Part shown: in pieces, positions 1 through 64,000 of the stretch
Position numbering within the stretch: the first letter of the stretch is position 1
How the letters are laid out: every line of letters begins with the position of its first letter
From: Cloacibacterium normanense
GTDB taxonomy: Bacteria > Bacteroidota > Bacteroidia > Flavobacteriales > Weeksellaceae
DNA: 64,000 nucleotides
Reading direction: 5' to 3'
Assembly (NCBI RefSeq): GCF_002943105.1
Contig: NZ_PTPZ01000001.1
Location: 536,153-600,152, forward strand
The notes under the pieces: generated by a model
Seen by the model: the letters and a program-made list of their open reading frames with translations, nothing else
Database searches by the model: none
Told to the model about the DNA's origin: nothing
Made by a program: the position numbers and the translations under genes

Positions 1-222
1 TTCAACTTCACATCTTCACGACTTCACGATTTTACGATTTCACTCCCAGAACATCTCCGATGTTCCTCAGTGCGCTCAAAAACACAATCATTTCACCCCA
101 TCTCTGTGAACTTTGTGCTAGAAAAATAAACACACTTTCCACCCCACTTCATAGCGAATGAATTTCGCCAACTTTGCTTCCTTAAAAACATAATGAAAAT
201 AAAAAAAATCTTTGCGTTTAAA
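1..222. repeat. intergenic word-like repeats at the left edge
   Basis: Bases 1-47 consist of near-repeats of the words cttcacgac and ttttacgattt, which return in the hisG-hisD gap near 6800. Bases about 100-222 hold phrases such as gaactttgtg, aactttgcttcctt and aatctttgcgttta; the last two recur at about 3790-3850. I see no convincing gene here. It is one of many such AT-rich, dictionary-like repeats in the gaps of this window. Confidence 0.6.
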
Positions 223-227
223 ACCAT

Positions 228-872
228 TTAGGCTAAAAAGCCCATCCCAAGAATCTCCTCGCCATCATAAATAGCAACAAACTGCAAAGCTTCCTCCTCG
301 TGGAAATAGGAATCAAAAGTGAAAATACCATTATCAACACTAACTTTTTGCTCTTGAATCTCAAAACGGTAACTTTCGTAATTCGGTAAAATAGAAACCA
401 AATGCAGAGAGGGTAGAGTAAGTAGCGTATTGAGCTCTAAAGAAATCCCCTCATCATAACTTGTTTTTTTAATAAAATCCTTTGCCGAAGAAATTTTTCC
501 AAAGACAAATGAAGAAAGCAACCTTTTCCCTTCCGTAGTTTTCAAACCTTGGTAAACAGTCCTTTTTCCACGTTCAGAAACGCTGTCAAAATTTTTAATC
601 GCGGTCATCAATTGTGCGAATTTCTGATACAGATATCGGTCTCCACATTTTTTATAGTAAGGATAAATGGCATTTCTGAGCATTTTCCCCGTTTTAGAAC
701 AATGCCCAAACTCACTGCTGTTTTCTCTTACTCGAGCATAATTTTCCTTAGTTTTAAAATCATCTCGATTAAAACCACTTATCTTGCGCACCACAGAAAC
801 ACCATTCAGTTCATAAAAAACCAAACCATCTATAGACCCCTGAAATTGTAAAATGCTCTTGTATCTAGCCAT
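228..872 (-). CDS. conserved hypothetical protein (214 aa)
   Basis: The protein is soluble-looking, with no signal peptide or membrane segment. Its N-terminus (MARYKSILQFQGSIDGLVFY, then VRKISGF) and the later stretch with ENSSEFG and GKMLR resemble a family of Bacteroidota proteins of unknown function that I recall as starting MAR..GI.K.EGTIGD.TFYK; this is memory, not a search. The gene is divergent from the NlpC/P60 gene, across a gap that carries three 11-bp direct repeats. Codon use looks like that of the neighbours. No function is proposed. Confidence 0.7.
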   Translation of the reverse strand: MARYKSILQFQGSIDGLVFYELNGVSVVRKISGFNRDDFKTKENYARVRENSSEFGHCSKTGKMLRNAIYPYYKKCGDRYLYQKFAQLMTAIKNFDSVSERGKRTVYQGLKTTEGKRLLSSFVFGKISSAKDFIKKTSYDEGISLELNTLLTLPSLHLVSILPNYESYRFEIQEQKVSVDNGIFTFDSYFHEEEALQFVAIYDGEEILGMGFLA

Positions 873-930
873 GGGTTAATTGAATGAATATCAAAAGTAA
901 GGAATACTCATGACATGCACAACTTTAATG

Positions 931-963
931 TATAGTTGTAGTATAGTTATAGTATAGTTAATA
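931..963. repeat. three tandem 11-bp repeats (TATAGTTnTAG type)
   Basis: The units tatagttgtag, tatagttatag and tatagttaata lie head to tail, one helical turn apart, in the divergent promoter region between the 228-872 gene and the NlpC/P60 gene. A Bacteroidota -7 box (TATATTTG, 980-987) for the rightward gene follows 16 bp later. The phasing fits a tandem regulator binding site, but this is inference. Confidence 0.45.
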
Positions 964-1078
964 TATAAATAATTAATGTTATATTTGTATAAAAGTAGTA
1001 AACAAAGGGTGTTATAAGCGAAGAATTCCAATAATGAATAAAACGCTGTGACTTCTAAAAAAGAGGGAAAACTGAATC

Positions 1079-1603
1079 ATGAATAAAAGAATACTTTTTC
1101 TAGTCGTATTGATACTCACGGTAATTTCTTGTGGCTCCCGCAAAACGGTGTCTCACAAACCTTATACTCCCACAGAAAACCTTAGAAATCTAACCTCTAA
1201 ATTTGAAGGTCAAAATTCTTATCAAGTCAAAAAAATCCTAAGTGATGCCGAAGATTTCTTAGGAGCTCCTTATAAACTGGGCGGAACCAGCAAGTCTGGA
1301 CTAGATTGCAGCGGTTTGGTTATCAATGTCTACAATGAAAACAAGGTGAAAATGGCAAGACGTTCCATAGACCAAGCACAACAAGGAAAAAAAATAGAAA
1401 TTTGGGAAGCAAAACCCGGAGATTTGTTGTTTTTTGCGACCAATGTTAATGGTGTGGTTTCTCATGTTGGCATTGTAAAAGAAATCAAAAACAGAGGAGA
1501 AATAACCTTCATTCATGCTTCTACTTCTAAAGGAGTAATCGTATCTTCGCTGAACGAAAAATATTGGAACAAAGCTTTTCTCTTTGCTAAAAGAGTACTC
1601 TAA
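1079..1603 (+). CDS. NlpC/P60 family cysteine peptidase, lipoprotein
   Basis: This is a probable cell-wall endopeptidase that cleaves peptidoglycan stem peptides. A lipoprotein signal ends at a lipobox with Cys18 (LTVISC), so the protein should be membrane-anchored on the periplasmic side. The NlpC/P60 domain covers about residues 52-174, and the expected triad is visible: Cys77 in LDCSGL, His129 in VSHVGI and His146 in FIHAS. At 174 aa it is a typical single-domain member. A -7 promoter box, TATATTTG, lies at 980-987. The next gene begins 3 nt after its stop, so the two are probably co-transcribed. Confidence 0.9.
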   Translation: MNKRILFLVVLILTVISCGSRKTVSHKPYTPTENLRNLTSKFEGQNSYQVKKILSDAEDFLGAPYKLGGTSKSGLDCSGLVINVYNENKVKMARRSIDQAQQGKKIEIWEAKPGDLLFFATNVNGVVSHVGIVKEIKNRGEITFIHASTSKGVIVSSLNEKYWNKAFLFAKRVL

Positions 1604-1606
1604 ATA

Positions 1607-2071
1607 ATGAATTATATTATCCAAAAACTTAATAATTTACCGTATCATACACATTTGGGTTCACTCTTAAAACCAATAGAGAATGAACTGAAAGAGTATC
1701 AATTTTTAATAACAGATTACCTTTTCCTCTCTCCTGAAAAAGACTTGCCGATTCAGAATTTTTCCAGCAATTATGAAATATTTGATGCTGAAAAATTTTT
1801 AGAGTTAGCCCAAAAAGATGTCAAGTTCAATTATGGATATTTTGCAGCTATTCCCAAGGATAGAGAGATTGTCTTAGACTTAGAAAATTTGCCTTTTGTA
1901 GAAGGAAATCCAGATATTTGGTATAATGATTTTTTAAGAGATGACGCCGAAATAGAGATTTATGCTTACGATGGCAGTTATAGCCTAATAAAATTTAAAA
2001 ATTCAAAATTATCTAATACCTTTGCAGAGTATTTTCCAGAGGCTGAATTGCTGGAGAATTTTCAATTTTAA
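1607..2071 (+). CDS. hypothetical protein (154 aa)
   Basis: I do not recognise this acidic, soluble protein. It has no signal peptide or membrane helix. Its middle contains an aromatic-rich stretch (FNYGYFAAI) followed by an acidic tract around IWYNDFLRDDAEIEI. It starts 3 nt after the NlpC/P60 stop and ends 19 nt before dapD, so it probably sits in an operon with both. A reading frame this tightly packed, with normal codon use, is likely to be real. Confidence 0.75.
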   Translation: MNYIIQKLNNLPYHTHLGSLLKPIENELKEYQFLITDYLFLSPEKDLPIQNFSSNYEIFDAEKFLELAQKDVKFNYGYFAAIPKDREIVLDLENLPFVEGNPDIWYNDFLRDDAEIEIYAYDGSYSLIKFKNSKLSNTFAEYFPEAELLENFQF

Positions 2072-2090
2072 CTAAAAAATTAAAATAATT

Positions 2091-2903
2091 ATGTCTTTAC
2101 AACAAACCATTGAGAACATTTGGGATAACAGAGATTTATTACAAAAAGAAGAGAGCAAAACTGCCATTAGAGAAGTGATTGCTCTTTTAGATAAAGGCGA
2201 ATTGCGTGTTGCTGAACCTACAGAAAACGGTTGGCAAGTAAATGAATGGGTGAAAAAAGCAGTAGTAATGTATTTCCCTATTCAGAAAATGGAAACCATA
2301 GAAGTAGGTCCTTTTGAATTCCATGATAAAATTCCTTTAAAGAAAAATTATGCAGAAAAAGGTGTGAGAGTGGTTCCTCATGCTGTAGCAAGAGAAGGAG
2401 CTTACATTTCTCCGGGAGTTATTTTAATGCCTTCTTATGTTAACATCGGGGCGTATGTAGATTTCGGAACTATGGTAGATACTTGGGCAACGGTGGGTTC
2501 TTGTGCTCAAATTGGTAAAAACGTTCACTTAAGCGGTGGAGTAGGAATTGGTGGAGTTCTCGAGCCATTACAAGCAGCTCCAGTAATCATTGAAGATGAT
2601 TGTTTCGTGGGTTCTAGATGTATCGTAGTAGAAGGAGTTCATGTAGAAAAAGAAGCGGTTTTAGGCGCAAACGTAGTGCTTACAGCTTCTACTAAAATTA
2701 TAGACGTTACCGGTGATACTCCAGTAGAATTGAAAGGAAGAGTTCCTGCGCGTTCTGTGGTGATTCCGGGAAGTTATACGAAGCAATTTACTGCAGGCGA
2801 ATTCCAAGTTCCTTGTGCTTTAATTATTGGTAAAAGAAAAGAATCTACAGATAAGAAAACCTCTCTAAACGATGCTTTAAGAGATAATAATGTAGCAGTA
2901 TAA
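2091..2903 (+). CDS. dapD: 2,3,4,5-tetrahydropyridine-2,6-dicarboxylate N-succinyltransferase
   Basis: The enzyme adds succinyl from succinyl-CoA to tetrahydrodipicolinate in the succinylase branch of lysine and diaminopimelate synthesis. The 270-aa length matches the family (E. coli DapD is 274 aa). An N-terminal helical domain is followed by a left-handed beta-helix of hexapeptide repeats from about residue 100 to 215 (YISPGV, YVNIGAYVDFGTMVD, IGKNVHLSGGVGIGG), with the conserved GGVLEPLQA stretch near 153-162. It is the second gene after the NlpC/P60 lipoprotein, which fits a cell-wall theme. The next ORF begins directly after its stop codon. Confidence 0.96.
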   Translation: MSLQQTIENIWDNRDLLQKEESKTAIREVIALLDKGELRVAEPTENGWQVNEWVKKAVVMYFPIQKMETIEVGPFEFHDKIPLKKNYAEKGVRVVPHAVAREGAYISPGVILMPSYVNIGAYVDFGTMVDTWATVGSCAQIGKNVHLSGGVGIGGVLEPLQAAPVIIEDDCFVGSRCIVVEGVHVEKEAVLGANVVLTASTKIIDVTGDTPVELKGRVPARSVVIPGSYTKQFTAGEFQVPCALIIGKRKESTDKKTSLNDALRDNNVAV

Positions 2904-3680
2904 ATGGAGAAAATTGTAGTATACACTGCTATTTTTGGAGGGTATAATGAACTTATTGAACAACCTCAGTTCGAAAATGTAGATTACATTTGTTATACAG
3001 ACCGTAATCTATCATCTTCTAGTTGGAAGGTGGTGGTGGTTCCAGAACCGCCAGTTGGCGACGACAATACCCGAAATAACAGATACTACAAAATTTTACC
3101 ACATCTTCATTTGCAAGATTATCAATACAGCATTTATATTGATGGTAATTTTATCATCAAAAAAAATCCACAGTTATTGATTAAAAATTTCTTGAATGAA
3201 GAAGTTTCCATGGCATGTTTTGATCATAATCAAACCATTATGGACCCCAGAAATTGCGTTTATCAAGAATATGAAGCCATCGTAGCATTAGCCGAAACTG
3301 AAAATAAGGTAAAAGACGATTTAGAAGTCATCAAAAAACATGTTGATTTTCTAAAATCTGAAAACTATCCTGAAAACAATGGTCTTATTTCTGGTGGAGT
3401 GTTAGTAAGAAAACATACCCACGAAAAGCTCATCAAAGTCATGGAAGAATGGTGGTATTTTGTGAAGAATTTTTCTAAAAGAGACCAATTGAGTTTCAAC
3501 TATGTCGCGTGGAAACATCATTTTAAATACAATATAATTCCAGGAGACATCAGAAAGAAGAATGATTACGTTTACCTTCTTGGGAAACATAAAAGCAATA
3601 TTTCCAAAGACTTATGGAAATATAAAATCAAACGATTTCTAGGTCTTAACTCATATAAAAAATCTACTCGTAAAGAGTAG
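2904..3680 (+). CDS. glycosyltransferase-like protein, DUF616 family
   Basis: The N-terminus (VVYTAIFGGYNEL) followed by YICYTDR and a central YIDGNF is the pattern I know from the DUF616 (TOD1/MUCI70-like) glycosyltransferase family; no substrate can be inferred. The protein is 258 aa, soluble, and basic at the C-terminus. Its start codon immediately follows the dapD stop. Its last residues and its stop codon lie inside the terminator hairpin at 3657-3688, so the end of the protein is set by the terminator sequence. Two other glycosyltransferase genes converge on it from the right. Confidence 0.8.
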   Translation: MEKIVVYTAIFGGYNELIEQPQFENVDYICYTDRNLSSSSWKVVVVPEPPVGDDNTRNNRYYKILPHLHLQDYQYSIYIDGNFIIKKNPQLLIKNFLNEEVSMACFDHNQTIMDPRNCVYQEYEAIVALAETENKVKDDLEVIKKHVDFLKSENYPENNGLISGGVLVRKHTHEKLIKVMEEWWYFVKNFSKRDQLSFNYVAWKHHFKYNIIPGDIRKKNDYVYLLGKHKSNISKDLWKYKIKRFLGLNSYKKSTRKE

Positions 3681-3688
3681 ATTTTTTA
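3657..3688 (+). terminator. intrinsic terminator of the dapD cluster
   Basis: The stem AAAAAATCTACTC / GAGTAGATTTTTT has a 5-nt loop and continues into a T-rich run. The stop codon TAG (3678-3680) of the DUF616 gene lies in the 3' arm. Confidence 0.85.
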
Positions 3689-3769
3689 TTTATAAATTGT
3701 TGTCTTTTATTCATAAAACACAAAGAATTTCAATTATTTACTTTATTTTTTTTTAATCTAAAACTCTTA

Positions 3770-3855
3770 GCTTCATCAATTCGCTAGCGAATTTTAACTT
3801 TGCTTTCTTGATTATTTTTGTTTTATGCAATTAATCTTTGCGTTTAAAAATAAAT
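3770..3855. repeat. dispersed intergenic repeat (ctttgcgttta type)
   Basis: The stretch contains the palindrome attcgctagcgaatt, then aactttgctttcttg and aatctttgcgtttaaaa. The last two phrases also occur near 165-222, in the same order. It lies between convergent genes and I see no ORF in it. Confidence 0.55.
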
Positions 3856-3881
3856 TAGATTTTTCTGATGACGATGGTTTA

Positions 3882-4700
3882 TTAATTTTCTTCTAATTTT
3901 TTCAATCCATTAAGCGTAACGTATCTTTTTAGCCTTTGGTTTTCTTTCATAATAGCTTCATTCACACTTTGGTCGCTCCAATTTTCTTTGTGATAAAGGT
4001 GATATTGTACTGCAAAATTTCTAAGCGAATACAAGTGGTAACCCATTCCTTCAAAACGCCAAGTTAAGTCAATATCTTCACCAATTGCGGGCAAAACATA
4101 ATCTTCATTAAATCCATTTATTTTTTCCAATGCTGACTTGTAACAAGAAAAATTACAACCTTTTATTTGGCTCATTTTTCTAAGGTACGCAATGAAAGAA
4201 AAGATAGATTTTGGTGAAATATAAATTCCTTCTTCATAGAATTTTGCACCATCTTTTTTGATGGATTTTATCTCGGGGAGAATCACTTTTGCAAACTCAG
4301 AAACCGTTTTTGCGTTTCTTAATTGGTCAGAATAGTTAGGACCTAGCTTGATTCTTTTACCCGCTAAAATCCTATCTTCTCGAGCAAATTTTAAGTGATT
4401 TTCTATAAAATTTGGGTGTAAAACGCAATCACCATCTATAAAAATAAAGTAATCAGCATCAATTGTTCTAATGGTATTGTTGAGCGCTTTATTTTTTTGC
4501 CAACCGAGATCTTCTTGAGTTAAGTGAATTAAATCTAATTTACCACTGTAGTTTTTTACAAAATCAGCCATTTCTGTACTGTTTCCATCCTCGGAAATCA
4601 CAGTTATAAAGTCAGAAACACTTTGTTGCTCTACAGATTTTAAAACGATGGCTAAATCGGCAGTATTTTTATATACAGAAATGATAAGTGCTGTTTTCAT
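3882..4700 (-). CDS. glycosyltransferase family 2
   Basis: This is a GT-A fold nucleotide-sugar transferase. The N-terminal strand is TALIISVYKN, the DXD-type metal/sugar-nucleotide motif is DGD at residues 89-91 (FIDGDCVLHP), and the acidic catalytic-region motif is GED at 207-209 (IGEDIDLTWR). At 272 aa with no membrane segments it is probably a cytoplasmic enzyme acting on a lipid-linked or lipopolysaccharide acceptor; the acceptor is unknown. It follows a second, distantly related GT2 gene in the same direction, 87 nt upstream, and the two probably work in the same glycan pathway. Confidence 0.88.
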   Translation of the reverse strand: MKTALIISVYKNTADLAIVLKSVEQQSVSDFITVISEDGNSTEMADFVKNYSGKLDLIHLTQEDLGWQKNKALNNTIRTIDADYFIFIDGDCVLHPNFIENHLKFAREDRILAGKRIKLGPNYSDQLRNAKTVSEFAKVILPEIKSIKKDGAKFYEEGIYISPKSIFSFIAYLRKMSQIKGCNFSCYKSALEKINGFNEDYVLPAIGEDIDLTWRFEGMGYHLYSLRNFAVQYHLYHKENWSDQSVNEAIMKENQRLKRYVTLNGLKKLEEN

Positions 4701-4787
4701 ATGTAGTTACTTATTGTTTTTAAAGGTCATATGCAATCGCTGATTCTTCATTAGCGTTTGTGTTTGCTCATTATGGCGATTTTATAC

Positions 4788-5603
4788 TTATAAATTGGTG
4801 GTGATTCCTTGTTCAGTCCAAGTCAGTTTTTGGTCTCTTGTGTTTTTTCTGATGGCATTGTTTTTTGCCCAAGTTTCAGGATTTACATAACCTCTTGCAT
4901 GGTCTAGATGCACGCAAATTGCGCTGTATCTTATTTGTTTTCCTTTAACTCCTAAATTTTCCAGCCTTTCTCCTAATTCTCGGTCTTGTCCACCATATTG
5001 CATCTCTTGGTTGAATCCATTGATTTTAACCAAATCTTTTTTCCAGCCAGAAGCGTTATGACCATTCCAAGAAGGTTTAGTAGGGGTAAAAAAATTGAGA
5101 AGTTTTGCTTTGAAAGCTTTAGCAGACAGTTTATTGTTTTTGAAAGATTTTTTCAAACCATTTTGGGTTAACCAATTTACATCAAAACACTTTTGCGAAA
5201 GCACATCTTCTCTACTGATGAGTTTTGAAATATTCATGGGCAACATGAAATAACCGCCAGATAAAAATCTTCCCGATTCTCTATTGTTAAGGTGAGTTTC
5301 TATAAAATCTTTTCTGGGAATACAATCTCCATCGGTGAAAATCAAATAATCCGTAGTAGAAGCAAGGATTGCTTTATTTAGAATCTGTGATTTCTGAAAA
5401 CCATTGTCTTCTTGCCAAACATGAATAATGGGAATATCGAGTTCAGTTTTGTATTTCTCAATCAAGTTTTTTGTGGCTTCTCTAGAGCCATCATCAGCAA
5501 TAATAATTTCGAAATCTTTGGTAGTTTGTACGCTAAATCCCCAAATCACTTTTTCTAGCCATTCTTCCGAATTATAGGTACTAAAAATTACCGATGCTTT
5601 CAT
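4788..5603 (-). CDS. glycosyltransferase family 2
   Basis: A second GT-A glycosyltransferase, 271 aa. Residues 1-40 carry SVIFSTYNSEEWLE and IIIADDGS, the DXD motif is DGD at 91-93 (TDGDCIPRKDF), and a QDRE motif at 206-209 (GGQDRELGERL) is in the place of the usual ED catalytic motif. It is the first gene of a two-gene leftward unit and is divergent from the his leader. The 315-nt gap between its start and hisG is occupied by the his control region. Confidence 0.88.
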   Translation of the reverse strand: MKASVIFSTYNSEEWLEKVIWGFSVQTTKDFEIIIADDGSREATKNLIEKYKTELDIPIIHVWQEDNGFQKSQILNKAILASTTDYLIFTDGDCIPRKDFIETHLNNRESGRFLSGGYFMLPMNISKLISREDVLSQKCFDVNWLTQNGLKKSFKNNKLSAKAFKAKLLNFFTPTKPSWNGHNASGWKKDLVKINGFNQEMQYGGQDRELGERLENLGVKGKQIRYSAICVHLDHARGYVNPETWAKNNAIRKNTRDQKLTWTEQGITTNL

Positions 5604-5719
5604 ATTTTTTATATTTCGTCACAAAGATACTTTTTTAGCCTAATATTCAAAAATTCCACAGAACGATATTTGTTACGTTCAAAAAATTGAAAAATAATTT
5701 TCATTTTCATAAAAATCTC

Positions 5720-5727
5720 TATATTTG
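5720..5727 (+). promoter_or_regulatory. his operon promoter, -7 box
   Basis: TATATTTG matches the Bacteroidota -7 consensus TAnnTTTG exactly. It lies 20 nt before the leader ATG, so the transcript should start about 12-14 nt before the leader ORF. I see no good TTG at the -33 position; the nearest is too far upstream. Confidence 0.65.
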
Positions 5728-5746
5728 CAAAAGAATTAGACAAAAA

Positions 5747-5791
5747 ATGAAAAATTTAAACTTAATCCATCATCATCATCATCTCATCTAA
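5747..5791 (+). CDS. hisL: his operon leader peptide
   Basis: This 14-residue ORF (MKNLNLIHHHHHLI) contains five consecutive CAT His codons at 5768-5782, which can serve as a ribosome-stalling sensor of charged tRNA-His. Its stop codon (5789-5791) overlaps the first strand of the antiterminator. It lies between the his promoter and hisG, followed by a rho-independent hairpin. It is too short for ordinary gene finders. The symbol follows the naming in enterobacteria; the peptide is not a sequence homologue. Confidence 0.88.
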   Translation: MKNLNLIHHHHHLI

Positions 5792-5870
5792 AGGCGAGTT
5801 GATAATGTATCATGTATTATAGTTAATAAAATATTTACAATCCGCCTTGAGTTTTTCAAGCGGATTTTTC
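5788..5870 (+). promoter_or_regulatory. his operon transcription attenuator
   Basis: Segment AAGGCG (5791-5796; extendable with C5788 and T5789) can pair with CGCCTT (5843-5848), which is also part of the 5' arm of the terminator at 5839-5866. The two structures exclude each other. A ribosome stalled on the early His codons leaves 5791-5796 free, so the antiterminator can form and hisG is transcribed. A ribosome that reaches the stop codon covers that segment and lets the terminator fold. The base pairing is seen in the sequence; the mechanism is inferred from known his and trp attenuators. Confidence 0.82.
5839..5870 (+). terminator. his attenuator terminator hairpin
   Basis: AATCCG-C-CTTGA pairs with TCAAG-CGGATT (5856-5866) with one bulged C and a 5-nt loop (GTTTT), followed by a T-rich run. 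It sits 49 nt before the hisG start, so it acts as a conditional terminator and not as a gene end. Confidence 0.85.
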
Positions 5871-5918
5871 TTTTTCATCACTGCAGAACTCGAGGCTAAA
5901 AAAATAAAAATCTAAAAA

Positions 5919-6776
5919 ATGAGTTCACTTAAAATTGCAGTTCAAAAAAGCGGAAGACTTTTCGAAGATTCTATTAAACTTCTCAAAGATTGCGGAATTT
6001 CTTATGACAATGGCAAAGACCAATTAAAAGTTCAGGTAGAAAATTTCCCTATCGAAATCTATTTTCTCAGAAATTCAGATATTCCTCAATATGTAGAAGA
6101 TGGAGTGGTAGATGTAGCCATCGTTGGCGAAAATTTACTCATCGAAAAGCAAAAAGACATCGAAATTGTACAGAAATTAGGTTTTTCTAAATGTAGAGTT
6201 TCTTTAGCAGTTCCGAAAGAGGTAGAAACCGATGATGTAACGTATTTTCAAGGCAAAAAAATAGCGACTTCTTATCCAAATACCGTTAAAAATTTCTTAT
6301 CCGAAAACAATATTGAAGCAGAAATTCACGTGATTTCTGGTTCTGTAGAAATTGCTCCAAACATGGGATTAGCAGACGGAATTTGTGATATTGTAAGCTC
6401 AGGAAGTACACTTTTTAAAAATGGATTGAGAGAAACTGTAACTATTCTTAAATCTGAAGCAGTTTTGGCGAAAAATAAAAATCTTTCAGCTGAGAAATTA
6501 GAAATTTTAGAGAGACTTTTATTCAGAATTCAGGCCGTTTTAAAATCTAAAAACACCAAATACATCTTGATGAACGTTCCTAATGAAAAAATTCAAGAGG
6601 TTTCTAGCATTTTGCCAGTATTGAAAAGTCCTACTATTGTACCTTTGGTTGAAGAAGGTTGGAGCAGTTTACACTCTGTTATTGAAGAAAAAAGATTCTG
6701 GGAAGTAATAGACCAACTCAAAAAAGCAGGAGCAGAAGGCATTCTCATCATTCCAATAGAAAAAATGATTCTATAA
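5919..6776 (+). CDS. hisG: ATP phosphoribosyltransferase, long form
   Basis: The enzyme joins ATP and PRPP in the first step of histidine synthesis. At 285 aa it is the long form, with catalytic domains (LKIAVQKSGRL at the start, VDVAIVGENLL near 68-76) and a C-terminal ACT-like regulatory domain from about residue 210, which in this family binds histidine for feedback inhibition. Enzyme feedback therefore probably adds to the attenuator just upstream. It is the first gene of the his operon; a 78-nt gap of repeats separates it from hisD. Confidence 0.96.
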   Translation: MSSLKIAVQKSGRLFEDSIKLLKDCGISYDNGKDQLKVQVENFPIEIYFLRNSDIPQYVEDGVVDVAIVGENLLIEKQKDIEIVQKLGFSKCRVSLAVPKEVETDDVTYFQGKKIATSYPNTVKNFLSENNIEAEIHVISGSVEIAPNMGLADGICDIVSSGSTLFKNGLRETVTILKSEAVLAKNKNLSAEKLEILERLLFRIQAVLKSKNTKYILMNVPNEKIQEVSSILPVLKSPTIVPLVEEGWSSLHSVIEEKRFWEVIDQLKKAGAEGILIIPIEKMIL

Positions 6777-6780
6777 TTTA

Positions 6781-6850
6781 CAACTCAACGACTGTACAAC
6801 TTCAGATTTTTACGATTTTACGACTGTACAACTTCACAACTTTACAAACG
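6781..6850 (+). repeat. word-like repeat in the hisG-hisD gap
   Basis: The phrase acgactgtacaacttca occurs twice about 33 bp apart, with ttttacgattttacg between the copies. The same words appear at 1-47. The stretch has no ORF and no hairpin of note, and appears to be a spacer inside the operon. Confidence 0.6.
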
Positions 6851-6854
6851 AATT

Positions 6855-8147
6855 ATGAACATAATAGAATTCCCACCTAAAAATACATTCAGCAGTCTTA
6901 CCAAAAGACCTGTCTTTGAAAAAAATGACATCGAAAATCTCATCAAAGGAATTTTCGAAAAAGTAGAAAATGAAGGCGATAATGCTTTGAAATTTTACGC
7001 TGAAAAATTTGACAATCAGATTCTTGAGACCATTGAAGTTTCTCAGCAAGAAATTGCAGAAGCCATTAGTTTGGTAGATGAAGAACTGAAAATTGCAATC
7101 AACACAGCAAAAAGCAATATTGAAAAATTTCACCAGTCTCAAAAAGAAACTCTACAAAAAATTGAAACAATAGAAGGTGTGGTATGTTGGCGAGAAAGCA
7201 GAGCAATTGATAAGGTAGGTTTATACATTCCGGGAGGAACAGCGCCGCTTTTTTCTACGGTTTTAATGTTGGCAGTTCCAGCGCAAATTGCGGGTTGTAA
7301 AGAAATTATTCTTTGTTCACCACCTCAGAAAAACGGAAAAATCAATCCCATTATTTTATATGTTGCGAATCTTTGCAGAGTTTCTAAAATTTTTAAAGTT
7401 GGCGGAGCTCAAGCGATTGCTGCAATGAGTTTAGGAACGAAAACAGTTCCTAAAGTGTATAAAATCTTCGGGCCAGGAAATCAATTTGTAACCGAAGCCA
7501 AGATTTTTGCTCAGAAATTAGGAATTGCGATTGATATGCCAGCTGGACCGAGTGAAGTTTTGGTGATGGCAGATGAAACCGCTAATCCAAGTTTTGTAGC
7601 AGCAGATTTACTTTCTCAGGCAGAACATGGAGTAGATTCTCAGGTAGTTTTCTTAACGACTTCTAAAGAAATTTTAGAAAAGGTAAAACAAGAAACCGAA
7701 GCTCAATTACAAGATTTACCTAGAAAAGATATCGCAGAAAAAGCTCTAGAAAACAGTAGTTTTATCCTCTTAAATTCCATAGAAGAATGTATTGAATTTA
7801 GCAATGAATATGCACCAGAACACTTAATTCTTTCCATTGAAAATCCTGAAAATATTTTAGCAGAAATTACCAATGCAGGTTCTATTTTCTTAGGAAATTA
7901 CACGCCAGAAAGTGCAGGAGATTACGCGAGCGGAACCAACCACACTTTACCTACCAATGGTAATGCAAGAGCCTACAGCGGCGTTTCTTTAGACAGTTTT
8001 GTGAAGAAAATTACCATTCAAAAAATTTCTGAAAAAGGAATTCAGAATCTTGGAAAAACAATTGAAAAAATGGCAGCTGAAGAAGGACTTTTTGCACATA
8101 AAAATGCAGTTACATTACGCTTAAAAAATTTAGAAAATGGAATTTAA
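6855..8147 (+). CDS. hisD: histidinol dehydrogenase
   Basis: It carries out the last two oxidations, histidinol to histidine, with NAD and zinc. The 430-aa sequence keeps all key residues, offset by four from E. coli: zinc ligands Gln255, His258 (SQAEHG), Asp356 (SAGDYASG) and His415 (LFAHKN), and catalytic Glu322-His323 (APEHL). The signature region IPGGTAPLFSTVLM is near 125-138. Its 3' end overlaps hisC by 11 nt, so the two are probably translationally coupled. Confidence 0.97.
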   Translation: MNIIEFPPKNTFSSLTKRPVFEKNDIENLIKGIFEKVENEGDNALKFYAEKFDNQILETIEVSQQEIAEAISLVDEELKIAINTAKSNIEKFHQSQKETLQKIETIEGVVCWRESRAIDKVGLYIPGGTAPLFSTVLMLAVPAQIAGCKEIILCSPPQKNGKINPIILYVANLCRVSKIFKVGGAQAIAAMSLGTKTVPKVYKIFGPGNQFVTEAKIFAQKLGIAIDMPAGPSEVLVMADETANPSFVAADLLSQAEHGVDSQVVFLTTSKEILEKVKQETEAQLQDLPRKDIAEKALENSSFILLNSIEECIEFSNEYAPEHLILSIENPENILAEITNAGSIFLGNYTPESAGDYASGTNHTLPTNGNARAYSGVSLDSFVKKITIQKISEKGIQNLGKTIEKMAAEEGLFAHKNAVTLRLKNLENGI

Positions 8148-9165
8148 ACTCGACAATTTGATAAGAGAAAATCTTAGAAATTTAAAACCCTATACTTCGC
8201 TTCGGGATAGTCAAAATTTTGATGCGCCTGTTTTTTTAGAAGCCAACGAAAATCCTTTCGGTGAGTACAATCGTTATCCAGATTCTACACAAAAGAAACT
8301 GAAGGAAAAATTAAGTGAACTTAAAAATATCAACCCAAAAAATCTCTTCATCGGGAATGGAAGTGATGAATTGATAGACTTGATTATCAAAGCTTTTTGT
8401 GAACCCAAAAAAGATGAAATTTTGGTCATGAATCCATCATTTGTGATGTATTCTTTTTATGCTAAAATCAATGATAATAAAGTTAATTCGCTGGAATTAG
8501 ATGAAAATTTTCAAATCAATAAAGAAGATTTTTTACAAAAAATTCAGAATGAAAATTTGAAGGTTTTGTTTCTTTGTTCGCCCAATAATCCAACAGGAAA
8601 TGAAGTGGATGATTTAGAGTTCTTCATTGAAAATTTTTCAGGAATTGTGGTTTTAGATGAGGCTTATATAGAATTTTCTTCTAGAAAATCAGCTATTTCT
8701 TGGTTAGCGAAATATCCAAATCTTATAGTATTGCAAACCCTTTCAAAAGCTTATGGAATGGCAGGTTTGAGAATTGGAATTGGCGCAGCTTCTACAGAAA
8801 TCGCTACTTTGATGAATACCATAAAAGGGCCTTATAACGTGAATTCTTTAAGTCAAAAAAAAGCTTTGCAACAACTTAATGATGAAAAAGTTTTTAAGGA
8901 AAATCTTGAACAGATTTTAGCAGAAAGAGAACTTCTAAAAGCTCAATTAAATCAATTAGATTTTGTAAAAAAAATCTATCCTACAGAAGCCAATTTTTTC
9001 TTAATCAAAATAGAAAATCCAATAGAAATATATGAATTTTTACTCGCTCAGAATATTTTGACCAGTCTGAGACATCCTCAAATTGAAAATGCGTTGAGAA
9101 TTAATGTAGGCTCAAAAGAAGAAAATCAAAAATTAATAGAAACCTTGAAAAATTATAAAAAGTAA
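8137..9165 (+). CDS. hisC: histidinol-phosphate aminotransferase
   Basis: A PLP enzyme of fold type I that transfers an amino group from glutamate to imidazole-acetol phosphate. The PLP lysine is Lys204 in [22 protein letters not shown] (148-155) and LDEAYIEF (173-180) are the other cofactor motifs. At 342 aa it has the usual length. The start codon lies inside the hisD 3' end, and hisB starts 1 nt after its stop, so it is in the middle of a tightly coupled trio. Confidence 0.95.
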
Positions 9166-9166
9166 A

Positions 9167-10264
9167 ATGAAGAAAAAAGTATTATTCATCGATAGAGACG
9201 GAACTTTAATCATCGAACCTCCGATTGATTTTCAGGTGGATTCGTTAGAAAAGCTGGAATTTTATCCGAGAGTTTTTCAGAATTTAGCAAAAATCGCTAA
9301 AGAATTGGATTACGAGTTAGTGATGGTGACCAATCAAGACGGTTTGGGAACCGAGAGTTTTCCTTATGAAGATTTCATCAAACCTCAAGAAAAAATGATG
9401 AAAGCTTTCGAAAATGAAGGGGTTTTTTTCAGTGAAGTTTGTGTAGATGACAGCTTCGAACACGAAAATTCACCCAACAGAAAACCAAGAACAGGAATGC
9501 TTCAGAAGTATATTTTTGGAAATTACGATTTAGAAAATTCATTCGTGATTGGTGATAGAAAAACCGATGTAGAATTGGCGAAAAATTTAGGTTCAAAATC
9601 TATTTTCATTTCAGATGAAAGCAATGATGAAGCTACTTTTTCTACAAAAAGTTGGGACGAAATCTATCAATATCTTAAACAAATTCCAAGAAAAGCGAAA
9701 GTAAAAAGAACAACCAAAGAAACAGATATTGCTGTTGAGTTGAATCTTGATGGAAGCGGAAAATCGAGTATTGATACGGGTTTGAAGTTCTTTGATCATA
9801 TGTTAGAACAAATTTCAAAACACGGAAATTTTGATTTATTTATAAAAGTTGATGGTGATTTAGAAGTAGATGAACATCACACCATTGAAGATACAGCCAT
9901 CGTTTTGGGAGATTGTTTTTTACAAGCTTTAGGAAGCAAAAAAGGCATCGAAAGATATGCTTTTGTTTTGCCAATGGACGATTGTTTGGCGCAAGTTGCG
10001 ATTGACTTCGGTGGAAGATCTTGGTTGGTTTGGAATGCAGAATTCAAGCGTGAAAAAATTGGAGAACTGCCAACAGAAATGTTTTATCATTTCTTCAAAT
10101 CGTTTTCAGACAGTGCAAAATGTAACCTGAATATTTCTGTGGAAGGAGAAAATGAACACCACAAAATAGAAAGCATTTTCAAAGCTTTTGCGAAAGTTTT
10201 AAGAAATGCAGTGGCACAAACCGACCAAAATTTCAACCTTCCAAGTACAAAAGGAACTTTATAA
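9167..10264 (+). CDS. hisB: bifunctional histidinol-phosphatase / imidazoleglycerol-phosphate dehydratase
   Basis: This is a fusion of two his pathway enzymes, as in E. coli (355 aa; here 365 aa). Residues 1 to about 165 form a HAD phosphatase with the nucleophile motif D9-R-D11-G-T. From about residue 175 comes the IGP dehydratase domain, with metal-binding [11 protein letters not shown] and DEHHTIED motifs and the C-terminal [11 protein letters not shown]. The phosphatase domain removes phosphate from histidinol phosphate; the dehydratase makes imidazole-acetol phosphate. A repeat-filled 79-nt gap follows. Confidence 0.96.
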
Positions 10265-10341
10265 TAATGTAAAATGTAAAATTGAGAATTAAAAATTTCA
10301 ACAAATCATTTTCAACTTTCAATCTTCAACTTTCAATTAAA
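10265..10341 (+). repeat. word-like repeat in the hisB-hisH gap
   Basis: Near-repeats of tttcaacttt, caatcttcaa and ctttcaatt occupy the gap. The reverse of the same phrase (ttgaaaattgaaaattg) is found inside the coding part of trpF at about 16857-16888. There is no gene in it. Confidence 0.6.
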
Positions 10342-10343
10342 AA

Positions 10344-10928
10344 ATGATAGCAATAATAGACTACGATGCAGGAAATGTAAAATCCGTTCAAAATGCCTTG
10401 AAAAAATTAGGCTTTGAGGCGGTGATTACTTCTGATATCGAAACGATAAAAAATGCTGAAAAAGTGATTTTTCCAGGAGTTGGGGAAGCTTCTTCGGCGA
10501 TGAAAAAACTCAAAGAAAGAGGTTTAGATATTGTCATTCCGAATTTAAAACAACCTGTTTTGGGAATTTGTCTCGGAATGCAATTGATGTGCAATGCTTC
10601 GGAAGAAGGCAATACAAAAGCACTTGGAATTTTTGATTGCGAAGTGAAATTGTTCCCAAATTCAGACATCGTTCCACACATGGGCTGGAATAATGTTTCT
10701 GAAATGAAAGGGAAGTTATTCGAAAATATATCAGATACAGATAATTTTTACTTCGTTCACAGCTATTATGCTGAGATTTGTGAAAATACAAGCTCGGTTT
10801 GTGATTATATTACGCCTTTCAGTGCAACTTTGCAAAAAGACAATTTCTATGCAGCTCAATTTCACCCAGAAAAATCTGGAGATGCTGGTTTTAAACTATT
10901 AGAAAACTTTTTAAATTTAAGATTTTAG
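10344..10928 (+). CDS. hisH: imidazole glycerol phosphate synthase, glutaminase subunit
   Basis: A class I glutamine amidotransferase that supplies ammonia to HisF. The triad is intact: Cys76 in GICLGMQ, and His174 and Glu176 in QFHPEKSG. At 194 aa it is of normal length. Its last codons and stop (AGATTTTAG) are the beginning of the tttagatttacg repeat that fills the gap to hisA, an ending shared with hisF. Confidence 0.96.
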   Translation: MIAIIDYDAGNVKSVQNALKKLGFEAVITSDIETIKNAEKVIFPGVGEASSAMKKLKERGLDIVIPNLKQPVLGICLGMQLMCNASEEGNTKALGIFDCEVKLFPNSDIVPHMGWNNVSEMKGKLFENISDTDNFYFVHSYYAEICENTSSVCDYITPFSATLQKDNFYAAQFHPEKSGDAGFKLLENFLNLRF

Positions 10929-10985
10929 ATTTACGATTTTAGATTAAAAAAATCAAATCGTGATTCATAAATCGTACTTCGTAAA
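10917..10985 (+). repeat. tttagatttacgattt repeat at the hisH end
   Basis: Starting in the hisH stop codon region, gattttagatttac is followed by gattttagatta, then by aaatcgtgattcataaatcgtacttcgtaaa, a string of similar words. The first 20-odd bases are the same as those at the hisF end (12452 onward). Confidence 0.65.
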
Positions 10986-10992
10986 TAAAAAT

Positions 10993-11703
10993 ATGAAAAT
11001 TATTCCTGCAATAGACATCATCGACGGAAAGTGTGTAAGGCTTTCTAAAGGTGATTATGATACCAAAAAAATATACAATGAAAATCCTGTTGAAGTAGCT
11101 AAAGAATTTGAATATTTCGGGATTCAATATTTACATTTGGTAGATTTAGATGGTGCAAAAGCCAAGAAAATCATCAATCAAAAAGTAATTGAAAACATCG
11201 CAAAAAATACAAATCTCATCATTGATTTCGGAGGCGGAATTCGTTCTGAAGATGATTTACAAAAAGCTTTTGATAGTGGTGCAAAAAAGGTAACTTTAGG
11301 AAGCATTGCTGTGGTAAATCCTGAGTTGTGTTTGGCTTGGTTAGAAAAATTTGGTGCTGAAAAATTGATTTTGGGAGCAGATTGTTTGGATAGAAAAATC
11401 AAAACTTCAGGTTGGTTAGAAAATTCTGAAACAGATGTGGTAGATTTCATTAAAGAATATCAGAAAAAAGGCTTCAACGAAGTGGTTTGTACCGATATTT
11501 CAAAAGACGGAATGTTGCAAGGTCCATCCACAGCATTGTATCAAGAAATTATAGAGAATTCAACTATTGAACTCATTGCAAGTGGTGGAATTTCAAATAT
11601 AGAAGATGTGCAAAAAATGAAAGAAATTGGTTGCGCTGGAACCATCATTGGTAAAGCAATTTATGAAGGACGAATTTCTCTAGAACAACTTTCAAAAATT
11701 TAA
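10993..11703 (+). CDS. hisA: ProFAR isomerase
   Basis: A TIM-barrel enzyme that opens the ribose of ProFAR by Amadori rearrangement. The chosen start gives [17 protein letters not shown], with the catalytic Asp8 in the first strand; a longer reading from 10960 would only translate intergenic repeat. The second catalytic Asp is in ILGADCLDR in the second half. Phosphate-binding glycine motifs are FGGGIRS and ASGGISN. At 236 aa it is of usual size. hisF starts 3 nt after its stop. Confidence 0.95.
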
Positions 11704-11706
11704 AAA

Positions 11707-12462
11707 ATGCTCAAAAAAAGAATCATTCCTTGTTTGGATATAAAAGATGGAAGAACGGTAAAAGGCGTCAATTTTGTTGGATTAATTGATGCAGGAAATC
11801 CTGTGGAATTGGCAAAAAGATATGTAGAAGAAGGTGCGGATGAATTGGTTTTTCTAGATATTACAGCAACTCATGAAAATCGAAAAACTTTGGTTCAATT
11901 GGTGGAGAAAATTGCCGAAGAAATCAATATTCCGTTTACTGTTGGTGGCGGAATTTCAGAAATTTCTGATGTTGACAATCTTTTGAAAGCGGGTGCAGAT
12001 AAAATCAGCATCAATTCTTCAGCGGTTAAAAATCCTGATTTAATTAAAACTTTCGCAGATAAATTCGGGAGTCAATGTGTAGTTGTGGCGATAGATTCTA
12101 AACAATTTGGAGATGAAGATTACGTTTTTGTGAACGGTGGAAGAATAAAGACCGACTATAAAACCCACGATTGGGCGAAAAAAGTAGAAAATTTGGGTGC
12201 AGGAGAAATTCTTTTGACTTCTATGGATTTTGATGGAACCAAACAAGGTTTCGATGTGAGATTACTCAATGAAATTTCACAAATCGTCAATATTCCCATT
12301 ATCGCTTCTGGAGGGGCAGGAAAAATGGAAGATTTCACAGAAGTTTTTAATGAAACCAAAGCAACAGGAGCTTTAGCAGCAAGTATTTTCCACTTTGGAG
12401 AAATTAATATAAACTACTTAAAACAAGTTTTAAAACAACAAAATATTGCTATAAGATTTTAG
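11707..12462 (+). CDS. hisF: imidazole glycerol phosphate synthase, cyclase subunit
   Basis: A TIM barrel that condenses PRFAR with ammonia from HisH, giving IGP and AICAR. Catalytic Asp11 lies in [11 protein letters not shown] and the second Asp in VVAIDSK near residue 130. The phosphate sites are VGGGISE and ASGGAGK. At 251 aa it matches the family. The last residues (IRF) and the stop codon are encoded by the same repeat that ends hisH. A 165-nt gap to hisIE holds two kinds of repeat. Confidence 0.97.
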
Positions 12463-12508
12463 ATTTACGATTTTAAATTTACGATTTTAGATTTTAAAAT
12501 TCAAATCA
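12452..12508 (+). repeat. tttagatttacgattt repeat at the hisF end
   Basis: The element begins in the last codons of hisF and gives gattttagatttac-gattttaaatttac-gattttagattttaa, a degenerate tandem with a period of about 15 bp. It nearly duplicates the hisH end. Confidence 0.65.
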
Positions 12509-12540
12509 AAGACTTTTTCCAGGTCTCATCTAATAAATTA

Positions 12541-12615
12541 TTTTGAAATTCCGTAGGTATTTAAGGTTTGTAGAATATAGAATTAATAGTAATAGAGCTC
12601 CGTAGGAGCGAAACA
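12541..12615 (+). repeat. tCCGTAGGa-type repeat before hisIE
   Basis: There is attccgtaggtatttaagg with gtttgtagaatata after it, then gagctccgtaggagcgaaac. The second copy is palindromic (GCTCCGTAGGAGC). The same element returns three times at 59290-59425 with agttccgtaggaacg. It is a dispersed repeat, possibly of the REP type. Confidence 0.6.
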
Positions 12616-12627
12616 AAAAATATAAAA

Positions 12628-13209
12628 ATGATCAATTTTGAAAAAGGAAACGGATTAGTTCCCGTAATTATACAAGACGAAACCACATTACAAGTGTTAA
12701 TGCTAGGTTTTATGAATGAAGAAGCTCTAAAATTAACAGAAGAAACGGGGAAAGTTCACTTTTTTAGCAGAACCAAAGATAGAATTTGGTTAAAAGGAGA
12801 ATCTTCTGAAAATTATTTATATGTAAAAAACATCGAAAAAGATTGTGATGATGATACTTTACTCATTAAAGTAAAACCTACAAATGTGGTTTGTCATACT
12901 GGTAATTTCAGTTGTTTTGGAGAAAAAGATACCAAAGGTTTTCTGTATGAATTAGAATCGATTATCAACCAAAGAATTGATGAAAATGTAGAAGGTTCTT
13001 ATACTTCAAAACTCTATCAAAGAGGCATCAATAAAGTAGCTCAAAAAGTAGGAGAGGAAGCAGTAGAATTGGTAATTGAGGCGAAAGATAATAATGATGA
13101 CTTGTTCAAAAATGAAGCAGCAGATTTATTGTATCACTTTTTAATTTTATTGAAAGCAAAAAAATTCAAATTGCAAGACATAGAAGAAGTTTTGAAAGGA
13201 AGACATTAA
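12628..13209 (+). CDS. hisI: bifunctional phosphoribosyl-AMP cyclohydrolase / phosphoribosyl-ATP pyrophosphatase
   Basis: A fused HisI-HisE (HisIE) carrying out steps two and three of histidine synthesis. Residues 1 to about 105 are the zinc cyclohydrolase (MLGFMNEEAL, KVHFFSRTKDRIWLKGE, DCDDDTLL, then CHTG.FSCF). From about residue 108 there is an all-alpha MazG-like pyrophosphohydrolase domain with KVGEEAVELVIEAK and EAADLLYHFLILL. At 193 aa it is the usual fused size. It closes the his operon. Confidence 0.95.
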   Translation: MINFEKGNGLVPVIIQDETTLQVLMLGFMNEEALKLTEETGKVHFFSRTKDRIWLKGESSENYLYVKNIEKDCDDDTLLIKVKPTNVVCHTGNFSCFGEKDTKGFLYELESIINQRIDENVEGSYTSKLYQRGINKVAQKVGEEAVELVIEAKDNNDDLFKNEAADLLYHFLILLKAKKFKLQDIEEVLKGRH

Positions 13210-13261
13210 GTTTAATTTTTAGTATTTACTGATTTTTTTGTATTTTTATAAAAAATAACCA

Positions 13262-13705
13262 ATGAAAAAAATCATTCTTTCCAGTCTTCTTTTTTGGAAT
13301 ACTTTTTATTTTTCACAATCAGCACAAGAATTGAATAATGCTAGAATTAATAAGAGTATTTATGATAGCCAAGTTACCAATTCTACGATGGTTAAAGCGC
13401 TTAATGATTTGCAAGTAAGTGCTAAAGCTAACAAAGCAAATCAATTTAAAGAATTAGATGAAAAGTTTGAATTTAATTTTGCTCAAAAAGAAAGATTAGA
13501 TGCAAAATTCACAACATTGAATAAAAAAAAAATAGAGCTAGAAAAAATGATAATCGCTTCAAAAACTGAGGTGGAAAAAGAAAAATTAAACCGAAAATTG
13601 AAACAAATCTTGTCTGAATTTGAGAAAAATCAACAGAAATTGAAAGAGAATGAAGCTGAACTCAAAATTTTACAAGAAAAGTATAATAGTTTAATTGAAA
13701 AATAA
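13262..13705 (+). CDS. exported coiled-coil protein of unknown function
   Basis: A signal peptide (MKKIILSSLLFWNTFYFSQS) is followed by a short mature part that is almost wholly charged helix from about residue 70 to 147, rich in Lys, Glu and Leu, and likely to form a coiled coil. The protein is probably periplasmic or released. It lies 52 nt after hisIE in the same direction but has no evident link to histidine. A hairpin terminator follows at 13707-13731. No family is recognised. Confidence 0.75.
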   Translation: MKKIILSSLLFWNTFYFSQSAQELNNARINKSIYDSQVTNSTMVKALNDLQVSAKANKANQFKELDEKFEFNFAQKERLDAKFTTLNKKKIELEKMIIASKTEVEKEKLNRKLKQILSEFEKNQQKLKENEAELKILQEKYNSLIEK

Positions 13706-13706
13706 G

Positions 13707-13731
13707 AAAACAGAGCAATTTGCTCTGTTTT
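13707..13731. terminator. bidirectional terminator between the his and trp operons
   Basis: CAGAGCAA and TTGCTCTG, separated by one T, form a stem flanked by A and T runs, so it can end transcripts from both sides. It lies between the last rightward gene and trpA, whose stop is at 13734. Confidence 0.8.
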
Positions 13732-13733
13732 TT

Positions 13734-14465
13734 TTATTTAATAGATTTGATGAAAGTTTCCGCTTTTTCTTTCCAATCTTTATTTTCTAAGAGAATTTTC
13801 ACAAAAGCAGTTCCTATAATTCCGCCTTGTGCTTTTTCTGTAACTTGTTCAAAATCAGTTTTGTTTTTAATTCCGAAACCAATCATTACAGGATTTTTCA
13901 GGTTGATGGAAGCCAATTTGTTTAGGTATTCATCATTTTTCACTTCTTTATTTTCGTTTCCTGTGGTAGATGAACTAGAAACAGCGTATAAAAACCCTGA
14001 ACTCAAAGAATCTAAATATTTGATGCGCTCTTCCGAAGTTTCTGGAGTCACCAAAAAGGTAAAATTCAATCCATATTTCTCTAAAATCGGTTGGTAATTC
14101 TTTTCAAATTCAATCGGAGGTAAATCTGGAATAATCAGTCCAGAAACTCCAGAATTGGCACATTCTTCGCAGAATTTTTCGAATCCAAAACTTAAAACAG
14201 GGTTAATGTATCCCATTAAAATCACAGGAATTTTGATTTCATCTTTCACCGATTTCAGTTGAGAAAAAAGTTGAGCGATGGTCATTCCGTTAGACAAAGC
14301 CAATTCGTGTGCACCTTGAATAACTGGACCATCTGCAACAGGATCAGAATAAGGCATCCCGATTTCCATCATATCTGCGCCAGAATTCTGGATGGTTTTC
14401 ATAATTTCTGCAGTATCTTCCAAAGTAGGAATTCCCGCAGTAAAATATATATTTAATTTTTTCAT
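13734..14465 (-). CDS. trpA: tryptophan synthase alpha chain
   Basis: It splits indole-3-glycerol phosphate and passes indole to TrpB. This TIM barrel of 243 aa keeps the catalytic pair Glu34 (MEIGMPYSDP) and Asp45 (PVADGPVIQ). It is about 25 residues shorter than E. coli TrpA, mostly at the N-terminus, as is usual in Bacteroidota as far as I know. It is the last gene of the operon, separated from trpB by a phzF-like gene, which is unusual because trpB and trpA are normally adjacent. Confidence 0.95.
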   Translation of the reverse strand: MKKLNIYFTAGIPTLEDTAEIMKTIQNSGADMMEIGMPYSDPVADGPVIQGAHELALSNGMTIAQLFSQLKSVKDEIKIPVILMGYINPVLSFGFEKFCEECANSGVSGLIIPDLPPIEFEKNYQPILEKYGLNFTFLVTPETSEERIKYLDSLSSGFLYAVSSSSTTGNENKEVKNDEYLNKLASINLKNPVMIGFGIKNKTDFEQVTEKAQGGIIGTAFVKILLENKDWKEKAETFIKSIK

Positions 14466-14477
14466 TGTAATATCTTT

Positions 14478-15272
14478 TTATTTGATGAATATTTCGCCTT
14501 TCAAATAGGTTTTGCACTTTCCACTGATGAGAACTCTATCATCTTTGAGTTCACATTCTAAAACGCCACCACGTTTTGAAATTTGTTTTGCGGTAAGTTT
14601 AGTTTTACCCAATTTTTCTGCCCAAAAAGGAGTCAATGTTGTGTGAGCAGAACCTGTAACAGGATCTTCGTTTACACCGCAATTTGGACCAAAAAATCTA
14701 GATACAAAATCAAAATTTTCTGAAATAGAACTTGCAATTATTCCTCTTGCATTAATTTTTGCAATTTCAGAAATGTTGGGTTCTATATTTTGAATTTGAT
14801 GTTCGTTTTCAAAAATCAATAAATAATCTGTTTTTCCTTGATATGCTTTAATAGGTTGATACGCAAAACATTTCTCGAAAATAGTTAAATCTTCCACTTT
14901 TTGTAATATGTCTACTGGAAAATCTAAAGTTAAAAAATCTCCGTTTTTAGTTACAGTTAGCGTTCCGCTATTTCTAGAAAAGAAGTTGATTTTTTCCCCT
15001 GAAAATCCTTCAAAATTCATCAATGTGTAAGCGGATGCCAAAGTTGCGTGACCGCATAAATCTACTTCAACTTCTGGCGTAAACCAACGGATTTCAAAGC
15101 CATTTTCTACAGGAACAGTGAAAGCAGTTTCTGCCAAATTATTTTCGGCGGCTATTTTTTGCATTATATCTGCATTTAACCAATTGTCTAGCGGACAAAC
15201 AGCTGCAGGATTTCCCGAAAATAAAGCGTCTGCAAATGCGTCTATTTGATATATTTTTTGGCTCATTATCAA
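14478..15272 (-). CDS. PhzF family isomerase/epimerase-like protein
   Basis: Two diaminopimelate-epimerase-like halves form the PhzF fold: N-terminal YQIDAFADALFSGNPAAV, the catalytic Glu48 in NNLAETAF, DLCGHATLAS in the middle and NEDPVTGSAHT in the second half. The family includes phenazine PhzF, which acts on a chorismate-derived compound, but most members have no known substrate. The gene lies between trpB and trpA, 12 nt before trpA, so it is transcribed with the trp operon; a role in aromatic metabolism is only a guess. A start at 15266 (MSQKIYQ) is also possible. Confidence 0.88.
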   Translation of the reverse strand: MIMSQKIYQIDAFADALFSGNPAAVCPLDNWLNADIMQKIAAENNLAETAFTVPVENGFEIRWFTPEVEVDLCGHATLASAYTLMNFEGFSGEKINFFSRNSGTLTVTKNGDFLTLDFPVDILQKVEDLTIFEKCFAYQPIKAYQGKTDYLLIFENEHQIQNIEPNISEIAKINARGIIASSISENFDFVSRFFGPNCGVNEDPVTGSAHTTLTPFWAEKLGKTKLTAKQISKRGGVLECELKDDRVLISGKCKTYLKGEIFIK

Positions 15273-15309
15273 TGCTTGAGTTTAATTTTTATACAAAAAT
15301 TTCTAATTT

Positions 15310-15410
15310 TTTCTGAGTTGCGACCCGACTTGAGCGGAAATCCTTTTTTTCAATGGCAAAAGCGTTGGCAAAAAAAGATTGGGAGCGGAAGGCGGAATTT
15401 GGCGCTCTAA
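15310..15410. repeat. dispersed intergenic repeat between trpB and the phzF-like gene
   Basis: The stretch reads cgacttgagcggaaatcc, a T run, aaaaaaagattgggagcgg and aaggcggaatttggcgctc. I recall this arrangement (GCGGAAATCCTTTTT ... AAAAAGATTGGAGCGG) as a common Chryseobacterium intergenic repeat. A related element is at 49490-49620. It interrupts the trp operon without an ORF. Confidence 0.6.
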
Positions 15411-15415
15411 AAATA

Positions 15416-16600
15416 TTATTTATCAATCATTTTCAGGTAGGTTTCCATGTCTTTATCGCCACGTCCGCTTAAACAAATCACCACCACATCGTCTTTTTGG
15501 AAGTTTTTCTTTTTCAAAACGTGCAATGCGTGAGAGCTTTCCAAAGCAGGAATGATGCCTTCTAATCTAGTGAGTTCAAAAGCAGATTCTAGCGCTTCGT
15601 CATCATTAATGCTGAAAAATTCTGCACGATTATTTTTAAATAGATTCGCGTGAAATGGTCCAATTCCTGGATAATCTAATCCCGCAGAAATAGAGTGAGG
15701 TTCGATTACTTGTCCGTCTTCAGTTTGCATCACAATGCTTTTGCTACCGTGCAAAACGCCTGTAGTTCCCAAGAAAGTTGTGGCGGCAGATTTTCCTGAA
15801 TTTACTCCAAAACCACCAGCTTCAGCTGCTATAATTTTCACAGAAAGTTCATCTACAAAATGGTAGAAAGTTCCTGCAGCATTGCTTCCGCCACCAACAC
15901 AAGCGATGACGTAATCAGGGTTTTCTCTGCCGATTTTCTCTTTCAATTGCCATTTAATTTCCTCAGAAATCACACTCTGGAATCTCGCCACCAAATCAGG
16001 AAAAGGATGCGGACCAACTACACTTCCGATGATGTAATGCGTAGTAGTAGCATTATTAATCCAGTCTCTTAAAGCTTCATTTACTGCATCTTTTAATGTT
16101 TTAGAACCCGAAGTGGCAGGGACAACTTTTGCACCAAGCATTTTCATTCTAGCAACATTAGGAGCTTGTCTCGCAATGTCAACTTCGCCCATATAAACGA
16201 TGCATTCCAGATTCATCAAAGCGCAAGCTGTAGCAGTTGCAACGCCGTGTTGTCCAGCTCCAGTTTCGGCAATAATTCTCTTTTTTCCTAGTTTTTTGGC
16301 AAGAAGAACTTGTCCGAGAGCGTTATTGATTTTATGGGCACCAGTATGGTTTAAATCTTCACGTTTTAGGTAAACGTTTGTGCCATATTTTTCGCTTAAA
16401 TTTTTCGCAAAATAAAGTGGAGTAGCTCTTCCTACATAATCTTTCAATAAATCGTTGAGTTCTTTTTTAAACTCTTCAGATTCTATAATTTCTATATAAT
16501 TTTGTTGAAGTTCTTCCACGTTTGGATAGAGCATTTCTGGAACAAATGCCCCTCCAAATTCTCCGTAATATCCGTTTTCGTCGGGATTTCTATATGTCAT
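15416..16600 (-). CDS. trpB: tryptophan synthase beta chain
   Basis: A PLP enzyme joining indole and serine to make tryptophan. The 394-aa sequence has the PLP Lys90 in [14 protein letters not shown] and the phosphate-binding GGGSNAAGT loop, and ends with LSGRGDKDM, the family's usual C-terminal motif. Its first four bases overlap the trpF stop (ATGA type), suggesting translational coupling. It is a TrpB1 type, expected to pair with TrpA although trpA lies one gene further on. Confidence 0.97.
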
Positions 16601-17235
16601 CTTAATAATGATTTTAATGTTTTTATTTTTTCTAGGTTTTTAATTCCGGGTTCTGTCTCAAATTTTGAGTTGATATCTAGCGCCAATGGTTGTTGGTTGA
16701 TGGTTGATAGTTGATGGATGTTTTCTAAAGAAATTCCACCACTCAAAAAATAAGGTATTGGAATTTCTATTTCGTTGAGAATTTGCCAATCAAAGGTTTT
16801 TCCTGTTCCGCCAAAAGCTTTAGAATCAGTGTCGAAAAGGAAATAATCAACCAACGAATTGAAAATTGAAAATTGAAAATTGAAAGTTTCTCCAACTCTG
16901 AAAACTTTGATGAGTTTTACTTCTTTCTTTACATTTTTTCTTAAATCTTTGATGAAATTTTCGTCTTCATCACCATGTAATTGGATGAAATTCAAATTTG
17001 ATTTCTCTGAAATTTCTGTAATTTTTTCAACCGTTTCATTCACAAAAACGCCTACTTTTCCTTGATGATTGATTGCTGAAATCTCTTGTAAACTCAAATG
17101 ATTTAATACAAATCTCGGTGATTTTTCGTAGAAAATAAAGCCCAAAAAATTGGTGTTCAAAGAAATTAATTCTTGAATTTGAGAGAGTTGTGTTAAACCA
17201 CAAACTTTTAATTTCAAATTTTCTGTTGGCTTCAT
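16597..17235 (-). CDS. trpF: phosphoribosylanthranilate isomerase with repeat-derived segments
   Basis: A TIM barrel of about 212 aa with the start taken at [16 protein letters not shown], which lies 1 nt after the trpC stop; a longer reading to 17262 would overlap trpC by 26 nt. The catalytic Cys is in KVCGLTQ and the catalytic Asp in ALDINSKFE. Two stretches look like intergenic repeat read as protein: [10 protein letters not shown] (about 16857-16888) and [10 protein letters not shown] (about 16686-16720). Both may be surface loop insertions. The frame stays open and the catalytic motifs are intact, so the enzyme is probably functional. Its last 4 nt overlap trpB. Confidence 0.92.
16686..16720. 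repeat. ggttgttggttgatgg repeat inside trpF
   Basis: The words ggttgttggttga, tggttgatagttgatgg are of the same kind as the ggttgttggttg run that encodes the trpE N-terminus (21101-21129). Here they encode [10 protein letters not shown] within TrpF. Confidence 0.55.
16857..16888. repeat. tandem ttgaaaattgaaaattgaa repeat inside trpF
   Basis: Four near-identical units of 9-10 bp (attgaaaattg) encode [10 protein letters not shown]. The complementary words fill the hisB-hisH gap (10304-10340). Confidence 0.6.
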
Positions 17236-17236
17236 T

Positions 17237-18010
17237 TTAAATAAGTTTAGAAAATTCTTCAAACGTTTTTCCGGGATTTTCGGTTTTCATGAAATATTCT
17301 CCCATCAAGAAAGCATCAAATCCTTTTTCTTTCAAAAATTTAAAATCTTCCACATTGTAAATTCCACTTTCTGCAACAGATAAAGTTTCTTTTGGAAGTA
17401 AGTTTTTCAGATTAACAGAATGTTGTAAATCTACCTTAAAATCTTTCAAATTTCGGTTGTTAATGCCTACCAAATCAATTTCAGAATTGAATTGTTTTAG
17501 TTCTTCTTCGGTGTGAATTTCTAATAAAACTTCTAAATTGAGTTCGTGGGCTAAAGCTGTAAATTCTTGAACTTGATTAGGAGAAAGACACGCTGCAATC
17601 AATAAAACAACATCTGCACCGATAGATTTTGCTTCGTAAAATTGGTATTCATCTACCATAAAATCTTTCCTTAAAATCGGAATATTTACAGAATTTCTCA
17701 CGCTCAAAATATCCTCAAAACTACCTCCGAAGAAATCTTTATCTGTTAAAATCGAAATACCACTTGCGCCGAATTCTTCGTATTTTGTTACCACTTCTAA
17801 AGGCGAAGCTTGATTATTGATAATTCCTTTTGAAGGCGATTGTCTTTTAAATTCAGCAATAATTCCGTTTCTGGCTTTTACCGATTCTTTCAAAGAAAAA
17901 GTTTCTCTTCCAAAATATTCAGAATTTTTCAGTTCTTCAACAGAAATTTTACTTTTTGAGAAAGCAATTTCTTCCTTTTTTCGAGCTACTATTTTATCTA
18001 AAATATTCAT
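17237..18010 (-). CDS. trpC: indole-3-glycerol phosphate synthase
   Basis: A TIM barrel that closes the indole ring. It has the N-terminal helical extension (MNILDKIVARKKEEIAFSK), then IAEFKRQSPSKG with the substrate-binding Lys, LRKDFMVDEYQ, LGINNRNLKDF (as VGINNRNL) and VAESGIYN, all in family order. At 257 aa it is a single-function enzyme, not fused to TrpF as in E. coli. The 64-nt gap from trpD is filled by an inverted repeat. Confidence 0.96.
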   Translation of the reverse strand: MNILDKIVARKKEEIAFSKSKISVEELKNSEYFGRETFSLKESVKARNGIIAEFKRQSPSKGIINNQASPLEVVTKYEEFGASGISILTDKDFFGGSFEDILSVRNSVNIPILRKDFMVDEYQFYEAKSIGADVVLLIAACLSPNQVQEFTALAHELNLEVLLEIHTEEELKQFNSEIDLVGINNRNLKDFKVDLQHSVNLKNLLPKETLSVAESGIYNVEDFKFLKEKGFDAFLMGEYFMKTENPGKTFEEFSKLI

Positions 18011-18020
18011 GTTTTTTTTT

Positions 18021-18073
18021 CTCTCGCTGATTTCACAGATTAAACAAATTTTTTATCTACACAATCTGCGAGA
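18021..18073. repeat. tctcgctgatt...aatctgcgaga inverted repeat in the trpD-trpC gap
   Basis: TCTCGCTGATT at the left and AATCTGCGAGA at the right form an imperfect inverted repeat with cacagattaaacaaatt between them. A relative (ctcgctgattga ... tcaatcagcgag) is at 63377-63434. Such agattaagcagatt words are a repeat type I recall from other flavobacteria. Confidence 0.55.
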
Positions 18074-18074
18074 C

Positions 18075-19064
18075 TTATTTTATAATTAATTTATTCAAGC
18101 ATTCTAGCGCTTTTCCACTTTCTAAACTCTCTTTTGCAGCAGCTAAACTTGCTTCATAATTTTCGTATTTTCCTGTGTTTTGAAGCGCTTTTGCAGCATT
18201 AGAAAGAACTACGGCGTTTTGTTCATGAGTTCCTTTTCCTTCTAAAATATTTCTGAAAATTTTGGCCGCTTCTTCTTTGGTATTTCCACCGAAAATGGTT
18301 TCTGCTTCTATGTTTTTGAATCCTAATTCTTCAGCAGAGAAAATTTCTTCTCCATTTTTGTTGAAAATTTTACTATCTCCTGTCAAAGAAATCTCGTCGT
18401 AACCGTCTAAAGCGTGAACTAACATAAAATCTTCGTTGTTTTTTTGCAAAATATATTGGTATAATCTGGCAATTTCTAGATTATAAACACCAATCATTGA
18501 AAATTTTGGTTTTGCAGGATTTACCAATGGTCCTAAAAGATTAAAAAATGTTCTCAATCCTAAACCTTTTCTCAAAGGAGCCACCGTTTTTAATGCAGGG
18601 TGAAAAAGCGGAGCGTGAAGAAAACAGATGTTGGCTTTTTCTAAATCTTTCTTTAAATCTTCCTGATTATCTTTGAACTGATAGCCCAATTCTTCTAAAA
18701 CATTAGACGAACCGGAAATCGCAGAAACACCGTAATTGCCGTGTTTCGCTACTTTTTGTCCGGTTCCTGCAACGATAAAACTTGCCAAAGTAGAAATGTT
18801 GAAGGTGTTTTTTCCATCGCCACCAGTTCCTACAATATCTACCAAATCGTGCGTTCCTAAATCTACTTTCACCGCTAAATCTAGCAAAGCTTCACGGAAA
18901 CCTTGCATTTCTTCTAGTGTAATGCTTCGCATCATAAAAACGGTGATAAACGCCGAAACTTCCGTTTCATTGAATTTATTTTGTGCAATTTCAATCATAA
19001 TAGCCTTTGCTTCGGCTTTGGTCAATGTTTGATGATTGAAAAGGTATTGTAATATTTGTTTCAT
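18075..19064 (-). CDS. trpD: anthranilate phosphoribosyltransferase
   Basis: It transfers phosphoribosyl from PRPP to anthranilate. At 329 aa it is a stand-alone TrpD. The PRPP-binding loop GTGGDGKNTFNIST (near residues 81-94), KHGNYGVSAISGSSNVLEELG and the RKGLGLRTFFNLLGPLVNPA stretch are all present. A 16-nt gap follows trpG. An inverted repeat follows its stop. Confidence 0.96.
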   Translation of the reverse strand: MKQILQYLFNHQTLTKAEAKAIMIEIAQNKFNETEVSAFITVFMMRSITLEEMQGFREALLDLAVKVDLGTHDLVDIVGTGGDGKNTFNISTLASFIVAGTGQKVAKHGNYGVSAISGSSNVLEELGYQFKDNQEDLKKDLEKANICFLHAPLFHPALKTVAPLRKGLGLRTFFNLLGPLVNPAKPKFSMIGVYNLEIARLYQYILQKNNEDFMLVHALDGYDEISLTGDSKIFNKNGEEIFSAEELGFKNIEAETIFGGNTKEEAAKIFRNILEGKGTHEQNAVVLSNAAKALQNTGKYENYEASLAAAKESLESGKALECLNKLIIK

Positions 19065-19071
19065 AATTTGT

Positions 19072-19146
19072 AGTCCGAAGTCAGATGTCCGAAGTCGGAA
19101 GCTTTTTTGGGTTATATTTATTCTTCTGACTTCCGTCTTCCGACTT
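19072..19146. repeat. gaagtcggaag-type repeat overlapping the trpG end
   Basis: Two forward words (tccgaagtcagatg, tccgaagtcggaagc) and, 40 bp on, their complement (cttctgacttccgtcttccgac) make an inverted arrangement. The trpG stop codon is inside it. The same words occur after nrdJ at 47711-47745. Confidence 0.6.
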
Positions 19147-19704
19147 TAAGAAATTCTCTAAAATCTGTTTTCCTTTTGGTGTTAAAATACTTTCAGGGTG
19201 ATATTGAACCGCGTGAACATCGTATTCCTTGTGTTTTAAGCTCATAATCATTCCAGAATTATCAACAGAAGTAATTTCTAATTCCTCTGGGAAATCATCA
19301 GGATTTACCGCCCAAGAATGATAACGTCCCACTTCTAAAACTTCGGGTAAATTTTCTAGAATTTTGTGAGGTTTCACTTGTTTAGCTTCGGTGGCAACTC
19401 CGTGATAAATTTCTGAAAGATTAATGAGACTTCCGCCAAAAGCTTCTGCAATCGCTTGTTGACCAAGACAAACTCCGAAAATGGATTTCGTAGGAGCATA
19501 TTTTTTTATCACTTCTAACAAAATTCCTGCTTCTTCGGGAATTCCAGGGCCTGGAGAAAGGATGATTTTATCATATTTATTGATGTCTTCCAAAGGAATT
19601 TCGTCATTTCTGAAGACATCTACTTTTTCGCCTAAAATTTGTTCTACAATTTGAACGAGATTGTAGGTAAAACTATCGTAATTATCGAAGACCAGTACTT
19701 TCAT
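19081..19704 (-). CDS. trpG: anthranilate synthase, glutamine amidotransferase component
   Basis: It supplies ammonia to TrpE. The class I amidotransferase triad is complete: Cys79 in GVCLGQQ, His169 and Glu171 in QYHPESIL. At 207 aa it is longer than the usual 185-195; the extra C-terminal residues (after FLKSEDG) are encoded by the intergenic repeat at 19081-19146 and are probably a late, non-essential addition. Its start overlaps the trpE stop by 4 nt. Confidence 0.95.
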   Translation of the reverse strand: MKVLVFDNYDSFTYNLVQIVEQILGEKVDVFRNDEIPLEDINKYDKIILSPGPGIPEEAGILLEVIKKYAPTKSIFGVCLGQQAIAEAFGGSLINLSEIYHGVATEAKQVKPHKILENLPEVLEVGRYHSWAVNPDDFPEELEITSVDNSGMIMSLKHKEYDVHAVQYHPESILTPKGKQILENFLKSEDGSQKNKYNPKKLPTSDI

Positions 19705-21134
19705 AATTTTTCTGCTTTTTTAACTGCCATTTTCAAGGCATTTAGTTTGTTATTTACTTCTTGTAACTCATTTTCTGCGGAAGATTTGGCTACAATTCCA
19801 GCACCAGCTTGATAGAAAAGCGTATTATTTTTGCTTAAAAATGTTCTAATCATAATGGCTTGGTTGCAGCTTCCATCAAAGCCTACAAAGCCAATACAAC
19901 CGCCATAATAACCACGGGAAGTTTTTTCGTAAGCATCGATGAGTTCAAGAGCTTTATATTTTGGAGCGCCACTTAATGTTCCTTGCGGAAAAGTAGTCGC
20001 AATCATTTTATAAGGATTGGTTTTTTCGTCTAATTCTGCGGTGACTTCTGAAACCATGTGTATGACGTGAGAAAACAATTGAATTTCTTTCAGTTTAGAA
20101 ACCGTTACGTTCTTTCCTAATTTGCTTAAATCGTTTCTGGCTAAATCTACCAACATAGTATGTTCGGCGTTTTCTTTCGGGTCTTTTTTCAGGGTTTCTA
20201 CCGATTGTAAGTCTTTTTTAGTATCACCAGTTCTGCGGAAAGTTCCTGCAATTGGGTGAATTACGGCTTTGTGATTTTGAATAATCAACTGACTTTCTGG
20301 ACTTGAGCCCATTAATTTGTAATCTCCATAATCAAAGAAAAATAGGTAAGGAGAAGGATTGATGTTTCGTAAAGCTCTGTAAACATTGAATTCATCACCT
20401 TTGAATTTTTGCTCAAATCTTCTGCTTAAAACCAACTGGAAAACATTTCCACGGAAACAATGCTTTTTGGCTAATTCTACCAAATCTCTGTATTCTTCAT
20501 CAGTTAAATTTGAAGTTTCTTCGTCTATTTTTTCAAAAGGGTAGAGTGCAACATCTTTGTTTTGAATCATATTTTCAATTTCTGAAATTTCAGATTTCAA
20601 ACCCTTTATTTTATTTTCGATAAGAAACATTTCATCATTAAAATGATTAATAGCAATCACATATTGATAAAATCTGTAACGTAAAATGGGGATTTCTACT
20701 TCCTTGCTCTGAGGTTTGAATTGGATGGTTTCAAAAAACTGAACGGCATCAAAACTGGTATAACCAAATAAACCTTGAGCCATTTTTTCAACTGGATTTT
20801 TCACCTTTTCGCAGTCAAAACTTTTAGAAAAATTTTCTAAATATTCTGTGATGTTGAAATTTTCTGGAATTTGATGTTTTTCTGGAGCGGTTAATGGAAA
20901 TTTTACTTCCATTTCCTGTAGATTTTTAATTTCTATTCCTGCAATTGCATTGATAGCGATGTAAGAAAAACTATTGTTATTTACATTGTGGTCGGCACTT
21001 TCCAGTAGAATGGTATCTCTGAATTTGTCTCTGAGTTTTAGATAAATTCCCATCGCTGTATGAAGGTCTCCCATCAATGATTTGGAGGTAGTTTTTATTT
21101 TAGTTGTTGGTTGTTGGTTGTTGGTTGTCAGCAT
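19701..21134 (-). CDS. trpE: anthranilate synthase component I
   Basis: It converts chorismate to anthranilate and is the first enzyme of the pathway. At 477 aa it has the LLES motif (43-46), which binds feedback-inhibiting tryptophan in this family, and the chorismate-binding core (LVDLARNDL, FPQGTLSGAPK, YYGGCIGF). The first 12 or so residues (TTNNQQPTT) are encoded by a ggttgttggttg-type repeat, so the ancestral start may have been nearer KIKTTSKSL. The leader ORF and attenuator lie just upstream. The stop overlaps trpG by 4 nt. Confidence 0.95.
   Translation of the reverse strand: MLTTNNQQPTTKIKTTSKSLMGDLHTAMGIYLKLRDKFRDTILLESADHNVNNNSFSYIAINAIAGIEIKNLQEMEVKFPLTAPEKHQIPENFNITEYLENFSKSFDCEKVKNPVEKMAQGLFGYTSFDAVQFFETIQFKPQSKEVEIPILRYRFYQYVIAINHFNDEMFLIENKIKGLKSEISEIENMIQNKDVALYPFEKIDEETSNLTDEEYRDLVELAKKHCFRGNVFQLVLSRRFEQKFKGDEFNVYRALRNINPSPYLFFFDYGDYKLMGSSPESQLIIQNHKAVIHPIAGTFRRTGDTKKDLQSVETLKKDPKENAEHTMLVDLARNDLSKLGKNVTVSKLKEIQLFSHVIHMVSEVTAELDEKTNPYKMIATTFPQGTLSGAPKYKALELIDAYEKTSRGYYGGCIGFVGFDGSCNQAIMIRTFLSKNNTLFYQAGAGIVAKSSAENELQEVNNKLNALKMAVKKAEKL
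21101..21129. repeat. ggttgtt tandem repeat at the trpE start
   Basis: Four copies of ggttgtt in tandem (7-bp period) encode the low-complexity start of TrpE (TTNNQQPTT). Confidence 0.6.
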
Positions 21135-21150
21135 AATTAAAGATTTAAAT

Positions 21151-21187
21151 AAAAAAAAGACTTCAACGGTATAATCGCTGAAGTCTT
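21151..21187 (-). terminator. trp attenuator terminator hairpin
   Basis: On the transcribed strand AAGACTTCA-G-CG pairs with CG-T-TGAAGTCTT, 12 bp with one G-U pair and a 7-nt loop, followed by eight T. It lies between the leader ORF and trpE and is the conditional terminator. Confidence 0.88.
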
Positions 21188-21251
21188 CTCATGAAATGAA
21201 TTTTATTGTAGTATAGATTCAAAGCATAGCAGTATTACCTTAGACTCAGCG
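21176..21251 (-). promoter_or_regulatory. trp operon antiterminator
   Basis: The segment 21251-21242, inside the end of the leader ORF (CGCTGAGTCT on the RNA), can pair with 21186-21176 (AGACTTCAGCG), the 5' arm of the terminator: 10 pairs and one bulged base. A ribosome stalled at the Trp codons leaves the first segment mostly free; one that reaches the leader stop codon covers it. This is the alternative-pairing logic of a trp attenuator with no separate pause hairpin. The mechanism is inferred. Confidence 0.82.
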
Positions 21252-21297
21252 TAGAGTATAAGTGCCACCACCAATTTTTGTTGCTATTCAATTTCAT
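21235..21297 (-). CDS. trpL: trp operon leader peptide
   Basis: A 20-residue ORF whose residues 9-11 are three consecutive TGG Trp codons (NKNWWWHLY). It starts a few bases after a consensus promoter and ends 48 nt before the terminator hairpin. It is positioned to sense charged tRNA-Trp. The symbol is used by analogy only; the sequence is not like the E. coli leader apart from the Trp codons. Confidence 0.9.
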   Translation of the reverse strand: MKLNSNKNWWWHLYSTLSLR

Positions 21298-21302
21298 TGG
21301 GG

Positions 21303-21310
21303 CAAATTTA
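21303..21310 (-). promoter_or_regulatory. trp operon promoter, -7 box
   Basis: On the - strand TAAATTTG fits TAnnTTTG exactly. It is only 5 nt from the leader ATG, so the transcript would begin at or very close to the start codon and the leader ORF may be almost leaderless. No clear TTG is seen at -33. Confidence 0.6.
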
Positions 21311-21330
21311 TAAAAGTTTTTGAAATAAAA

Positions 21331-21359
21331 AAATCCTAAACTAAAAAAGTTTAGGATTT
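21331..21359 (-). terminator. rplT terminator
   Basis: AAATCCTAAACT pairs with AGTTTAGGATTT around a 5-nt loop, followed on the transcribed strand by a T run. It separates the thrS-infC-rpmI-rplT cluster from the trp promoter. Confidence 0.85.
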
Positions 21360-21385
21360 ATTATTGATAACAAATTTGTTTTACA

Positions 21386-21730
21386 TTATTTTACTTGATC
21401 TACAACAGCTTTGAAAGCTTCTGGATGATTCATTGCAAGGTCTGCAAGAACTTTTCTGTTTAGCTCGATGTTGTTCTTTTTAAGAGCTCCCATAAATTGA
21501 GAGTAAGACATTCCGTGTTCTCTAGTTCCAGCGTTAATTCTGGTAATCCAAAGTCCTCTGAAGCTTCTTTTTTTCTCTTTTCTACCGCGGTAAGCATATT
21601 GCATTGCTTTTTCTACGGCATTTTTAGCAACAGTCCAAACATTTTTTCTTCTACCGAAAAAACCTTTAGCCTGCTTTAAAACTTTTTTTCTGCGCGCTCT
21701 AGACGCTACAGCGTTTACTGATCTTGGCAT
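21386..21730 (-). CDS. rplT: 50S ribosomal protein L20
   Basis: A 23S rRNA-binding, assembly-initiating protein of 114 aa. The basic N-terminal half ([20 protein letters not shown], then GFFGRRKN) and the globular C-terminal half ([19 protein letters not shown]) are typical. In many bacteria L20 also represses its own operon; the 129-nt gap upstream is large enough for a leader but I cannot identify the known motif. Confidence 0.98.
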
Positions 21731-21859
21731 AATTTAAATTTTTTGTTTTTTTGAAAAGGGCGGAACTGCGTTTAAAGTTCTCTTATAGGCACCGTTTCAG
21801 GGTTAACTTTTAATGAATTTTTTAGGAATTCTTATAAACCGAATATTGATTTATAAAAA

Positions 21860-22057
21860 CTACTTAATTGCTAATTGGCGAAGAACGCTTTTCTCATCCA
21901 CAGTAGCAACGTAAGAAGTTTGCGTAAGATTTCTCTTTTGCTTCGTTTCTTTTTTAGTTAAGATGTGGCTTTTGTAAGCATTTTTTCTTTTGATCTTACC
22001 TGTACCAGTAAGAGCAAAACGCTTTTTAGCACCTGATTTCGTTTTTAATTTTGGCAT
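21860..22057 (-). CDS. rpmI: 50S ribosomal protein L35
   Basis: A 65-aa basic ribosomal protein with the family start [14 protein letters not shown] and HILTKK.TKQKRNL. It is expressed with rplT from a nearby promoter at 22095-22125. Confidence 0.98.
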
Positions 22058-22094
22058 TGTTTTGCTTTTTATGTATTTGTTATCAATGAGTTTG

Positions 22095-22125
22095 CAAAAT
22101 TATAAAAATTTATAATACTCTGCAA
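22095..22125 (-). promoter_or_regulatory. promoter of rpmI-rplT
   Basis: On the - strand TTG (22125-22123), 20 nt, then TAATTTTG (22102-22095) match the Bacteroidota consensus. It sits in the infC-rpmI gap, so L35 and L20 can be made independently of thrS and infC. Confidence 0.65.
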
Positions 22126-22131
22126 TACTAT

Positions 22132-22164
22132 AATCAAGAGATTTCAGAGGAGAAATCCCTTGAT
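22132..22164 (-). other. hairpin in the infC-rpmI gap
   Basis: ATCAAG-GATTTC and GAAATC-CTTGAT can form a long stem with small bulges. No T run follows, so it is not a clear intrinsic terminator. It may protect the infC end or belong to a control region. Confidence 0.45.
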
Positions 22165-22187
22165 GTACAATTATTTCTTTTGAAAGA

Positions 22188-22718
22188 TTATTTTGCCGCT
22201 TTTTTAGGGCTCATCATCATAATCATTCTCTTACCTTCTAGTTTAGGCATTTGGTCTACTTTTCCTACGTGTTCTAGCTCTTGAGCGAGTCTTAGAAGTA
22301 AGATTTCACCTTGGTCTTTGAAGATAATAGAACGTCCTTTGAAGAAAACATACGTTTTCAATTTAGAGCCTTCTTCTAAAAATTTCTCGGCATGTTTTTT
22401 CTTGAACTCGAAATCATGATCGTCTGTTTGAGGTCCGAATCTGATTTCTTTAACTACAACTTTTACTTGCTTAGCCTTGAGTTCCTTTTGTTTCTTCTTT
22501 TGTTCGTAAAGAAATTTTTTGTATTCAAGAACTCTACAGATATAAGGTTCTGCTTTATCTGAAATAACGACTAAATCAAGATCTTGTTCCTGAGCAATTG
22601 CAATAGCTCTTGCTAAAGGATACACTCCTGGTTCTACATTATCTCCTACTAAACGAACTTCCTTTGCGCGGATTTTTTCGTTAATTTGATGTAAGTCTTC
22701 TTGTACAGGGCGACGCAT
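22188..22718 (-). CDS. infC: translation initiation factor IF-3
   Basis: It prevents 50S joining and checks the start codon. The 176 aa from the ATG contain the N-terminal domain ([17 protein letters not shown]), the linker and the C-terminal domain ([14 protein letters not shown]), matching E. coli IF3 (180 aa). The reading frame is open for a further 15 codons upstream and includes an ATA at 22754-22752 followed by [11 protein letters not shown]; since infC in other bacteria uses the rare start AUU for self-control, this longer start deserves attention. It lies downstream of thrS. Confidence 0.95.
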
Positions 22719-22855
22719 TGGTCCTCTTCCTCTGTGGTTAAATTTCTGTGCTATAGTTGTATAATTTTAAAGTTAATTTTTTTTAAAAATTTTAAATTAT
22801 AGATTTTGAATTTTAAATTAAAACAAAATTCTTCTATAATTAAATCTAAAATTTC

Positions 22856-24775
22856 TTAGATTTTTGCTGCTTCTTTGAAATAGGTTACGAAATCTTCTAA
22901 TTTCATTACTCCTAAATCGCCTTCTCCACGTCTTCTTACAGAAATGGTGCCGTTTTGTTCTTCATTTTCTCCTACGACTAACATAAACGGAATTTTCTTC
23001 AATTCTGCATCACGAATTTTCTTACCTGTTTTTTCGTTTCTGTCGTCAATTAATCCGCTAATATCGTGATTTTCTAATAATTGTGAAACTTTTTTAGCAT
23101 AATCTACATATTTTTCAGAAATAGGCAGAATGATAAATTGATCTGGACTTAACCAAAGTGGGAAATCTCCTGCAGTGTTTTCTAATAGAATTGCAATGAA
23201 ACGTTCCATAGAACCAAATGGTGCTCTGTGAATCATTACTGGTCTGTGTTTTTCATTGTCATTACCAGTGTACCAAAGGTCAAATCTCTCTGGTAAATTG
23301 TAATCTACCTGAATGGTTCCTAACTGCCAACTTCTGCCTAAAGCATCTTTTACCATAAAGTCTAATTTAGGACCGTAGAATGCAGCTTCGCCATATTCTA
23401 CGATGGTTTTAAGACCTTTATTTTGTGCAGCAGTGATGATTGCATTTTCTGCTTTTTCCCAATTTTCTTCTGAACCGATATATTTTGATCTGTTTTCTTT
23501 GTCTCTAAGTGAAACTTGAGTCACGAAATCTTCGAATCCTAAGCTTTTGAAAACGTAAAGAACCAAGTCAATTACATCTTCAAACTCTTTTAATAATTGG
23601 TCTGGTGTACAGAATAAGTGAGCATCATCTTGAGTGAAACCTCTTACTCTGGTTAAACCGTGTAATTCACCAGATTGCTCGTATCTGTATACCGTTCCGA
23701 ATTCTGCATACCTCTTAGGTAAATCTTTATAAGACCATTGAGAAGTTTTATAAATTTCGCAGTGATGCGGACAGTTCATTGGTTTTAAGAAAAATTCTTC
23801 GCCTTCGTTTGGCGTTTTAATGGATTGGAAAGAATCTGCTCCATATTTTTCATAGTGACCAGAAGTTTTGTACAATTCAATATTCCCAATATGAGGAGTC
23901 ATTACAAATTCATAACCACCTTTTTTCTGAGCTTCTGAAAGGAAATTTTCTAATTTTTTTCTTAGCGCAGTTCCTTTTGGCAACCAAAGTGGTAAACCAG
24001 CACCTACTTTTTCAGAAAAAGCGAAGATTCCTAGTTCTTTTCCTAGTTTTCTGTGGTCTCTTCTTTTTGCTTCTTCTAATCTTTCTAGATATTCTGTCAA
24101 TTCTTTTTGTTTAGGGAAAGAAATTCCGTAAACTCTAGTCAATTGCTTGTTTTTTTCGTCTCCTCTCCAATATGCTCCAGCTGCATTAAGAATTTTTACA
24201 GCTTTTACAATTCCTGTACTTGGAATGTGACCACCTCTACAAAGGTCTGTGAAGTTATCATGCGTACAGAACGTGATTTCGCCGTCTTGTAAATTTTCGA
24301 TTAATTCAGTTTTGTAAGGATTGTCTGCATATTCTTTCAGTGCATCTGCTTTAGAAACCGAATAAAGATTGAAAGTCGCATCTTTTTTAGCGTTTTCGAG
24401 CATTTTTTTCTCGATTTTTTCAAAATCTTTTTCAGAAAGAGATTCATCACCGAAATCTACATCGTAATAAAATCCGTTTTCAATCGCAGGACCAATCGTC
24501 AATTTAGCATTTGGATAAAAATCTAAAATAGATTGAGCCAAAATGTGTGCTGAAGAATGCCAAAAAGCTTTCTTTCCTAAATCATCATTCCAGGTAAGCA
24601 ACGTAAGCGTAGCATCTTCTGTAATTGGCGTCGTGACTTCTACTTGTTTGCCGTTTACCACAGCAGAAATAGTGTTTCTAGCCAAACCTTCAGAGATAGA
24701 TTTTGCAACTTCTAGAGGTGTAACTACACCTTCAAACTCACGAATGCTTCCGTCTGGAAGAGTAATTTTAATCAT
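22856..24775 (-). CDS. thrS: threonyl-tRNA synthetase
   Basis: It charges tRNA-Thr. At 639 aa it has the full layout: TGS domain (1-61), editing domain with His73 and His77 (HSSAHILAQ), the class II catalytic core with the zinc ligand Cys in [10 protein letters not shown], motif 2 ([22 protein letters not shown]) and the C-terminal anticodon-binding domain from about residue 535. It is the first gene of the thrS-infC-rpmI-rplT cluster, a very widely conserved order. The -7 box is at 24802-24809. Confidence 0.97.
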
Positions 24776-24801
24776 TTTGGAATCCTAATTTTAATAATGT
24801 G

Positions 24802-24809
24802 CAAAAATA
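24802..24809 (-). promoter_or_regulatory. thrS promoter, -7 box
   Basis: TATTTTTG on the - strand matches TAnnTTTG and lies 26 nt before the thrS ATG. No clear TTG is seen upstream at the expected distance. Confidence 0.5.
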
Positions 24810-24863
24810 AGGATTTTTTTTGATGTTTCTTAAATTCAGAGCTAATATTAGAACTTAAAATAG

Positions 24864-24891
24864 AAAACCGAAGAAATTACGCTTCGGTTTT
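24864..24891 (-). terminator. terminator after the 65-aa ORF
   Basis: AAAACCGAAG pairs with CTTCGGTTTT around an 8-nt loop that includes the stop codon of the 24877-25074 gene. A T-rich stretch follows on the - strand. Confidence 0.75.
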
Positions 24892-25074
24892 ATTTTGTTC
24901 GGTATTGTCTGTTCTGCCATCTTGGTGAAGTTTAGAAGTTTTTTTGACTTGTTTTTCTTCAACTTTAGAAGCACCTTCTAATCTTGGAGTTTGAGGCAGA
25001 TTAGGAAAATCTTGATTTTGTTTAGCGTTTTGCGCGTTATTTTCTGCGGTATTTTTTCTTTTATCTTTTTCCAT
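24877..25074 (-). CDS. small hydrophilic protein of unknown function (65 aa)
   Basis: A low-complexity, charged and Asn/Gln-rich polypeptide (MEKDKRKNTAENNAQNAKQN) that is probably disordered. A hairpin terminator encloses its stop codon, which supports a real transcription unit. No family is recognised and no function is proposed. It lies between thrS and the DUF4230 gene. Confidence 0.55.
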   Translation of the reverse strand: MEKDKRKNTAENNAQNAKQNQDFPNLPQTPRLEGASKVEEKQVKKTSKLHQDGRTDNTEQNKTEA

Positions 25075-25150
25075 GATTTTTGAATTTTTAAGTTATTCAA
25101 AATTCTGGAAAATTCTTAGGAAATCTGTTATACAATATTGTGAAAAGTTT

Positions 25151-25762
25151 TTAGAATTTAGACAAATCAAAACTTTGCGTTTCGTCTACGATTTCATAAT
25201 TTAATGCTTTAGCTAAAACGAAAATTTCATTCAAATTCGTCATTAATTGTTTTCTGCCTTCTGTTCTCAACTTGTTTTGATCAACAGTTTTTTCGGCATT
25301 TTTTCTAGCATTATTGGTGATTCTTTTGAAGTCTTCTTCAGAAAAACGATCGAAAAATGAATCGTCAAGCGAAGTGATTTCTGCATCCGTAAAAATCTTG
25401 ATGTCAGCATTTGGGATTTCTTTGATAATCATTTTTTTATCAACAGAATCTACCTCGATTTTCATTTTTTTCAAATCATAAGTGACCTGTGCTTTTGCTT
25501 TGGTGAAAATCACGATTTCTTTTTCACTAGAAGGTAAACCTTTGATTCCAAAAAGTTGATTGGTGATTTTGGTTTTTTGCAAGTTCGAAAAATCTTGTTC
25601 TATCACCACCATTTTATTCATTTTAGAAATTTGGTTGGTGAGCACATAGTAATCCGTAGAAACTTGGTCATCATTTTTGCCAAAATTTCTGAAAAAATAA
25701 ACGAGCAATAAAGTAAGGATTACACCTATGGTAAAACCAATGATTTGTTTAATGTAATTCAT
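25151..25762 (-). CDS. DUF4230 domain-containing membrane-anchored protein
   Basis: One N-terminal membrane helix (IIGFTIGVILTLLLVYFF, about residues 6-23) anchors a soluble domain facing the periplasm. The order (VLTNQISKMNKMVVIEQDF, then YDLKKMKIEVDS, AxITSLDDSFF) suits DUF4230, a family of unknown function. At 203 aa it is of usual size. Its start codon shares one base with the stop of the upstream thioredoxin-like lipoprotein, so the two are translationally coupled. Confidence 0.75.
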   Translation of the reverse strand: MNYIKQIIGFTIGVILTLLLVYFFRNFGKNDDQVSTDYYVLTNQISKMNKMVVIEQDFSNLQKTKITNQLFGIKGLPSSEKEIVIFTKAKAQVTYDLKKMKIEVDSVDKKMIIKEIPNADIKIFTDAEITSLDDSFFDRFSEEDFKRITNNARKNAEKTVDQNKLRTEGRKQLMTNLNEIFVLAKALNYEIVDETQSFDLSKF

Positions 25763-26286
25763 TATTTTTTGATAATGTTCAATAAATCTTTTTCAATAAA
25801 ACCAGTTTCTGGTTCTTCAATTATTCTACCAATTTCCTTGCCATATTTTTCTACGATAATGGTAGGAACGTGCGTAATGTTATATTTTACTTCTTCACCA
25901 TCTGGAGCTTGTTTCTGTCTGTTTACCCCAATGATTTGGAGTTTGCTTTCAGGGAATTTGGTTTCTTCTAGAATTTTCATCAGTCTAGGGAAATTTCTTT
26001 TGCTGTCTCCGCACCAAGTTCCTAGAAATACGATGATATTATATGAATTGATTTTTTCTTTCTTTAAGCCTTCTAGAGCGGTTTTATCGATAGGATAGAT
26101 GGTGTAATTTTCATCATACCAAGCTTTGTAAGGCTCTTTTTGAAATTGGTCTAAAGATTGGCTTCCTAGAAGCATTTTTCCGTATTCTGGAGTGTCAATT
26201 TCTCTATTGATGATTACTTTTTGAGCGCAAGAATTAAGTGCCATACCTAAAATGATTAATGTGATTATTTTTTTCATTTTTTTCAA
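25762..26286 (-). CDS. thioredoxin-like lipoprotein with a CxxS site
   Basis: A lipobox (ALNSC) puts the anchor at Cys20. A thioredoxin fold follows, with FLGTWCGDSKRNFP at residues 87-100. The usual CxxC is C92-G-D-S95: the second cysteine is replaced by serine, so it cannot act as an ordinary disulfide reductase on its own. A cis-Pro (HVPTIIV) is present. It is probably periplasmic and may act as a chaperone or a monothiol exchanger. The next gene (DUF4230) overlaps its stop codon by one base. Confidence 0.82.
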   Translation of the reverse strand: MKKMKKIITLIILGMALNSCAQKVIINREIDTPEYGKMLLGSQSLDQFQKEPYKAWYDENYTIYPIDKTALEGLKKEKINSYNIIVFLGTWCGDSKRNFPRLMKILEETKFPESKLQIIGVNRQKQAPDGEEVKYNITHVPTIIVEKYGKEIGRIIEEPETGFIEKDLLNIIKK

Positions 26287-26296
26287 AATTATGTGT

Positions 26297-26764
26297 TTAT
26301 TTTTCTAATATACTTTTGAGATTTGCACTAGAATAGTACTTATTTTTTAAAACTTTATTGTCTGAAACTCTGTGTACATTATATTTGTCTCCAGACATTT
26401 CGTAATAAGCATTTTCTCCTCTTGAAGTGTAAAATTCTACAGTTTCTTGGGCTTGTTCTTCTGTTTCACAAGCTTTTGACATGTTAGAACGCTGTACTTC
26501 ATTAAACAAATCTACAAATTTTTCGCCTAAACCAAATTCAAGAACTGCGCCAGAAAGTACATATTGTAAATCACAAAGTGCATCTGCAATTTCTACGATG
26601 TCTTGGTCTTCAATGGCTTGTTTCAGTTCGTTTAATTCTTCCTGAAGTAAAGCAATTCTAAGGTTGCATCTTTCTGCAGAAGGAATCTGTGGATTTTCTA
26701 AAATAGGTGCGTTGAAAGTTCTGTGAAATTCTGCAACTTGGTTTAAACTGTCTATTTTTTCCAT
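26297..26764 (-). CDS. MazG-like nucleotide pyrophosphohydrolase family protein
   Basis: An all-alpha NTP-PPase of 155 aa. The metal-binding pattern EELNELKQAIEDQDIVEIADALCD, with paired acidic residues on two helices, is the MazG/dUTPase-2 signature. It probably removes non-canonical nucleoside triphosphates, though the substrate is not evident. Its start lies 7 nt after the antiporter stop, so it is probably co-transcribed with it. Confidence 0.85.
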   Translation of the reverse strand: MEKIDSLNQVAEFHRTFNAPILENPQIPSAERCNLRIALLQEELNELKQAIEDQDIVEIADALCDLQYVLSGAVLEFGLGEKFVDLFNEVQRSNMSKACETEEQAQETVEFYTSRGENAYYEMSGDKYNVHRVSDNKVLKNKYYSSANLKSILEK

Positions 26765-26771
26765 TTAATTT

Positions 26772-28004
26772 TTATGATTTTTTATCTATTAATTTAAAAC
26801 TTCTTTTAAGCATAATTGGAGTAGAAAGAGTGGTGAGAACTCCCATAATTACTAGAATGGAGAATACTTCAGCGTTAATGAGTCCTGCTTTGTAAGCAAT
26901 ATTTGCAATCACTAATTCCATGATTCCCCTTGCATTGAGACCAATCCCAAGTGTAAGTGAATTTTTGCTGTCTAAACCAGCCATTCTTCCTCCAAAATAG
27001 CCTCCAAAAATTTTAGAAAAATATGAAACGGCAATTACGGTGAGTAAAAGTCCAATATTTTGGATAGAAGTCACATTAAATTCTAAGCCAATTCCTGCAA
27101 AGAAAATTGGCGCCAAAAATCCCATTGCTAAACCATTTGTTGTTTTATGAAAGGAATCTAAATGTTTTTTGCCTACTAAATTTTCGCTGATGAGCATCGC
27201 TGCAAAAAATGCTCCGATGATGAAATGAAGTCCTAAAGATTCTGTAATAGTAGAAAATGTAAGTACAAAAACGAAAAATATAGCATAAAGTGATTCTTTT
27301 CCTTTTAATAAAAGTAGTAATTTATTCAATTGTCTTTCGAAGTAATTCTCTCGATTAGACAATTTCTTAATTAAATAATAAGCAGCGAATAAAATCACTA
27401 CAAAAATGGTTAGTTTTAATAGAGAAATTGAAGCGTTTTTTACCACATTTGAAAGGGTCATTTCGCTGTCATTGATATTAAGGATAAGTCCTAAAATGGT
27501 AAGTGCAATAACATCATCAAAAATGGCAACCGATATGATTTTTTGACCAATATAAGAGTTGATTTTGCCTAAATCCATTAAAATTCTAATACTTACAGGT
27601 AATGCAGTGATGGCTACGCATAATCCTATAAATACGGTGGTCATGATGTCTTTGTCAAAATAATAACCTACGGCAATTCCACTTAAAATAGGTACAAAAA
27701 ACGCCATCAATGAAATGATGATATTTCTGCCTTTTAAAGATTTTAAAATGTCATCTAAGTTGATTTCCAATCCGGCAATAATCACTAAAAGGAAAATTCC
27801 CAATTCTGAAATGACTTTGATGTCTTCTGTTCTGTGAACAATGTTTAAAAGTGAAGGACCTACAATAATTCCGGCTATAATTTCGCCAATCATAGCAGGT
27901 TGTTTGAACCTTTCAAAAATTTCACCAAAAACTTTTGCTACCACTAATAAAATGAGCAAATTGGTGAAAAAAGGAAGTTCAAAATGAGGCATATTGAATC
28001 CCAT
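26772..28004 (-). CDS. cation/proton antiporter, CPA2 (Kef/NhaS-like) family
   Basis: A membrane protein of 410 aa with about 12 helices and the family phrases FKQPAMIGEIIAGIIVGPS, SELGIFLLVIIAGLEINL and IGAFFAAMLISENLVG. The last section (GLNARGIMELVIANIAYKAGL) is typical of CPA2 exchangers. It has no C-terminal RCK/TrkA domain. It probably exchanges Na+ or K+ for protons in the inner membrane; the ion is unknown. A start at residue 5 (MPHFELPFF) is also possible. Confidence 0.9.
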   Translation of the reverse strand: MGFNMPHFELPFFTNLLILLVVAKVFGEIFERFKQPAMIGEIIAGIIVGPSLLNIVHRTEDIKVISELGIFLLVIIAGLEINLDDILKSLKGRNIIISLMAFFVPILSGIAVGYYFDKDIMTTVFIGLCVAITALPVSIRILMDLGKINSYIGQKIISVAIFDDVIALTILGLILNINDSEMTLSNVVKNASISLLKLTIFVVILFAAYYLIKKLSNRENYFERQLNKLLLLLKGKESLYAIFFVFVLTFSTITESLGLHFIIGAFFAAMLISENLVGKKHLDSFHKTTNGLAMGFLAPIFFAGIGLEFNVTSIQNIGLLLTVIAVSYFSKIFGGYFGGRMAGLDSKNSLTLGIGLNARGIMELVIANIAYKAGLINAEVFSILVIMGVLTTLSTPIMLKRSFKLIDKKS

Positions 28005-28055
28005 AGTTTTCTCTTAATTTTTGACAAAAATATAATTTAAAATCGACAAATAAAT

Positions 28056-28083
28056 AAAGGCAACTAAAATTTAGTTGCCTTTA
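28056..28083 (-). terminator. terminator after the secreted metzincin
   Basis: AAAGGCAACTAAA pairs with TTTAGTTGCCTTT with a very small loop. It lies 23 nt after the stop of the 28106-31369 gene. Confidence 0.8.
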
Positions 28084-28105
28084 TGATTAAATTTAATTAA
28101 TGATT

Positions 28106-31100
28106 TTATTCCTTGATGAAAATCTTAGAAACGTGGTCTATTTTTAGGATATAATTACCTTTTGGAAGACCATTTACTTGAATGGTATCATTTGTAAGTT
28201 TTCCTTTTTGAACTAATTTTCCAGAGAAATCTAGGATTTCGTAGTTAGAATTGTTTTTTACATTTTTCACCATCATTAGATCTCCTTTTACAGGATTTGG
28301 CAAAATAAGTAAATCTGTAGGAAGGTTAGTAGTATCTCTTACACTTAGAGCACTAGCAGGGTTTGGAGTTCCAATGTTATCGCAATTGGGAACTGTTGTA
28401 GTGATTGCAAGTGCGTCCCATTCAGTTGGAGTATAAACTGTATTTGGCATAATAACATTTCTCCTCAAATCCGTATCTTTTGCAAAATTAGAAGAACTAT
28501 TAAATGTTCCAACAACATCAATCAATGTACCATTTTTAAATAAGCCTACTGGGTCATTACCGTTAAAATCTATAGGAGCGCCTCCTACACTTTGAGCAGT
28601 AAAATTACAAGTAGATAATGATGTAGAAGTGTTTTTAAGTACAAGAGTAGATTTAGGGTTAATGGTTCCGGTTAGTTTAAGTTCGTTATTCCATGCTCCA
28701 GAGCCATCAGCTTGTTTCTTGATAGAGTACGCACTTAATGAAATTGCAGAAAGCGTAGGATTTGTAATTTCTAATACTTTATTATTGCTAGTGCCTTCGT
28801 AATATTCTGAAATGTAAAGTTCTGTAGCGGCAGGAGCAGCTAAAGTAGTTACGGAAACTGCATTACTTAATGGAGAAACATTTCCTGCTAAATCTTTGGC
28901 CTTTACGGTAAAGATATAAGTGGTAGACGCTGTAAGTCCTGTTACTGTATAAGGAGAAGTTGTTACTGACGTAATAAGTACTCCATCTTTATAAATTTCA
29001 TATCCAGTTACCCCTATATTGTCTGTTGCTCCTGTAAATGTTAAAATTGTAGAAACATTTGTAGTTGCCGAAGCTGAAAGTGTAGGAGTTGTAGGAGCCT
29101 CTGTGTCTGGAGCTAATGTTGTAATATTTACTGCATTACTGTTTTCAGAGATATTATTAGAAGCATCTTTAGCTTTTACTGTAAAAGTATAGCTTGTAGA
29201 GGCGGTTAATCCATTTACCGTATATGGGGAAGAATTGGTGTTAGTAAGGAAATTTCCATCTTTATAAATGTCATAGCTTGTTACTCCAATATTGTCAGTG
29301 GCGCCAGCCCAGCTTAAAGTTGTTGTGCTAGAAGTGGTATTACCAGCGGTTAAGTTAGGAGCGGTTGGAGCTTGGGTGTCAGGAGGAGTAATAGAAAAAT
29401 TAGCTGTATTTACATTAAAGAAAACACCGCTAGAAGCTTTTACCATAAACCTACATGTGTTGCTAGTGATATTAGGAATGGTAACGCTTTGAGAGCCATC
29501 ATTTGGGGTTCCTGTAAGAATATTATCCCAAGTATTTCCACCATCTGTAGAAAGTAAAATATCTACATTTGAAGAGAGTGTATTTGTATTTGCCACATTC
29601 CAAGTTATGGTTTGAGAAGAACCTTGAGGGAATGAAACTCCTGCAGAATTCTGTGAAGTTACAGTAAATGGTCCATAATTAGAATTTACGGTTACAATCA
29701 TATCATCATATGAATTACCTGCTCCATTAGCTTTGTTATCTCTTACTGTGAATCGGAATTTCATGCTTCTACTTACAGATGGTAGTACTTCCACTGTAAT
29801 TTCTGATCCTGCTGTACTTGTAGAACCATTAAGAACCGAACTCATTTTTGGGAAGTATCTCACAGGTGTGTTAGTAGCAGGGTAAGATCTAAATGCAGGA
29901 CCTGATGTTTTAGTTGCAGAAGGGTTTGTAGTAGATGCATTTTGTACATCCATTTGCTCCCAACTAAAAGTAAGGTTGTCGTTATTTATATCTGTTCCTG
30001 TTCCTATAAGTATAAAAGGAGTACTTTTAGGAACTGTCACATCTGCACCAGCATTGGCTGTAGGTGCGGTATTTCCTGTTGGAATGTTTATTGAACAATT
30101 TCCACTAGAACTTTTCACATAGTCTGTAATCTGTTGAATAGAAATTGCATGGAAATATGGATCAGAGTGTGCTTGTATATCTTTAGTAGTGATCCCAGCA
30201 TATCCCATGATGGTAGAGCCACTTCCTGGTTCTACTTGCGCAATTGTTCCTTCTGAACCATGAGTGAAAGTATGATTTCCACCAAACTGGTGTCCCATTT
30301 CGTGTGCTACATAATCTATATCGAAGCTATCACCAGAAGGGATATTGTCTGCGGGAGAAGTGAATCCTTGACCTTTATACCAATACCATTGTTCAACTGA
30401 ATCATAAGAGGTGTTATTATTACAAACGCATCCAATACATCCTGCATTGCCACCACCACCACTAGCACCAAATAAGTGTCCTATATCAAATTTACTGTCA
30501 CCAATTCCGTATGTTGATCCATGTAATACATTCATTAATTCTGTATTCCATGCACCATCTACTCCAGTACTGGAACTAGAGTAAGGATCTGATGAAGCAG
30601 AAGTAAATATAATGTTTTCTTGTTCTGGAATAAGAATTAATCTCATAGCAAAATCATTTTCAAAAACACCATTAACTCTGGTCATGGTATTATTCATAGC
30701 TGCTAAAGCAAGTGCTTTAGTTCCTCCAAAATATTGAGTGTACTCTCCAGTACAAGATAAAGCTAAGCGATAAGTTCTTAATAAACCATCATCTGCACTT
30801 AAGATTTTTCCCATTTTTAGACCGTCGGTAGAACTTTTTGCTGAAGTAGCGCATTCAAATTTGTTTTTTGAACTTCCTTTGTCTGATTTTTTATATACTA
30901 CATAAGTAGAATTGTTATTGTCATAAGGTTCTACAAAAACTGCTTCTTTGCCAAGTCTTAACTGCATAGACGAAAGTCCAAGAGGAGAAAGGCTGAAATA
31001 AATTTTTGCAGATTTTCCATCAATGCTTTCACCATAATAGGTTGCTATTTCTGGATGTGCAGCTTCTAGTTCTGGTGAGAAGTTAGAAGTCTTATAAATG

Positions 31101-31369
31101 CTGAAATTTTGAAATTCACTTTCAGAAACGGGAAACGAAACAGTAACCGCAGATTTTGAAAGTTTGGTTGTTTTTCTAGGGGATTCCGAAATAATTTGTT
31201 TCAGTTTATCTACGTCTAGATTAAACAGTGTAGGTTTGCTAATTGTTCTTTTGTTTGCTCTAATTTCTTTGTTTTTTAGACCTTTTGCGGGTGTCCACAA
31301 ATTGTCATTTTGTCCAAAAATTAAAGTAAAACAAAGAAGAGCAAAAAGAGATAGTAGTGTCTTCTTCAT
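28106..31369 (-). CDS. secreted reprolysin-like (M12B) metallopeptidase with FN3 and T9SS tail
   Basis: The start is taken at MKKTLLSLFALLCFTLIFGQ, a signal peptide, 14 codons inside the longest frame. A prodomain-like region is followed by the metzincin zinc site HEMGHQFGGNH (His356, Glu357, His360, His366) and a Met-turn (IMGYA, Met388). Two fibronectin type III repeats (PTAPNLTAGNTTSS and PTTPTLSASATTN regions), a lamin-tail-like domain (ELYISEYYEGTSNNK) and a C-terminal sorting tail (LPNPVKGDL ... KGNYILKI) follow. At about 1087 aa it is an outer-surface or released protease exported by the type IX system. Confidence 0.92.
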   Translation of the reverse strand: MKKTLLSLFALLCFTLIFGQNDNLWTPAKGLKNKEIRANKRTISKPTLFNLDVDKLKQIISESPRKTTKLSKSAVTVSFPVSESEFQNFSIYKTSNFSPELEAAHPEIATYYGESIDGKSAKIYFSLSPLGLSSMQLRLGKEAVFVEPYDNNNSTYVVYKKSDKGSSKNKFECATSAKSSTDGLKMGKILSADDGLLRTYRLALSCTGEYTQYFGGTKALALAAMNNTMTRVNGVFENDFAMRLILIPEQENIIFTSASSDPYSSSSTGVDGAWNTELMNVLHGSTYGIGDSKFDIGHLFGASGGGGNAGCIGCVCNNNTSYDSVEQWYWYKGQGFTSPADNIPSGDSFDIDYVAHEMGHQFGGNHTFTHGSEGTIAQVEPGSGSTIMGYAGITTKDIQAHSDPYFHAISIQQITDYVKSSSGNCSINIPTGNTAPTANAGADVTVPKSTPFILIGTGTDINNDNLTFSWEQMDVQNASTTNPSATKTSGPAFRSYPATNTPVRYFPKMSSVLNGSTSTAGSEITVEVLPSVSRSMKFRFTVRDNKANGAGNSYDDMIVTVNSNYGPFTVTSQNSAGVSFPQGSSQTITWNVANTNTLSSNVDILLSTDGGNTWDNILTGTPNDGSQSVTIPNITSNTCRFMVKASSGVFFNVNTANFSITPPDTQAPTAPNLTAGNTTSSTTTLSWAGATDNIGVTSYDIYKDGNFLTNTNSSPYTVNGLTASTSYTFTVKAKDASNNISENSNAVNITTLAPDTEAPTTPTLSASATTNVSTILTFTGATDNIGVTGYEIYKDGVLITSVTTSPYTVTGLTASTTYIFTVKAKDLAGNVSPLSNAVSVTTLAAPAATELYISEYYEGTSNNKVLEITNPTLSAISLSAYSIKKQADGSGAWNNELKLTGTINPKSTLVLKNTSTSLSTCNFTAQSVGGAPIDFNGNDPVGLFKNGTLIDVVGTFNSSSNFAKDTDLRRNVIMPNTVYTPTEWDALAITTTVPNCDNIGTPNPASALSVRDTTNLPTDLLILPNPVKGDLMMVKNVKNNSNYEILDFSGKLVQKGKLTNDTIQVNGLPKGNYILKIDHVSKIFIKE

Positions 31370-31480
31370 AGTTAATTTTTTAAAAAGGACAACAAAGCTA
31401 GTAAATATCAATTAATTACAAGTAATTAAATTAATATTTTTTTTAAAAGTTAATATATTAGTTAAATCTAATTCATAAAA

Positions 31481-31505
31481 AAGCCATACTAAAAAAGTAT
31501 GGCTT
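31481..31505 (-). terminator. terminator of the acyl-CoA dehydrogenase gene
   Basis: AAGCCATACT pairs with AGTATGGCTT around a 5-nt loop, followed by a T run on the - strand. Confidence 0.85.
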
Positions 31506-31525
31506 GATGCATTGTATTTATGTTT

Positions 31526-32665
31526 TTATCTTGTAATTTCTCTCCCAATTACTAATCTTTGGATTTCAGAGGTTCCTTCTCCTATGGTGCAAAGTTTAGA
31601 ATCTCTGTAGTATTTTTCCGCAGGGAAGTCTTTAGTATAGCCGTAACCACCAAAAATCTGAAGAGCATTATTGGCAATTCTTACACAAGCTTCAGAAGCA
31701 TAAAGTTTTGCCATTGCGCCTTCTTTAGTCATTTTTTGCTTATTATTTTTAAGTTCTGATGCTCTTTGAATCAATAATTCTGCAGCATCTATTTCTGTTG
31801 CCATATCAGCTAACATAAAATTTACCGCTTGGAAATTAGAAATAGATTTCCCAAATTGATGTCTTTCTTGAGCATATTTCAGAGCGGCTTTATAAGCTCC
31901 TCTTGCAATTCCTAAACTCAGAGCAGCAATAGAAATTCTACCTCCATCAAGAATTTTCATAGCTTGTTTAAATCCATCACCTACTTCTCCTAATCTATGA
32001 GAATCTGGAATTCTCACATTGTCAAAAATCAATTCTGCAGTTTCAGAAGCTCGCATTCCGAGTTTATTTTCTTTTTTGCCAGAAGTAAATCCGGGCATTC
32101 CTTTTTCTAGAACGAAAGCAGTAGAATTGTTAGGTGTTCCTTTTTCGCCAGTTCTGGTCATTACTACAGCAATGTCTCCAGAAATAGCATGGGTAATGAA
32201 GTTTTTAGCACCATTAATCACCCATTCGTCACCATCTTTAACAGCAGTGGTAGACATTCCTCCTGCATCTGAACCGGTATTATGTTCGGTTAAACCCCAA
32301 GCTCCAATTACCTGACCACTCGCTAATTTTGGTAACCATTTTTTTCTTTGTTCTTCATTTCCAAATTCATAGATATGATTGGTGCAAAGTGAATTATGTG
32401 CAGCTACAGAAAGACCAATAGAAGGGTCTACTTGTGAAATTTCATCTAAAATAGCTACGTATTCATGATAGCCCAATCCAGAACCTCCGTATTCTTCTGG
32501 AATGATGATTCCCATGAATCCCATTTCGCCTAACTTATGGAATAAATCTACTGGGAAAGTTTGGCTTTCGTCCCATTCCATAATGTGAGGTCTAATGTTT
32601 ACTTCTGCAAAATCTCTTGCAGTTTCGGCTATCATTTTTAGATTATTTAATATTTCTGTATTCAT
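31526..32665 (-). CDS. acyl-CoA dehydrogenase
   Basis: A flavoprotein that makes the first double bond of beta-oxidation. The start is taken at MNTEILNNLKMIAETARDF, 21 codons inside the longest frame, because the upstream part is AT-rich and unlike the family. It is 379 aa, like short/medium-chain members. WGLTEHNTGSDAGG is the FAD/substrate motif, and the C-terminal CTIGEGTSEIQRLVIGR contains the position of the usual catalytic Glu region. It is a single-gene unit. The chain length of its substrate is unknown. Confidence 0.93.
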   Translation of the reverse strand: MNTEILNNLKMIAETARDFAEVNIRPHIMEWDESQTFPVDLFHKLGEMGFMGIIIPEEYGGSGLGYHEYVAILDEISQVDPSIGLSVAAHNSLCTNHIYEFGNEEQRKKWLPKLASGQVIGAWGLTEHNTGSDAGGMSTTAVKDGDEWVINGAKNFITHAISGDIAVVMTRTGEKGTPNNSTAFVLEKGMPGFTSGKKENKLGMRASETAELIFDNVRIPDSHRLGEVGDGFKQAMKILDGGRISIAALSLGIARGAYKAALKYAQERHQFGKSISNFQAVNFMLADMATEIDAAELLIQRASELKNNKQKMTKEGAMAKLYASEACVRIANNALQIFGGYGYTKDFPAEKYYRDSKLCTIGEGTSEIQRLVIGREITR

Positions 32666-32822
32666 AAATTTTTGTTTGCTCAAATATAATTGAAAAACTT
32701 TAGGCGTAAAAATATTTTTTTGAATCAAATTTAAAAAAAGAGATATTTATCATGCTAATTTTTAACCTTTTGATTTTCAGTTTTCAACTCCTATTACTTA
32801 TTTTTTATGTTAAATAATGTAG

Positions 32823-32830
32823 TATCTTTG
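32823..32830 (+). promoter_or_regulatory. endonuclease I gene promoter, -7 box
   Basis: TATCTTTG matches TAnnTTTG and lies 19 nt before the ATG of the gene at 32850. Confidence 0.5.
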
Positions 32831-32849
32831 TAGACCCTATAAAATCGAA

Positions 32850-34736
32850 ATGAAGAAGTTTTTACTATTTTTATTTATCGTGCCAATAAGTTATTGTGCA
32901 CAGATTCCTGTTGGTTATTATAACGGAACTGAAGGATTAACTGGCTATGCACTAAAAAGTAAAGTGCATGAAATTATTTCACAAAAAATATTTTCTTACA
33001 GTTATAGTCAAATAGGACCACTGTATGCTTATACAGATTTAGATAAATATTATGAAAATGACAATACCGTTTTAGATATTTACTCTGAAAAACCAACGGA
33101 AGCAGACAGTTATAATTATAATTTAACACAGAATATAAGTTCTGCAACAGCTGAAGGTGAAGGTTGGAATAAGGAACACGGAATGCCTCAAAGTACTTAT
33201 TATGGAATTTATCCTATGTATTCTGATATGCATTATTTAATTCCTGCTGATGCTAGAATTAATCAGTTAAGAAGTAACTATCCGTATGCAAGAAATAATG
33301 GCGAATCTAATGTTTTCAGCAATGGTTCAAAAAGAGGAAAAAGTACTACACCTGGCTACAGTAATTTAGTATATGAACCCATAGATGAATTCAAAGGAGA
33401 TGTGGCGAGATATTTATTGTATTTTGCAGTAAGATACGAAGGAAATCTGAACCTTTATAATCATCAACTATCTACTATGCCTCTTGATGGAAGCGAAGAA
33501 AAAGCTTTTGAAGATTGGTATATCGCCATGCTTAAGGATTGGAATGCACTAGACCCTGTTTCACAGAAAGAAAGAGATAGAAATAATGCAGTTTTTGCTA
33601 TTCAAAAAATAAGAAATCCTTTTATAGACCATCCAGAATGGGTAAATATGATTTGGAGTGAAACACCAGATGCAGTTGCTCCTCAAGCTCCTTCTAATTT
33701 GTCGATTTCGCAAGTAGGCAAGAATTTTGTTACCCTTTCGTGGACGCCTAGTTCAGATACAGATGTATTAGGATATAAAGTTTATGTAAATGGGACTTAT
33801 GTAAAATATTCTAAAACCAATTCGGTTACCATTGATAGATTATCTCCTTCTACAGCATATAATGTGACTGTAAAAGCTTATGATAAAGGATATTTACTTT
33901 CTCCAGATAGTAACCAAGTTTCTGCAACTACTTTGTCATCAGATAATTTTGCTAAAGATTTAATGATTACAAAATATATAGAAGGCACTACAAGTAGTAC
34001 TTCCGACATCTATAATACCGCTATTGAAATTACTAATCTTACTGGTCACGATGTGAATTTAGGTAACTATTACTTGAATATAGAATTTAAAAGTTCTACC
34101 TCTTATTACTTATCAGATCCTTATCAATTAGAAGGTAAAATAGCTCACGGTGAAAGTATTGTGATTATTAATCCTAAATCTAATTTTGATGGAGTAGATG
34201 TTAATCAATATAAATTTGTGACCAATTCTGCACCATTAACCTTTACAGGAAGTCAATATGTAGAACTTTCTTACGGCACTAAAACCATAAAAACTATTTC
34301 TACAAATAATTATGAAATGTTATTTGAAACGGTAGATGCTGTAGGTTCAAGAGGAGTTTCTAATACGAATGCTAATAAATCACTTTACAGAAAATCTAAT
34401 ATAAGCAATCCTAATGATGCTTTTAATACCTCTGAGTGGACAGAATACGGAATGAATTATACAATAGGATTAGGACGTTTCTTGGCCACAAATGAACCTG
34501 AAAAAGTAGAATTAGCATTTGAAATTTATCCAAATCCAGTTACTGAAAAGCTTTATGTAACTGGTAAAAATCTTTCTAAAGTTTCAAAAGCTACTATCTA
34601 TGATGTTTCGGGAAAATTAATTCAAGAAATTAATAATCCTTTCAATAATTTTAATAGCATTGATGTTTCAAATTATAAAACAGGTATTTATATTTTAAAA
34701 ATTAATGAAAATTCTTATAAATTTTTGAAAAAGTAA
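32850..34736 (+). CDS. secreted endonuclease I with FN3 domain and T9SS tail
   Basis: The signal peptide MKKFLLFLFIVPISYCAQ precedes an endonuclease I (His-Me finger) domain with WNKEHGMPQSTYYG and the downstream SDMHYLIPADARINQLRSNY. An FN3 repeat (APQAPSNLSISQVGKNF) is next, then a lamin-tail-like domain (LMITKYIEGTTSS) and a sorting tail (FEIYPNPVTEKLYV ... TGIYILKI). At 628 aa it is an extracellular nuclease released or displayed by the type IX system, probably for nutrient use. Its 3' end faces the helix-hairpin-helix gene with only 12 nt between them. Confidence 0.93.
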   Translation: MKKFLLFLFIVPISYCAQIPVGYYNGTEGLTGYALKSKVHEIISQKIFSYSYSQIGPLYAYTDLDKYYENDNTVLDIYSEKPTEADSYNYNLTQNISSATAEGEGWNKEHGMPQSTYYGIYPMYSDMHYLIPADARINQLRSNYPYARNNGESNVFSNGSKRGKSTTPGYSNLVYEPIDEFKGDVARYLLYFAVRYEGNLNLYNHQLSTMPLDGSEEKAFEDWYIAMLKDWNALDPVSQKERDRNNAVFAIQKIRNPFIDHPEWVNMIWSETPDAVAPQAPSNLSISQVGKNFVTLSWTPSSDTDVLGYKVYVNGTYVKYSKTNSVTIDRLSPSTAYNVTVKAYDKGYLLSPDSNQVSATTLSSDNFAKDLMITKYIEGTTSSTSDIYNTAIEITNLTGHDVNLGNYYLNIEFKSSTSYYLSDPYQLEGKIAHGESIVIINPKSNFDGVDVNQYKFVTNSAPLTFTGSQYVELSYGTKTIKTISTNNYEMLFETVDAVGSRGVSNTNANKSLYRKSNISNPNDAFNTSEWTEYGMNYTIGLGRFLATNEPEKVELAFEIYPNPVTEKLYVTGKNLSKVSKATIYDVSGKLIQEINNPFNNFNSIDVSNYKTGIYILKINENSYKFLKK

Positions 34737-34748
34737 TTTTGTGATTGC

Positions 34749-36080
34749 CTATTTCAAGTACAATCGCATTTTAGCTTCATCTTCGGGTTTTGCTTTCATC
34801 TTTTCAAAAATGGTAGATTCTTTCGGGAAACTAATTCTGTAATAGATGATTTTATTGGCATAATATCTGAAATAAGGATGGTTTTTCAACCAATCTTCGG
34901 GAGCATCTAATAAACTAAATTTTTGAACATTCATATTATTTACCGGAGAGGCATTGATAAGTTTCTCCGCTAAATTTTTGTCAATATTATACGTTTCTAA
35001 AATCTGACTGCTTTTCACAAAACCACCCAGTTTATTTCTAAAACCAATAAAACTTGCTGCAGATTTTTCGTCAAAACCAAATTCTATAAGTTGCTGAAAT
35101 GTTATTTTATTCAAATCTGTTTTACTAAAGTCAGTAACATTTTTTGCTTTTTCAGGAAGGTTTTGTGCTGTATTTTCTGAAGTTTTTTGAATGAAATTCA
35201 ATTTAATGTAAGGCTTTAATTCATTGAATTTCTCTTCTGAAATCACAAAGCATTTTTTAATATCTTCTAATGATTTGAAGCTACCTTTCAAATTTCGTTC
35301 TCTATAATTTACAATAACTAAAGCCTGTTTTTCGCTAAAACCTAATTTTTGCCAACCATTTGTATCTAAACTGTTCGGGTCAAATTCAAAGTATTGAATT
35401 TTAGGTTTTTCGGAAGCAGTATTTTGGTATTTTCTTTCAAAATTTTCGGGTGTTTTTTCTGGAAGAAGCAAGAAAGGAGAGAGTTTTTGGTAATTTTCTG
35501 GACTGATGATGAAGCATTCTTTAAATTTTTCTTTACTCACAAAACTTCCGCCTAAATATTGCTTGTATTTAATGATTGCAGCAGCTTGTTTCTCCGAAAA
35601 GCCTAATTTTGCCCAATCTTTTTGAGAATATTCGTCTGGATTGAATTTACCTTTAATTAGGAGCTCTTTATGCTCAAATTTTGTAAAATTTTTCTGTGAA
35701 TTTTTAGAATTATTTTCGGGTAAAAGAATGTAGGGTTCTAGTTCTGCAAACTTTTCTTCGGAGATAGAATAGCATTTTTTCAGTTGTTCTTTAGAAGTGA
35801 AATTACCGCCTACAATTTCCTTATATTTTAAAATGGTTTTCACTTGTTTGGCAGTAAAACCTAAGTTTTCCCATTGCTTTTCATTGAGCTGATTTGGGTC
35901 AAAATCTGTAAGAAAAAGTTGAGGTTCGTTGCTATTTATAAAATGAATTTCAGGGAATTTTGTTTCTTGTTTTCCTTTGTAAACAAGATAACTTAATTGA
36001 AATATGACAATGAAAATTCCGAGTAAAGAAAGAGCATAGAATTGCTTTTTCCTTATTTCAAAAGGTAATTTGGGTTTCAT
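34749..36080 (-). CDS. membrane-anchored protein with four helix-hairpin-helix repeats
   Basis: The start is taken at MKPKLPFEIRKK (a start six codons upstream is also open). A single N-terminal membrane helix (about residues 14-34) is followed by four repeats of about 60 residues: about 58-122, 146-208, 231-294 and 318-370. Each contains W..LGF..KQ or FGF.EK, a Lys/Arg-rich helix and a hairpin turn such as GGNF or GGSF. The repeats resemble the ComEA-type HhH DNA-binding module. A role in DNA uptake or envelope-side DNA binding is possible, not shown. Confidence 0.82.
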   Translation of the reverse strand: MKPKLPFEIRKKQFYALSLLGIFIVIFQLSYLVYKGKQETKFPEIHFINSNEPQLFLTDFDPNQLNEKQWENLGFTAKQVKTILKYKEIVGGNFTSKEQLKKCYSISEEKFAELEPYILLPENNSKNSQKNFTKFEHKELLIKGKFNPDEYSQKDWAKLGFSEKQAAAIIKYKQYLGGSFVSKEKFKECFIISPENYQKLSPFLLLPEKTPENFERKYQNTASEKPKIQYFEFDPNSLDTNGWQKLGFSEKQALVIVNYRERNLKGSFKSLEDIKKCFVISEEKFNELKPYIKLNFIQKTSENTAQNLPEKAKNVTDFSKTDLNKITFQQLIEFGFDEKSAASFIGFRNKLGGFVKSSQILETYNIDKNLAEKLINASPVNNMNVQKFSLLDAPEDWLKNHPYFRYYANKIIYYRISFPKESTIFEKMKAKPEDEAKMRLYLK

Positions 36081-36132
36081 GGTGTTTGTTTTACCCAAAT
36101 ATAAGAATTTTCAGAAAAACTAAATGAAATTT

Positions 36133-36480
36133 TTAAACGGCTTCGTCTCTATCTAATAATGAGTTTTTAAGTTTTAAAAGTTCAGATTTTACAAATTCTA
36201 AACGGTCTAAAACTTCTACCGTTTCATTGATTTTTTGATTGGTAGTAAGTGCAATTCTGGCGCCGTCTAAAGTATAACCCTTTTCTTTTACGAGATGATA
36301 AATGATTTTTAGATTTTTGATGTCTTCTGGAGTAAAATAACGGTTTCCTTTTTTGTTTTTCTTAGGTTTTATAATAGGAAATTCTTGCTCCCAATATCTG
36401 ATTAAGGAAGCATTTACACCGAAAGCTTTTGAAACTTCTCCTATAGAATAGTATAATTTGTCTGGTAAATTGAGTTTCAT
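36133..36480 (-). CDS. MerR family transcriptional regulator
   Basis: A 115-aa regulator with the MerR winged helix (YYSIGEVSKAFGVNASLIRYWEQEFP, then GNRYFTPEDIKNLKIIYHL) and a short C-terminal helix in place of an effector domain, so it is likely to be a small ligand-independent member. It lies 52 nt upstream of the HhH-protein gene in the same direction and may be transcribed with it. Confidence 0.9.
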   Translation of the reverse strand: MKLNLPDKLYYSIGEVSKAFGVNASLIRYWEQEFPIIKPKKNKKGNRYFTPEDIKNLKIIYHLVKEKGYTLDGARIALTTNQKINETVEVLDRLEFVKSELLKLKNSLLDRDEAV

Positions 36481-36560
36481 AGTCTATAAAATCGAATTTC
36501 AAAGATAGAAATTTTTTTGTTTTAAAGAGCTATCGTAACTTGCCAAGAAATTTAAATCTC

Positions 36561-37460
36561 ATGTTTAAAAAAATCACTGCACTTTTCTTCGCTTTCTTAC
36601 TGATTGTAAATTGTTCTTCAAAAAAATCCATAATATCAAATGATTTGGTTCAAGAAAATACAGAAATAGAGCTTATTTCCAGCCAATTTAGTTTTACAGA
36701 AGGTCCTGCTTCTGATGCGTTTGGAAATGTTTATTTTACAGATCAACCCAATGACAAAATTTACGTTTGGAACTGGAAAACCAATCAAATTGAAGAATTT
36801 TTAGATAAAACAGGAAGAGCAAACGGAACTTTTTTTGACCAAAAAGGAAATTTATTGACGTGTTCTGATGAAAACGGAGAAATTTGGAAAATCAACGAAG
36901 ATGGAGTAGCAGAAGTGTTAACCACCAGTTTTGAAGGCAAAAGATTAAACGGTCCTAATGATTTATGGGTAGATGAAAACAACGGAATTTATTTTACAGA
37001 CCCGTTATATGTGAGAGATTATTGGAAAAATTTCAAACAAGAAATTCCTGAAAAAAACTTGTATTACAGAAATTCTGATGGTAAAATTACCAAATTAGAT
37101 ACTTTCACTCAACCCAATGGAATTGTAGGAAGTCAGAAATTGAAAAAATTATACGTTTCTGATATTGATGCTGGTAAAACTTATGTTTATGACATTCAAG
37201 GAGATGGGAAATTGACAAATAAAAAATTATTTTGCAATTTAGGTTCAGATGGAATGACTTTAGATAATCTCGGAAACCTTTATTTAACTGGAAAAGGAGT
37301 AACGGTTTTTAATAAATATGGAGAACAAATTCATCATATTTCTGTGCCAGAAAATTGGACGGCAAATGTAACTTTCGGTGGCGAAAATTTCTCTACTCTG
37401 TTTATAACTGCTTCTAAATCAGTTTACACGCTAAAAATGAATGTTTCAGGAATTAAATAA
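36561..37460 (+). CDS. SMP-30/gluconolactonase-like lipoprotein
   Basis: The start is taken at the ATG giving MFKKITALFFAFLLIVNC, with a lipobox ending at Cys18; an earlier TTG is less likely. The rest is a six-bladed beta-propeller of the SMP-30/gluconolactonase family (FTEGPASDAFGNVYFTDQPND, GPNDLWVDENNGIYFTDPLY, DGMTLDNLGNLYLT). At 299 aa the length is usual. It is a probable periplasmic lactonase or sugar-acid hydrolase; the substrate is unknown. Confidence 0.88.
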   Translation: MFKKITALFFAFLLIVNCSSKKSIISNDLVQENTEIELISSQFSFTEGPASDAFGNVYFTDQPNDKIYVWNWKTNQIEEFLDKTGRANGTFFDQKGNLLTCSDENGEIWKINEDGVAEVLTTSFEGKRLNGPNDLWVDENNGIYFTDPLYVRDYWKNFKQEIPEKNLYYRNSDGKITKLDTFTQPNGIVGSQKLKKLYVSDIDAGKTYVYDIQGDGKLTNKKLFCNLGSDGMTLDNLGNLYLTGKGVTVFNKYGEQIHHISVPENWTANVTFGGENFSTLFITASKSVYTLKMNVSGIK

Positions 37461-37472
37461 TAAACGAAATAA

Positions 37473-37502
37473 AAATGCCAAAGAAATTTATCTTTGGCAT
37501 TT
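37473..37502. terminator. bidirectional terminator
   Basis: AAATGCCAAAGA pairs with TCTTTGGCATTT around a 6-nt loop, with A and T runs on the two sides. It lies between convergent genes (SMP-30 and helicase). Confidence 0.85.
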
Positions 37503-37505
37503 ATT

Positions 37506-38813
37506 TTAATAAGCGATTTCCATTTTTATTTTCTTGCCTTTCAGCTTTTCATTGGCAAGTTTTTTCAGAACATCCTTTACTTTATTCCTCGCAACTGCAA
37601 CGTAAGAAGTGGTGTCTTTTACTTCAATAATACCGACATCTTCTTTGGCTAATTCTCCTTTTTTGATAAGGTAACCTACAATGTCTACTTTGTTGACTTT
37701 ATCTTTTTTTCCTGCGCTGATGTAAATCGTTTGGAAAGGAGTTTTTGCCGGAATTCTGTAATTTTCAGTAACGTTTTCTTCTGGTGTATTGACTTTAATG
37801 AAAGGGAAATTTTCTTCCTCAGTCATAATTAAGTAAGCAAAACCTTTGGCGTGCATTCTTGCAGTTCTTCCGTTTCTGTGGATGAAAGCATCTTCTTTTG
37901 GAGGTAATTGATAATGCACAATAGATTCTACTTCGGGAATATCTAAACCTCTGGAAGCCAAATCGGTAGTAATTAAAATTCGGGTAGAATCGTTTCTGAA
38001 TTTCAACAAAGCGCGTTCTCTTTCGTCTTGTTCCATACCACCGTGAAATGTTTCTTTATCGATGCCTTTTTCTCTTAAAAGTTCAGAAATTCTATCCACT
38101 GCATCTCTGTGATTGCAGAAAATTAGTGTTCTTTTGTTCCCGATTTTGCAAATGAGTTTAAAAAGTGTTTCCAATTTTTCTTCTGGAATCGTCATCACTT
38201 TTTTTAGTTGAATATTAGGTTTTGCTTCGCCTAATTTTAAAAAGTTGATGGTCTTTTCATTTTCTAATCCTACAAATTTCGGAATATTATCCATCGCAGT
38301 TGCTGAAGTTAGAAAACGCTGAGAAATATTTTTTAAAGAATTGATAATGAAATTCATGTCTTCTTCAAAGCCTAATTCTAAAGCTTTGTCAAATTCATCT
38401 AAAACCAAAGTTTTAATGGTTTTGGGCTCGAAATTATTATTTTTGAGATGATACGCAATTCTCCCAGGTGTTCCAATTAAAACAGCAGGAGCCTGAGTAA
38501 GATTATTGATTTCAATTTTTTTATCGTGACCGCCATAGCAAATAGTTACCTTGAAATTGGTTCCCATATTTTTGAAAACTTGTTCTATTTGAAGAGCCAA
38601 TTCTCTTGCGGGAACCAGAATAATCGCTTGAATTCCCGAAATATCTTTTTGTAAATTTCTAAGTACTGGAAACAAAAACGCGAGCGTTTTTCCCGAACCT
38701 GTTGGGGAAAGTAAAATGATATCTTGTTCGTTTTCAGATGCTTGAAAGGTAGATTTCTGCATTTGATTCATTTCTTGAATCTGCAGTTTTTCATAGATTG
38801 GTTGTAATTCCAT
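37506..38813 (-). CDS. DEAD-box ATP-dependent RNA helicase, DbpA-like
   Basis: Two RecA-like domains carry the Q motif, Walker A SPTGSGKT (36-43), PARELALQ, TPGR, motif II as DEFD (139-142) in place of DEAD, TSAT and HRNGRTAR. The C-terminal domain (KDKVNKVDIVGYLIKKGEL...) is of the DbpA type that binds hairpin 92 of 23S rRNA, so a ribosome assembly role is likely. At 435 aa it is close to the family length. The start gives MELQPIYEKLQIQEMNQMQ, which is the Q-motif region. Confidence 0.9.
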   Translation of the reverse strand: MELQPIYEKLQIQEMNQMQKSTFQASENEQDIILLSPTGSGKTLAFLFPVLRNLQKDISGIQAIILVPARELALQIEQVFKNMGTNFKVTICYGGHDKKIEINNLTQAPAVLIGTPGRIAYHLKNNNFEPKTIKTLVLDEFDKALELGFEEDMNFIINSLKNISQRFLTSATAMDNIPKFVGLENEKTINFLKLGEAKPNIQLKKVMTIPEEKLETLFKLICKIGNKRTLIFCNHRDAVDRISELLREKGIDKETFHGGMEQDERERALLKFRNDSTRILITTDLASRGLDIPEVESIVHYQLPPKEDAFIHRNGRTARMHAKGFAYLIMTEEENFPFIKVNTPEENVTENYRIPAKTPFQTIYISAGKKDKVNKVDIVGYLIKKGELAKEDVGIIEVKDTTSYVAVARNKVKDVLKKLANEKLKGKKIKMEIAY

Positions 38814-38934
38814 TTTGCAAATTTAAGATAAAGGTTTGGGTTTATCAGAATCTTATTGATAATGCATTAAATTAAGGTCTTGATTAAGTATATTTTAAGC
38901 TGAATAATTCTTTGAAAATTAGCAGAAAAAGTCA

Positions 38935-38964
38935 TTGCTATTTTATAAAAAATTTGTAATTTTG
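38935..38964 (+). promoter_or_regulatory. rpsA promoter
   Basis: TTG (38935-38937), 19 nt and TAATTTTG (38957-38964) match the Bacteroidota consensus in sequence and spacing. The transcript would have a 5' leader of about 110 nt before rpsA. Confidence 0.75.
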
Positions 38965-38981
38965 CACCACTTTTGTGGAAG

Positions 38982-39054
38982 TAGTTTTGGCGAAGTAAAA
39001 CATTAGTAATTAACATCTTCCGTATTTTTTAGAATCCACATAATGCCAAAGCTA
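38982..39054 (+). other. rpsA 5' leader inverted repeat
   Basis: TAGTTTTGGC (38982-38991) and GCCAAAGCTA (39045-39054) can pair over 10 bp with one G-U. The repeat ends 28 nt before the rpsA start codon. A small upstream ORF begins inside the second arm. This could be a control region, but the rule by which it works is unknown. Confidence 0.5.
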
Positions 39055-39090
39055 AAAAAGAAGGAATACAAATTTTTTTATTATGTCTGA
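39043..39090 (+). CDS. possible upstream ORF overlapping the rpsA start
   Basis: ATG at 39043 opens a 15-codon frame (MPKLKKKEYKFFYYV) whose TGA (39088-39090) lies 3-5 bases after the rpsA ATG. Reading this frame would carry a ribosome across the rpsA start. It may be chance: no homologue is known to me. Confidence 0.35.
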   Translation: MPKLKKKEYKFFYYV

Positions 39091-40861
39091 ATTGACAAAC
39101 CAAGAAGCATTATTAAATGCAAACGTAGCACCAGAACAATTTGATTGGGATTCTTTTGAATCAGGTCTTGACGCTGATGCAAGAAAAGAAAAAAATGATT
39201 TAGAAGAAATCTACAAAGGTTCTCTTAATGATCTTTCTGAAACTGATGTAATCATCGGTAAAGTAGTAAGATTAACTGATAAAGAAGCGATTGTAGATAT
39301 CAATTTCAAATCAGAAGGTGTAATTTCTCTTAACGAATTCCGTTACAACCAAGGTTTACAAGTAGGTGATGAAGTAGAAGTAATGGTAGACAGAAGAGAA
39401 GATAAATCTGGTCAATTACAATTATCTCACAAAAAAGCTAGAACGCTTAAAGCTTGGGATAGAGTAAATGAATACCACGAGTCTGGAGAAATCGTAAACG
39501 GTTTCGTAAAATCTAGAACTAAAGGTGGTATGATTGTAGATGTTTTCGGTATCGAAGCATTTTTACCAGGTTCTCAAATTGATGTTAAACCAATCAAAGA
39601 TTACGATCAATTCGTAGGTAAAACTATGGAATTCAAAGTGGTGAAAATCAACCCAGAATTCAAAAACGTAGTAGTATCTCACAAAGCGTTAATCGAAGCT
39701 GATATCGAAGGTCAGAAAAAAGAAATCATCGCTCAATTAGAGAAAGGTCAAGTTCTTGAAGGAACAGTTAAGAACATTACTTCTTACGGTGTATTCATCG
39801 ATTTAGGAGGTGTAGATGGTCTTATCCACATTACAGATCTTTCTTGGTCTAGAGTTAACCATCCATCAGAAATTCTTTCAGACGGACAAGTGGTAAAAGT
39901 GGTTATCCTTGATTTCGATGATGAGAAAACTAGAATCCAATTAGGTATGAAGCAATTAGAAGCTCATCCTTGGGATGCTCTTTCTGCTGACTTAAAAGTA
40001 GGTGACAAAGTAAAAGGAAAAGTAGTAGTTCTTGCTGACTATGGTGCATTCGTAGAAGTTGCTCCAGGTGTAGAAGGTCTTATCCACGTTTCTGAAATGT
40101 CTTGGTCTACTCACTTAAGATCTGCTGGTGATTTCGTGAAAATTGGTGACGAAGTAGAAGCTGTAGTTCTTACTTTAGATAGAGAAGAAAGAAAAATTTC
40201 TTTAGGAATTAAGCAATTAACTCCAGATCCATGGGCTGATATCCAAACTAAATATCCAGTTGGTTCTCAACACGTTGGAACTGTAAGAAACTTCACTAAC
40301 TTTGGTGTATTCGTAGAACTAGAAGAAGGAATTGATGGTCTTATCTACATTTCTGATCTTTCTTGGACTAAGAAAATCAAGCATCCATCTGAGTTCTGTG
40401 CTGTAGGTGATAAACTAGACGTAATCGTTCTAGAATTAGATACTGAAGCTAGAAGACTTTCTTTAGGTCACAAACAATTAACTGAAAATCCTTGGGATAA
40501 ATTCGAAACTAAATATGCAGAAGGAACTGTTCACTCAGGAAAAGCTACAGATGTTTTCGATAAAGGTGCTCAAGTTCAGTTCGAAGATGCTGAAGTAGAA
40601 GCTTTCGCTCCTTCTAGATTATTAGAAAAAGAAGATGGTTCTAAAATCAAAAAAGGTGAAACTGCTGATTTCAAAGTAATCGAGTTCAATAAAGAATTCA
40701 AAAGAGTAGTAGTATCTCACACTGGTATCTTCAGAGATGAAGAGAAAAAAGCTGCAAAGGAATCTAAGCCAGCTGCATCTTCTTCAGGTGAAGAAAAATC
40801 TACACTTGGTGATATCGATGCTTTAGCAGAATTAAAGAAAAGAATGGAAGAAGGTAAATAA
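39083..40861 (+). CDS. rpsA: 30S ribosomal protein S1
   Basis: It helps bind mRNA to the 30S subunit. At 592 aa it has a tandem array of S1 (OB-fold) repeats; phrases such as GTVKNITSYGVFIDLGGVDGLIHITDLSW, KVVVLADYGAFVEVAPGVEGLIHVSEMSW and VRNFTNFGVFVELEEGIDGLIYISDLSW are three of them, and divergent ones lie at each end. The codons are strongly biased, as expected for high expression. The start at 39083 follows a T-rich stretch without a Shine-Dalgarno at the right distance. Confidence 0.97.
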   Translation: MSELTNQEALLNANVAPEQFDWDSFESGLDADARKEKNDLEEIYKGSLNDLSETDVIIGKVVRLTDKEAIVDINFKSEGVISLNEFRYNQGLQVGDEVEVMVDRREDKSGQLQLSHKKARTLKAWDRVNEYHESGEIVNGFVKSRTKGGMIVDVFGIEAFLPGSQIDVKPIKDYDQFVGKTMEFKVVKINPEFKNVVVSHKALIEADIEGQKKEIIAQLEKGQVLEGTVKNITSYGVFIDLGGVDGLIHITDLSWSRVNHPSEILSDGQVVKVVILDFDDEKTRIQLGMKQLEAHPWDALSADLKVGDKVKGKVVVLADYGAFVEVAPGVEGLIHVSEMSWSTHLRSAGDFVKIGDEVEAVVLTLDREERKISLGIKQLTPDPWADIQTKYPVGSQHVGTVRNFTNFGVFVELEEGIDGLIYISDLSWTKKIKHPSEFCAVGDKLDVIVLELDTEARRLSLGHKQLTENPWDKFETKYAEGTVHSGKATDVFDKGAQVQFEDAEVEAFAPSRLLEKEDGSKIKKGETADFKVIEFNKEFKRVVVSHTGIFRDEEKKAAKESKPAASSSGEEKSTLGDIDALAELKKRMEEGK

Positions 40862-40885
40862 TCTTCCTGAGATTTCATAAATTTT

Positions 40886-40915
40886 AAACCGTCTCATTTT
40901 ATAAATGAGGCGGTT
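40886..40915 (+). terminator. rpsA terminator
   Basis: AAACCGTCTCATTT pairs with AAATGAGGCGGTTT (one G-U pair), then a T run. Confidence 0.85.
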
Positions 40916-40991
40916 TTTTATGTTTACCCTATAACTCATTGATTTACTTGTCATTGATTTCAGTTTTTATCAATAAAAATTACAAAAGATA

Positions 40992-41023
40992 TTTGCTTGT
41001 TTCAAAGAAAATTAATAATTTTA
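40992..41023 (+). promoter_or_regulatory. rplS promoter
   Basis: TTTG (40992-40995), 20 nt and TAATTTTA (41016-41023) give a near-consensus Bacteroidota promoter; the last base of the -7 box is A, not G. Confidence 0.5.
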
Positions 41024-41024
41024 C

Positions 41025-41094
41025 AACCTGTTAATCAACCTCTGACGAAAGCCGTGAACGTTGTTTAGCTTTCCAAAAATTATTTTTATAAAAA
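41025..41094 (+). promoter_or_regulatory. candidate ribosomal protein L19 leader RNA
   Basis: GTTAATCAAC (41030-41039) can pair with GTTGTTTAGC (41060-41069): nine of ten positions pair, with one U-U mismatch. The loop contains a small internal stem (ACG / CGT). Alternatively GAAAGC can pair with GCTTTC (41046-41051 / 41069-41074). A leader of this kind in front of rplS in flavobacteria has been described from comparative genomics as I recall; I have not compared it with that model. Confidence 0.5.
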
Positions 41095-41448
41095 ATGGAT
41101 TTATTAAAGTACGTACAAGACAAGTACATTGCTAAAAAAGAATTCCCAGAATTCAAAGCTGGTGATACCATTACTGTGTATTACGAAATTAAAGAAGGTA
41201 ACAAAACGAGAACTCAGTTCTTCAAAGGAGTTGTAATCCAACTAAGAGGAACAGGTGCTACTAAAACTTTCACCATCAGAAAAATGAGCGGTGATGTAGG
41301 AGTAGAAAGAGTTTTTCCAATCAACATGCCTGCTTTACAAAAAATTGAAGTAGATAGAAGAGGAAAAGTTAGAAGATCTAGAATTTTCTACTTCAGAGAT
41401 CTTAGAGGTAAGAGAGCAAGAATCAAAGATGCTGCTTACAAAAAGTAA
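41095..41448 (+). CDS. rplS: 50S ribosomal protein L19
   Basis: A 117-aa protein at the 30S-50S interface. Phrases PEFKAGDTITVYYEIKEGNKTRTQFFKGVV, TIRKMSGDVGVERVFP and RRSRIFYFRDLRGKRARIK are typical of the family. It is transcribed alone, from the promoter and leader described, and followed by a strong terminator. Confidence 0.98.
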   Translation: MDLLKYVQDKYIAKKEFPEFKAGDTITVYYEIKEGNKTRTQFFKGVVIQLRGTGATKTFTIRKMSGDVGVERVFPINMPALQKIEVDRRGKVRRSRIFYFRDLRGKRARIKDAAYKK

Positions 41449-41470
41449 TCACCTCTCTAGAAAAAAGAAT

Positions 41471-41502
41471 AAAAGCATTCCAAAAATTTTTGGAATGCTT
41501 TT
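41471..41502 (+). terminator. rplS terminator
   Basis: A perfect palindrome: AAAAGCATTCCAAAAA followed by its complement TTTTTGGAATGCTTTT, then a T-rich run. Confidence 0.85.
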
Positions 41503-41538
41503 TTATTTTATGGAATCTAAGAATTTTTAATTTCTATT

Positions 41539-41584
41539 CATCACATCATCAATCACATTATCACATCATCACATCATCACATTA
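41539..41584. repeat. tcacatcatcacattatcac repeat
   Basis: A string of cacatcatc words between the ends of rplS and the XRE gene. It is not a CRISPR: the units are 5-10 bp and there are no spacers. Confidence 0.6.
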
Positions 41585-41585
41585 A

Positions 41586-42131
41586 CTAGGGTTCAAAAGC
41601 TTCAAATTTTCCGTTTTCGTAGAAGAAAACAATTCTCTTGATTTTATTTTCTGTAGGTAAATTTGCAATTGATTGATTTACAATATTTTGAACTTCTGAA
41701 ATGTCTTCCTGAACTTCTAATCGCTGAGAATCGCTTATTTTTTCTTTTTTTGGAGTAGGGAAAGATGTATTAGATTCTCGCGGTGTTTCTTTTTGAAGAT
41801 TTTCTTGAATGAAAATTTCATTTTTATAATCTTCATCAATTAATGTAAAAAGATCAGGCGAAGAATTTTCTTCCTCTAGATTTATTTTCGATTCGCTAGT
41901 GGATAGAGCAGAATCATTTTGTAGCATTTCTCCTTGACCTAAAATAATCCAATCCCAACTGATTTCAGGAAATCTGTTTTTGATCTTGACAATGAATTCT
42001 AGGGAAGGTTTATTTCTCCCCGAAATGATATGTGAAATACTGGAACGCTGAACATCTATTTCGTCTGCAAATTCTGATGCGGTAAATCCAGAATATTCTA
42101 AAATTTTAGTAAATCTGTCATTTATATTCAT
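41586..42131 (-). CDS. XRE family helix-turn-helix regulator
   Basis: The start is taken at MNINDRFTKILEYSGFTASEFADEIDVQRSSISHIISGRNKPSLEF, an HTH_3 (Cro/C1 type) domain in the first 65 residues; a reading from 42182 would add only an AT-rich stretch. The remainder (181 aa in all) is acidic and without a known domain. The start codon is preceded by TACA-N2-TGTA palindromes at 42134-42143, 42168-42177 and 42201-42210, which could be its own binding sites. Confidence 0.85.
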   Translation of the reverse strand: MNINDRFTKILEYSGFTASEFADEIDVQRSSISHIISGRNKPSLEFIVKIKNRFPEISWDWIILGQGEMLQNDSALSTSESKINLEEENSSPDLFTLIDEDYKNEIFIQENLQKETPRESNTSFPTPKKEKISDSQRLEVQEDISEVQNIVNQSIANLPTENKIKRIVFFYENGKFEAFEP

Positions 42132-42133
42132 GT

Positions 42134-42210
42134 TACAAATGTAATAATTATAATTTACATAAGTAAATACAATTGTAAACAAAGGAAAAATTCACAATTT
42201 TACATTTGTA
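42134..42210. promoter_or_regulatory. array of TACA-N2-TGTA palindromes before the XRE gene
   Basis: The boxes TACAAATGTA (42134-42143), TACAATTGTA (42168-42177) and TACATTTGTA (42201-42210) are spaced 34 and 33 bp apart. A further looser palindrome TTTAC-ATAA-GTAAA is at 42154-42167. Caution: TACATTTG is itself a match to the -7 promoter box, so some of these may be promoter elements. Confidence 0.5.
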
Positions 42211-42300
42211 TAAACATCACTAAAAACATTATGAATAAAGGATTTCAATTAATTTACAATATTAAAATTCTAAATTATTTTTCTAATAAAAACACAAAAA

Positions 42301-42322
42301 AAACTCTCATTACTGAGAGTTT
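42301..42322 (-). terminator. terC-family gene terminator
   Basis: AAACTCTCA pairs with TGAGAGTTT around a 4-nt loop, followed on the - strand by eight T. It lies 7 nt after the stop of the gene at 42329. Confidence 0.85.
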
Positions 42323-42328
42323 AAATTT

Positions 42329-43426
42329 TTATTCGTGATGATGAAGATGTTTTTCATCTTCTTGATTAAATTTCAGTTTCCTGTCTTTTTTCTTCTCTGG
42401 AAACAGTAATGAGAAGAATACACTAGCTCCTAAAATGCTTACAATAATTAACAGTGAATGCGTAGTAGTAAAGCCCCATTCTTCTAGATAACTATGTCCT
42501 AGCATTTTTAAACCAATGAATGTAAGTAATGCTGCTAAACCAATTTTTAAGAATCTAAACTTATCGATAATTCCTGCTAATAAGAAGAACATAGAACGAA
42601 GTCCGATAATTGCAAAAATGTTTGAAAAGAAGACAATATAAGGATCTTTAGTCACCGAAAATATTGCAGGAATAGAGTCTACTGCAAAAATCAAATCGGT
42701 AAATTCTATAATAATAAGAACTAAGAATAATGGGGTAAGTTTCTTAACTCCATCAATTGTTACAAAGAATTTACTGCCTACAAAATGTGGATGAACTTTA
42801 AAATATTTATTGGCAAATCTTACAACAGGGTGGTTCTGAGTATCTATTTCCTCATCTTTATCTTTATCCACAAACATTTTGATACCTGTAAACACTAAAA
42901 ATGCTCCAAATACATACATTATCCAGCTGAATTTCTCAATTAAAGCTGCGCCTACGAAGATGAAGATGAAACGCATAACGATAGCGCCTAAAATGCCCCA
43001 AAAAAGAACTCTGTGGTAATTTCTTTGTGCCACTCCGAAAGCTGTAAATACCAACACGATTACAAATATATTATCTACTGATAATGCATATTCTACTACA
43101 TAACCTGTAAGATATTCTAATCCTAAATTCTGATTATAAATAGCAATACTGTGCTCTAAATCATTCGGAATTACCGTAATAGGATGGTGATGTTTGTTAA
43201 TCACCGTTTGTAATTTCTCAATACTATCAATTCCGTGGAGCATGTGTCCATAAGTAATCAACAGAAAATAAAAGCCTAAAGACAAACAAACCACAAAAAA
43301 ACTCATTAATCCAGCTTGTTTCAGTGAGATGGTGTCTGATTTTTTGTGCAATAGTCCTAAGTCTAAAGCTAATATGAAAAAGATGAATACTACAAAGGAT
43401 AGTAAAAACAAAGTCTCGTTTGACAT
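42329..43426 (-). CDS. TerC/Alx family membrane protein
   Basis: Membrane protein of 365 aa with about nine helices and the conserved acidic motifs in membrane segments: ALDLGLLHKKS, EYALSVDNIFVIVLVF and EFTDLIFAVDSIPAIF. The C-terminus is His-rich (EKHLHHHE). Family members such as Alx and TerC export manganese, some loading exoenzymes. I see no yybP-ykoY type riboswitch in front; instead there is a normal promoter with a TACATTTGTA box upstream. Confidence 0.9.
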   Translation of the reverse strand: MSNETLFLLSFVVFIFFILALDLGLLHKKSDTISLKQAGLMSFFVVCLSLGFYFLLITYGHMLHGIDSIEKLQTVINKHHHPITVIPNDLEHSIAIYNQNLGLEYLTGYVVEYALSVDNIFVIVLVFTAFGVAQRNYHRVLFWGILGAIVMRFIFIFVGAALIEKFSWIMYVFGAFLVFTGIKMFVDKDKDEEIDTQNHPVVRFANKYFKVHPHFVGSKFFVTIDGVKKLTPLFLVLIIIEFTDLIFAVDSIPAIFSVTKDPYIVFFSNIFAIIGLRSMFFLLAGIIDKFRFLKIGLAALLTFIGLKMLGHSYLEEWGFTTTHSLLIIVSILGASVFFSLLFPEKKKDRKLKFNQEDEKHLHHHE

Positions 43427-43785
43427 AAATTTTAAAATTTTAAGTGGTCAAAGATAACTATAATTAAGAAAATTTCAATATTTTACATTTGTAAATAAAC
43501 TAAATCTGAAAACTTTATTAACATTAAAAATGTTTAATGGTATAACTCTACAAATGGCTTTACTAACAGGATTTAAGTATTAAAGTATATTTATAAATTA
43601 ACTTTATATAAATTTCATAAAATACTGATTTTGTTTATTTTATATTTTTTAATTATTAAAAATGTAATTAACAATTTTTTCCACAGACATTATGTCTTTT
43701 TTTATTGTTTAAATAATTTACAAATGTTAATTAGGAGATTAATTCTTTTTATAGTATTTTTGAGTCGTCAAAATTTATCCACATT
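43427..43785. other. 359-nt AT-rich divergent gap between terC-family and M14 genes
   Basis: The gap holds both divergent promoters, a TACATTTGTA box (43484-43493), a near copy TACAAATGTT (43719-43728) and two sequences matching DnaA-box patterns: TTTTCCACA (43677-43685) and TTATCCACA (43775-43783). The latter overlaps the region just before the M14 ATG. I see no ORF worth calling. Confidence 0.5.
43449..43478 (-). promoter_or_regulatory. terC-family gene promoter
   Basis: On the - strand TTG (43478-43476), 19 nt and TATCTTTG (43456-43449) match the Bacteroidota consensus exactly. The TACA-N2-TGTA box ends 5 nt upstream of the -33 element. Confidence 0.75.
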
Positions 43786-44892
43786 ATGCATTCTACTTTT
43801 CAGTATCAGAAAAACCCTAATTTCCCAAATCGTTATATTTCGCCTAAAAGCCTTCAAAATTTTCTACAAGAGAATCTCAGCGATTACATTACTTTAATAG
43901 GTACTTCTACTCTAGGTGAACCTATTTATCAATTTTCTTATGGTTCTGGCGGCATTAAGGTCTTAGCTTGGTCTCAGATGCACGGAAATGAGAGTAATTC
44001 TACTCACTGTATGCTGGATTTGTGGTATTCTTTAGAATCTCAACCTCAACTCAAAGAAAAATTATTCCAAAATATATCTTTAGATTTCCTTTTTATGCTC
44101 AATCCAGATGGTTCTAAAGTTTGGTCGCGCAGAAATTCTCTTGATATAGACATGAATAGAGATTATTTACAGAATGCAAGCTGCGAAATGAATCTCTTAA
44201 AAGAAATTGCGTTTTCTAAAAAGTATGATTACGCTCTGAATTTACACGAACAGAGAACTATTTTTTCTACAGATGGTAAAAATCCCGCTACTTTATCATT
44301 TTTAGCGCCTTCAGAAGATTATGACAGAACTGTTACCGAAAATCGTAAAAAAAGTATGGCGGTTATTGCAAGTATATATAATGTATTGAGAATGCAAATT
44401 CCTAATCAGATTGCAAGATATTCTGATGAGTTTTACCCAACTTCTACTGGTGATAATTTCATGAGAGCAGGAATTCCAGTAATTTTATTTGAAGGTGGTC
44501 ATTTTCCTGATGATTATCAACGTTTTGGCACTAGAAAATATTACACAATTGCTTTATATACAGCGCTTTCTAATATTGGATTGTTAGATAGAAAGACTTA
44601 TGGCTACGAAACATATTTCGAAATTCCTGAAAACAAAGAATCGCATTTTGATGTTATTTATAGAAATGTGAAACTTAATACCGATTTTGAATGTGTATTA
44701 GACGTTGCGGTTCAATATAAAGAAGAGATTAAAGAAGGAGAAGAGGAAATTTCTTTCGTTCCGATTGTAGTAGAAGTGGGAGATCTGCACAGAAAAAAAG
44801 GGTGGAAAGAAATAGATTGTACAGGAAAGAAATTTATTTCCGAGAACAAATTCCCTAAACTAGAAGCCATTCAGAACTTTACTATTGAATAA
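43786..44892 (+). CDS. M14 family zinc carboxypeptidase-like protein
   Basis: A 368-aa cytoplasmic-looking protein with no signal peptide. The zinc and catalytic residues are placed as in M14: His66 and Glu69 in QMHGNES, Asn124-Arg125 in DMNRDYL, His153 in NLHEQRT, and the catalytic Glu236 in LFEGGHF. It probably trims peptides or muropeptide-like substrates. The -7 box TATTTTTG is at 43755-43762 and the ATG follows closely. An intrinsic terminator follows the gene. Confidence 0.88.
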   Translation: MHSTFQYQKNPNFPNRYISPKSLQNFLQENLSDYITLIGTSTLGEPIYQFSYGSGGIKVLAWSQMHGNESNSTHCMLDLWYSLESQPQLKEKLFQNISLDFLFMLNPDGSKVWSRRNSLDIDMNRDYLQNASCEMNLLKEIAFSKKYDYALNLHEQRTIFSTDGKNPATLSFLAPSEDYDRTVTENRKKSMAVIASIYNVLRMQIPNQIARYSDEFYPTSTGDNFMRAGIPVILFEGGHFPDDYQRFGTRKYYTIALYTALSNIGLLDRKTYGYETYFEIPENKESHFDVIYRNVKLNTDFECVLDVAVQYKEEIKEGEEEISFVPIVVEVGDLHRKKGWKEIDCTGKKFISENKFPKLEAIQNFTIE

Positions 44893-44924
44893 ATTAACAA
44901 TTTTATTCTTTATATTATAGATTT

Positions 44925-44960
44925 AGCCTATTAATTTTTGAGAAATTATTAGGCTTTTTT
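44925..44960 (+). terminator. M14 gene terminator
   Basis: AGCCTA-TTAATTT pairs with AAATTAT-TAGGCT with one mismatch and a 5-nt loop, then a T run. Confidence 0.8.
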
Positions 44961-45170
44961 ATTTTCCAAATTTTATTTTATAAAAAACTTGTTTCTTGAT
45001 TTATATCATAAAAGTTTACAAATATTTTAATTTAAAATATTGATTTATAGCATTTTAATGTTTTTAAATTTTCAAAAAGTTTACAAAAACGAAAATTTAT
45101 TTTAAAAATTAATATTGAGGATTTGATTTTTTGTCTAATTTTATTGTGTCAAAAAAATTAATTATCTGCC

Positions 45171-47711
45171 ATGGAGAAAATAACCAACCAACAAGCGTAT
45201 GAAGAAACTTTACACTACTTCAAAGGAGACGATTTAGCAGCCAGAGTTTGGGTAACCAAATATGCACTGAAAGATTCTGATGGGAATATTTATGAAAAAA
45301 CACCTGATGATATGCACCAAAGAATTGCTTCTGAGGTTGCGAGAATAGAAAAAAAATATCCCAATCCGCTTTCCGAAGCAGAAATTTTTGATCTAATAAA
45401 AGACTTTAAATATATCATTCCGCAAGGAAGTCCGATGACGGGAATTGGTAATAATTTTCAGATTGCTTCGCTTTCTAACTGTTTCGTAATCGGTAACGGA
45501 ACCAATAGTGATTCTTATGGAAGCATTATGAAAATAGACGAAGAGCAAGTTCAACTCATGAAACGTAGAGGTGGAGTTGGTCATGATTTATCATATATTC
45601 GTCCAAAAGGTTCTGCGGTAAAGAATTCTGCGCTTACTTCTACAGGTTTAGCGCCGTTTATGGAGCGTTATTCTAATTCTACCAGAGAAGTGGCTCAAGA
45701 TGGAAGAAGAGGCGCATTAATGCTTTCTGTGTCTATAAATCATCCTGATTCTGAGGATTTTATCAATGCTAAATTAGAGCAAGGAAAAGTAACGGGAGCG
45801 AATATTTCTGTGAAAATAGATGATGAATTTATGAAAGCGGTAAAAACCAACAGTGAATATCAACAGAAATATCCTATTTACAGCAAAAATCCTAAATATA
45901 CCAAGACTATTTTTGCAGATGAAATTTGGAAAAAAATCGTACATAACGCTTGGAAGTCTGCTGAACCAGGAATTCTTTTCTGGGATACCATCATCAGAGA
46001 ATCCATTCCAGATTGTTATGCAGATTTAGGTTTTGAAACGGTTTCTACCAATCCTTGTGGCGAAATTCCGCTTTGTCCGTATGATTCTTGTCGATTGATT
46101 GCCATTAACTTATATTCTTATGTAGAAAATCCATTTACCAAAAAGGCAAAATTTAATTTTGATTTATTCAAAAAACATGCAGCTTATGCACAAAGAATGA
46201 TGGATGATATCATCGATTTGGAAATGGAGAAAATTGATGCAATTTTAGCAAAAATTGAAAAAGACCCAGAAAACGAAGAAATTAAACATACTGAAAGACA
46301 ACTTTGGGAAAAAATCCGCAAGAAAACCCTTCAAGGAAGAAGAACAGGAGTAGGAATTACGGCAGAAGGCGATATGTTGGCGGCTTTAAATTTAAGATAT
46401 GGAAGCAAGGAAGCCAATGAGTTTTCAGTAGAAGTTCATAAAACTTTGGCGCTTTCTGCGTATCGTTCTTCGGTAGAAATGGCGAAAGAAAGAGGTGCTT
46501 TTGAAGTTTTTAATGCAGAAAAAGAAAAAAATAATCCTTTCATTTTGAGATTAAAAGAAGCAGATGAAAGTCTGTATCAAGATATGGTGAAATATGGCAG
46601 AAGAAATATCGCTTTATTAACCATTGCGCCAACTGGAAGTACCAGTTTGATGTCTCAGACTACTTCAGGAATTGAACCGGTATTTTTGCCTGTTTACAAG
46701 CGTAGGAGAAAGGTAAATCCTAATGATAAAGATGTAAGAGTGGATTTTGTAGATGAAGTGGGAGATTCTTGGGAAGAATACATCGTTTTCCATCATCATT
46801 TTAAAACTTGGATGCAAGTTAATGGCTATGATATTTCTAAAAATTATTCCAACGAAGAAATTCAAGATTTAATCGAGAAATCTCCTTATTACAAGGCGAC
46901 TTCTAATGATATTGATTGGCTCAGCAAAGTTGAAATGCAAGGTGCGATTCAAAAATGGGTAGATCATTCTATTTCGGTGACCATTAACATTCCGAATGAA
47001 GCTACAGAAGAATTGGTGAATCAATTGTACATTAAAGCTTGGGAGGTTGGTTGCAAAGGAGTTACGGTTTACAGAGACGGTTCTAGAAGTGGAGTTTTGG
47101 TTTCTGCAGATGATAAAAAAGAAGAAAAAGATGAGGAAGAAACTGCTTCATCTTTAGAAGCTTTCCCTACAAAAAGACCTCAAATTTTAGAAGCTGATGT
47201 GGTGAGATTCCAAAATAATAAAGAAAAATGGATTGCTTTTGTAGGTTTGGTTAATGGTAGACCTTATGAAATCTTTACAGGTTTGGCAGATGATGAAGAA
47301 GGAATTATGCTTCCACGTTGGGTAAATGAAGGTTTGATCATTAAAAATAGAGACGAAAACGGAATTTCCAGATATGATTTCCAATTCAAGAATTTAAGAG
47401 GTTATAAAACCACTATTGAAGGACTTTCTCATAAGTTTAATCCAGAATTTTGGAATTATGCGAAACTTATTTCAGGAACTTTAAGACACGGAATGCCAAT
47501 TGAAAACGTGGTAGAATTAATCAACAGATTAGAGCTAGATTCTGAATCTATCAATACTTGGAAAGCGGGAGTTGCAAGAGCTTTAAAGCGCTATATTCCT
47601 GATGGAACCGAAGTTGACGGACACAAGTGTAGCAATTGTGGTTCAGACCAAGTCGTTTATCAAGAAGGTTGCCTGATTTGTAAAAATTGTGGAAATTCTA
47701 AATGTGGGTAA
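45171..47711 (+). CDS. nrdJ: adenosylcobalamin-dependent ribonucleotide reductase (class II)
   Basis: It makes deoxyribonucleotides with B12 and without oxygen or a separate radical subunit. The 846-aa chain has SLSNCFVIG, RRGGVGHDLSYIRP, NPCGEIPLCPYDSC (catalytic Cys/Glu region), LLTIAPTGSTS and a C-terminal zinc-ribbon-like tail with C..C and C..C pairs (CSNCGSDQ ... CLICKNCG). The gene stands alone. No cobalamin riboswitch is seen in the 278-nt gap before it. After the stop come gaagtcggaag-type repeats. Confidence 0.95.
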   Translation: MEKITNQQAYEETLHYFKGDDLAARVWVTKYALKDSDGNIYEKTPDDMHQRIASEVARIEKKYPNPLSEAEIFDLIKDFKYIIPQGSPMTGIGNNFQIASLSNCFVIGNGTNSDSYGSIMKIDEEQVQLMKRRGGVGHDLSYIRPKGSAVKNSALTSTGLAPFMERYSNSTREVAQDGRRGALMLSVSINHPDSEDFINAKLEQGKVTGANISVKIDDEFMKAVKTNSEYQQKYPIYSKNPKYTKTIFADEIWKKIVHNAWKSAEPGILFWDTIIRESIPDCYADLGFETVSTNPCGEIPLCPYDSCRLIAINLYSYVENPFTKKAKFNFDLFKKHAAYAQRMMDDIIDLEMEKIDAILAKIEKDPENEEIKHTERQLWEKIRKKTLQGRRTGVGITAEGDMLAALNLRYGSKEANEFSVEVHKTLALSAYRSSVEMAKERGAFEVFNAEKEKNNPFILRLKEADESLYQDMVKYGRRNIALLTIAPTGSTSLMSQTTSGIEPVFLPVYKRRRKVNPNDKDVRVDFVDEVGDSWEEYIVFHHHFKTWMQVNGYDISKNYSNEEIQDLIEKSPYYKATSNDIDWLSKVEMQGAIQKWVDHSISVTINIPNEATEELVNQLYIKAWEVGCKGVTVYRDGSRSGVLVSADDKKEEKDEEETASSLEAFPTKRPQILEADVVRFQNNKEKWIAFVGLVNGRPYEIFTGLADDEEGIMLPRWVNEGLIIKNRDENGISRYDFQFKNLRGYKTTIEGLSHKFNPEFWNYAKLISGTLRHGMPIENVVELINRLELDSESINTWKAGVARALKRYIPDGTEVDGHKCSNCGSDQVVYQEGCLICKNCGNSKCG

Positions 47712-47745
47712 GAGTCGGAAGATGGAAGACGGAAGTCTGAAGATT
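47711..47745 (+). repeat. gtcggaagatggaagacgg repeat after nrdJ
   Basis: Near-copies of ggaagatggaagacggaag and tctgaagatt directly after the stop codon. The family is the same as that at the trpG end (19072-19146). Confidence 0.55.
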
Positions 47746-47810
47746 AAAAAAGTTGACTTTTATTTTGGCTTTCCGATGGAATCTAAATAATTTTATTCAA
47801 TTGATAAACA

Positions 47811-47837
47811 AAAAGTCACAAATCTTTGTGGCTTTTT
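47811..47837. terminator. terminator after nrdJ
   Basis: AAAGTCACAAA pairs with TTTGTGGCTTT (one wobble), with A and T runs on either side. Confidence 0.75.
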
Positions 47838-47938
47838 AATTTTCTAATATCTTTGATCGTCTTAAAAAATTCAAAATTTATTTACCTCAATCCTAAAGGA
47901 AGTAAATTTTGAATTTTTAACTTGAAACAAAAAACTTT

Positions 47939-49351
47939 ATGAATAAAAAATTAAAACTTTGGGACGCAACCATGCTCGTGATGGGTTCCATGATTGGAAG
48001 CGGAATTTTCATTGTTTCTGCGGATATGATGAGAAATCTCGGTTCTGGTTATTGGCTCATCGCAGTTTGGGTAATTACAGGAATTATGACGGTTGCAGCC
48101 GCTTTAAGCTATGGCGAACTTTCGGCAATGTTTCCAAAAGCAGGTGGACAATACACTTACATTACAGAAATTTTCGGGAAAAGGCTCGGGTTTTTGTACG
48201 GTTGGGGAATGTTTACCGTGATTCAAACAGGTACCATTGCAGCTGTTGCCGTGGCTTTTGGGAAATTTTCGGCGTATCTTTTTCCTGCGCTCAATGATGC
48301 AGCTCCGCTTTTCCAAAGTGGCGAATTTAAAATTACTTGGATTCAAATCCTTGGTATTGCGGTGATTTTGTTGCTCACTTACATCAATACTCGAGGTGTA
48401 GAAAGCGGAAAACTCCTTCAAAATATTTTCACAGGTTCTAAAATCGTCGCGCTTTTAGGGTTGATTTTTTTAGGATTTATTTTGGTAAAAGAATCTTTTT
48501 GGAGCGGAAATATGAGTTTTGGTTGGGATTCTTTCAATAATTTGGTCAAAGATGACAAAGGAAATTACCTGAAACTCGGTTGGGAATCTATTTCTGGAGC
48601 TACGCTTTTCGGGGGAATTGCTGCAGCAATGGTTGGTTCGGTTTTTAGTTCTGTAGCTTGGGAAAACGTGACTTTCGTTTCTGGTGAAATCGAAAATCCA
48701 CAGAAAAATGTGGTAAAAGCAATGGTTTTAGGTACAATTTCTGTGATGGTTTTGTATTTGTTGGTGAATTTCGTTTATCTGAATGCTTTAGACCGAGATT
48801 CCATCGCATTTGCAGCGAATGATAGAGTAGCAGTTGCGGCTTCGGAAAAAATGTTCGGAAGTGTAGGAACGATTATTATGGCGGTTCTCGTGATGATTTC
48901 TACTTTTGGTTGTGTAAACGGAATTGTTCTAGCAGGAGCTAGAGTTTTTCAAACGATGGCAAAAGATGGACTTTTCTTAAAATCTGCTATCGAAAATAAT
49001 AAAAATGGTGTTCCCGAAAAATCTCTTTGGATGCAGGGAATTTGGGCTTCACTTCTCGCTTTGAGTGGACAATACGGCGATTTATTGGATATGATTTCTT
49101 TTGTGATTGTGTTGTTTTACATGATTACGGTTTTTGGCGTGATTTATATGAGAATAAAACAACCGAATGCAGAAAGAAGTTACAAAACGTGGTTGTATCC
49201 TGTTACGCCGATTATTTATTTGCTGATTGGAACAGCTTTTTGCGTATTGTTATTCATTTACAAACCAAATTACACTTGGCCAGGATTATTGCTTATTTTA
49301 ATTGGTTTACCAGTGTATTACGTGATTAATAAAAGGAATTTTGAGAAGTAA
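47939..49351 (+). CDS. APC family amino acid permease
   Basis: A 470-aa membrane transporter with about 12 helices. The first helix carries the unwound motif GSMIGSGIF, typical of the amino acid-polyamine-organocation superfamily (LAT or basic amino acid branch). SYGELSAMFPKAGGQYTYITE and the GRVF-type loop (AGARVFQTMAKDGLF) are also in place. It brings amino acids across the inner membrane; the substrate cannot be told. A terminator follows at 49384. Confidence 0.92.
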   Translation: MNKKLKLWDATMLVMGSMIGSGIFIVSADMMRNLGSGYWLIAVWVITGIMTVAAALSYGELSAMFPKAGGQYTYITEIFGKRLGFLYGWGMFTVIQTGTIAAVAVAFGKFSAYLFPALNDAAPLFQSGEFKITWIQILGIAVILLLTYINTRGVESGKLLQNIFTGSKIVALLGLIFLGFILVKESFWSGNMSFGWDSFNNLVKDDKGNYLKLGWESISGATLFGGIAAAMVGSVFSSVAWENVTFVSGEIENPQKNVVKAMVLGTISVMVLYLLVNFVYLNALDRDSIAFAANDRVAVAASEKMFGSVGTIIMAVLVMISTFGCVNGIVLAGARVFQTMAKDGLFLKSAIENNKNGVPEKSLWMQGIWASLLALSGQYGDLLDMISFVIVLFYMITVFGVIYMRIKQPNAERSYKTWLYPVTPIIYLLIGTAFCVLLFIYKPNYTWPGLLLILIGLPVYYVINKRNFEK

Positions 49352-49383
49352 ATAATTAAAAAATAAAGAAATTAATGAATAGA

Positions 49384-49410
49384 GTCGGGCTTTTGTCCGA
49401 CTTTTTTATT
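49384..49410 (+). terminator. terminator of the permease gene
   Basis: AGTCGG pairs with CCGACT around an 8-nt loop, then a run of T. Confidence 0.8.
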
Positions 49411-49489
49411 GGGGAATTCAATTGACTTTAGCCGAAAGTTATTTTTGAAATTTTTCATGGTGTATCTCCTAAAAGAAAAAATATTGTTC

Positions 49490-49620
49490 GTTACTCACTT
49501 CATTTTTTTTGCTTTCGGAGTAGTGCTTTACACTGCAATCTTTTATTTTTTTTGTCAGTTTGAGCGGAGTCGAAAACCAAAAAAATAAAAGGATTTCCGT
49601 TGCAATCGCTTACGCGGATT
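49490..49620. repeat. dispersed intergenic repeat
   Basis: Read on the - strand it gives aacggaaatcctttta, a T run, ggttttcgactccgctc, aaaaaaaataaaagattgcag and gcactactccgaaagc. It has the same layout as the repeat at 15310-15410 (aaatcc + T run ... A run + gattg). It follows the end of the gene at 49620-50045. Confidence 0.5.
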
Positions 49621-50045
49621 TAACTATTTTCAATTGCGTCAAAATAAAGTTTAACATTTTCCCAATCTGAATCTCTTTTAGAGTGATATCTCAAAAATCT
49701 ATCTTCTCTATCCTCAAGTTCATAAGGCATTTCTACAAATTCACAAGCTATCTTTGATGCATCCTCTTCTTTAGCATAAAATATAATTTCATAAATATTT
49801 TTATGTAGAGTAGTACCAATAATTTTAATATCAACCTTTTTATATATCTTTTGCAAAATTTCAACCATAAATTTTTGTAAAATTTCTTCATCATTTTCTG
49901 TGTCAAAGAATCTTTGTAGCTCAACATACCAACACCAACTAAAGTCTTTGTCAATATTATTAATAAGACTTTTATTTATCATAAGATAAAATGGCTCATC
50001 GTTAATATTAAAAATTCTTCTGACAAAAGTTATTTCTTCTTCCAT
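49620..50045 (-). CDS. hypothetical protein (141 aa)
   Basis: An acidic soluble protein that I do not recognise, with SLINNIDKDFSWCWYVELQRFFDTENDEE in the N-terminal half. It has no signal peptide or membrane helix. It lies alone between convergent and divergent neighbours, with a repeat after its stop. A reading frame of this length in such AT-rich DNA, with ordinary codons, is probably real. Confidence 0.6.
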   Translation of the reverse strand: MEEEITFVRRIFNINDEPFYLMINKSLINNIDKDFSWCWYVELQRFFDTENDEEILQKFMVEILQKIYKKVDIKIIGTTLHKNIYEIIFYAKEEDASKIACEFVEMPYELEDREDRFLRYHSKRDSDWENVKLYFDAIENS

Positions 50046-50133
50046 AAATTATTTATTTTGTAAAAATCAAATATAAGTAATTTAACCAAAAATTTCTCAA
50101 AAAAATTCCCGAAATTTGACTAAAATATCTTTC

Positions 50134-51060
50134 ATGTTGCATTCTCACGATCACGGTCATAGTCACGTTCCAGCGCTAGATTTAAACTCTAAAAAACTAA
50201 GAAACGCTTTTTACATTGGGATTTTCCTTAATTCAGCTTTTGTGATTATAGAAGCAGCGGTTGGTTGGTCTCAGAATTCATTGGCTTTGCTTTCAGATGC
50301 AGGACACAATCTCAGTGATGTAGTAAGTTTGATTTTAGCACTCTTTGCCTTTAAATTAATGTATTCTAAAGCTACGCAATCTTATACTTATGGTTACAAA
50401 AAAGTTACGGTTTTGGTGGCTTTGCTTAATGCTTTAATCCTTTTTGCGGCAGTGGGCGGAATTATTTTCGAAGCGGTTTTTAGATTTTACAATCCTCAAC
50501 CTTTGCAAGGTAAAATTATGGCGATTGTGGCGTTTATTGGGATTATTATCAATGCGCTTACTGCTTATTTTTTTATGAAAGATAAAGACAAAGACCTCAA
50601 TATTAAAGGCACTTATTTACACATGGCTGCAGATGCTTTAGTGAGTTTGGGTGTGGTAATTGCAGGTGTGGTAATTATTTATACAGACTGGTTTTGGCTG
50701 GATGCGGTGATGAGTATTATTATTGCTTTAGTGATTCTCTACGGAACATGGAGTTTATTTACCCAAAGTCTTAAATTGGCTCTAGATGGAGTTCCGGAAG
50801 GCGTAGATTTCAATAAATTAAAAGAAGAAATTCTAGCAATTGACGGAGTGAAAGATTTTAAACATCTTCATATTTGGGCATTGAGCACGACTGAAAATGC
50901 ATTGACTGCTCATCTTCAAGTTGAAAAATCACTTTCTCACAATGAAATTGAAAAGTTAAAAGATAAAGTGAAGCATGAATTAGAGCATTACAATGTGCAT
51001 CATACAACACTTGAAATTTACTTTAACGACAGAGAATTCTTGGAAGAGGAAATGCTTTAG
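50134..51060 (+). CDS. cation diffusion facilitator (CDF) efflux protein
   Basis: The start is taken at MLHSHDHGHSH; a TTG start six codons upstream is less likely. It has six membrane helices, with the metal site motifs LSDAGHNLSDV in helix 2 and HMAADALVSLGV in helix 5, a His-rich N-terminus and a cytoplasmic C-terminal domain (KDFKHLHIWALS). At 308 aa it belongs to the CzcD-like group, exchanging Zn or related divalent metals for protons. A bidirectional terminator separates it from pntB. Confidence 0.92.
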   Translation: MLHSHDHGHSHVPALDLNSKKLRNAFYIGIFLNSAFVIIEAAVGWSQNSLALLSDAGHNLSDVVSLILALFAFKLMYSKATQSYTYGYKKVTVLVALLNALILFAAVGGIIFEAVFRFYNPQPLQGKIMAIVAFIGIIINALTAYFFMKDKDKDLNIKGTYLHMAADALVSLGVVIAGVVIIYTDWFWLDAVMSIIIALVILYGTWSLFTQSLKLALDGVPEGVDFNKLKEEILAIDGVKDFKHLHIWALSTTENALTAHLQVEKSLSHNEIEKLKDKVKHELEHYNVHHTTLEIYFNDREFLEEEML

Positions 51061-51061
51061 A

Positions 51062-51101
51062 AGTATGAGTTATGAAATATGAAGTAAGAAGTATGAGTTT
51101 T
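51062..51101 (+). repeat. gtatgagttatgaaatatgaag repeat
   Basis: Near-copies of agtatgagtt and atgaagtaagaag fill the space between the CDF stop and its terminator. Another word-like repeat without a gene. Confidence 0.5.
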
Positions 51102-51114
51102 TTTAACAATAAAA

Positions 51115-51147
51115 AAATCCTATTCAATAATTTCTGAATAGGATTTT
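51115..51147. terminator. bidirectional terminator
   Basis: AAAATCCTATTCA pairs with TGAATAGGATTTT around a 7-nt loop. It lies between convergent genes (CDF and pntB). Confidence 0.85.
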
Positions 51148-51173
51148 GTATTTCTGTGTTTTCTTTGAGAGTA

Positions 51174-52580
51174 TTACAGATTTTTAATCTCAGAGATTAA
51201 ATCTTGCAATACTTTTTTCGCATCTCCGAAAAGCATTGAAGTTTTTGGTCTGTAGAATAATTCGTTTTCAATTCCTGCGTAACCAGGTTTCATACTGCGT
51301 TTATTTACGATGACGTTTTTAGCCAATTCAACTTCTAAAATAGGCATTCCGTAAATAGGAGAGGAAGTATCTTCTTTAGCAGCAGGGTTTACTACGTCAT
51401 TTGCTCCTAAAATGAGCACTACATCTGCAGTTGAGAATTCTTCATTGGCTTGTTCCATTTCCATTAATTTTTCATAAGGAACATCGGTTTCTGCCAAAAG
51501 TACATTCATGTGTCCTGGCATTCTACCAGCAACTGGATGTATCGCGTAGAATACATCTACACATTTGCTTTCTAATAATTTTTCTAATTCATGACAAGCG
51601 TGTTGAGCCTGAGCTACTGCTAAACCATAACCTGGAACAATCATTACTTTGCTAGCGTAAGTCATTAAAACTGCTGTATCACTCAACGTGATTTCTTTCA
51701 CAGTTCCGCCAGAAGGAGAAGTTCCGCCAGAAGATTTTGCACCGCCTCCAAATGAACCAATCAATACGTTTAATAAAGAACGATTCATGGCGTTACACAT
51801 TAAGATGGTTAATAAAGTTCCTGCAGCTCCTACCAAAATACCACCCGTTAACATTACTTTGTTGTCGTATAAAAATCCTCCACAAGCTGCGGCAACTCCT
51901 GTAAATGAGTTCAATAATGAAATAACTACAGGCATATCTGCGCCACCAATTGGAAATACGAAAAGTAATCCGTAAAGCGTAGATAATCCAAAAATGACAT
52001 AGAATAAATAAGCGTTTTCTGGACTGAAAGTCATTACCAAATACACTGATAATCCTAAAATAGCCAATAAAATAGCGATATTCAAAAATTGTTGACCAGG
52101 AAAAGCAAAATCTTTTTTAATGTTTCCATTCAGTTTTCCCCAAGCAATCATACTTCCTGCAAATGATACAGAACCGATGATTAATCCTAAAAGGATAATA
52201 GAAAGCGTTCCTAAATTTACTTCGCCAGTAGTATTGTGTGATAAGTGATTGAATTCAACCAAAGAAATTAAAGCTGCACAAGCTCCTCCCATTCCGTTGA
52301 AAAGGCTCACCATTTGTGGCATTGCTGTCATTTTTACTTTTTTGGCAGCAAGAGCTCCCACGATTGTTCCGATAAGGATTCCGCCAAAAATCCAACCGTA
52401 ATTTCCTAATTTTTGACCATTATCGTCTTGATAAAGAAAAATAGTTCCTAAAATGGCTACTACCATTCCTGCTGCTGCTAATAAATTTCCTTTTCTAGCA
52501 GTAGCTGGATTCGAGAGCATTTTTAACCCTAAAATAAAGGTCACTGAACCGATGAGGTATAATATTGTAAGTAGTCCCAT
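51174..52580 (-). CDS. pntB: NAD(P) transhydrogenase subunit beta
   Basis: The membrane and NADP-binding subunit of the proton-translocating transhydrogenase. At 468 aa it has about nine membrane helices followed by the NADP(H) domain ([41 protein letters not shown]-like stretch and NDVVNPAAK). It is the third gene of a three-gene operon, 6 nt after the small alpha subunit. Confidence 0.95.
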   Translation of the reverse strand: [468 protein letters not shown]

Positions 52581-52586
52581 GATTTT

Positions 52587-52895
52587 CTATTTTTTCTTTT
52601 TACTAAACATTTCCAGCATTCGGTCTGTTACTACAAAACCTCCCACTACGTTAAGTGTTCCTAAAATCACTCCTAGAAAACCTAGAACTAATGCCAAATA
52701 ATTGTCTGGTTCAGCTTTTCCCATAACAATAATAGCCCCAATAATCACTACTCCGTGAATCGCATTTGCGCCACTCATTAGAGGAGTGTGTAGTACACTA
52801 GGTACATGACCTATCACTTCAATTCCTACAAAAATCATCAGAATTACAATGTAGATGATTTGTTGGTATTGAGAAATCCACTCTATAATATTCAT
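52587..52895 (-). CDS. pntA2: NAD(P) transhydrogenase subunit alpha, membrane part
   Basis: A 102-aa protein with three or four membrane helices (IVILMIFVGIEVIGHVPSVLHTPLMSGANAIHG). It corresponds to the C-terminal membrane segment of E. coli PntA, here a separate gene (the split alpha2 form known from Rhodospirillum). It lies between the alpha1 and beta genes. Confidence 0.92.
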   Translation of the reverse strand: MNIIEWISQYQQIIYIVILMIFVGIEVIGHVPSVLHTPLMSGANAIHGVVIIGAIIVMGKAEPDNYLALVLGFLGVILGTLNVVGGFVVTDRMLEMFSKKKK

Positions 52896-52907
52896 AAAAA
52901 TTTTGTT

Positions 52908-54044
52908 TTAGTTATTCATTGAAGGAGAGAGGATAGATTTTACTCTATCGTTAATAATTTCGCCATTGTGTGTGATACAAGCGCCTTTTACCAAATCGTC
53001 TTCCCAGTTGAGGTTAAGGTTTGCTTCTTTGTCAATGATGAGTTGTAAGAAATTCACAATGTTTTTTCCGTACAATTTACTTGCGTCAGAAGGCATAGTA
53101 GATTGTAGAGAAGAGTTCCCTATAATAGAAACACCGTTATAATTTACTGTTTCGTTATTTTTAGTAAATGGAGTATTACCACCGGTAGAAGCAGCTAAAT
53201 CTATAATTACAGAGCCATTTCTCATAGAATTGAGCATTTCTTCGGTAATTAAAATCGGAGCTTTTTTACCAGGAATTTGTGCTGTGGTGATGATAATGTC
53301 CGATTTTGCAACACTTTCAGCGATTCGTTGTTGTTGCTTCTGTTTGTATTCTTCGGTTTGTTCTACTGCATAACCACCAGCTGTACTGGCATCTGCAGCG
53401 CCTTCCACTTCTACAAATTTAGCACCAAGACTCATTACTTCTTCTTTTACCGCAGGTCTAGTATCGAAAACTTCTACTACAGCGCCTAATCTTTTTGCGG
53501 TAGCAATGGCTTGTAAACCAGCAACTCCAGCTCCTAAAATAAGCATTTTGGCGGGAGCAATACTTCCTGCAGCTGTCATAAACATCGGGAAATATCTTCC
53601 ATAAGAATTGGCAGCCAATAAAACGGCTTTGTAACCTGCAATATTGGCTTGAGAACTTAATACGTCCATTGCTTGTGCTCTGGTTGTTCTAGGAAGCATA
53701 TCAAGAGAAAAAGTAGTGATTTTTCTTTCAATCGATTTAATAACGTTTTCTCCGTTAGATAAAGGTTGATAAACACCTAAGAGAATTTTAGAACTAATTT
53801 TAGGAAAATCTTCATCTTGAAGAGGATGGATAGACAATAAAATGTCTGCTTGTTCTAATACTTCGGCTCTAGATTTAATTTCTGCGCCTACTTTTTCATA
53901 TTCTTGGTTATTATTAAAGGATTTATCACCTGCACCAGATTCTACTATGAGTTTATTTCCTTTTTTAATGAGTGCTGCTGCAGATTCTGCAAGTAAAGAA
54001 ACTCTTGTTTCGAAAGAAGGTTCTTTTAATACACCTATAATCAT
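52908..54044 (-). CDS. pntA1: NAD(P) transhydrogenase subunit alpha, NAD-binding part
   Basis: The soluble NAD(H)-binding domain, resembling alanine dehydrogenase. The start is taken at MIIGVLKEPSFETRVSLLAES, 8 codons inside the longest frame. The Rossmann motif is VLILGAGVAGLQAIATAKRLGA (as MLILGAGVAGLQ), with the mobile loop region RPAVKEEVMSLGAKFVEVEG. At 378 aa it lacks membrane helices. With pntA2 and pntB it couples NADPH formation to proton entry. Confidence 0.94.
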   Translation of the reverse strand: MIIGVLKEPSFETRVSLLAESAAALIKKGNKLIVESGAGDKSFNNNQEYEKVGAEIKSRAEVLEQADILLSIHPLQDEDFPKISSKILLGVYQPLSNGENVIKSIERKITTFSLDMLPRTTRAQAMDVLSSQANIAGYKAVLLAANSYGRYFPMFMTAAGSIAPAKMLILGAGVAGLQAIATAKRLGAVVEVFDTRPAVKEEVMSLGAKFVEVEGAADASTAGGYAVEQTEEYKQKQQQRIAESVAKSDIIITTAQIPGKKAPILITEEMLNSMRNGSVIIDLAASTGGNTPFTKNNETVNYNGVSIIGNSSLQSTMPSDASKLYGKNIVNFLQLIIDKEANLNLNWEDDLVKGACITHNGEIINDRVKSILSPSMNN

Positions 54045-54256
54045 TTTATTAATTTTAAATATTTTCAAATATAAACCTATTTTTTGACAATAGGAAAATG
54101 ATTTATTTCATGTACAAGTTATTATTGTGAATGAATACTATTAAAAATTATTAAATTCATAATCATTATGTAACATATATCACATTAATATTTCTAAATT
54201 TTTATTCTGCACCTTTTTTTCAAAAATAGTATCTTTACCAGCAAATTTTTTGAAAT

Positions 54257-55096
54257 ATGAATATAGATTGGAAAACGGCTAAAGAATACGAAGATATCAC
54301 GTACAAAAAGTGCAATGGAGTAGCGAGAATCGCTATTAACAGACCAGAAGTTAGAAATGCTTTTCGTCCTAAAACCACTTCAGAATTGTATGATGCTTTT
54401 TATGATGCTTATGAAGATTCTAGCATTGGTGTGGTTTTATTAACAGGTGAAGGTCCAAGTCCTAAAGATGGCGGTCATGCTTTTTGTAGTGGCGGCGACC
54501 AGAAAGCTCGTGGTCATCAAGGTTATGTAGGTGATGATGGAAGACATCGTCTCAATATTTTAGAAGTTCAAAGATTGATTCGTTTCATGCCAAAAGTAGT
54601 GATTGCTGTGGTAAACGGTTGGGCAGTTGGTGGTGGTCACTCTCTTCATGTGGTTTGTGATTTGACTTTGGCAAGTGAAGAACATGCAATTTTCAAACAA
54701 ACTGATGCAGATGTTACTAGTTTTGATGGTGGTTACGGTTCGGCATATTTAGCAAAAATGGTAGGTCAGAAAAAAGCTAGAGAAATTTTCTTTTTAGGAA
54801 GAAATTATTCTGCGAAAGAAGCCGAAGATATGGGAATGGTAAATGCGGTAATTCCTCATGCTGAATTGGAAGAAACTTCTTATCAATGGGCGCAAGAAAT
54901 CTTAGCAAAATCGCCAACTTCTATCAGAATGCTGAAATTTGCGATGAATTTAACGGATGACGGAATGGTTGGCCAACAAGTTTTCGCGGGTGAAGCAACC
55001 AGATTAGCATACATGACTGAAGAAGCTAAGGAAGGCAGAAACGCATTTTTAGAAAAACGTAAACCAGATTTCGGCGATAATCAGTGGATATCTTAA
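54257..55096 (+). CDS. menB: 1,4-dihydroxy-2-naphthoyl-CoA synthase
   Basis: A crotonase-fold enzyme closing the second ring in menaquinone synthesis. At 279 aa it has the family phrases KCNGVARIAINRPEVRNAFRPKT, GHAFCSGGDQKARGHQGYVGDDG and VVNGWAVGGGHSLHVVCDLTLAS, and the substrate loop with Asp/Ser near DADVTSFDGGYGSAY. menA follows, which fits a shared pathway, but they are separated by 253 nt of repeats. Confidence 0.97.
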   Translation: MNIDWKTAKEYEDITYKKCNGVARIAINRPEVRNAFRPKTTSELYDAFYDAYEDSSIGVVLLTGEGPSPKDGGHAFCSGGDQKARGHQGYVGDDGRHRLNILEVQRLIRFMPKVVIAVVNGWAVGGGHSLHVVCDLTLASEEHAIFKQTDADVTSFDGGYGSAYLAKMVGQKKAREIFFLGRNYSAKEAEDMGMVNAVIPHAELEETSYQWAQEILAKSPTSIRMLKFAMNLTDDGMVGQQVFAGEATRLAYMTEEAKEGRNAFLEKRKPDFGDNQWIS

Positions 55097-55349
55097 TAAG
55101 GAGTTAGGTTTTAGGGATTAGTAAAAATTAAATCCTAAAACTATATCGATTGAATAAAAGCATTTCGGTTGAGTATTTTTAAACAAAAAATAAGGTTTTA
55201 GGGATTATTAGAAACTAAATCCTAAATCCTAAAACTATATTGATTGTATAAAAGCAGTTCGATTGAGTATTTTTAAACAAAGAATAAGGTTTTAGGGATT
55301 ATTAGAAAGAAACTAAATCCTAAATCCTGAGTCCTAAATCCTAAAAACT
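55097..55349. repeat. three-part tandem repeat with decayed copies of the menA start
   Basis: Each unit has a hairpin-like part (ggttttagggatta ... taaatcctaaaacta) followed by a variant of the first codons of menA. Copies are at about 55099-55190 (menA-like tatatcgattgaataaaagca) and 55192-55285 (tatattgattgtataaaagcag); the third hairpin (about 55288-55349) leads into the true start (atgattgattggataaaagc). The two upstream copies have ATA in place of ATG and a stop codon, so they are dead. Confidence 0.75.
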
Positions 55350-56279
55350 ATGATTGATTGGATAAAAGCAGCTCGTCTGCGTACTTTACCGCTTTCTATG
55401 AGCGGAATTATTATGGGTTCTTTCATTGCAAGATGGAAACTCCTAGAACAAGGAAAAACTTGGGATTGGACTATTTTTACATTGGCACTTTTGGTGACTT
55501 TGCTCTATCAAGTTTTGTCAAATTTTGCCAATGATTATGGTGATGGCGTAAAAGGAACCGACCAAAATAGAATAGGACAGGCAGAACAACGTGCGGTAGC
55601 TTCTGGTAAAATTTCTGCAAAACAAATGAGAAACGCTATGTTTTTGTTTGCCTTTTTATCATTAGTGGCGACTTTAGTTCTTTTGTACAAAGCATTTTTT
55701 CCTGATTTTATTAATGAATTTTACACTTTTATAGGATTGGGAGTTGCATGTATTTTGGCAGCGATTGGTTACACTGTTGGTAAAAAACCTTATGGTTATC
55801 TTGGTTTAGGAGATCTAATGGTTTTTATCTTTTTCGGGTTGGTTTCGGTGTGTGGAAGTTACTTTCTGTTCACTAAAACTTTTGATTGGGATATGCTTTT
55901 CCCTGCTTCTGCAATCGGTTTGCTGAGTGCTGCCGTTCTGAATCTCAACAATATGAGAGACATCGAAAACGACGAAAAATCAGGCAAAAAAACGCTTGCA
56001 TTAAGATTAGGCTTCAAAAATGCAATGATTTATGAAATGGTGATTCTCATGCTTCCACCGATTTTGGTTTTGATTTACATGATGATGAATGGTTTACAAG
56101 AACAAGGTAAATATTATGCATTTATTTTCTTCATTACCGTATTTCCTTTAACTGCTTTGCGTAGAAAAATGATGGAAGTAAAAGAACCAAAAGAATTAGA
56201 TCCATTCTTAAAACAAGTGGGAATCATTACTTTATTAATGAGCGTTTTGGTGGCTTTTGGATTGAATTATTTTAGATAA
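55350..56279 (+). CDS. menA: 1,4-dihydroxy-2-naphthoate polyprenyltransferase
   Basis: A UbiA-family membrane enzyme that adds the polyprenyl tail in menaquinone synthesis. At 309 aa it has about nine helices and the Asp-rich motifs NFANDYGDGVKGTD (first) and NLNNMRDIENDEKSGKKT (second) that bind magnesium diphosphate. The start MIDWIKAARLRTLPLSMSG agrees with the family. The MBL hydrolase gene begins 6 nt after its stop. Confidence 0.96.
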   Translation: MIDWIKAARLRTLPLSMSGIIMGSFIARWKLLEQGKTWDWTIFTLALLVTLLYQVLSNFANDYGDGVKGTDQNRIGQAEQRAVASGKISAKQMRNAMFLFAFLSLVATLVLLYKAFFPDFINEFYTFIGLGVACILAAIGYTVGKKPYGYLGLGDLMVFIFFGLVSVCGSYFLFTKTFDWDMLFPASAIGLLSAAVLNLNNMRDIENDEKSGKKTLALRLGFKNAMIYEMVILMLPPILVLIYMMMNGLQEQGKYYAFIFFITVFPLTALRRKMMEVKEPKELDPFLKQVGIITLLMSVLVAFGLNYFR

Positions 56280-56285
56280 AAAATC

Positions 56286-56966
56286 ATGAAAATAAAATTC
56301 CTCGGACAAAACTGTTTTTTGTTCACTTATAATAATAAAAATATCCTTTCTGACCCTTTTTATAATTTTCAGAAAGAGCAAACAGGTTTTGATGTTTCTG
56401 CACAAAAGATTGATTATGTGCTCATTACTCACGCTCATGGCGATCATATTGCAGATGTAAGAGAAGTATTGCAACATCATCCAGATGCTACGGTAATTGG
56501 CCAACCAGAAATTTGTGGTTATTTTAATCATCCTAATTATATTGACATTAATTACGGAGGTTCTGCTAAGTTTGATGACCTGAAAATTTCTATGGTTCCT
56601 GCGTATCATACTTCTAGTTTTCCAGATGGAACTTATGGCGGACAACCTTGCGGATATGTGTTTAGATTCCAAGGTAAAAACTTGTATTTTGCTGGAGATA
56701 CAGGTGTAATGGCAGATATGGAGTTGTTCCCAAGACTTTTCGGGGAAATTACAGCAGCTATTCTTCCAATTGGTTCACATTACACGATGTGTGCAAGAAA
56801 AGCGAGTTTTGCAGCTGCAGAATTATTGAAAACCAAAAGAGTGATTGGTTGTCATTTTGATACTTTCGAGCCGATAAAAATTAATCACGATTCGGCAAAA
56901 CAATTGTTTGCAGAGAGAAATATTGAGTTTTCGATTCCTGAATTGGGAGAAGAATTTGAAGTATAA
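56286..56966 (+). CDS. metal-dependent hydrolase of the UPF0173 (metallo-beta-lactamase fold) type
   Basis: A 226-aa soluble protein. The zinc motif HAHGDH (His49-His54) is typical, with AGDTGVMADME and GCHFDTFEPIKI further on. The family has no agreed substrate. It is directly downstream of menA (6 nt) and probably co-transcribed with it. Confidence 0.9.
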   Translation: MKIKFLGQNCFLFTYNNKNILSDPFYNFQKEQTGFDVSAQKIDYVLITHAHGDHIADVREVLQHHPDATVIGQPEICGYFNHPNYIDINYGGSAKFDDLKISMVPAYHTSSFPDGTYGGQPCGYVFRFQGKNLYFAGDTGVMADMELFPRLFGEITAAILPIGSHYTMCARKASFAAAELLKTKRVIGCHFDTFEPIKINHDSAKQLFAERNIEFSIPELGEEFEV

Positions 56967-57002
56967 TTTTCTGAAAAATTTCAAAAAAAGACATAAAAAA
57001 AT

Positions 57003-57095
57003 GGCAAGCTACCTAAATCACACCGCTACGACCGATTACCTTTGCTGCGTTCCCACCCTGGAGGATTCTCAGGAGCTGGTTGTTTAGGACTTGCC
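57003..57095 (-). ncRNA. ffs: small signal recognition particle RNA (4.5S-type)
   Basis: On the - strand the ends pair (GGCAAGTCCTAAA with TTTAGGTAGCTTGCC) and the tip carries the SRP hallmark GGGTGGGAACGCAGCAAAGGTAA-like core (seen as ggtgggaacgcagcaaagg). A T run follows at 57002-56990, fitting an intrinsic stop. The RNA of about 93 nt binds Ffh to target membrane proteins. A consensus promoter lies at 57100-57128. Confidence 0.92.
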
Positions 57096-57099
57096 GTTG

Positions 57100-57128
57100 C
57101 AAAAATACTGAATTAATTTAAAATTCAA
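57100..57128 (-). promoter_or_regulatory. promoter of the SRP RNA
   Basis: On the - strand TTG (57128-57126), 18 nt and TATTTTTG (57107-57100), just 5 nt before the RNA's paired 5' end. It is the best-placed consensus promoter in the window. Confidence 0.85.
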
Positions 57129-57169
57129 AATCTAATCTCGTATTTTCGAGAAAAATTTTTAAAAATAAA

Positions 57170-57748
57170 ATGAGTAAAAACGTTTATACATTTGGTTTTC
57201 TGATATTTATCGCGACCATGTTAGTGTTCTTTGGAGTGTATTTTTTTGGTTATAACACCAATTATTTTAACACAAGTATGCTTCTGAACGCATTTTTAAT
57301 GCCTGCGCTTTATACTTTAGGTGCTTATTTTTCGGTGACGACTTACAAAAAAGAGGTAAAAGAAATAGGATTTAGAGATGCTTTTGGTAGAGCTTTTAAA
57401 CCGATGTTTATTGGTGGTTTTCTTTCCATGTTCAGCATTTTTGCCTTTCTTAATTATGTAGATACAGATGCTAAAGATTTACTGAATCACCAATATGTAG
57501 AGCGTCAAAAAACAGAGCTTGACAATGAATATAAAAAGGCAAAGCAAATTTTAGCTAAAAAAGAAGATAAAGAAGAACTGGATAAAAAATATCAAGAAAG
57601 ATTGCAGAGTTTTGCGCCAGAATTGGTAAAAGATAAAGATATGTTTACCTTCAGAAACTTCACGTATTTTTTCGCTGCAGTTTTGGTATTTTATACCATT
57701 CTGTCTACATTCTTCGGAACTTTCTTTAGAAATAAAACTTTAGAATAA
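57170..57748 (+). CDS. DUF4199 domain-containing membrane protein
   Basis: A 192-aa protein with four predicted helices: two at the N-terminus (FLIFIATMLVFFGVYFF; LLNAFLMPALYTLGAYF), one in the middle and one at the end. A charged coil (about residues 105-150) separates the last two. The layout suits DUF4199, a Bacteroidota family of unknown role that often accompanies a GT2 enzyme. It overlaps the next ORF by one base and precedes a glycosyltransferase gene. Confidence 0.8.
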   Translation: MSKNVYTFGFLIFIATMLVFFGVYFFGYNTNYFNTSMLLNAFLMPALYTLGAYFSVTTYKKEVKEIGFRDAFGRAFKPMFIGGFLSMFSIFAFLNYVDTDAKDLLNHQYVERQKTELDNEYKKAKQILAKKEDKEELDKKYQERLQSFAPELVKDKDMFTFRNFTYFFAAVLVFYTILSTFFGTFFRNKTLE

Positions 57749-58293
57749 TGAGCTTAAAAACTACTGTTTCCAGAAATTTGACGGGCAAAAAAGTTCTTAT
57801 CTTCTTCGTGTTGTCAAGTGTGGTTTATTTTGCCATGATTTTTTTTACGATTCCAAAATTAACTGATTTTGCGAATGGTTTACAGATTTTTGACATGAAA
57901 CCCAATGGTTACAGTTTTACTTATGCCAAAGAACTTTTAGGAAATCTAGGGAAGAGTGGCAGAAATTTTTATCTGTCTCGTCAGTTGCCATTAGATTTCG
58001 TATATCCTCTCTTGTTTATGATCAGTAATATTCTGATTTTGAGTTTCTTTCTTAAGAAAATTGGCAAATTAGAATCTTGGTTTCTTTTGGTTTTATTCCC
58101 TGTAATTGCTGGAGTTTTGGATTATTTAGAAAATTTCGGTCTTATTTATTTACTCACTTCTTATCCTAAAATCTCTGAAATAGGCGTGAGAATAATCAGC
58201 ACATTTACTGTAATAAAAAGTCTATTTACAAGCTTATATTTTGTAATTTTGCTGTTCGTTTTAGCGATATTAATTTTCCAAAAAATAAAATAA
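57748..58293 (+). CDS. hypothetical membrane protein (181 aa)
   Basis: Four membrane helices (VLIFFVLSSVVYFAMIFF, FVYPLLFMISNILILSFF, WFLLVLFPVIAGVLDYL, SLYFVILLFVLAILIF). The family is not recognised. It shares one base with the end of the DUF4199 gene and lies 6 nt before the glycosyltransferase gene, so the three are likely one transcription unit. Confidence 0.75.
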   Translation: MSLKTTVSRNLTGKKVLIFFVLSSVVYFAMIFFTIPKLTDFANGLQIFDMKPNGYSFTYAKELLGNLGKSGRNFYLSRQLPLDFVYPLLFMISNILILSFFLKKIGKLESWFLLVLFPVIAGVLDYLENFGLIYLLTSYPKISEIGVRIISTFTVIKSLFTSLYFVILLFVLAILIFQKIK

Positions 58294-58299
58294 TTTTTA

Positions 58300-59253
58300 A
58301 TGAATCTATCCGTTGTAGTTCCTTTATTAAACGAAGAAGAATCTTTGCACGAGCTTTATGCAAGAATAAATAAAGTGTGTCAAGAAAACCAATTGTCTTA
58401 CGAAATTTGGTTCGTAGATGATGGAAGTACAGATTCTTCTTGGCAAATTATAGAAAATTTATCCAAAGAAAATCATCATGTTCACGGCATTAAATTTTCT
58501 AGAAATTATGGGAAATCTCAAGCGTTACATGCCGCTTTTGAGAAAGTTCAAGGCGATGTAGTGATTACAATGGATGCAGATTTGCAAGATTTTCCAGAAG
58601 AAATTCCTGAATTATACAGTAAAATTGTAGTCGAAAAATACGATTTGGTTTCTGGTTGGAAGAAAAAACGTTTTGACAATGTGATGACCAAAAATCTTCC
58701 GTCAAAATTGTTCAATTCTGCGGCAAGAAATCTTTCTGGAGTAGAATTACACGATTTTAACTGTGGTCTGAAAGCTTACAGAAAACAAGTGGTAAAATCT
58801 GTAGATGTTTACGGAGATTTACACCGATGGATTCCTGTTTTGGCAGCAAATGCAGGTTTCAAGAGAATCACCGAAAAACCAGTTCAGCATCAAGCAAGAC
58901 CTTACGGAACTTCTAAATTCGGGACAGAAAGATTTATTCGTGGATTTTTAGATTTAATTACGCTATGGTTTGTAAGCAAATTCGGAGGAAGACCAATGCA
59001 CTTCTTCGGAGCAGTGGGAACTTTAATGTTTATTTTCGGATTTTTCTCAGCATTTTGGTTGGGAGCAACCAAATTAGTTGATGTGTATTATTATCACGTT
59101 TATGGAAATTTAATCGCCGAAAATCCTTGGTTTTACATTGCATTAACCATGATGATTATGGGAACATTATTGTTTGTAGCAGGATTTTTAGGAGAACTCA
59201 TTATCAGACAAAGTAGAGGTCATAAGAATTATCATATTGAAGAGGTAATTTAA
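58300..59253 (+). CDS. glycosyltransferase family 2, dolichol-phosphate-mannose-synthase-like
   Basis: A GT-A domain (SVVVPLLNEEESL; FVDDGSTDSS; MDADLQDFPEEIPEL, with the DXD motif; NCGLKAYRKQV) followed by two C-terminal membrane helices (PMHFFGAVGTLMFIFGFFSAF and FYIALTMMIMGTLLFVAGFLGELI). At 317 aa this is the GtrB/Dpm1 layout, making an undecaprenyl-phosphate sugar on the cytoplasmic face. Its partner genes upstream are DUF4199 and a small membrane protein. Confidence 0.92.
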   Translation: MNLSVVVPLLNEEESLHELYARINKVCQENQLSYEIWFVDDGSTDSSWQIIENLSKENHHVHGIKFSRNYGKSQALHAAFEKVQGDVVITMDADLQDFPEEIPELYSKIVVEKYDLVSGWKKKRFDNVMTKNLPSKLFNSAARNLSGVELHDFNCGLKAYRKQVVKSVDVYGDLHRWIPVLAANAGFKRITEKPVQHQARPYGTSKFGTERFIRGFLDLITLWFVSKFGGRPMHFFGAVGTLMFIFGFFSAFWLGATKLVDVYYYHVYGNLIAENPWFYIALTMMIMGTLLFVAGFLGELIIRQSRGHKNYHIEEVI

Positions 59254-59425
59254 TTTGAAAGTCTGCTAATTTGAAAATTTGAAAATGAAAAGTTCCGTAG
59301 GAACGAAACGTTTGTAGAAATAATAAAACAAACAGCAGAGTTCCGTAGGAACGACAGATATTATAACGTTGGAATTTATTCCAACGAAAAAATGAAAAAT
59401 AAAATCATTCCGTAGAAACGCAATG
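59252..59425. repeat. agTTCCGTAGGAACg repeats and word-like repeats
   Basis: After tttgaaaatttgaaaatg, the palindromic gttccgtaggaacg occurs at about 59291 and 59341, and a decayed copy (attccgtagaaacg) at about 59408. The phrase aaacgtttgtagaaata follows the first copy. Relatives are at 12541-12615. The space before the DUF2807 gene contains no other feature. Confidence 0.65.
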
Positions 59426-59431
59426 TAAAAA

Positions 59432-60145
59432 ATGAAAAATATCACAAAACTTTTCCTTTACCTAAACCTTTGCCTTACTCTTTTGGCTTGCTCTAAAATT
59501 TCTCCAAAAGGGGAAATAGAGGTGAAAGATGTAACCGTAGAAAATTTCACTAAATTAAATCTTAAAGGAGATTTCAAAGTGTTTTTTGCGAAAGGAAATC
59601 AGAATTTGGTAAGTGTAGAAACGTATCCTAATGTTTACAAAAATCTAGATATAGAAGTAGAAAACGGAATTTTAACCATCGAAGAAAATCGAAAAACAGA
59701 CCAAGTAGATTTTTACAATATCACTATTTTTGGTAAAAACGATTTAAATGAGGTTTTGCTTTCTGATAAAGTAGAAATGAATGTTTCTGGACAAGTAAAA
59801 ATACCAGAATTTTCACTTTATCTAAAAGGAAATTCTAAATTTATGGGAGCGGTAATTGCCCCGAAAAGTAAAATAGAAATGGCAGAGAAATCTAATGCCA
59901 ATATTCTAGGAGAAACTAAAAACTTGAATTTAAAATTAGCAGATTCTGCAAGCATTATGGCACCGTATTTTTACGTAGATAATTTAGAAATTCTTAGTAA
60001 AAATGGAGCTTCTGCAGGATTAAATATAGATCAAGAAATGAAAGGAACGCTAGAAAATACCTCAAAACTAATTTTCTACGGAGAACCGCTCAATAAATTG
60101 ACAAGAAAAGACAAAGCTTCTGTAGAAAACAGAAAATTGAAATAA
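59432..60145 (+). CDS. DUF2807 domain-containing lipoprotein
   Basis: A lipobox ends at Cys20 (LLAC). The rest is a beta-rich right-handed repeat domain of the DUF2807 (head GIN) type, with VENFTKLNLKGDFKVFFAKGN near the start and many repeated strands ending in N-S or D-S turns. At 237 aa it is typical. It is probably anchored at the outer membrane; the role is unknown. Confidence 0.82.
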   Translation: MKNITKLFLYLNLCLTLLACSKISPKGEIEVKDVTVENFTKLNLKGDFKVFFAKGNQNLVSVETYPNVYKNLDIEVENGILTIEENRKTDQVDFYNITIFGKNDLNEVLLSDKVEMNVSGQVKIPEFSLYLKGNSKFMGAVIAPKSKIEMAEKSNANILGETKNLNLKLADSASIMAPYFYVDNLEILSKNGASAGLNIDQEMKGTLENTSKLIFYGEPLNKLTRKDKASVENRKLK

Positions 60146-60156
60146 GCATTGACGAT

Positions 60157-60240
60157 TTGTTATTCTGAGAGAAACAAAGTGTAGCGAAGAATCTATTTTA
60201 AGAGATTCTTCATTCCGTTTCACTGCATTCAGAATGACAA
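60157..60240. repeat. 84-bp palindromic repeat (TTGTTATTCTGA ... TCAGAATGACAA)
   Basis: The ends pair (TTGTTATTCTGA with TCAGAATGACAA, one wobble) and an inner arm pairs GAAGAATCT with AGATTCTTC. The words (gtcattctgaatgcagtga, gaagaatctctt) are those of a widely scattered bacterial repeat. It separates the DUF2807 gene from the phosphomutase gene and could act as a mobile non-coding element. Confidence 0.75.
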
Positions 60241-60277
60241 AACATTTAAAAATTAAAAAAACAAAAAATTTAAATAT

Positions 60278-61990
60278 ATGACAACTTTGGAAAAAGCAAA
60301 ACTTTGGTTATCAGATACTTTTGATGCAGAAACCAGAGCTACAGTTCAGAATTGGATTGATACCAATTCCCCAGAATTAGAAGACAGTTTTTACAGAGAA
60401 TTAGAATTCGGAACTGGCGGAATGCGAGGAATTATGGGAGTAGGAACCAATCGTCTCAATAAATATACATTGGGTCAAGCTACGCAAGGTTTGGCGAATT
60501 ATCTTCATCAACAATTTCCTAATCAAGAAATTAAAGTAGCGATTGCTTATGACGTAAGAAATAATTCTAAAGAGTTCGGAAAAATGTGTGCAGATGTTCT
60601 TACAGCAAACGGAATTAAAGTGTTGCTTTTCAAAGAACACAGACCAACTCCAGAACTTTCTTTCACGGTTCGTGATAAAAAATGTAACGCGGGAATTGTT
60701 TTGACGGCTTCTCACAATCCACCAGAATATAACGGTTACAAAGTATATTGGAATGATGGAGCACAAGTAGTTCCACCAAATGATGAAAATATCATCAAAG
60801 AAGTTTACGCTACAAAATTCGAAGAAATTAAATTCAACGGAAATGATGATTTAATCGAATGGATTGGCGAAGAACAAGATGATGTGTACATCGATACTTG
60901 TATGGAAAATTCATTGTACCAAAATATTGGAAGAGATAATGTAAACATCGTTTTCACTTCTATTCACGGTACTACTTATACTACGATTCCTAAAGCTTTA
61001 GCAAAAGCAGGTTTCACGAAAGTGGATTTGGTAAAAGAACAAATGATTCCTTCTGGAAATTTCCCAACGGTAGAATCTCCGAATCCTGAAGAGCCAAAAG
61101 CGCTTTCTATGGCGGTAGATTTGGCAAATATTACCAATGGAGATATCGTTATCGGTTGTGATCCAGATGGCGACAGATTAGGAATTGCGGTAAGAAATCT
61201 AGATGGCGAAATTCAGTTATTGAATGGTAACCAAACCAATATGATTTTGACGTATTACATTCTTGACCAATGGAAAAAAGCAGGCAAAATTACAGGAAAA
61301 GAGTTCATCGGTTCTACGATTGTAACTTCTGACTGTTTCTTTGATGTAGCTGAAAAATTCGGAGTAGATTGCAAAGTAGGATTGACTGGTTTCAAATGGA
61401 TTGGTAAAATGATTCGTGATGTAGAAGGTCAAGAAAAATTCATTTGCGGTGGTGAAGAATCTTTCGGATTTATGACGGGAGATTTCGTAAGAGATAAAGA
61501 CAGTTGTGGTTCTATTTTATTGGCTTGTGAAATTGCAGCCGTTTGCAAAGCACAAGGAAAAACCATGTATCAGTACATGATTGATATTTACAAAGAAATA
61601 GGTATGTATCAAGAAGGTTTGGTGAACGTGGTAAGAAAAGGAAGAACTGGTGCCGAAGAAATTGCTCAAATGATGGTAGATTTCAGAGAAAATCCTGTAA
61701 AAGAATTGGCAGGCTCTAAAGTTTTGGAAGTAAAAGATTTCCAAGAACAAACTTGTCTTAATGTAATTACAGGAGAGAGAAAAGTAATGAATGATATTCC
61801 GAAATCTAATGTGTTAATCTATTACACAGAAGACGGAACTAAAGTTTGTATCAGACCTTCAGGAACTGAGCCGAAGATTAAATTCTATTTTTCTGTGAAA
61901 GATAAAATTGAAAACGAAGCAGATTTCAAAGCTAAACAAGCTTCTCTGGAACAAAAAATCAATGAAGTAAAAAAAGATTTAAAACTATAA
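60278..61990 (+). CDS. phospho-sugar mutase (phosphoglucomutase/phosphomannomutase family)
   Basis: A 570-aa enzyme of the alpha-D-phosphohexomutase superfamily. The phosphorylated Ser145 lies in TASHNPPEYNGYK, the Mg-binding loop is DPDGDRLG, the sugar loop is GGEESFGF and the C-terminal phosphate loop is RPSGTEPKIKFY. The four domains are in order. It probably converts glucose 6-phosphate and glucose 1-phosphate, but sugar preference cannot be read. A hairpin terminator follows. Confidence 0.94.
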   Translation: MTTLEKAKLWLSDTFDAETRATVQNWIDTNSPELEDSFYRELEFGTGGMRGIMGVGTNRLNKYTLGQATQGLANYLHQQFPNQEIKVAIAYDVRNNSKEFGKMCADVLTANGIKVLLFKEHRPTPELSFTVRDKKCNAGIVLTASHNPPEYNGYKVYWNDGAQVVPPNDENIIKEVYATKFEEIKFNGNDDLIEWIGEEQDDVYIDTCMENSLYQNIGRDNVNIVFTSIHGTTYTTIPKALAKAGFTKVDLVKEQMIPSGNFPTVESPNPEEPKALSMAVDLANITNGDIVIGCDPDGDRLGIAVRNLDGEIQLLNGNQTNMILTYYILDQWKKAGKITGKEFIGSTIVTSDCFFDVAEKFGVDCKVGLTGFKWIGKMIRDVEGQEKFICGGEESFGFMTGDFVRDKDSCGSILLACEIAAVCKAQGKTMYQYMIDIYKEIGMYQEGLVNVVRKGRTGAEEIAQMMVDFRENPVKELAGSKVLEVKDFQEQTCLNVITGERKVMNDIPKSNVLIYYTEDGTKVCIRPSGTEPKIKFYFSVKDKIENEADFKAKQASLEQKINEVKKDLKL

Positions 61991-62011
61991 ATATTTTAAT
62001 CTAATGCTTTT

Positions 62012-62067
62012 AAGTTCACAGAAGTTTAACAAATCTTTAGGTTTTTAATCTTTTGTGAACTTTTTTA
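62012..62067 (+). terminator. phosphomutase terminator
   Basis: AAGTTCACA pairs with TGTGAACTT, with a 33-nt loop, then a T run. A shorter stem within the loop is possible. Confidence 0.65.
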
Positions 62068-62114
62068 TTTTATTTAAATTTGAAAAATCATTAACAACAA
62101 AATCTTAATAAAAA

Positions 62115-63368
62115 GTGGTTTCAAAACTCGCTCAAAACCTTATCGGTTCAGAAATTATTAAAATCGGTAATCAAGTAAACGAACTCAAAGCTCAAGGAGC
62201 TGAAATTGCCAACCTCACTATCGGTGATTTAGATTCTAACATTTATCCTATTCCTGCAGGATTAAAACAAAATATTCAGAAAGCTTACGCGGATAATTTA
62301 ACCAATTATCCTCCTGCAAATGGTTTGCTTTCATTAAGAAAAGCAGTGGCAAAAGACATAAAATCTCGTTGGAATTTAGACTATTCTCCAGATGATATTT
62401 TGGTTTCTGGCGGTTCTAGACCTTTAATTTATGCTACTTTTAAAACCATTGTAGACGAAGGCGATAAAGTAGTTTACGCTGTTCCTTCTTGGAATAATAA
62501 CCATTACGCTTACTTAACTTCTGCCAATGCAGTAGAACTAGAAGTTTCTCCAGAAGATAATTTTTTGCCAACAGCTGATGTGATTACCCCACATTTAGAA
62601 GGTGCAGTTTTATTGGCGCTTTGCTCTCCGCTAAACCCAACTGGAACCATGTTTACCAAAGAACAACTTTCAGAAATTTGCGAAGCGGTAATTGCAGAAA
62701 ATAAAAAAAGAGGAGAAGGCGAAAAGCCAATTTACTTAATGTACGACCAAATTTATGCAATGCTTACGTTTGGTGATTCAGAACATTTTAATCCAGTTTC
62801 TCTTTATCCAGAACTTAGAGATTACACCATTTATATTGATGGAACTTCTAAATGTTTTGCAGCAACTGGAGTTAGAGTAGGATGGAGTTTCGGACCAACT
62901 AAAGTGATTGATAGAATGAAAGCGCTATTAACACACGTTGGAGCTTGGGCGCCGAAACCAGAACAACAAGCTGTAGCAGAGTTTTTAGATAATACACCAG
63001 CTGTAAACGAATTTGTGAATGATTTCAAAGGTAAAATTGCGCACAGTTTAGAAGTTTTACATGCTGGAATTCAAGAAATGAAATCTAAAAATTTCGCGGT
63101 AGATAGCATTAAACCAATGGGTGCTTTGTATTTGACCATTAAATTGGATTATGTAGGAAAAACCACTGAAGACGGTAAAGTTCTGAAAGATTCTACAGAT
63201 TTAGTTTTCTATTTAATCGAAAAAGCAGGAGTAGCATTAGTGCCATTTTCAGCATTTGGAAATTCTAGAGAAATGCCTTGGTTTAGAGCATCAGTTGGCG
63301 CTTGTTCAGTAGAAGATTTACAAAAAATGTTCCCGAAATTAGAAGCTGCTTTAGCTAAATTAAAATAA
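62115..63368 (+). CDS. pyridoxal-phosphate aminotransferase, class I/II
   Basis: A fold-type-I PLP enzyme of 417 aa. SPLNPTGT (Asn174), YDQIYA (Asp211) and TSKCFAATGVRVGW, with the PLP Lys246, are in order. The start is GTG at 62115, unusual in this window, since the family-like N-terminal part begins at once (VSKLAQNLIGSEIIKIGNQV) and no ATG is at hand. It resembles aspartate/aromatic aminotransferases. It is preceded by a terminator and followed by a repeat terminator. Confidence 0.9.
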   Translation: MVSKLAQNLIGSEIIKIGNQVNELKAQGAEIANLTIGDLDSNIYPIPAGLKQNIQKAYADNLTNYPPANGLLSLRKAVAKDIKSRWNLDYSPDDILVSGGSRPLIYATFKTIVDEGDKVVYAVPSWNNNHYAYLTSANAVELEVSPEDNFLPTADVITPHLEGAVLLALCSPLNPTGTMFTKEQLSEICEAVIAENKKRGEGEKPIYLMYDQIYAMLTFGDSEHFNPVSLYPELRDYTIYIDGTSKCFAATGVRVGWSFGPTKVIDRMKALLTHVGAWAPKPEQQAVAEFLDNTPAVNEFVNDFKGKIAHSLEVLHAGIQEMKSKNFAVDSIKPMGALYLTIKLDYVGKTTEDGKVLKDSTDLVFYLIEKAGVALVPFSAFGNSREMPWFRASVGACSVEDLQKMFPKLEAALAKLK

Positions 63369-63376
63369 ATTTATCT

Positions 63377-63440
63377 CTCGCTGATTGAGCAAATTTAGAG
63401 GATTTTGATCTGCTAAATCAGTTCAATCAGCGAGCTTTTT
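63377..63440 (+). terminator. terminator made of a ctcgctgattga inverted repeat
   Basis: CTCGCTGATTGA pairs with TCAATCAGCGAG, with an inner ATTTAG / CTAAAT stem, then a T run. It is also a repeat of the 18021-18073 type. Confidence 0.75.
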
Positions 63441-63464
63441 TAAATAAAATTATCAAAGTCAATA

Positions 63465-64000
63465 ATGAATAATCTCGGAACCAGAAACTCGGAACTCGAA
63501 ACACTTAAAATAATCGCTGTTATACCAGCTCGTTACGCTGCAAGTAGATTTCCCGGGAAATTAATGCAGATTTTAGGCGACAAAACAGTAATTGCTACTA
63601 CTTATCAAAACGTTTTGGAAACTCAGCTATTTGATGAGGTTTTCGTGGCGACTGATTCTGAAATTATCTTTGAAGAAATTACCAAAATCGGCGGAAAAGC
63701 AGTAATGACTGGTGAACACGAAACAGGAAGCGACAGAATAGCGGAAGCGGTTCAAAATATTGATTGCGATATTGTCATCAATGTTCAAGGTGATGAACCT
63801 TTCCTGAAAACTGAACCTTTGAAACAACTGATTGAAGTTTTTAAAAATGATGTAGATAAAGAAATTTCATTGGCTTCGCTTAAAATCAGGTTAAAGGAAA
63901 AGGAAGAAATCGAAAATCCGAATAATGTAAAAGTTATTACAGATTTACAGAATTTTGCAATGTATTTTAGTCGTTCTGTGATTCCTTATCCTAGAGAAAC
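63465..64000 (+). CDS. kdsB: 3-deoxy-manno-octulosonate cytidylyltransferase, 3' end missing (window edge)
   Basis: It activates KDO with CTP for lipopolysaccharide core. The visible 178 codons carry [17 protein letters not shown], the nucleotide-binding signature, then [22 protein letters not shown] and INVQGDEPF. The frame is still open at base 64000, so the C-terminal part is outside the window. The first residues ([11 protein letters not shown]) are encoded by an intergenic word-like repeat (ctcggaacc...aactcggaactcg). The family start may therefore have been at about the K-I-I-A-V-I codons, but no ATG is found there. Confidence 0.93.

Follow-up and report, generated by a model that had tools for sequence, protein, structure and literature searches.

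The window analysed here, a 64,000-nucleotide stretch of Cloacibacterium normanense DNA, carries a tryptophan operon on its - strand. Pfam matches give the gene order trpE-G-D-C-F-B-phzF-like-A, and the TrpE it encodes is 93% identical to that of C. rupense. The gene lying between trpB and trpA (14478-15272, - strand) is PhzC/PhzF-like (PF02567). Two Flavo-1 RNAs (RF01705) are also present in the window, one at 15317-15403 (+), across from the space separating trpB and the phzF-like gene, and the other at 49515-49623 (-). The features of the region upstream of the operon, and the operon itself, are listed below in the direction of transcription.

21730-21386, - strand: gene for a 114-aa ribosomal-protein-like product upstream of the leader, rplT by inspection (ORF list)
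21359-21331, - strand: terminator-like hairpin belonging to this upstream gene (consensus scan)
21303-21310, - strand: -7 promoter element TAAATTTG, of the TAHHTTTG type (sequence reading)
21302-21298, - strand: spacer CCCCA, 5 nt from the box to the start codon (sequence reading)
21297-21235, - strand: trp leader ORF from ATG to TAA, encoding MKLNSNKNWWWHLYSTLSLR, 20 codons plus stop (sequence reading)
21273-21265, - strand: tandem Trp codons TGG TGG TGG, residues 9-11 (sequence reading)
21262-21239, - strand: hairpin 1:2 within the ORF, CTTA.ACTC-loop-GAGT.TAAG (folds and covariation)
21251-21242, - strand: 5' strand of the antiterminator, CGCTGAGTCT, at the end of the ORF (pairing and covariation)
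21186-21176, - strand: 3' strand of the antiterminator, AGACTTCAGCG, also part of the terminator 5' arm (pairing and covariation)
21190-21154, - strand: intrinsic terminator GAGAAGACTTCAGCG-ATTATAC-CGTTGAAGTCTTTTT, 15 bp with a 7-nt loop (scan, fold and covariation)
to 21151, - strand: T run after the terminator hairpin (sequence reading)
19701-21134, - strand: trpE, anthranilate synthase component I, the first regulated gene (PF00425, PF04715)
13734-19704, - strand: trpG, trpD, trpC, trpF, trpB, the phzF-like gene and trpA (names inferred from Pfam matches and order)

A first-pass annotation made from the sequence had described an ORF of 20 codons, beginning 5 nt past the box, with three TGG codons at residues 9-11, and on re-reading these coordinates proved exact. 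The terminator lies 44 bases beyond the ORF. It had been recognised correctly, although its limits were put at 21187-21157 when the hairpin spans 21190-21154. The annotation had also paired the end of the ORF (21251-21242) with the 5' arm of the terminator; indeed, CGCTGAGTCT is complementary to AGACTTCAGCG with one bulged base. A consensus scan of 1.1 kb returned 3 terminator-like sites against 0.6 expected. Moreover, the stretch 21287-21150 folds at -38.1 kcal/mol, compared with -22.7 (sd 3.2) for shuffled sequences (z -4.8), and 0/200 shuffles were as stable. A model with two states, antiterminator and terminator only, was extended once a hairpin within the ORF appeared in the folds. With the downstream gene identified as trpE by Pfam, the proposal of a trp attenuator in front of trpE on the - strand is supported; what the annotation had overlooked is the ORF-internal hairpin, a probable leaderless start and the Rfam family RF01692.

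The Trp-run leader and its pairings among relatives

The first-pass annotation had named two features to look for among relatives, the Trp run and compensatory changes in the paired segments, and both are present. We compared named loci, taken as the best 80 of 529 trpE, from the Weeksellaceae (Chryseobacterium, Kaistella, Epilithonimonas, Cloacibacterium and others). All 80 have an ORF with a WW or WWW run upstream of trpE, a degree of conservation that excludes a chance ORF. The start codon is ATG in 79/80 and GTG in one, L018 from Chryseobacterium aahli, where it lies 4 nt past the box and is a possible leaderless GTG start. At the level of the order, TrpE was found in 149/296 genomes, from which 80 upstream regions were hand-picked to cover families and genera, and 68 of these contain a leader with a WW or WWW run. 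The 12 regions without one comprise all 8 from a family (f16) of 0.3-0.6 Mb genomes, which we take to be probably the Blattabacteriaceae, together with G003, G035, G062 and G044. In G003 a shorter WW ORF, MNFWWNTY, had been removed by the ORF filter. At the level of the class, TrpE was found in 75/247 genomes, and of 40 regions taken, 29 by hand count have a WW or WWW ORF within ~400 nt of trpE. Two further class-level genomes, L168 and L189, have WCW and WRW leaders before trpE, in which the Trp codons are not adjacent. Across the class the N-terminal codons of the leader vary while the in-frame Trp run persists. Pooling the named loci, the order-level leaders and the window gave a set of 149 leaders, of which 97 belong to the window's family and 52 to other families; 8/149 have WW without WWW.

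Covariation was measured in an alignment (A1) of 69 distinct Weeksellaceae leaders, obtained from the 97 by removing near-duplicates and rows with N. For hairpin 1:2, 96.9% of cells are paired and both-side changes number 20 against 3.4 in shuffles. The corresponding values are 95.3% and 17 against 3.0 for the antiterminator, and 96.1% and 51 against 19.1 for the terminator. For all three structures, 0/500 shuffles matched the observed paired percentage or the number of both-side-changed cells. The count of pairs changed on both sides is weaker, being reached by 42/500 shuffles for hairpin 1:2 and by 92/500 for the antiterminator, and further pair types in the antiterminator are not significant (265/500 shuffles as high). 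When partners were slid by 1-3 columns, paired cells were 13-50% for hairpin 1:2, 34-50% for the antiterminator and 22-54% for the terminator. As an example, the window pair CGCTGAGTCT/AGACTTCAGCG is CGTCGGGTCT/AGACTTTGACG in Chryseobacterium. The antiterminator and the terminator are mutually exclusive, with compensatory changes within the Weeksellaceae, and hairpin 1:2, for which the covariation comes from the Weeksellaceae, hides the antiterminator strand.

In the Weeksellaceae the end of the ORF pairs with the lower 5' arm of the terminator. Outside the family the ORF end, often including the stop codon (CGTGA), mostly pairs with the terminator loop (TCACG) and upper arm. Matching changes occur there too, such as GGATTCAG with CTGAATCC, and GAGAAGC with GCTTCTC. 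We also exchanged antiterminator partners between leaders and shuffled single sequences, two controls that leave shared ancestry in place. Outside the family (41 distinct pairs), own partners gave a mean of -10.27 kcal/mol against -8.49 for swapped partners, and within the family (61 distinct pairs) -12.50 against -11.21, with 0/5000 permutations as good in either case. In single-sequence shuffles of the antiterminator, at most 5/100 were as good in 79/97 family leaders and in 9/47 outside. The terminator finder returned no terminator in 5/52 leaders outside the family.

Spacing between the promoter box and the leader AUG

Removal of duplicates from the 97 Weeksellaceae leaders left 92 distinct ones. 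The TAHHTTTG box lies 4 nt from the start codon in 70/92 and 5 nt in 14/92, counts that may be inflated since the choice of start codon favoured an ATG just past the box. Independently of that preference, 46 of these 84 short-spacing leaders have no alternative in-frame start before the Trp run, which places the AUG within the transcript, and near its 5' end if the box is the promoter. Of the remaining leaders, 4/92 have the box at 52-54 nt and 4/92 have none within 60 nt; in three of the latter a box is found at 67-91 nt, and in the fourth the stretch searched contains none. A spacing study in Flavobacterium johnsoniae takes 241/434 candidates as probable promoters (PMC6847099). By the spacing published there, the first transcribed base of the window leader would be the A of the AUG or the base before it. 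The trp leader mRNA of the window is thus probably leaderless. For the Weeksellaceae as a whole, we think it likely, from the sequence comparisons, that the trp attenuator is built on a leaderless start, with the -7 box locked 4-5 nt from the AUG and ribosomes joining the emerging 5' end.

A genuine attenuator on a leadered mRNA, with transcription starting further upstream than the box implies, is the most serious alternative, and we consider it rather unlikely. The Flavobacterium mRNAs described so far are mostly leadered: 87% of predicted F. johnsoniae transcripts have >10 nt (PMC6847099) and 5.5% of F. psychrophilum mRNAs are leaderless (PMC9723704). A similarly low figure, ~3.7% of mRNAs with a 5' UTR of <10 nt, is given for Bacteroides thetaiotaomicron. 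Moreover, among the 52 leaders of other families the spacing is 5-9 nt in 17 and 16-20 nt in 25, with no box within 60 nt in 10. In the most-sampled Flavobacteriaceae genus (g11) it is 16-20 nt in 18/20 leaders, with no box within 60 nt in the other 2, and the four leaders at 52-54 nt mentioned above, which are of the Epilithonimonas type, likewise fit a leadered transcript. Against this stand the strongly conserved position of the box in 84/92 distinct leaders and the 46 of these 84 in which the Trp run can be entered from no other in-frame start.

The 52-54 nt stretch of the Epilithonimonas-type leaders, L058, L088 (G120), L091 (G134) and L094 (G149), contains (G/A)AAACGACAG-N4-ATCTGTC, a small hairpin, and would make a leaderless leader leadered. 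It is not a multi-copy repeat, as one copy was found in each of three genomes and none in G110 and G000.

The window also has a his leader, MKNLNLIHHHHHLI followed by a stop, with five His codons (5747-5791, +), before hisG (5919) and with a terminator-like hairpin at ~5839-5869. With 19 nt between box and ATG it would be leadered, unlike the probably leaderless trp leader, so short spacing is no rule for attenuators in the window. Nor is short spacing unique to trp: of the 53 ORFs in the window that encode 150 aa or more, 15 are preceded by a box within 80 nt, at a distance of 4-6 nt in 3 cases.

Relationship to known trp leaders

The closest described family is Bacteroid-trp (RF01692), the "Bacteroidete tryptophan peptide leader RNA", which stems from the 2010 comparative study of Weinberg et al. 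(PMC2864571). RF01692 matches the window at the right place and on the right strand, and its alignment puts the start codon and TGGTGG in register. However, the score of 27 bits is too low for membership at the Rfam cut-off (gathering score) of 49, and in the window's own genome the model gives no match at E up to 0.001. Low-threshold Rfam scans of the window returned lower-scoring unrelated families besides. One, SpF43_sRNA, had a better E-value in one scan (0.018), but it scored 22.3 of the 70 bits needed and is a Streptococcus family. The RF01692 cut-off was passed in 7/20 regions scanned, including L085 from the window's family at 53.9 bits. By place and ORF, the window element is orthologous to RF01692, to which it is linked via intermediate homologues.

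We also built a model, R1, from 69 Weeksellaceae leaders. Both models were run on 60 genomes of the family, and hits were counted whether or not trpE lies downstream. RF01692 gave hits at E 0.001 in 11 genomes and passed its cut-off in 7. For R1 the number at E 0.001 is 26, but several of the 60 genomes had contributed leaders to its training and these hits are not independent. Together the two models match 33/60 genomes at E up to 0.001. They coincide in place in G057, G144, G566 and G548, and R1 misses seven genomes found by RF01692. These data suggest that the Rfam model under-reports trp leaders in the Weeksellaceae. In the window itself R1 also returned weaker matches, of which the best reaches 30.7 bits and falls at the terminator, on the opposite strand. 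Across 82 sources (all 64 order regions outside the family and 18 of the 40 class regions) there were 37 weak matches to R1, scoring 22-32 bits, and six of these are on the strand opposite the leader. Therefore, likeness in sequence plus structure does not carry across families, and beyond the family the argument for relationship rests on position, ORF and pairing. Both Bacteroid-trp and the window element are trp peptide-leader RNAs of Bacteroidetes, and they differ in that the window scores below the family's cut-off. Overall, the element is related to a known family but has diverged from it, and its function is an ordinary one.

The E. coli trp attenuator has tandem Trp codons and three mutually exclusive hairpins, and uses the position of the ribosome as its sensor. 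The window leader has the codons and the hairpins in common with it and would rely on the same sensor, but its hairpin 1:2 is contained, with both arms, in the ORF. Trp_leader (RF00513), the corresponding Rfam family, is absent among the matches of the window in the Rfam scans, and its matches to 6/20 related loci, at 24-34 bits, fall short of the cut-off of 41. Leaderless trp leaders are described in Sinorhizobium meliloti, where the mRNA starts at the AUG of the leader peptide before trpE (PMC7298713), and in Streptomyces lividans, as trpL1 MFAHSTRNWWWTAHPAAH (PMC8079986). What they would share with the window is a Trp leader peptide encoded ahead of trpE whose AUG forms the 5' end of the mRNA. 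They belong to unrelated phyla with unrelated promoters, and the leaderless start is reported there from transcript data, whereas for the window we infer it. In F. psychrophilum, strong clues of leader-peptide attenuation before amino-acid operons are reported (PMC9723704). In the parts of the literature on attenuation and leaderless mRNAs available to us, supplementary tables aside, we found no leaderless trp leader reported for Bacteroidota.

Ribosome position and the proposed attenuation of the trp operon

To our knowledge, mRNAs of this phylum lack Shine-Dalgarno sites. Transcription of the window leader would start at or about one base from the leader AUG, and ribosomes would load on the 5' AUG without such a site. 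If charged tRNA-Trp runs short, the ribosome would stall on the three Trp codons and cover the 5' half of the ORF hairpin. The strand 21251-21242 would then be free to pair with 21186-21176, allowing readthrough into trpE. With ample Trp, the ribosome would instead move on to the stop codon and mask 21251-21242, and the terminator would form. It would also form if no ribosome were present, with 21251-21242 hidden in the ORF hairpin.

To model this scheme, we folded the RNA as far as the terminator loop while keeping the ribosome footprint unpaired. In the window, the probability of the antiterminator in the model is 0.93 with a ribosome on any Trp codon, 0.01 without a ribosome and 0.00 with a ribosome at the stop codon. 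Outside the family, the probability with a stalled ribosome exceeds that of the free RNA by >0.2 in 41/47 leaders and that with a ribosome at the stop codon by >0.2 in 46/47, the latter result being partly forced as the strand overlaps the stop codon. In the Weeksellaceae these differences are found in 42/97 and 13/97 leaders, and the median probabilities are 0.70 free, 0.89 stalled and 0.89 at stop. We attribute the poor static fit in most of this family to the ORF, which extends at least 18 nt beyond the antiterminator strand in 84/97 leaders. The Chryseobacterium-type leaders L008 and L013 are of this kind: the ORF extends 18-19 nt beyond the antiterminator strand, so that this strand would stay uncovered by a ribosome that has reached the stop codon, and the at-stop probability is 0.89 in both, compared with 0.00 in the window. 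One static model of ribosome position thus fails for the Chryseobacterium-type leaders and was not kept for all relatives. In such longer-ORF leaders, termination under Trp-replete conditions may instead come about through the ORF hairpin after release of the ribosome, or through the relative timing of translation and transcription.

We are confident that the window element, which joins an ORF with an in-frame Trp run to a terminator and three alternative, covarying pairings at a conserved place before trpE, is a ribosome-mediated transcription attenuator of the trp operon; translation of the leader and a response to Trp would follow from this arrangement. It is very improbable that the terminator instead senses a Trp-binding protein, a riboswitch ligand or uncharged tRNA directly, with the short ORF incidental. 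A terminator alone would be compatible with such control, and the known peptide-leader family does miss its cut-off in the window (27/49 bits). However, the Trp run stays in frame across the class as the N-terminal codons change, the window has no T-box or riboswitch at Rfam thresholds, and a ribosome that had reached the stop codon would sit over its antiterminator strand. Equally improbable is a hairpin that simply ends transcription of the upstream gene, or one that terminates partially and constitutively, without switching, for although that gene (114-aa product, 21386-21730) lies on the same strand, it has its own terminator-like hairpin (21359-21331), the promoter box lies downstream of that hairpin, and the antiterminator and the ORF hairpin covary.

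In summary, an attenuator of this kind is already known as Bacteroid-trp, and the analysis supports the presence of this textbook mode of control in a lineage that has been little studied. What is less ordinary is the fixed distance from promoter to AUG, which offers a natural test case for leaderless initiation in bacteria whose mRNAs are without Shine-Dalgarno sites. If the leaderless start is true, leaderless trp leaders would exist in Bacteroidota, Alphaproteobacteria and Actinobacteria, plausibly with separate origins. Moreover, the terminated product would then be a leaderless mini-mRNA of ~147 nt, which might act in trans like rnTrpL.
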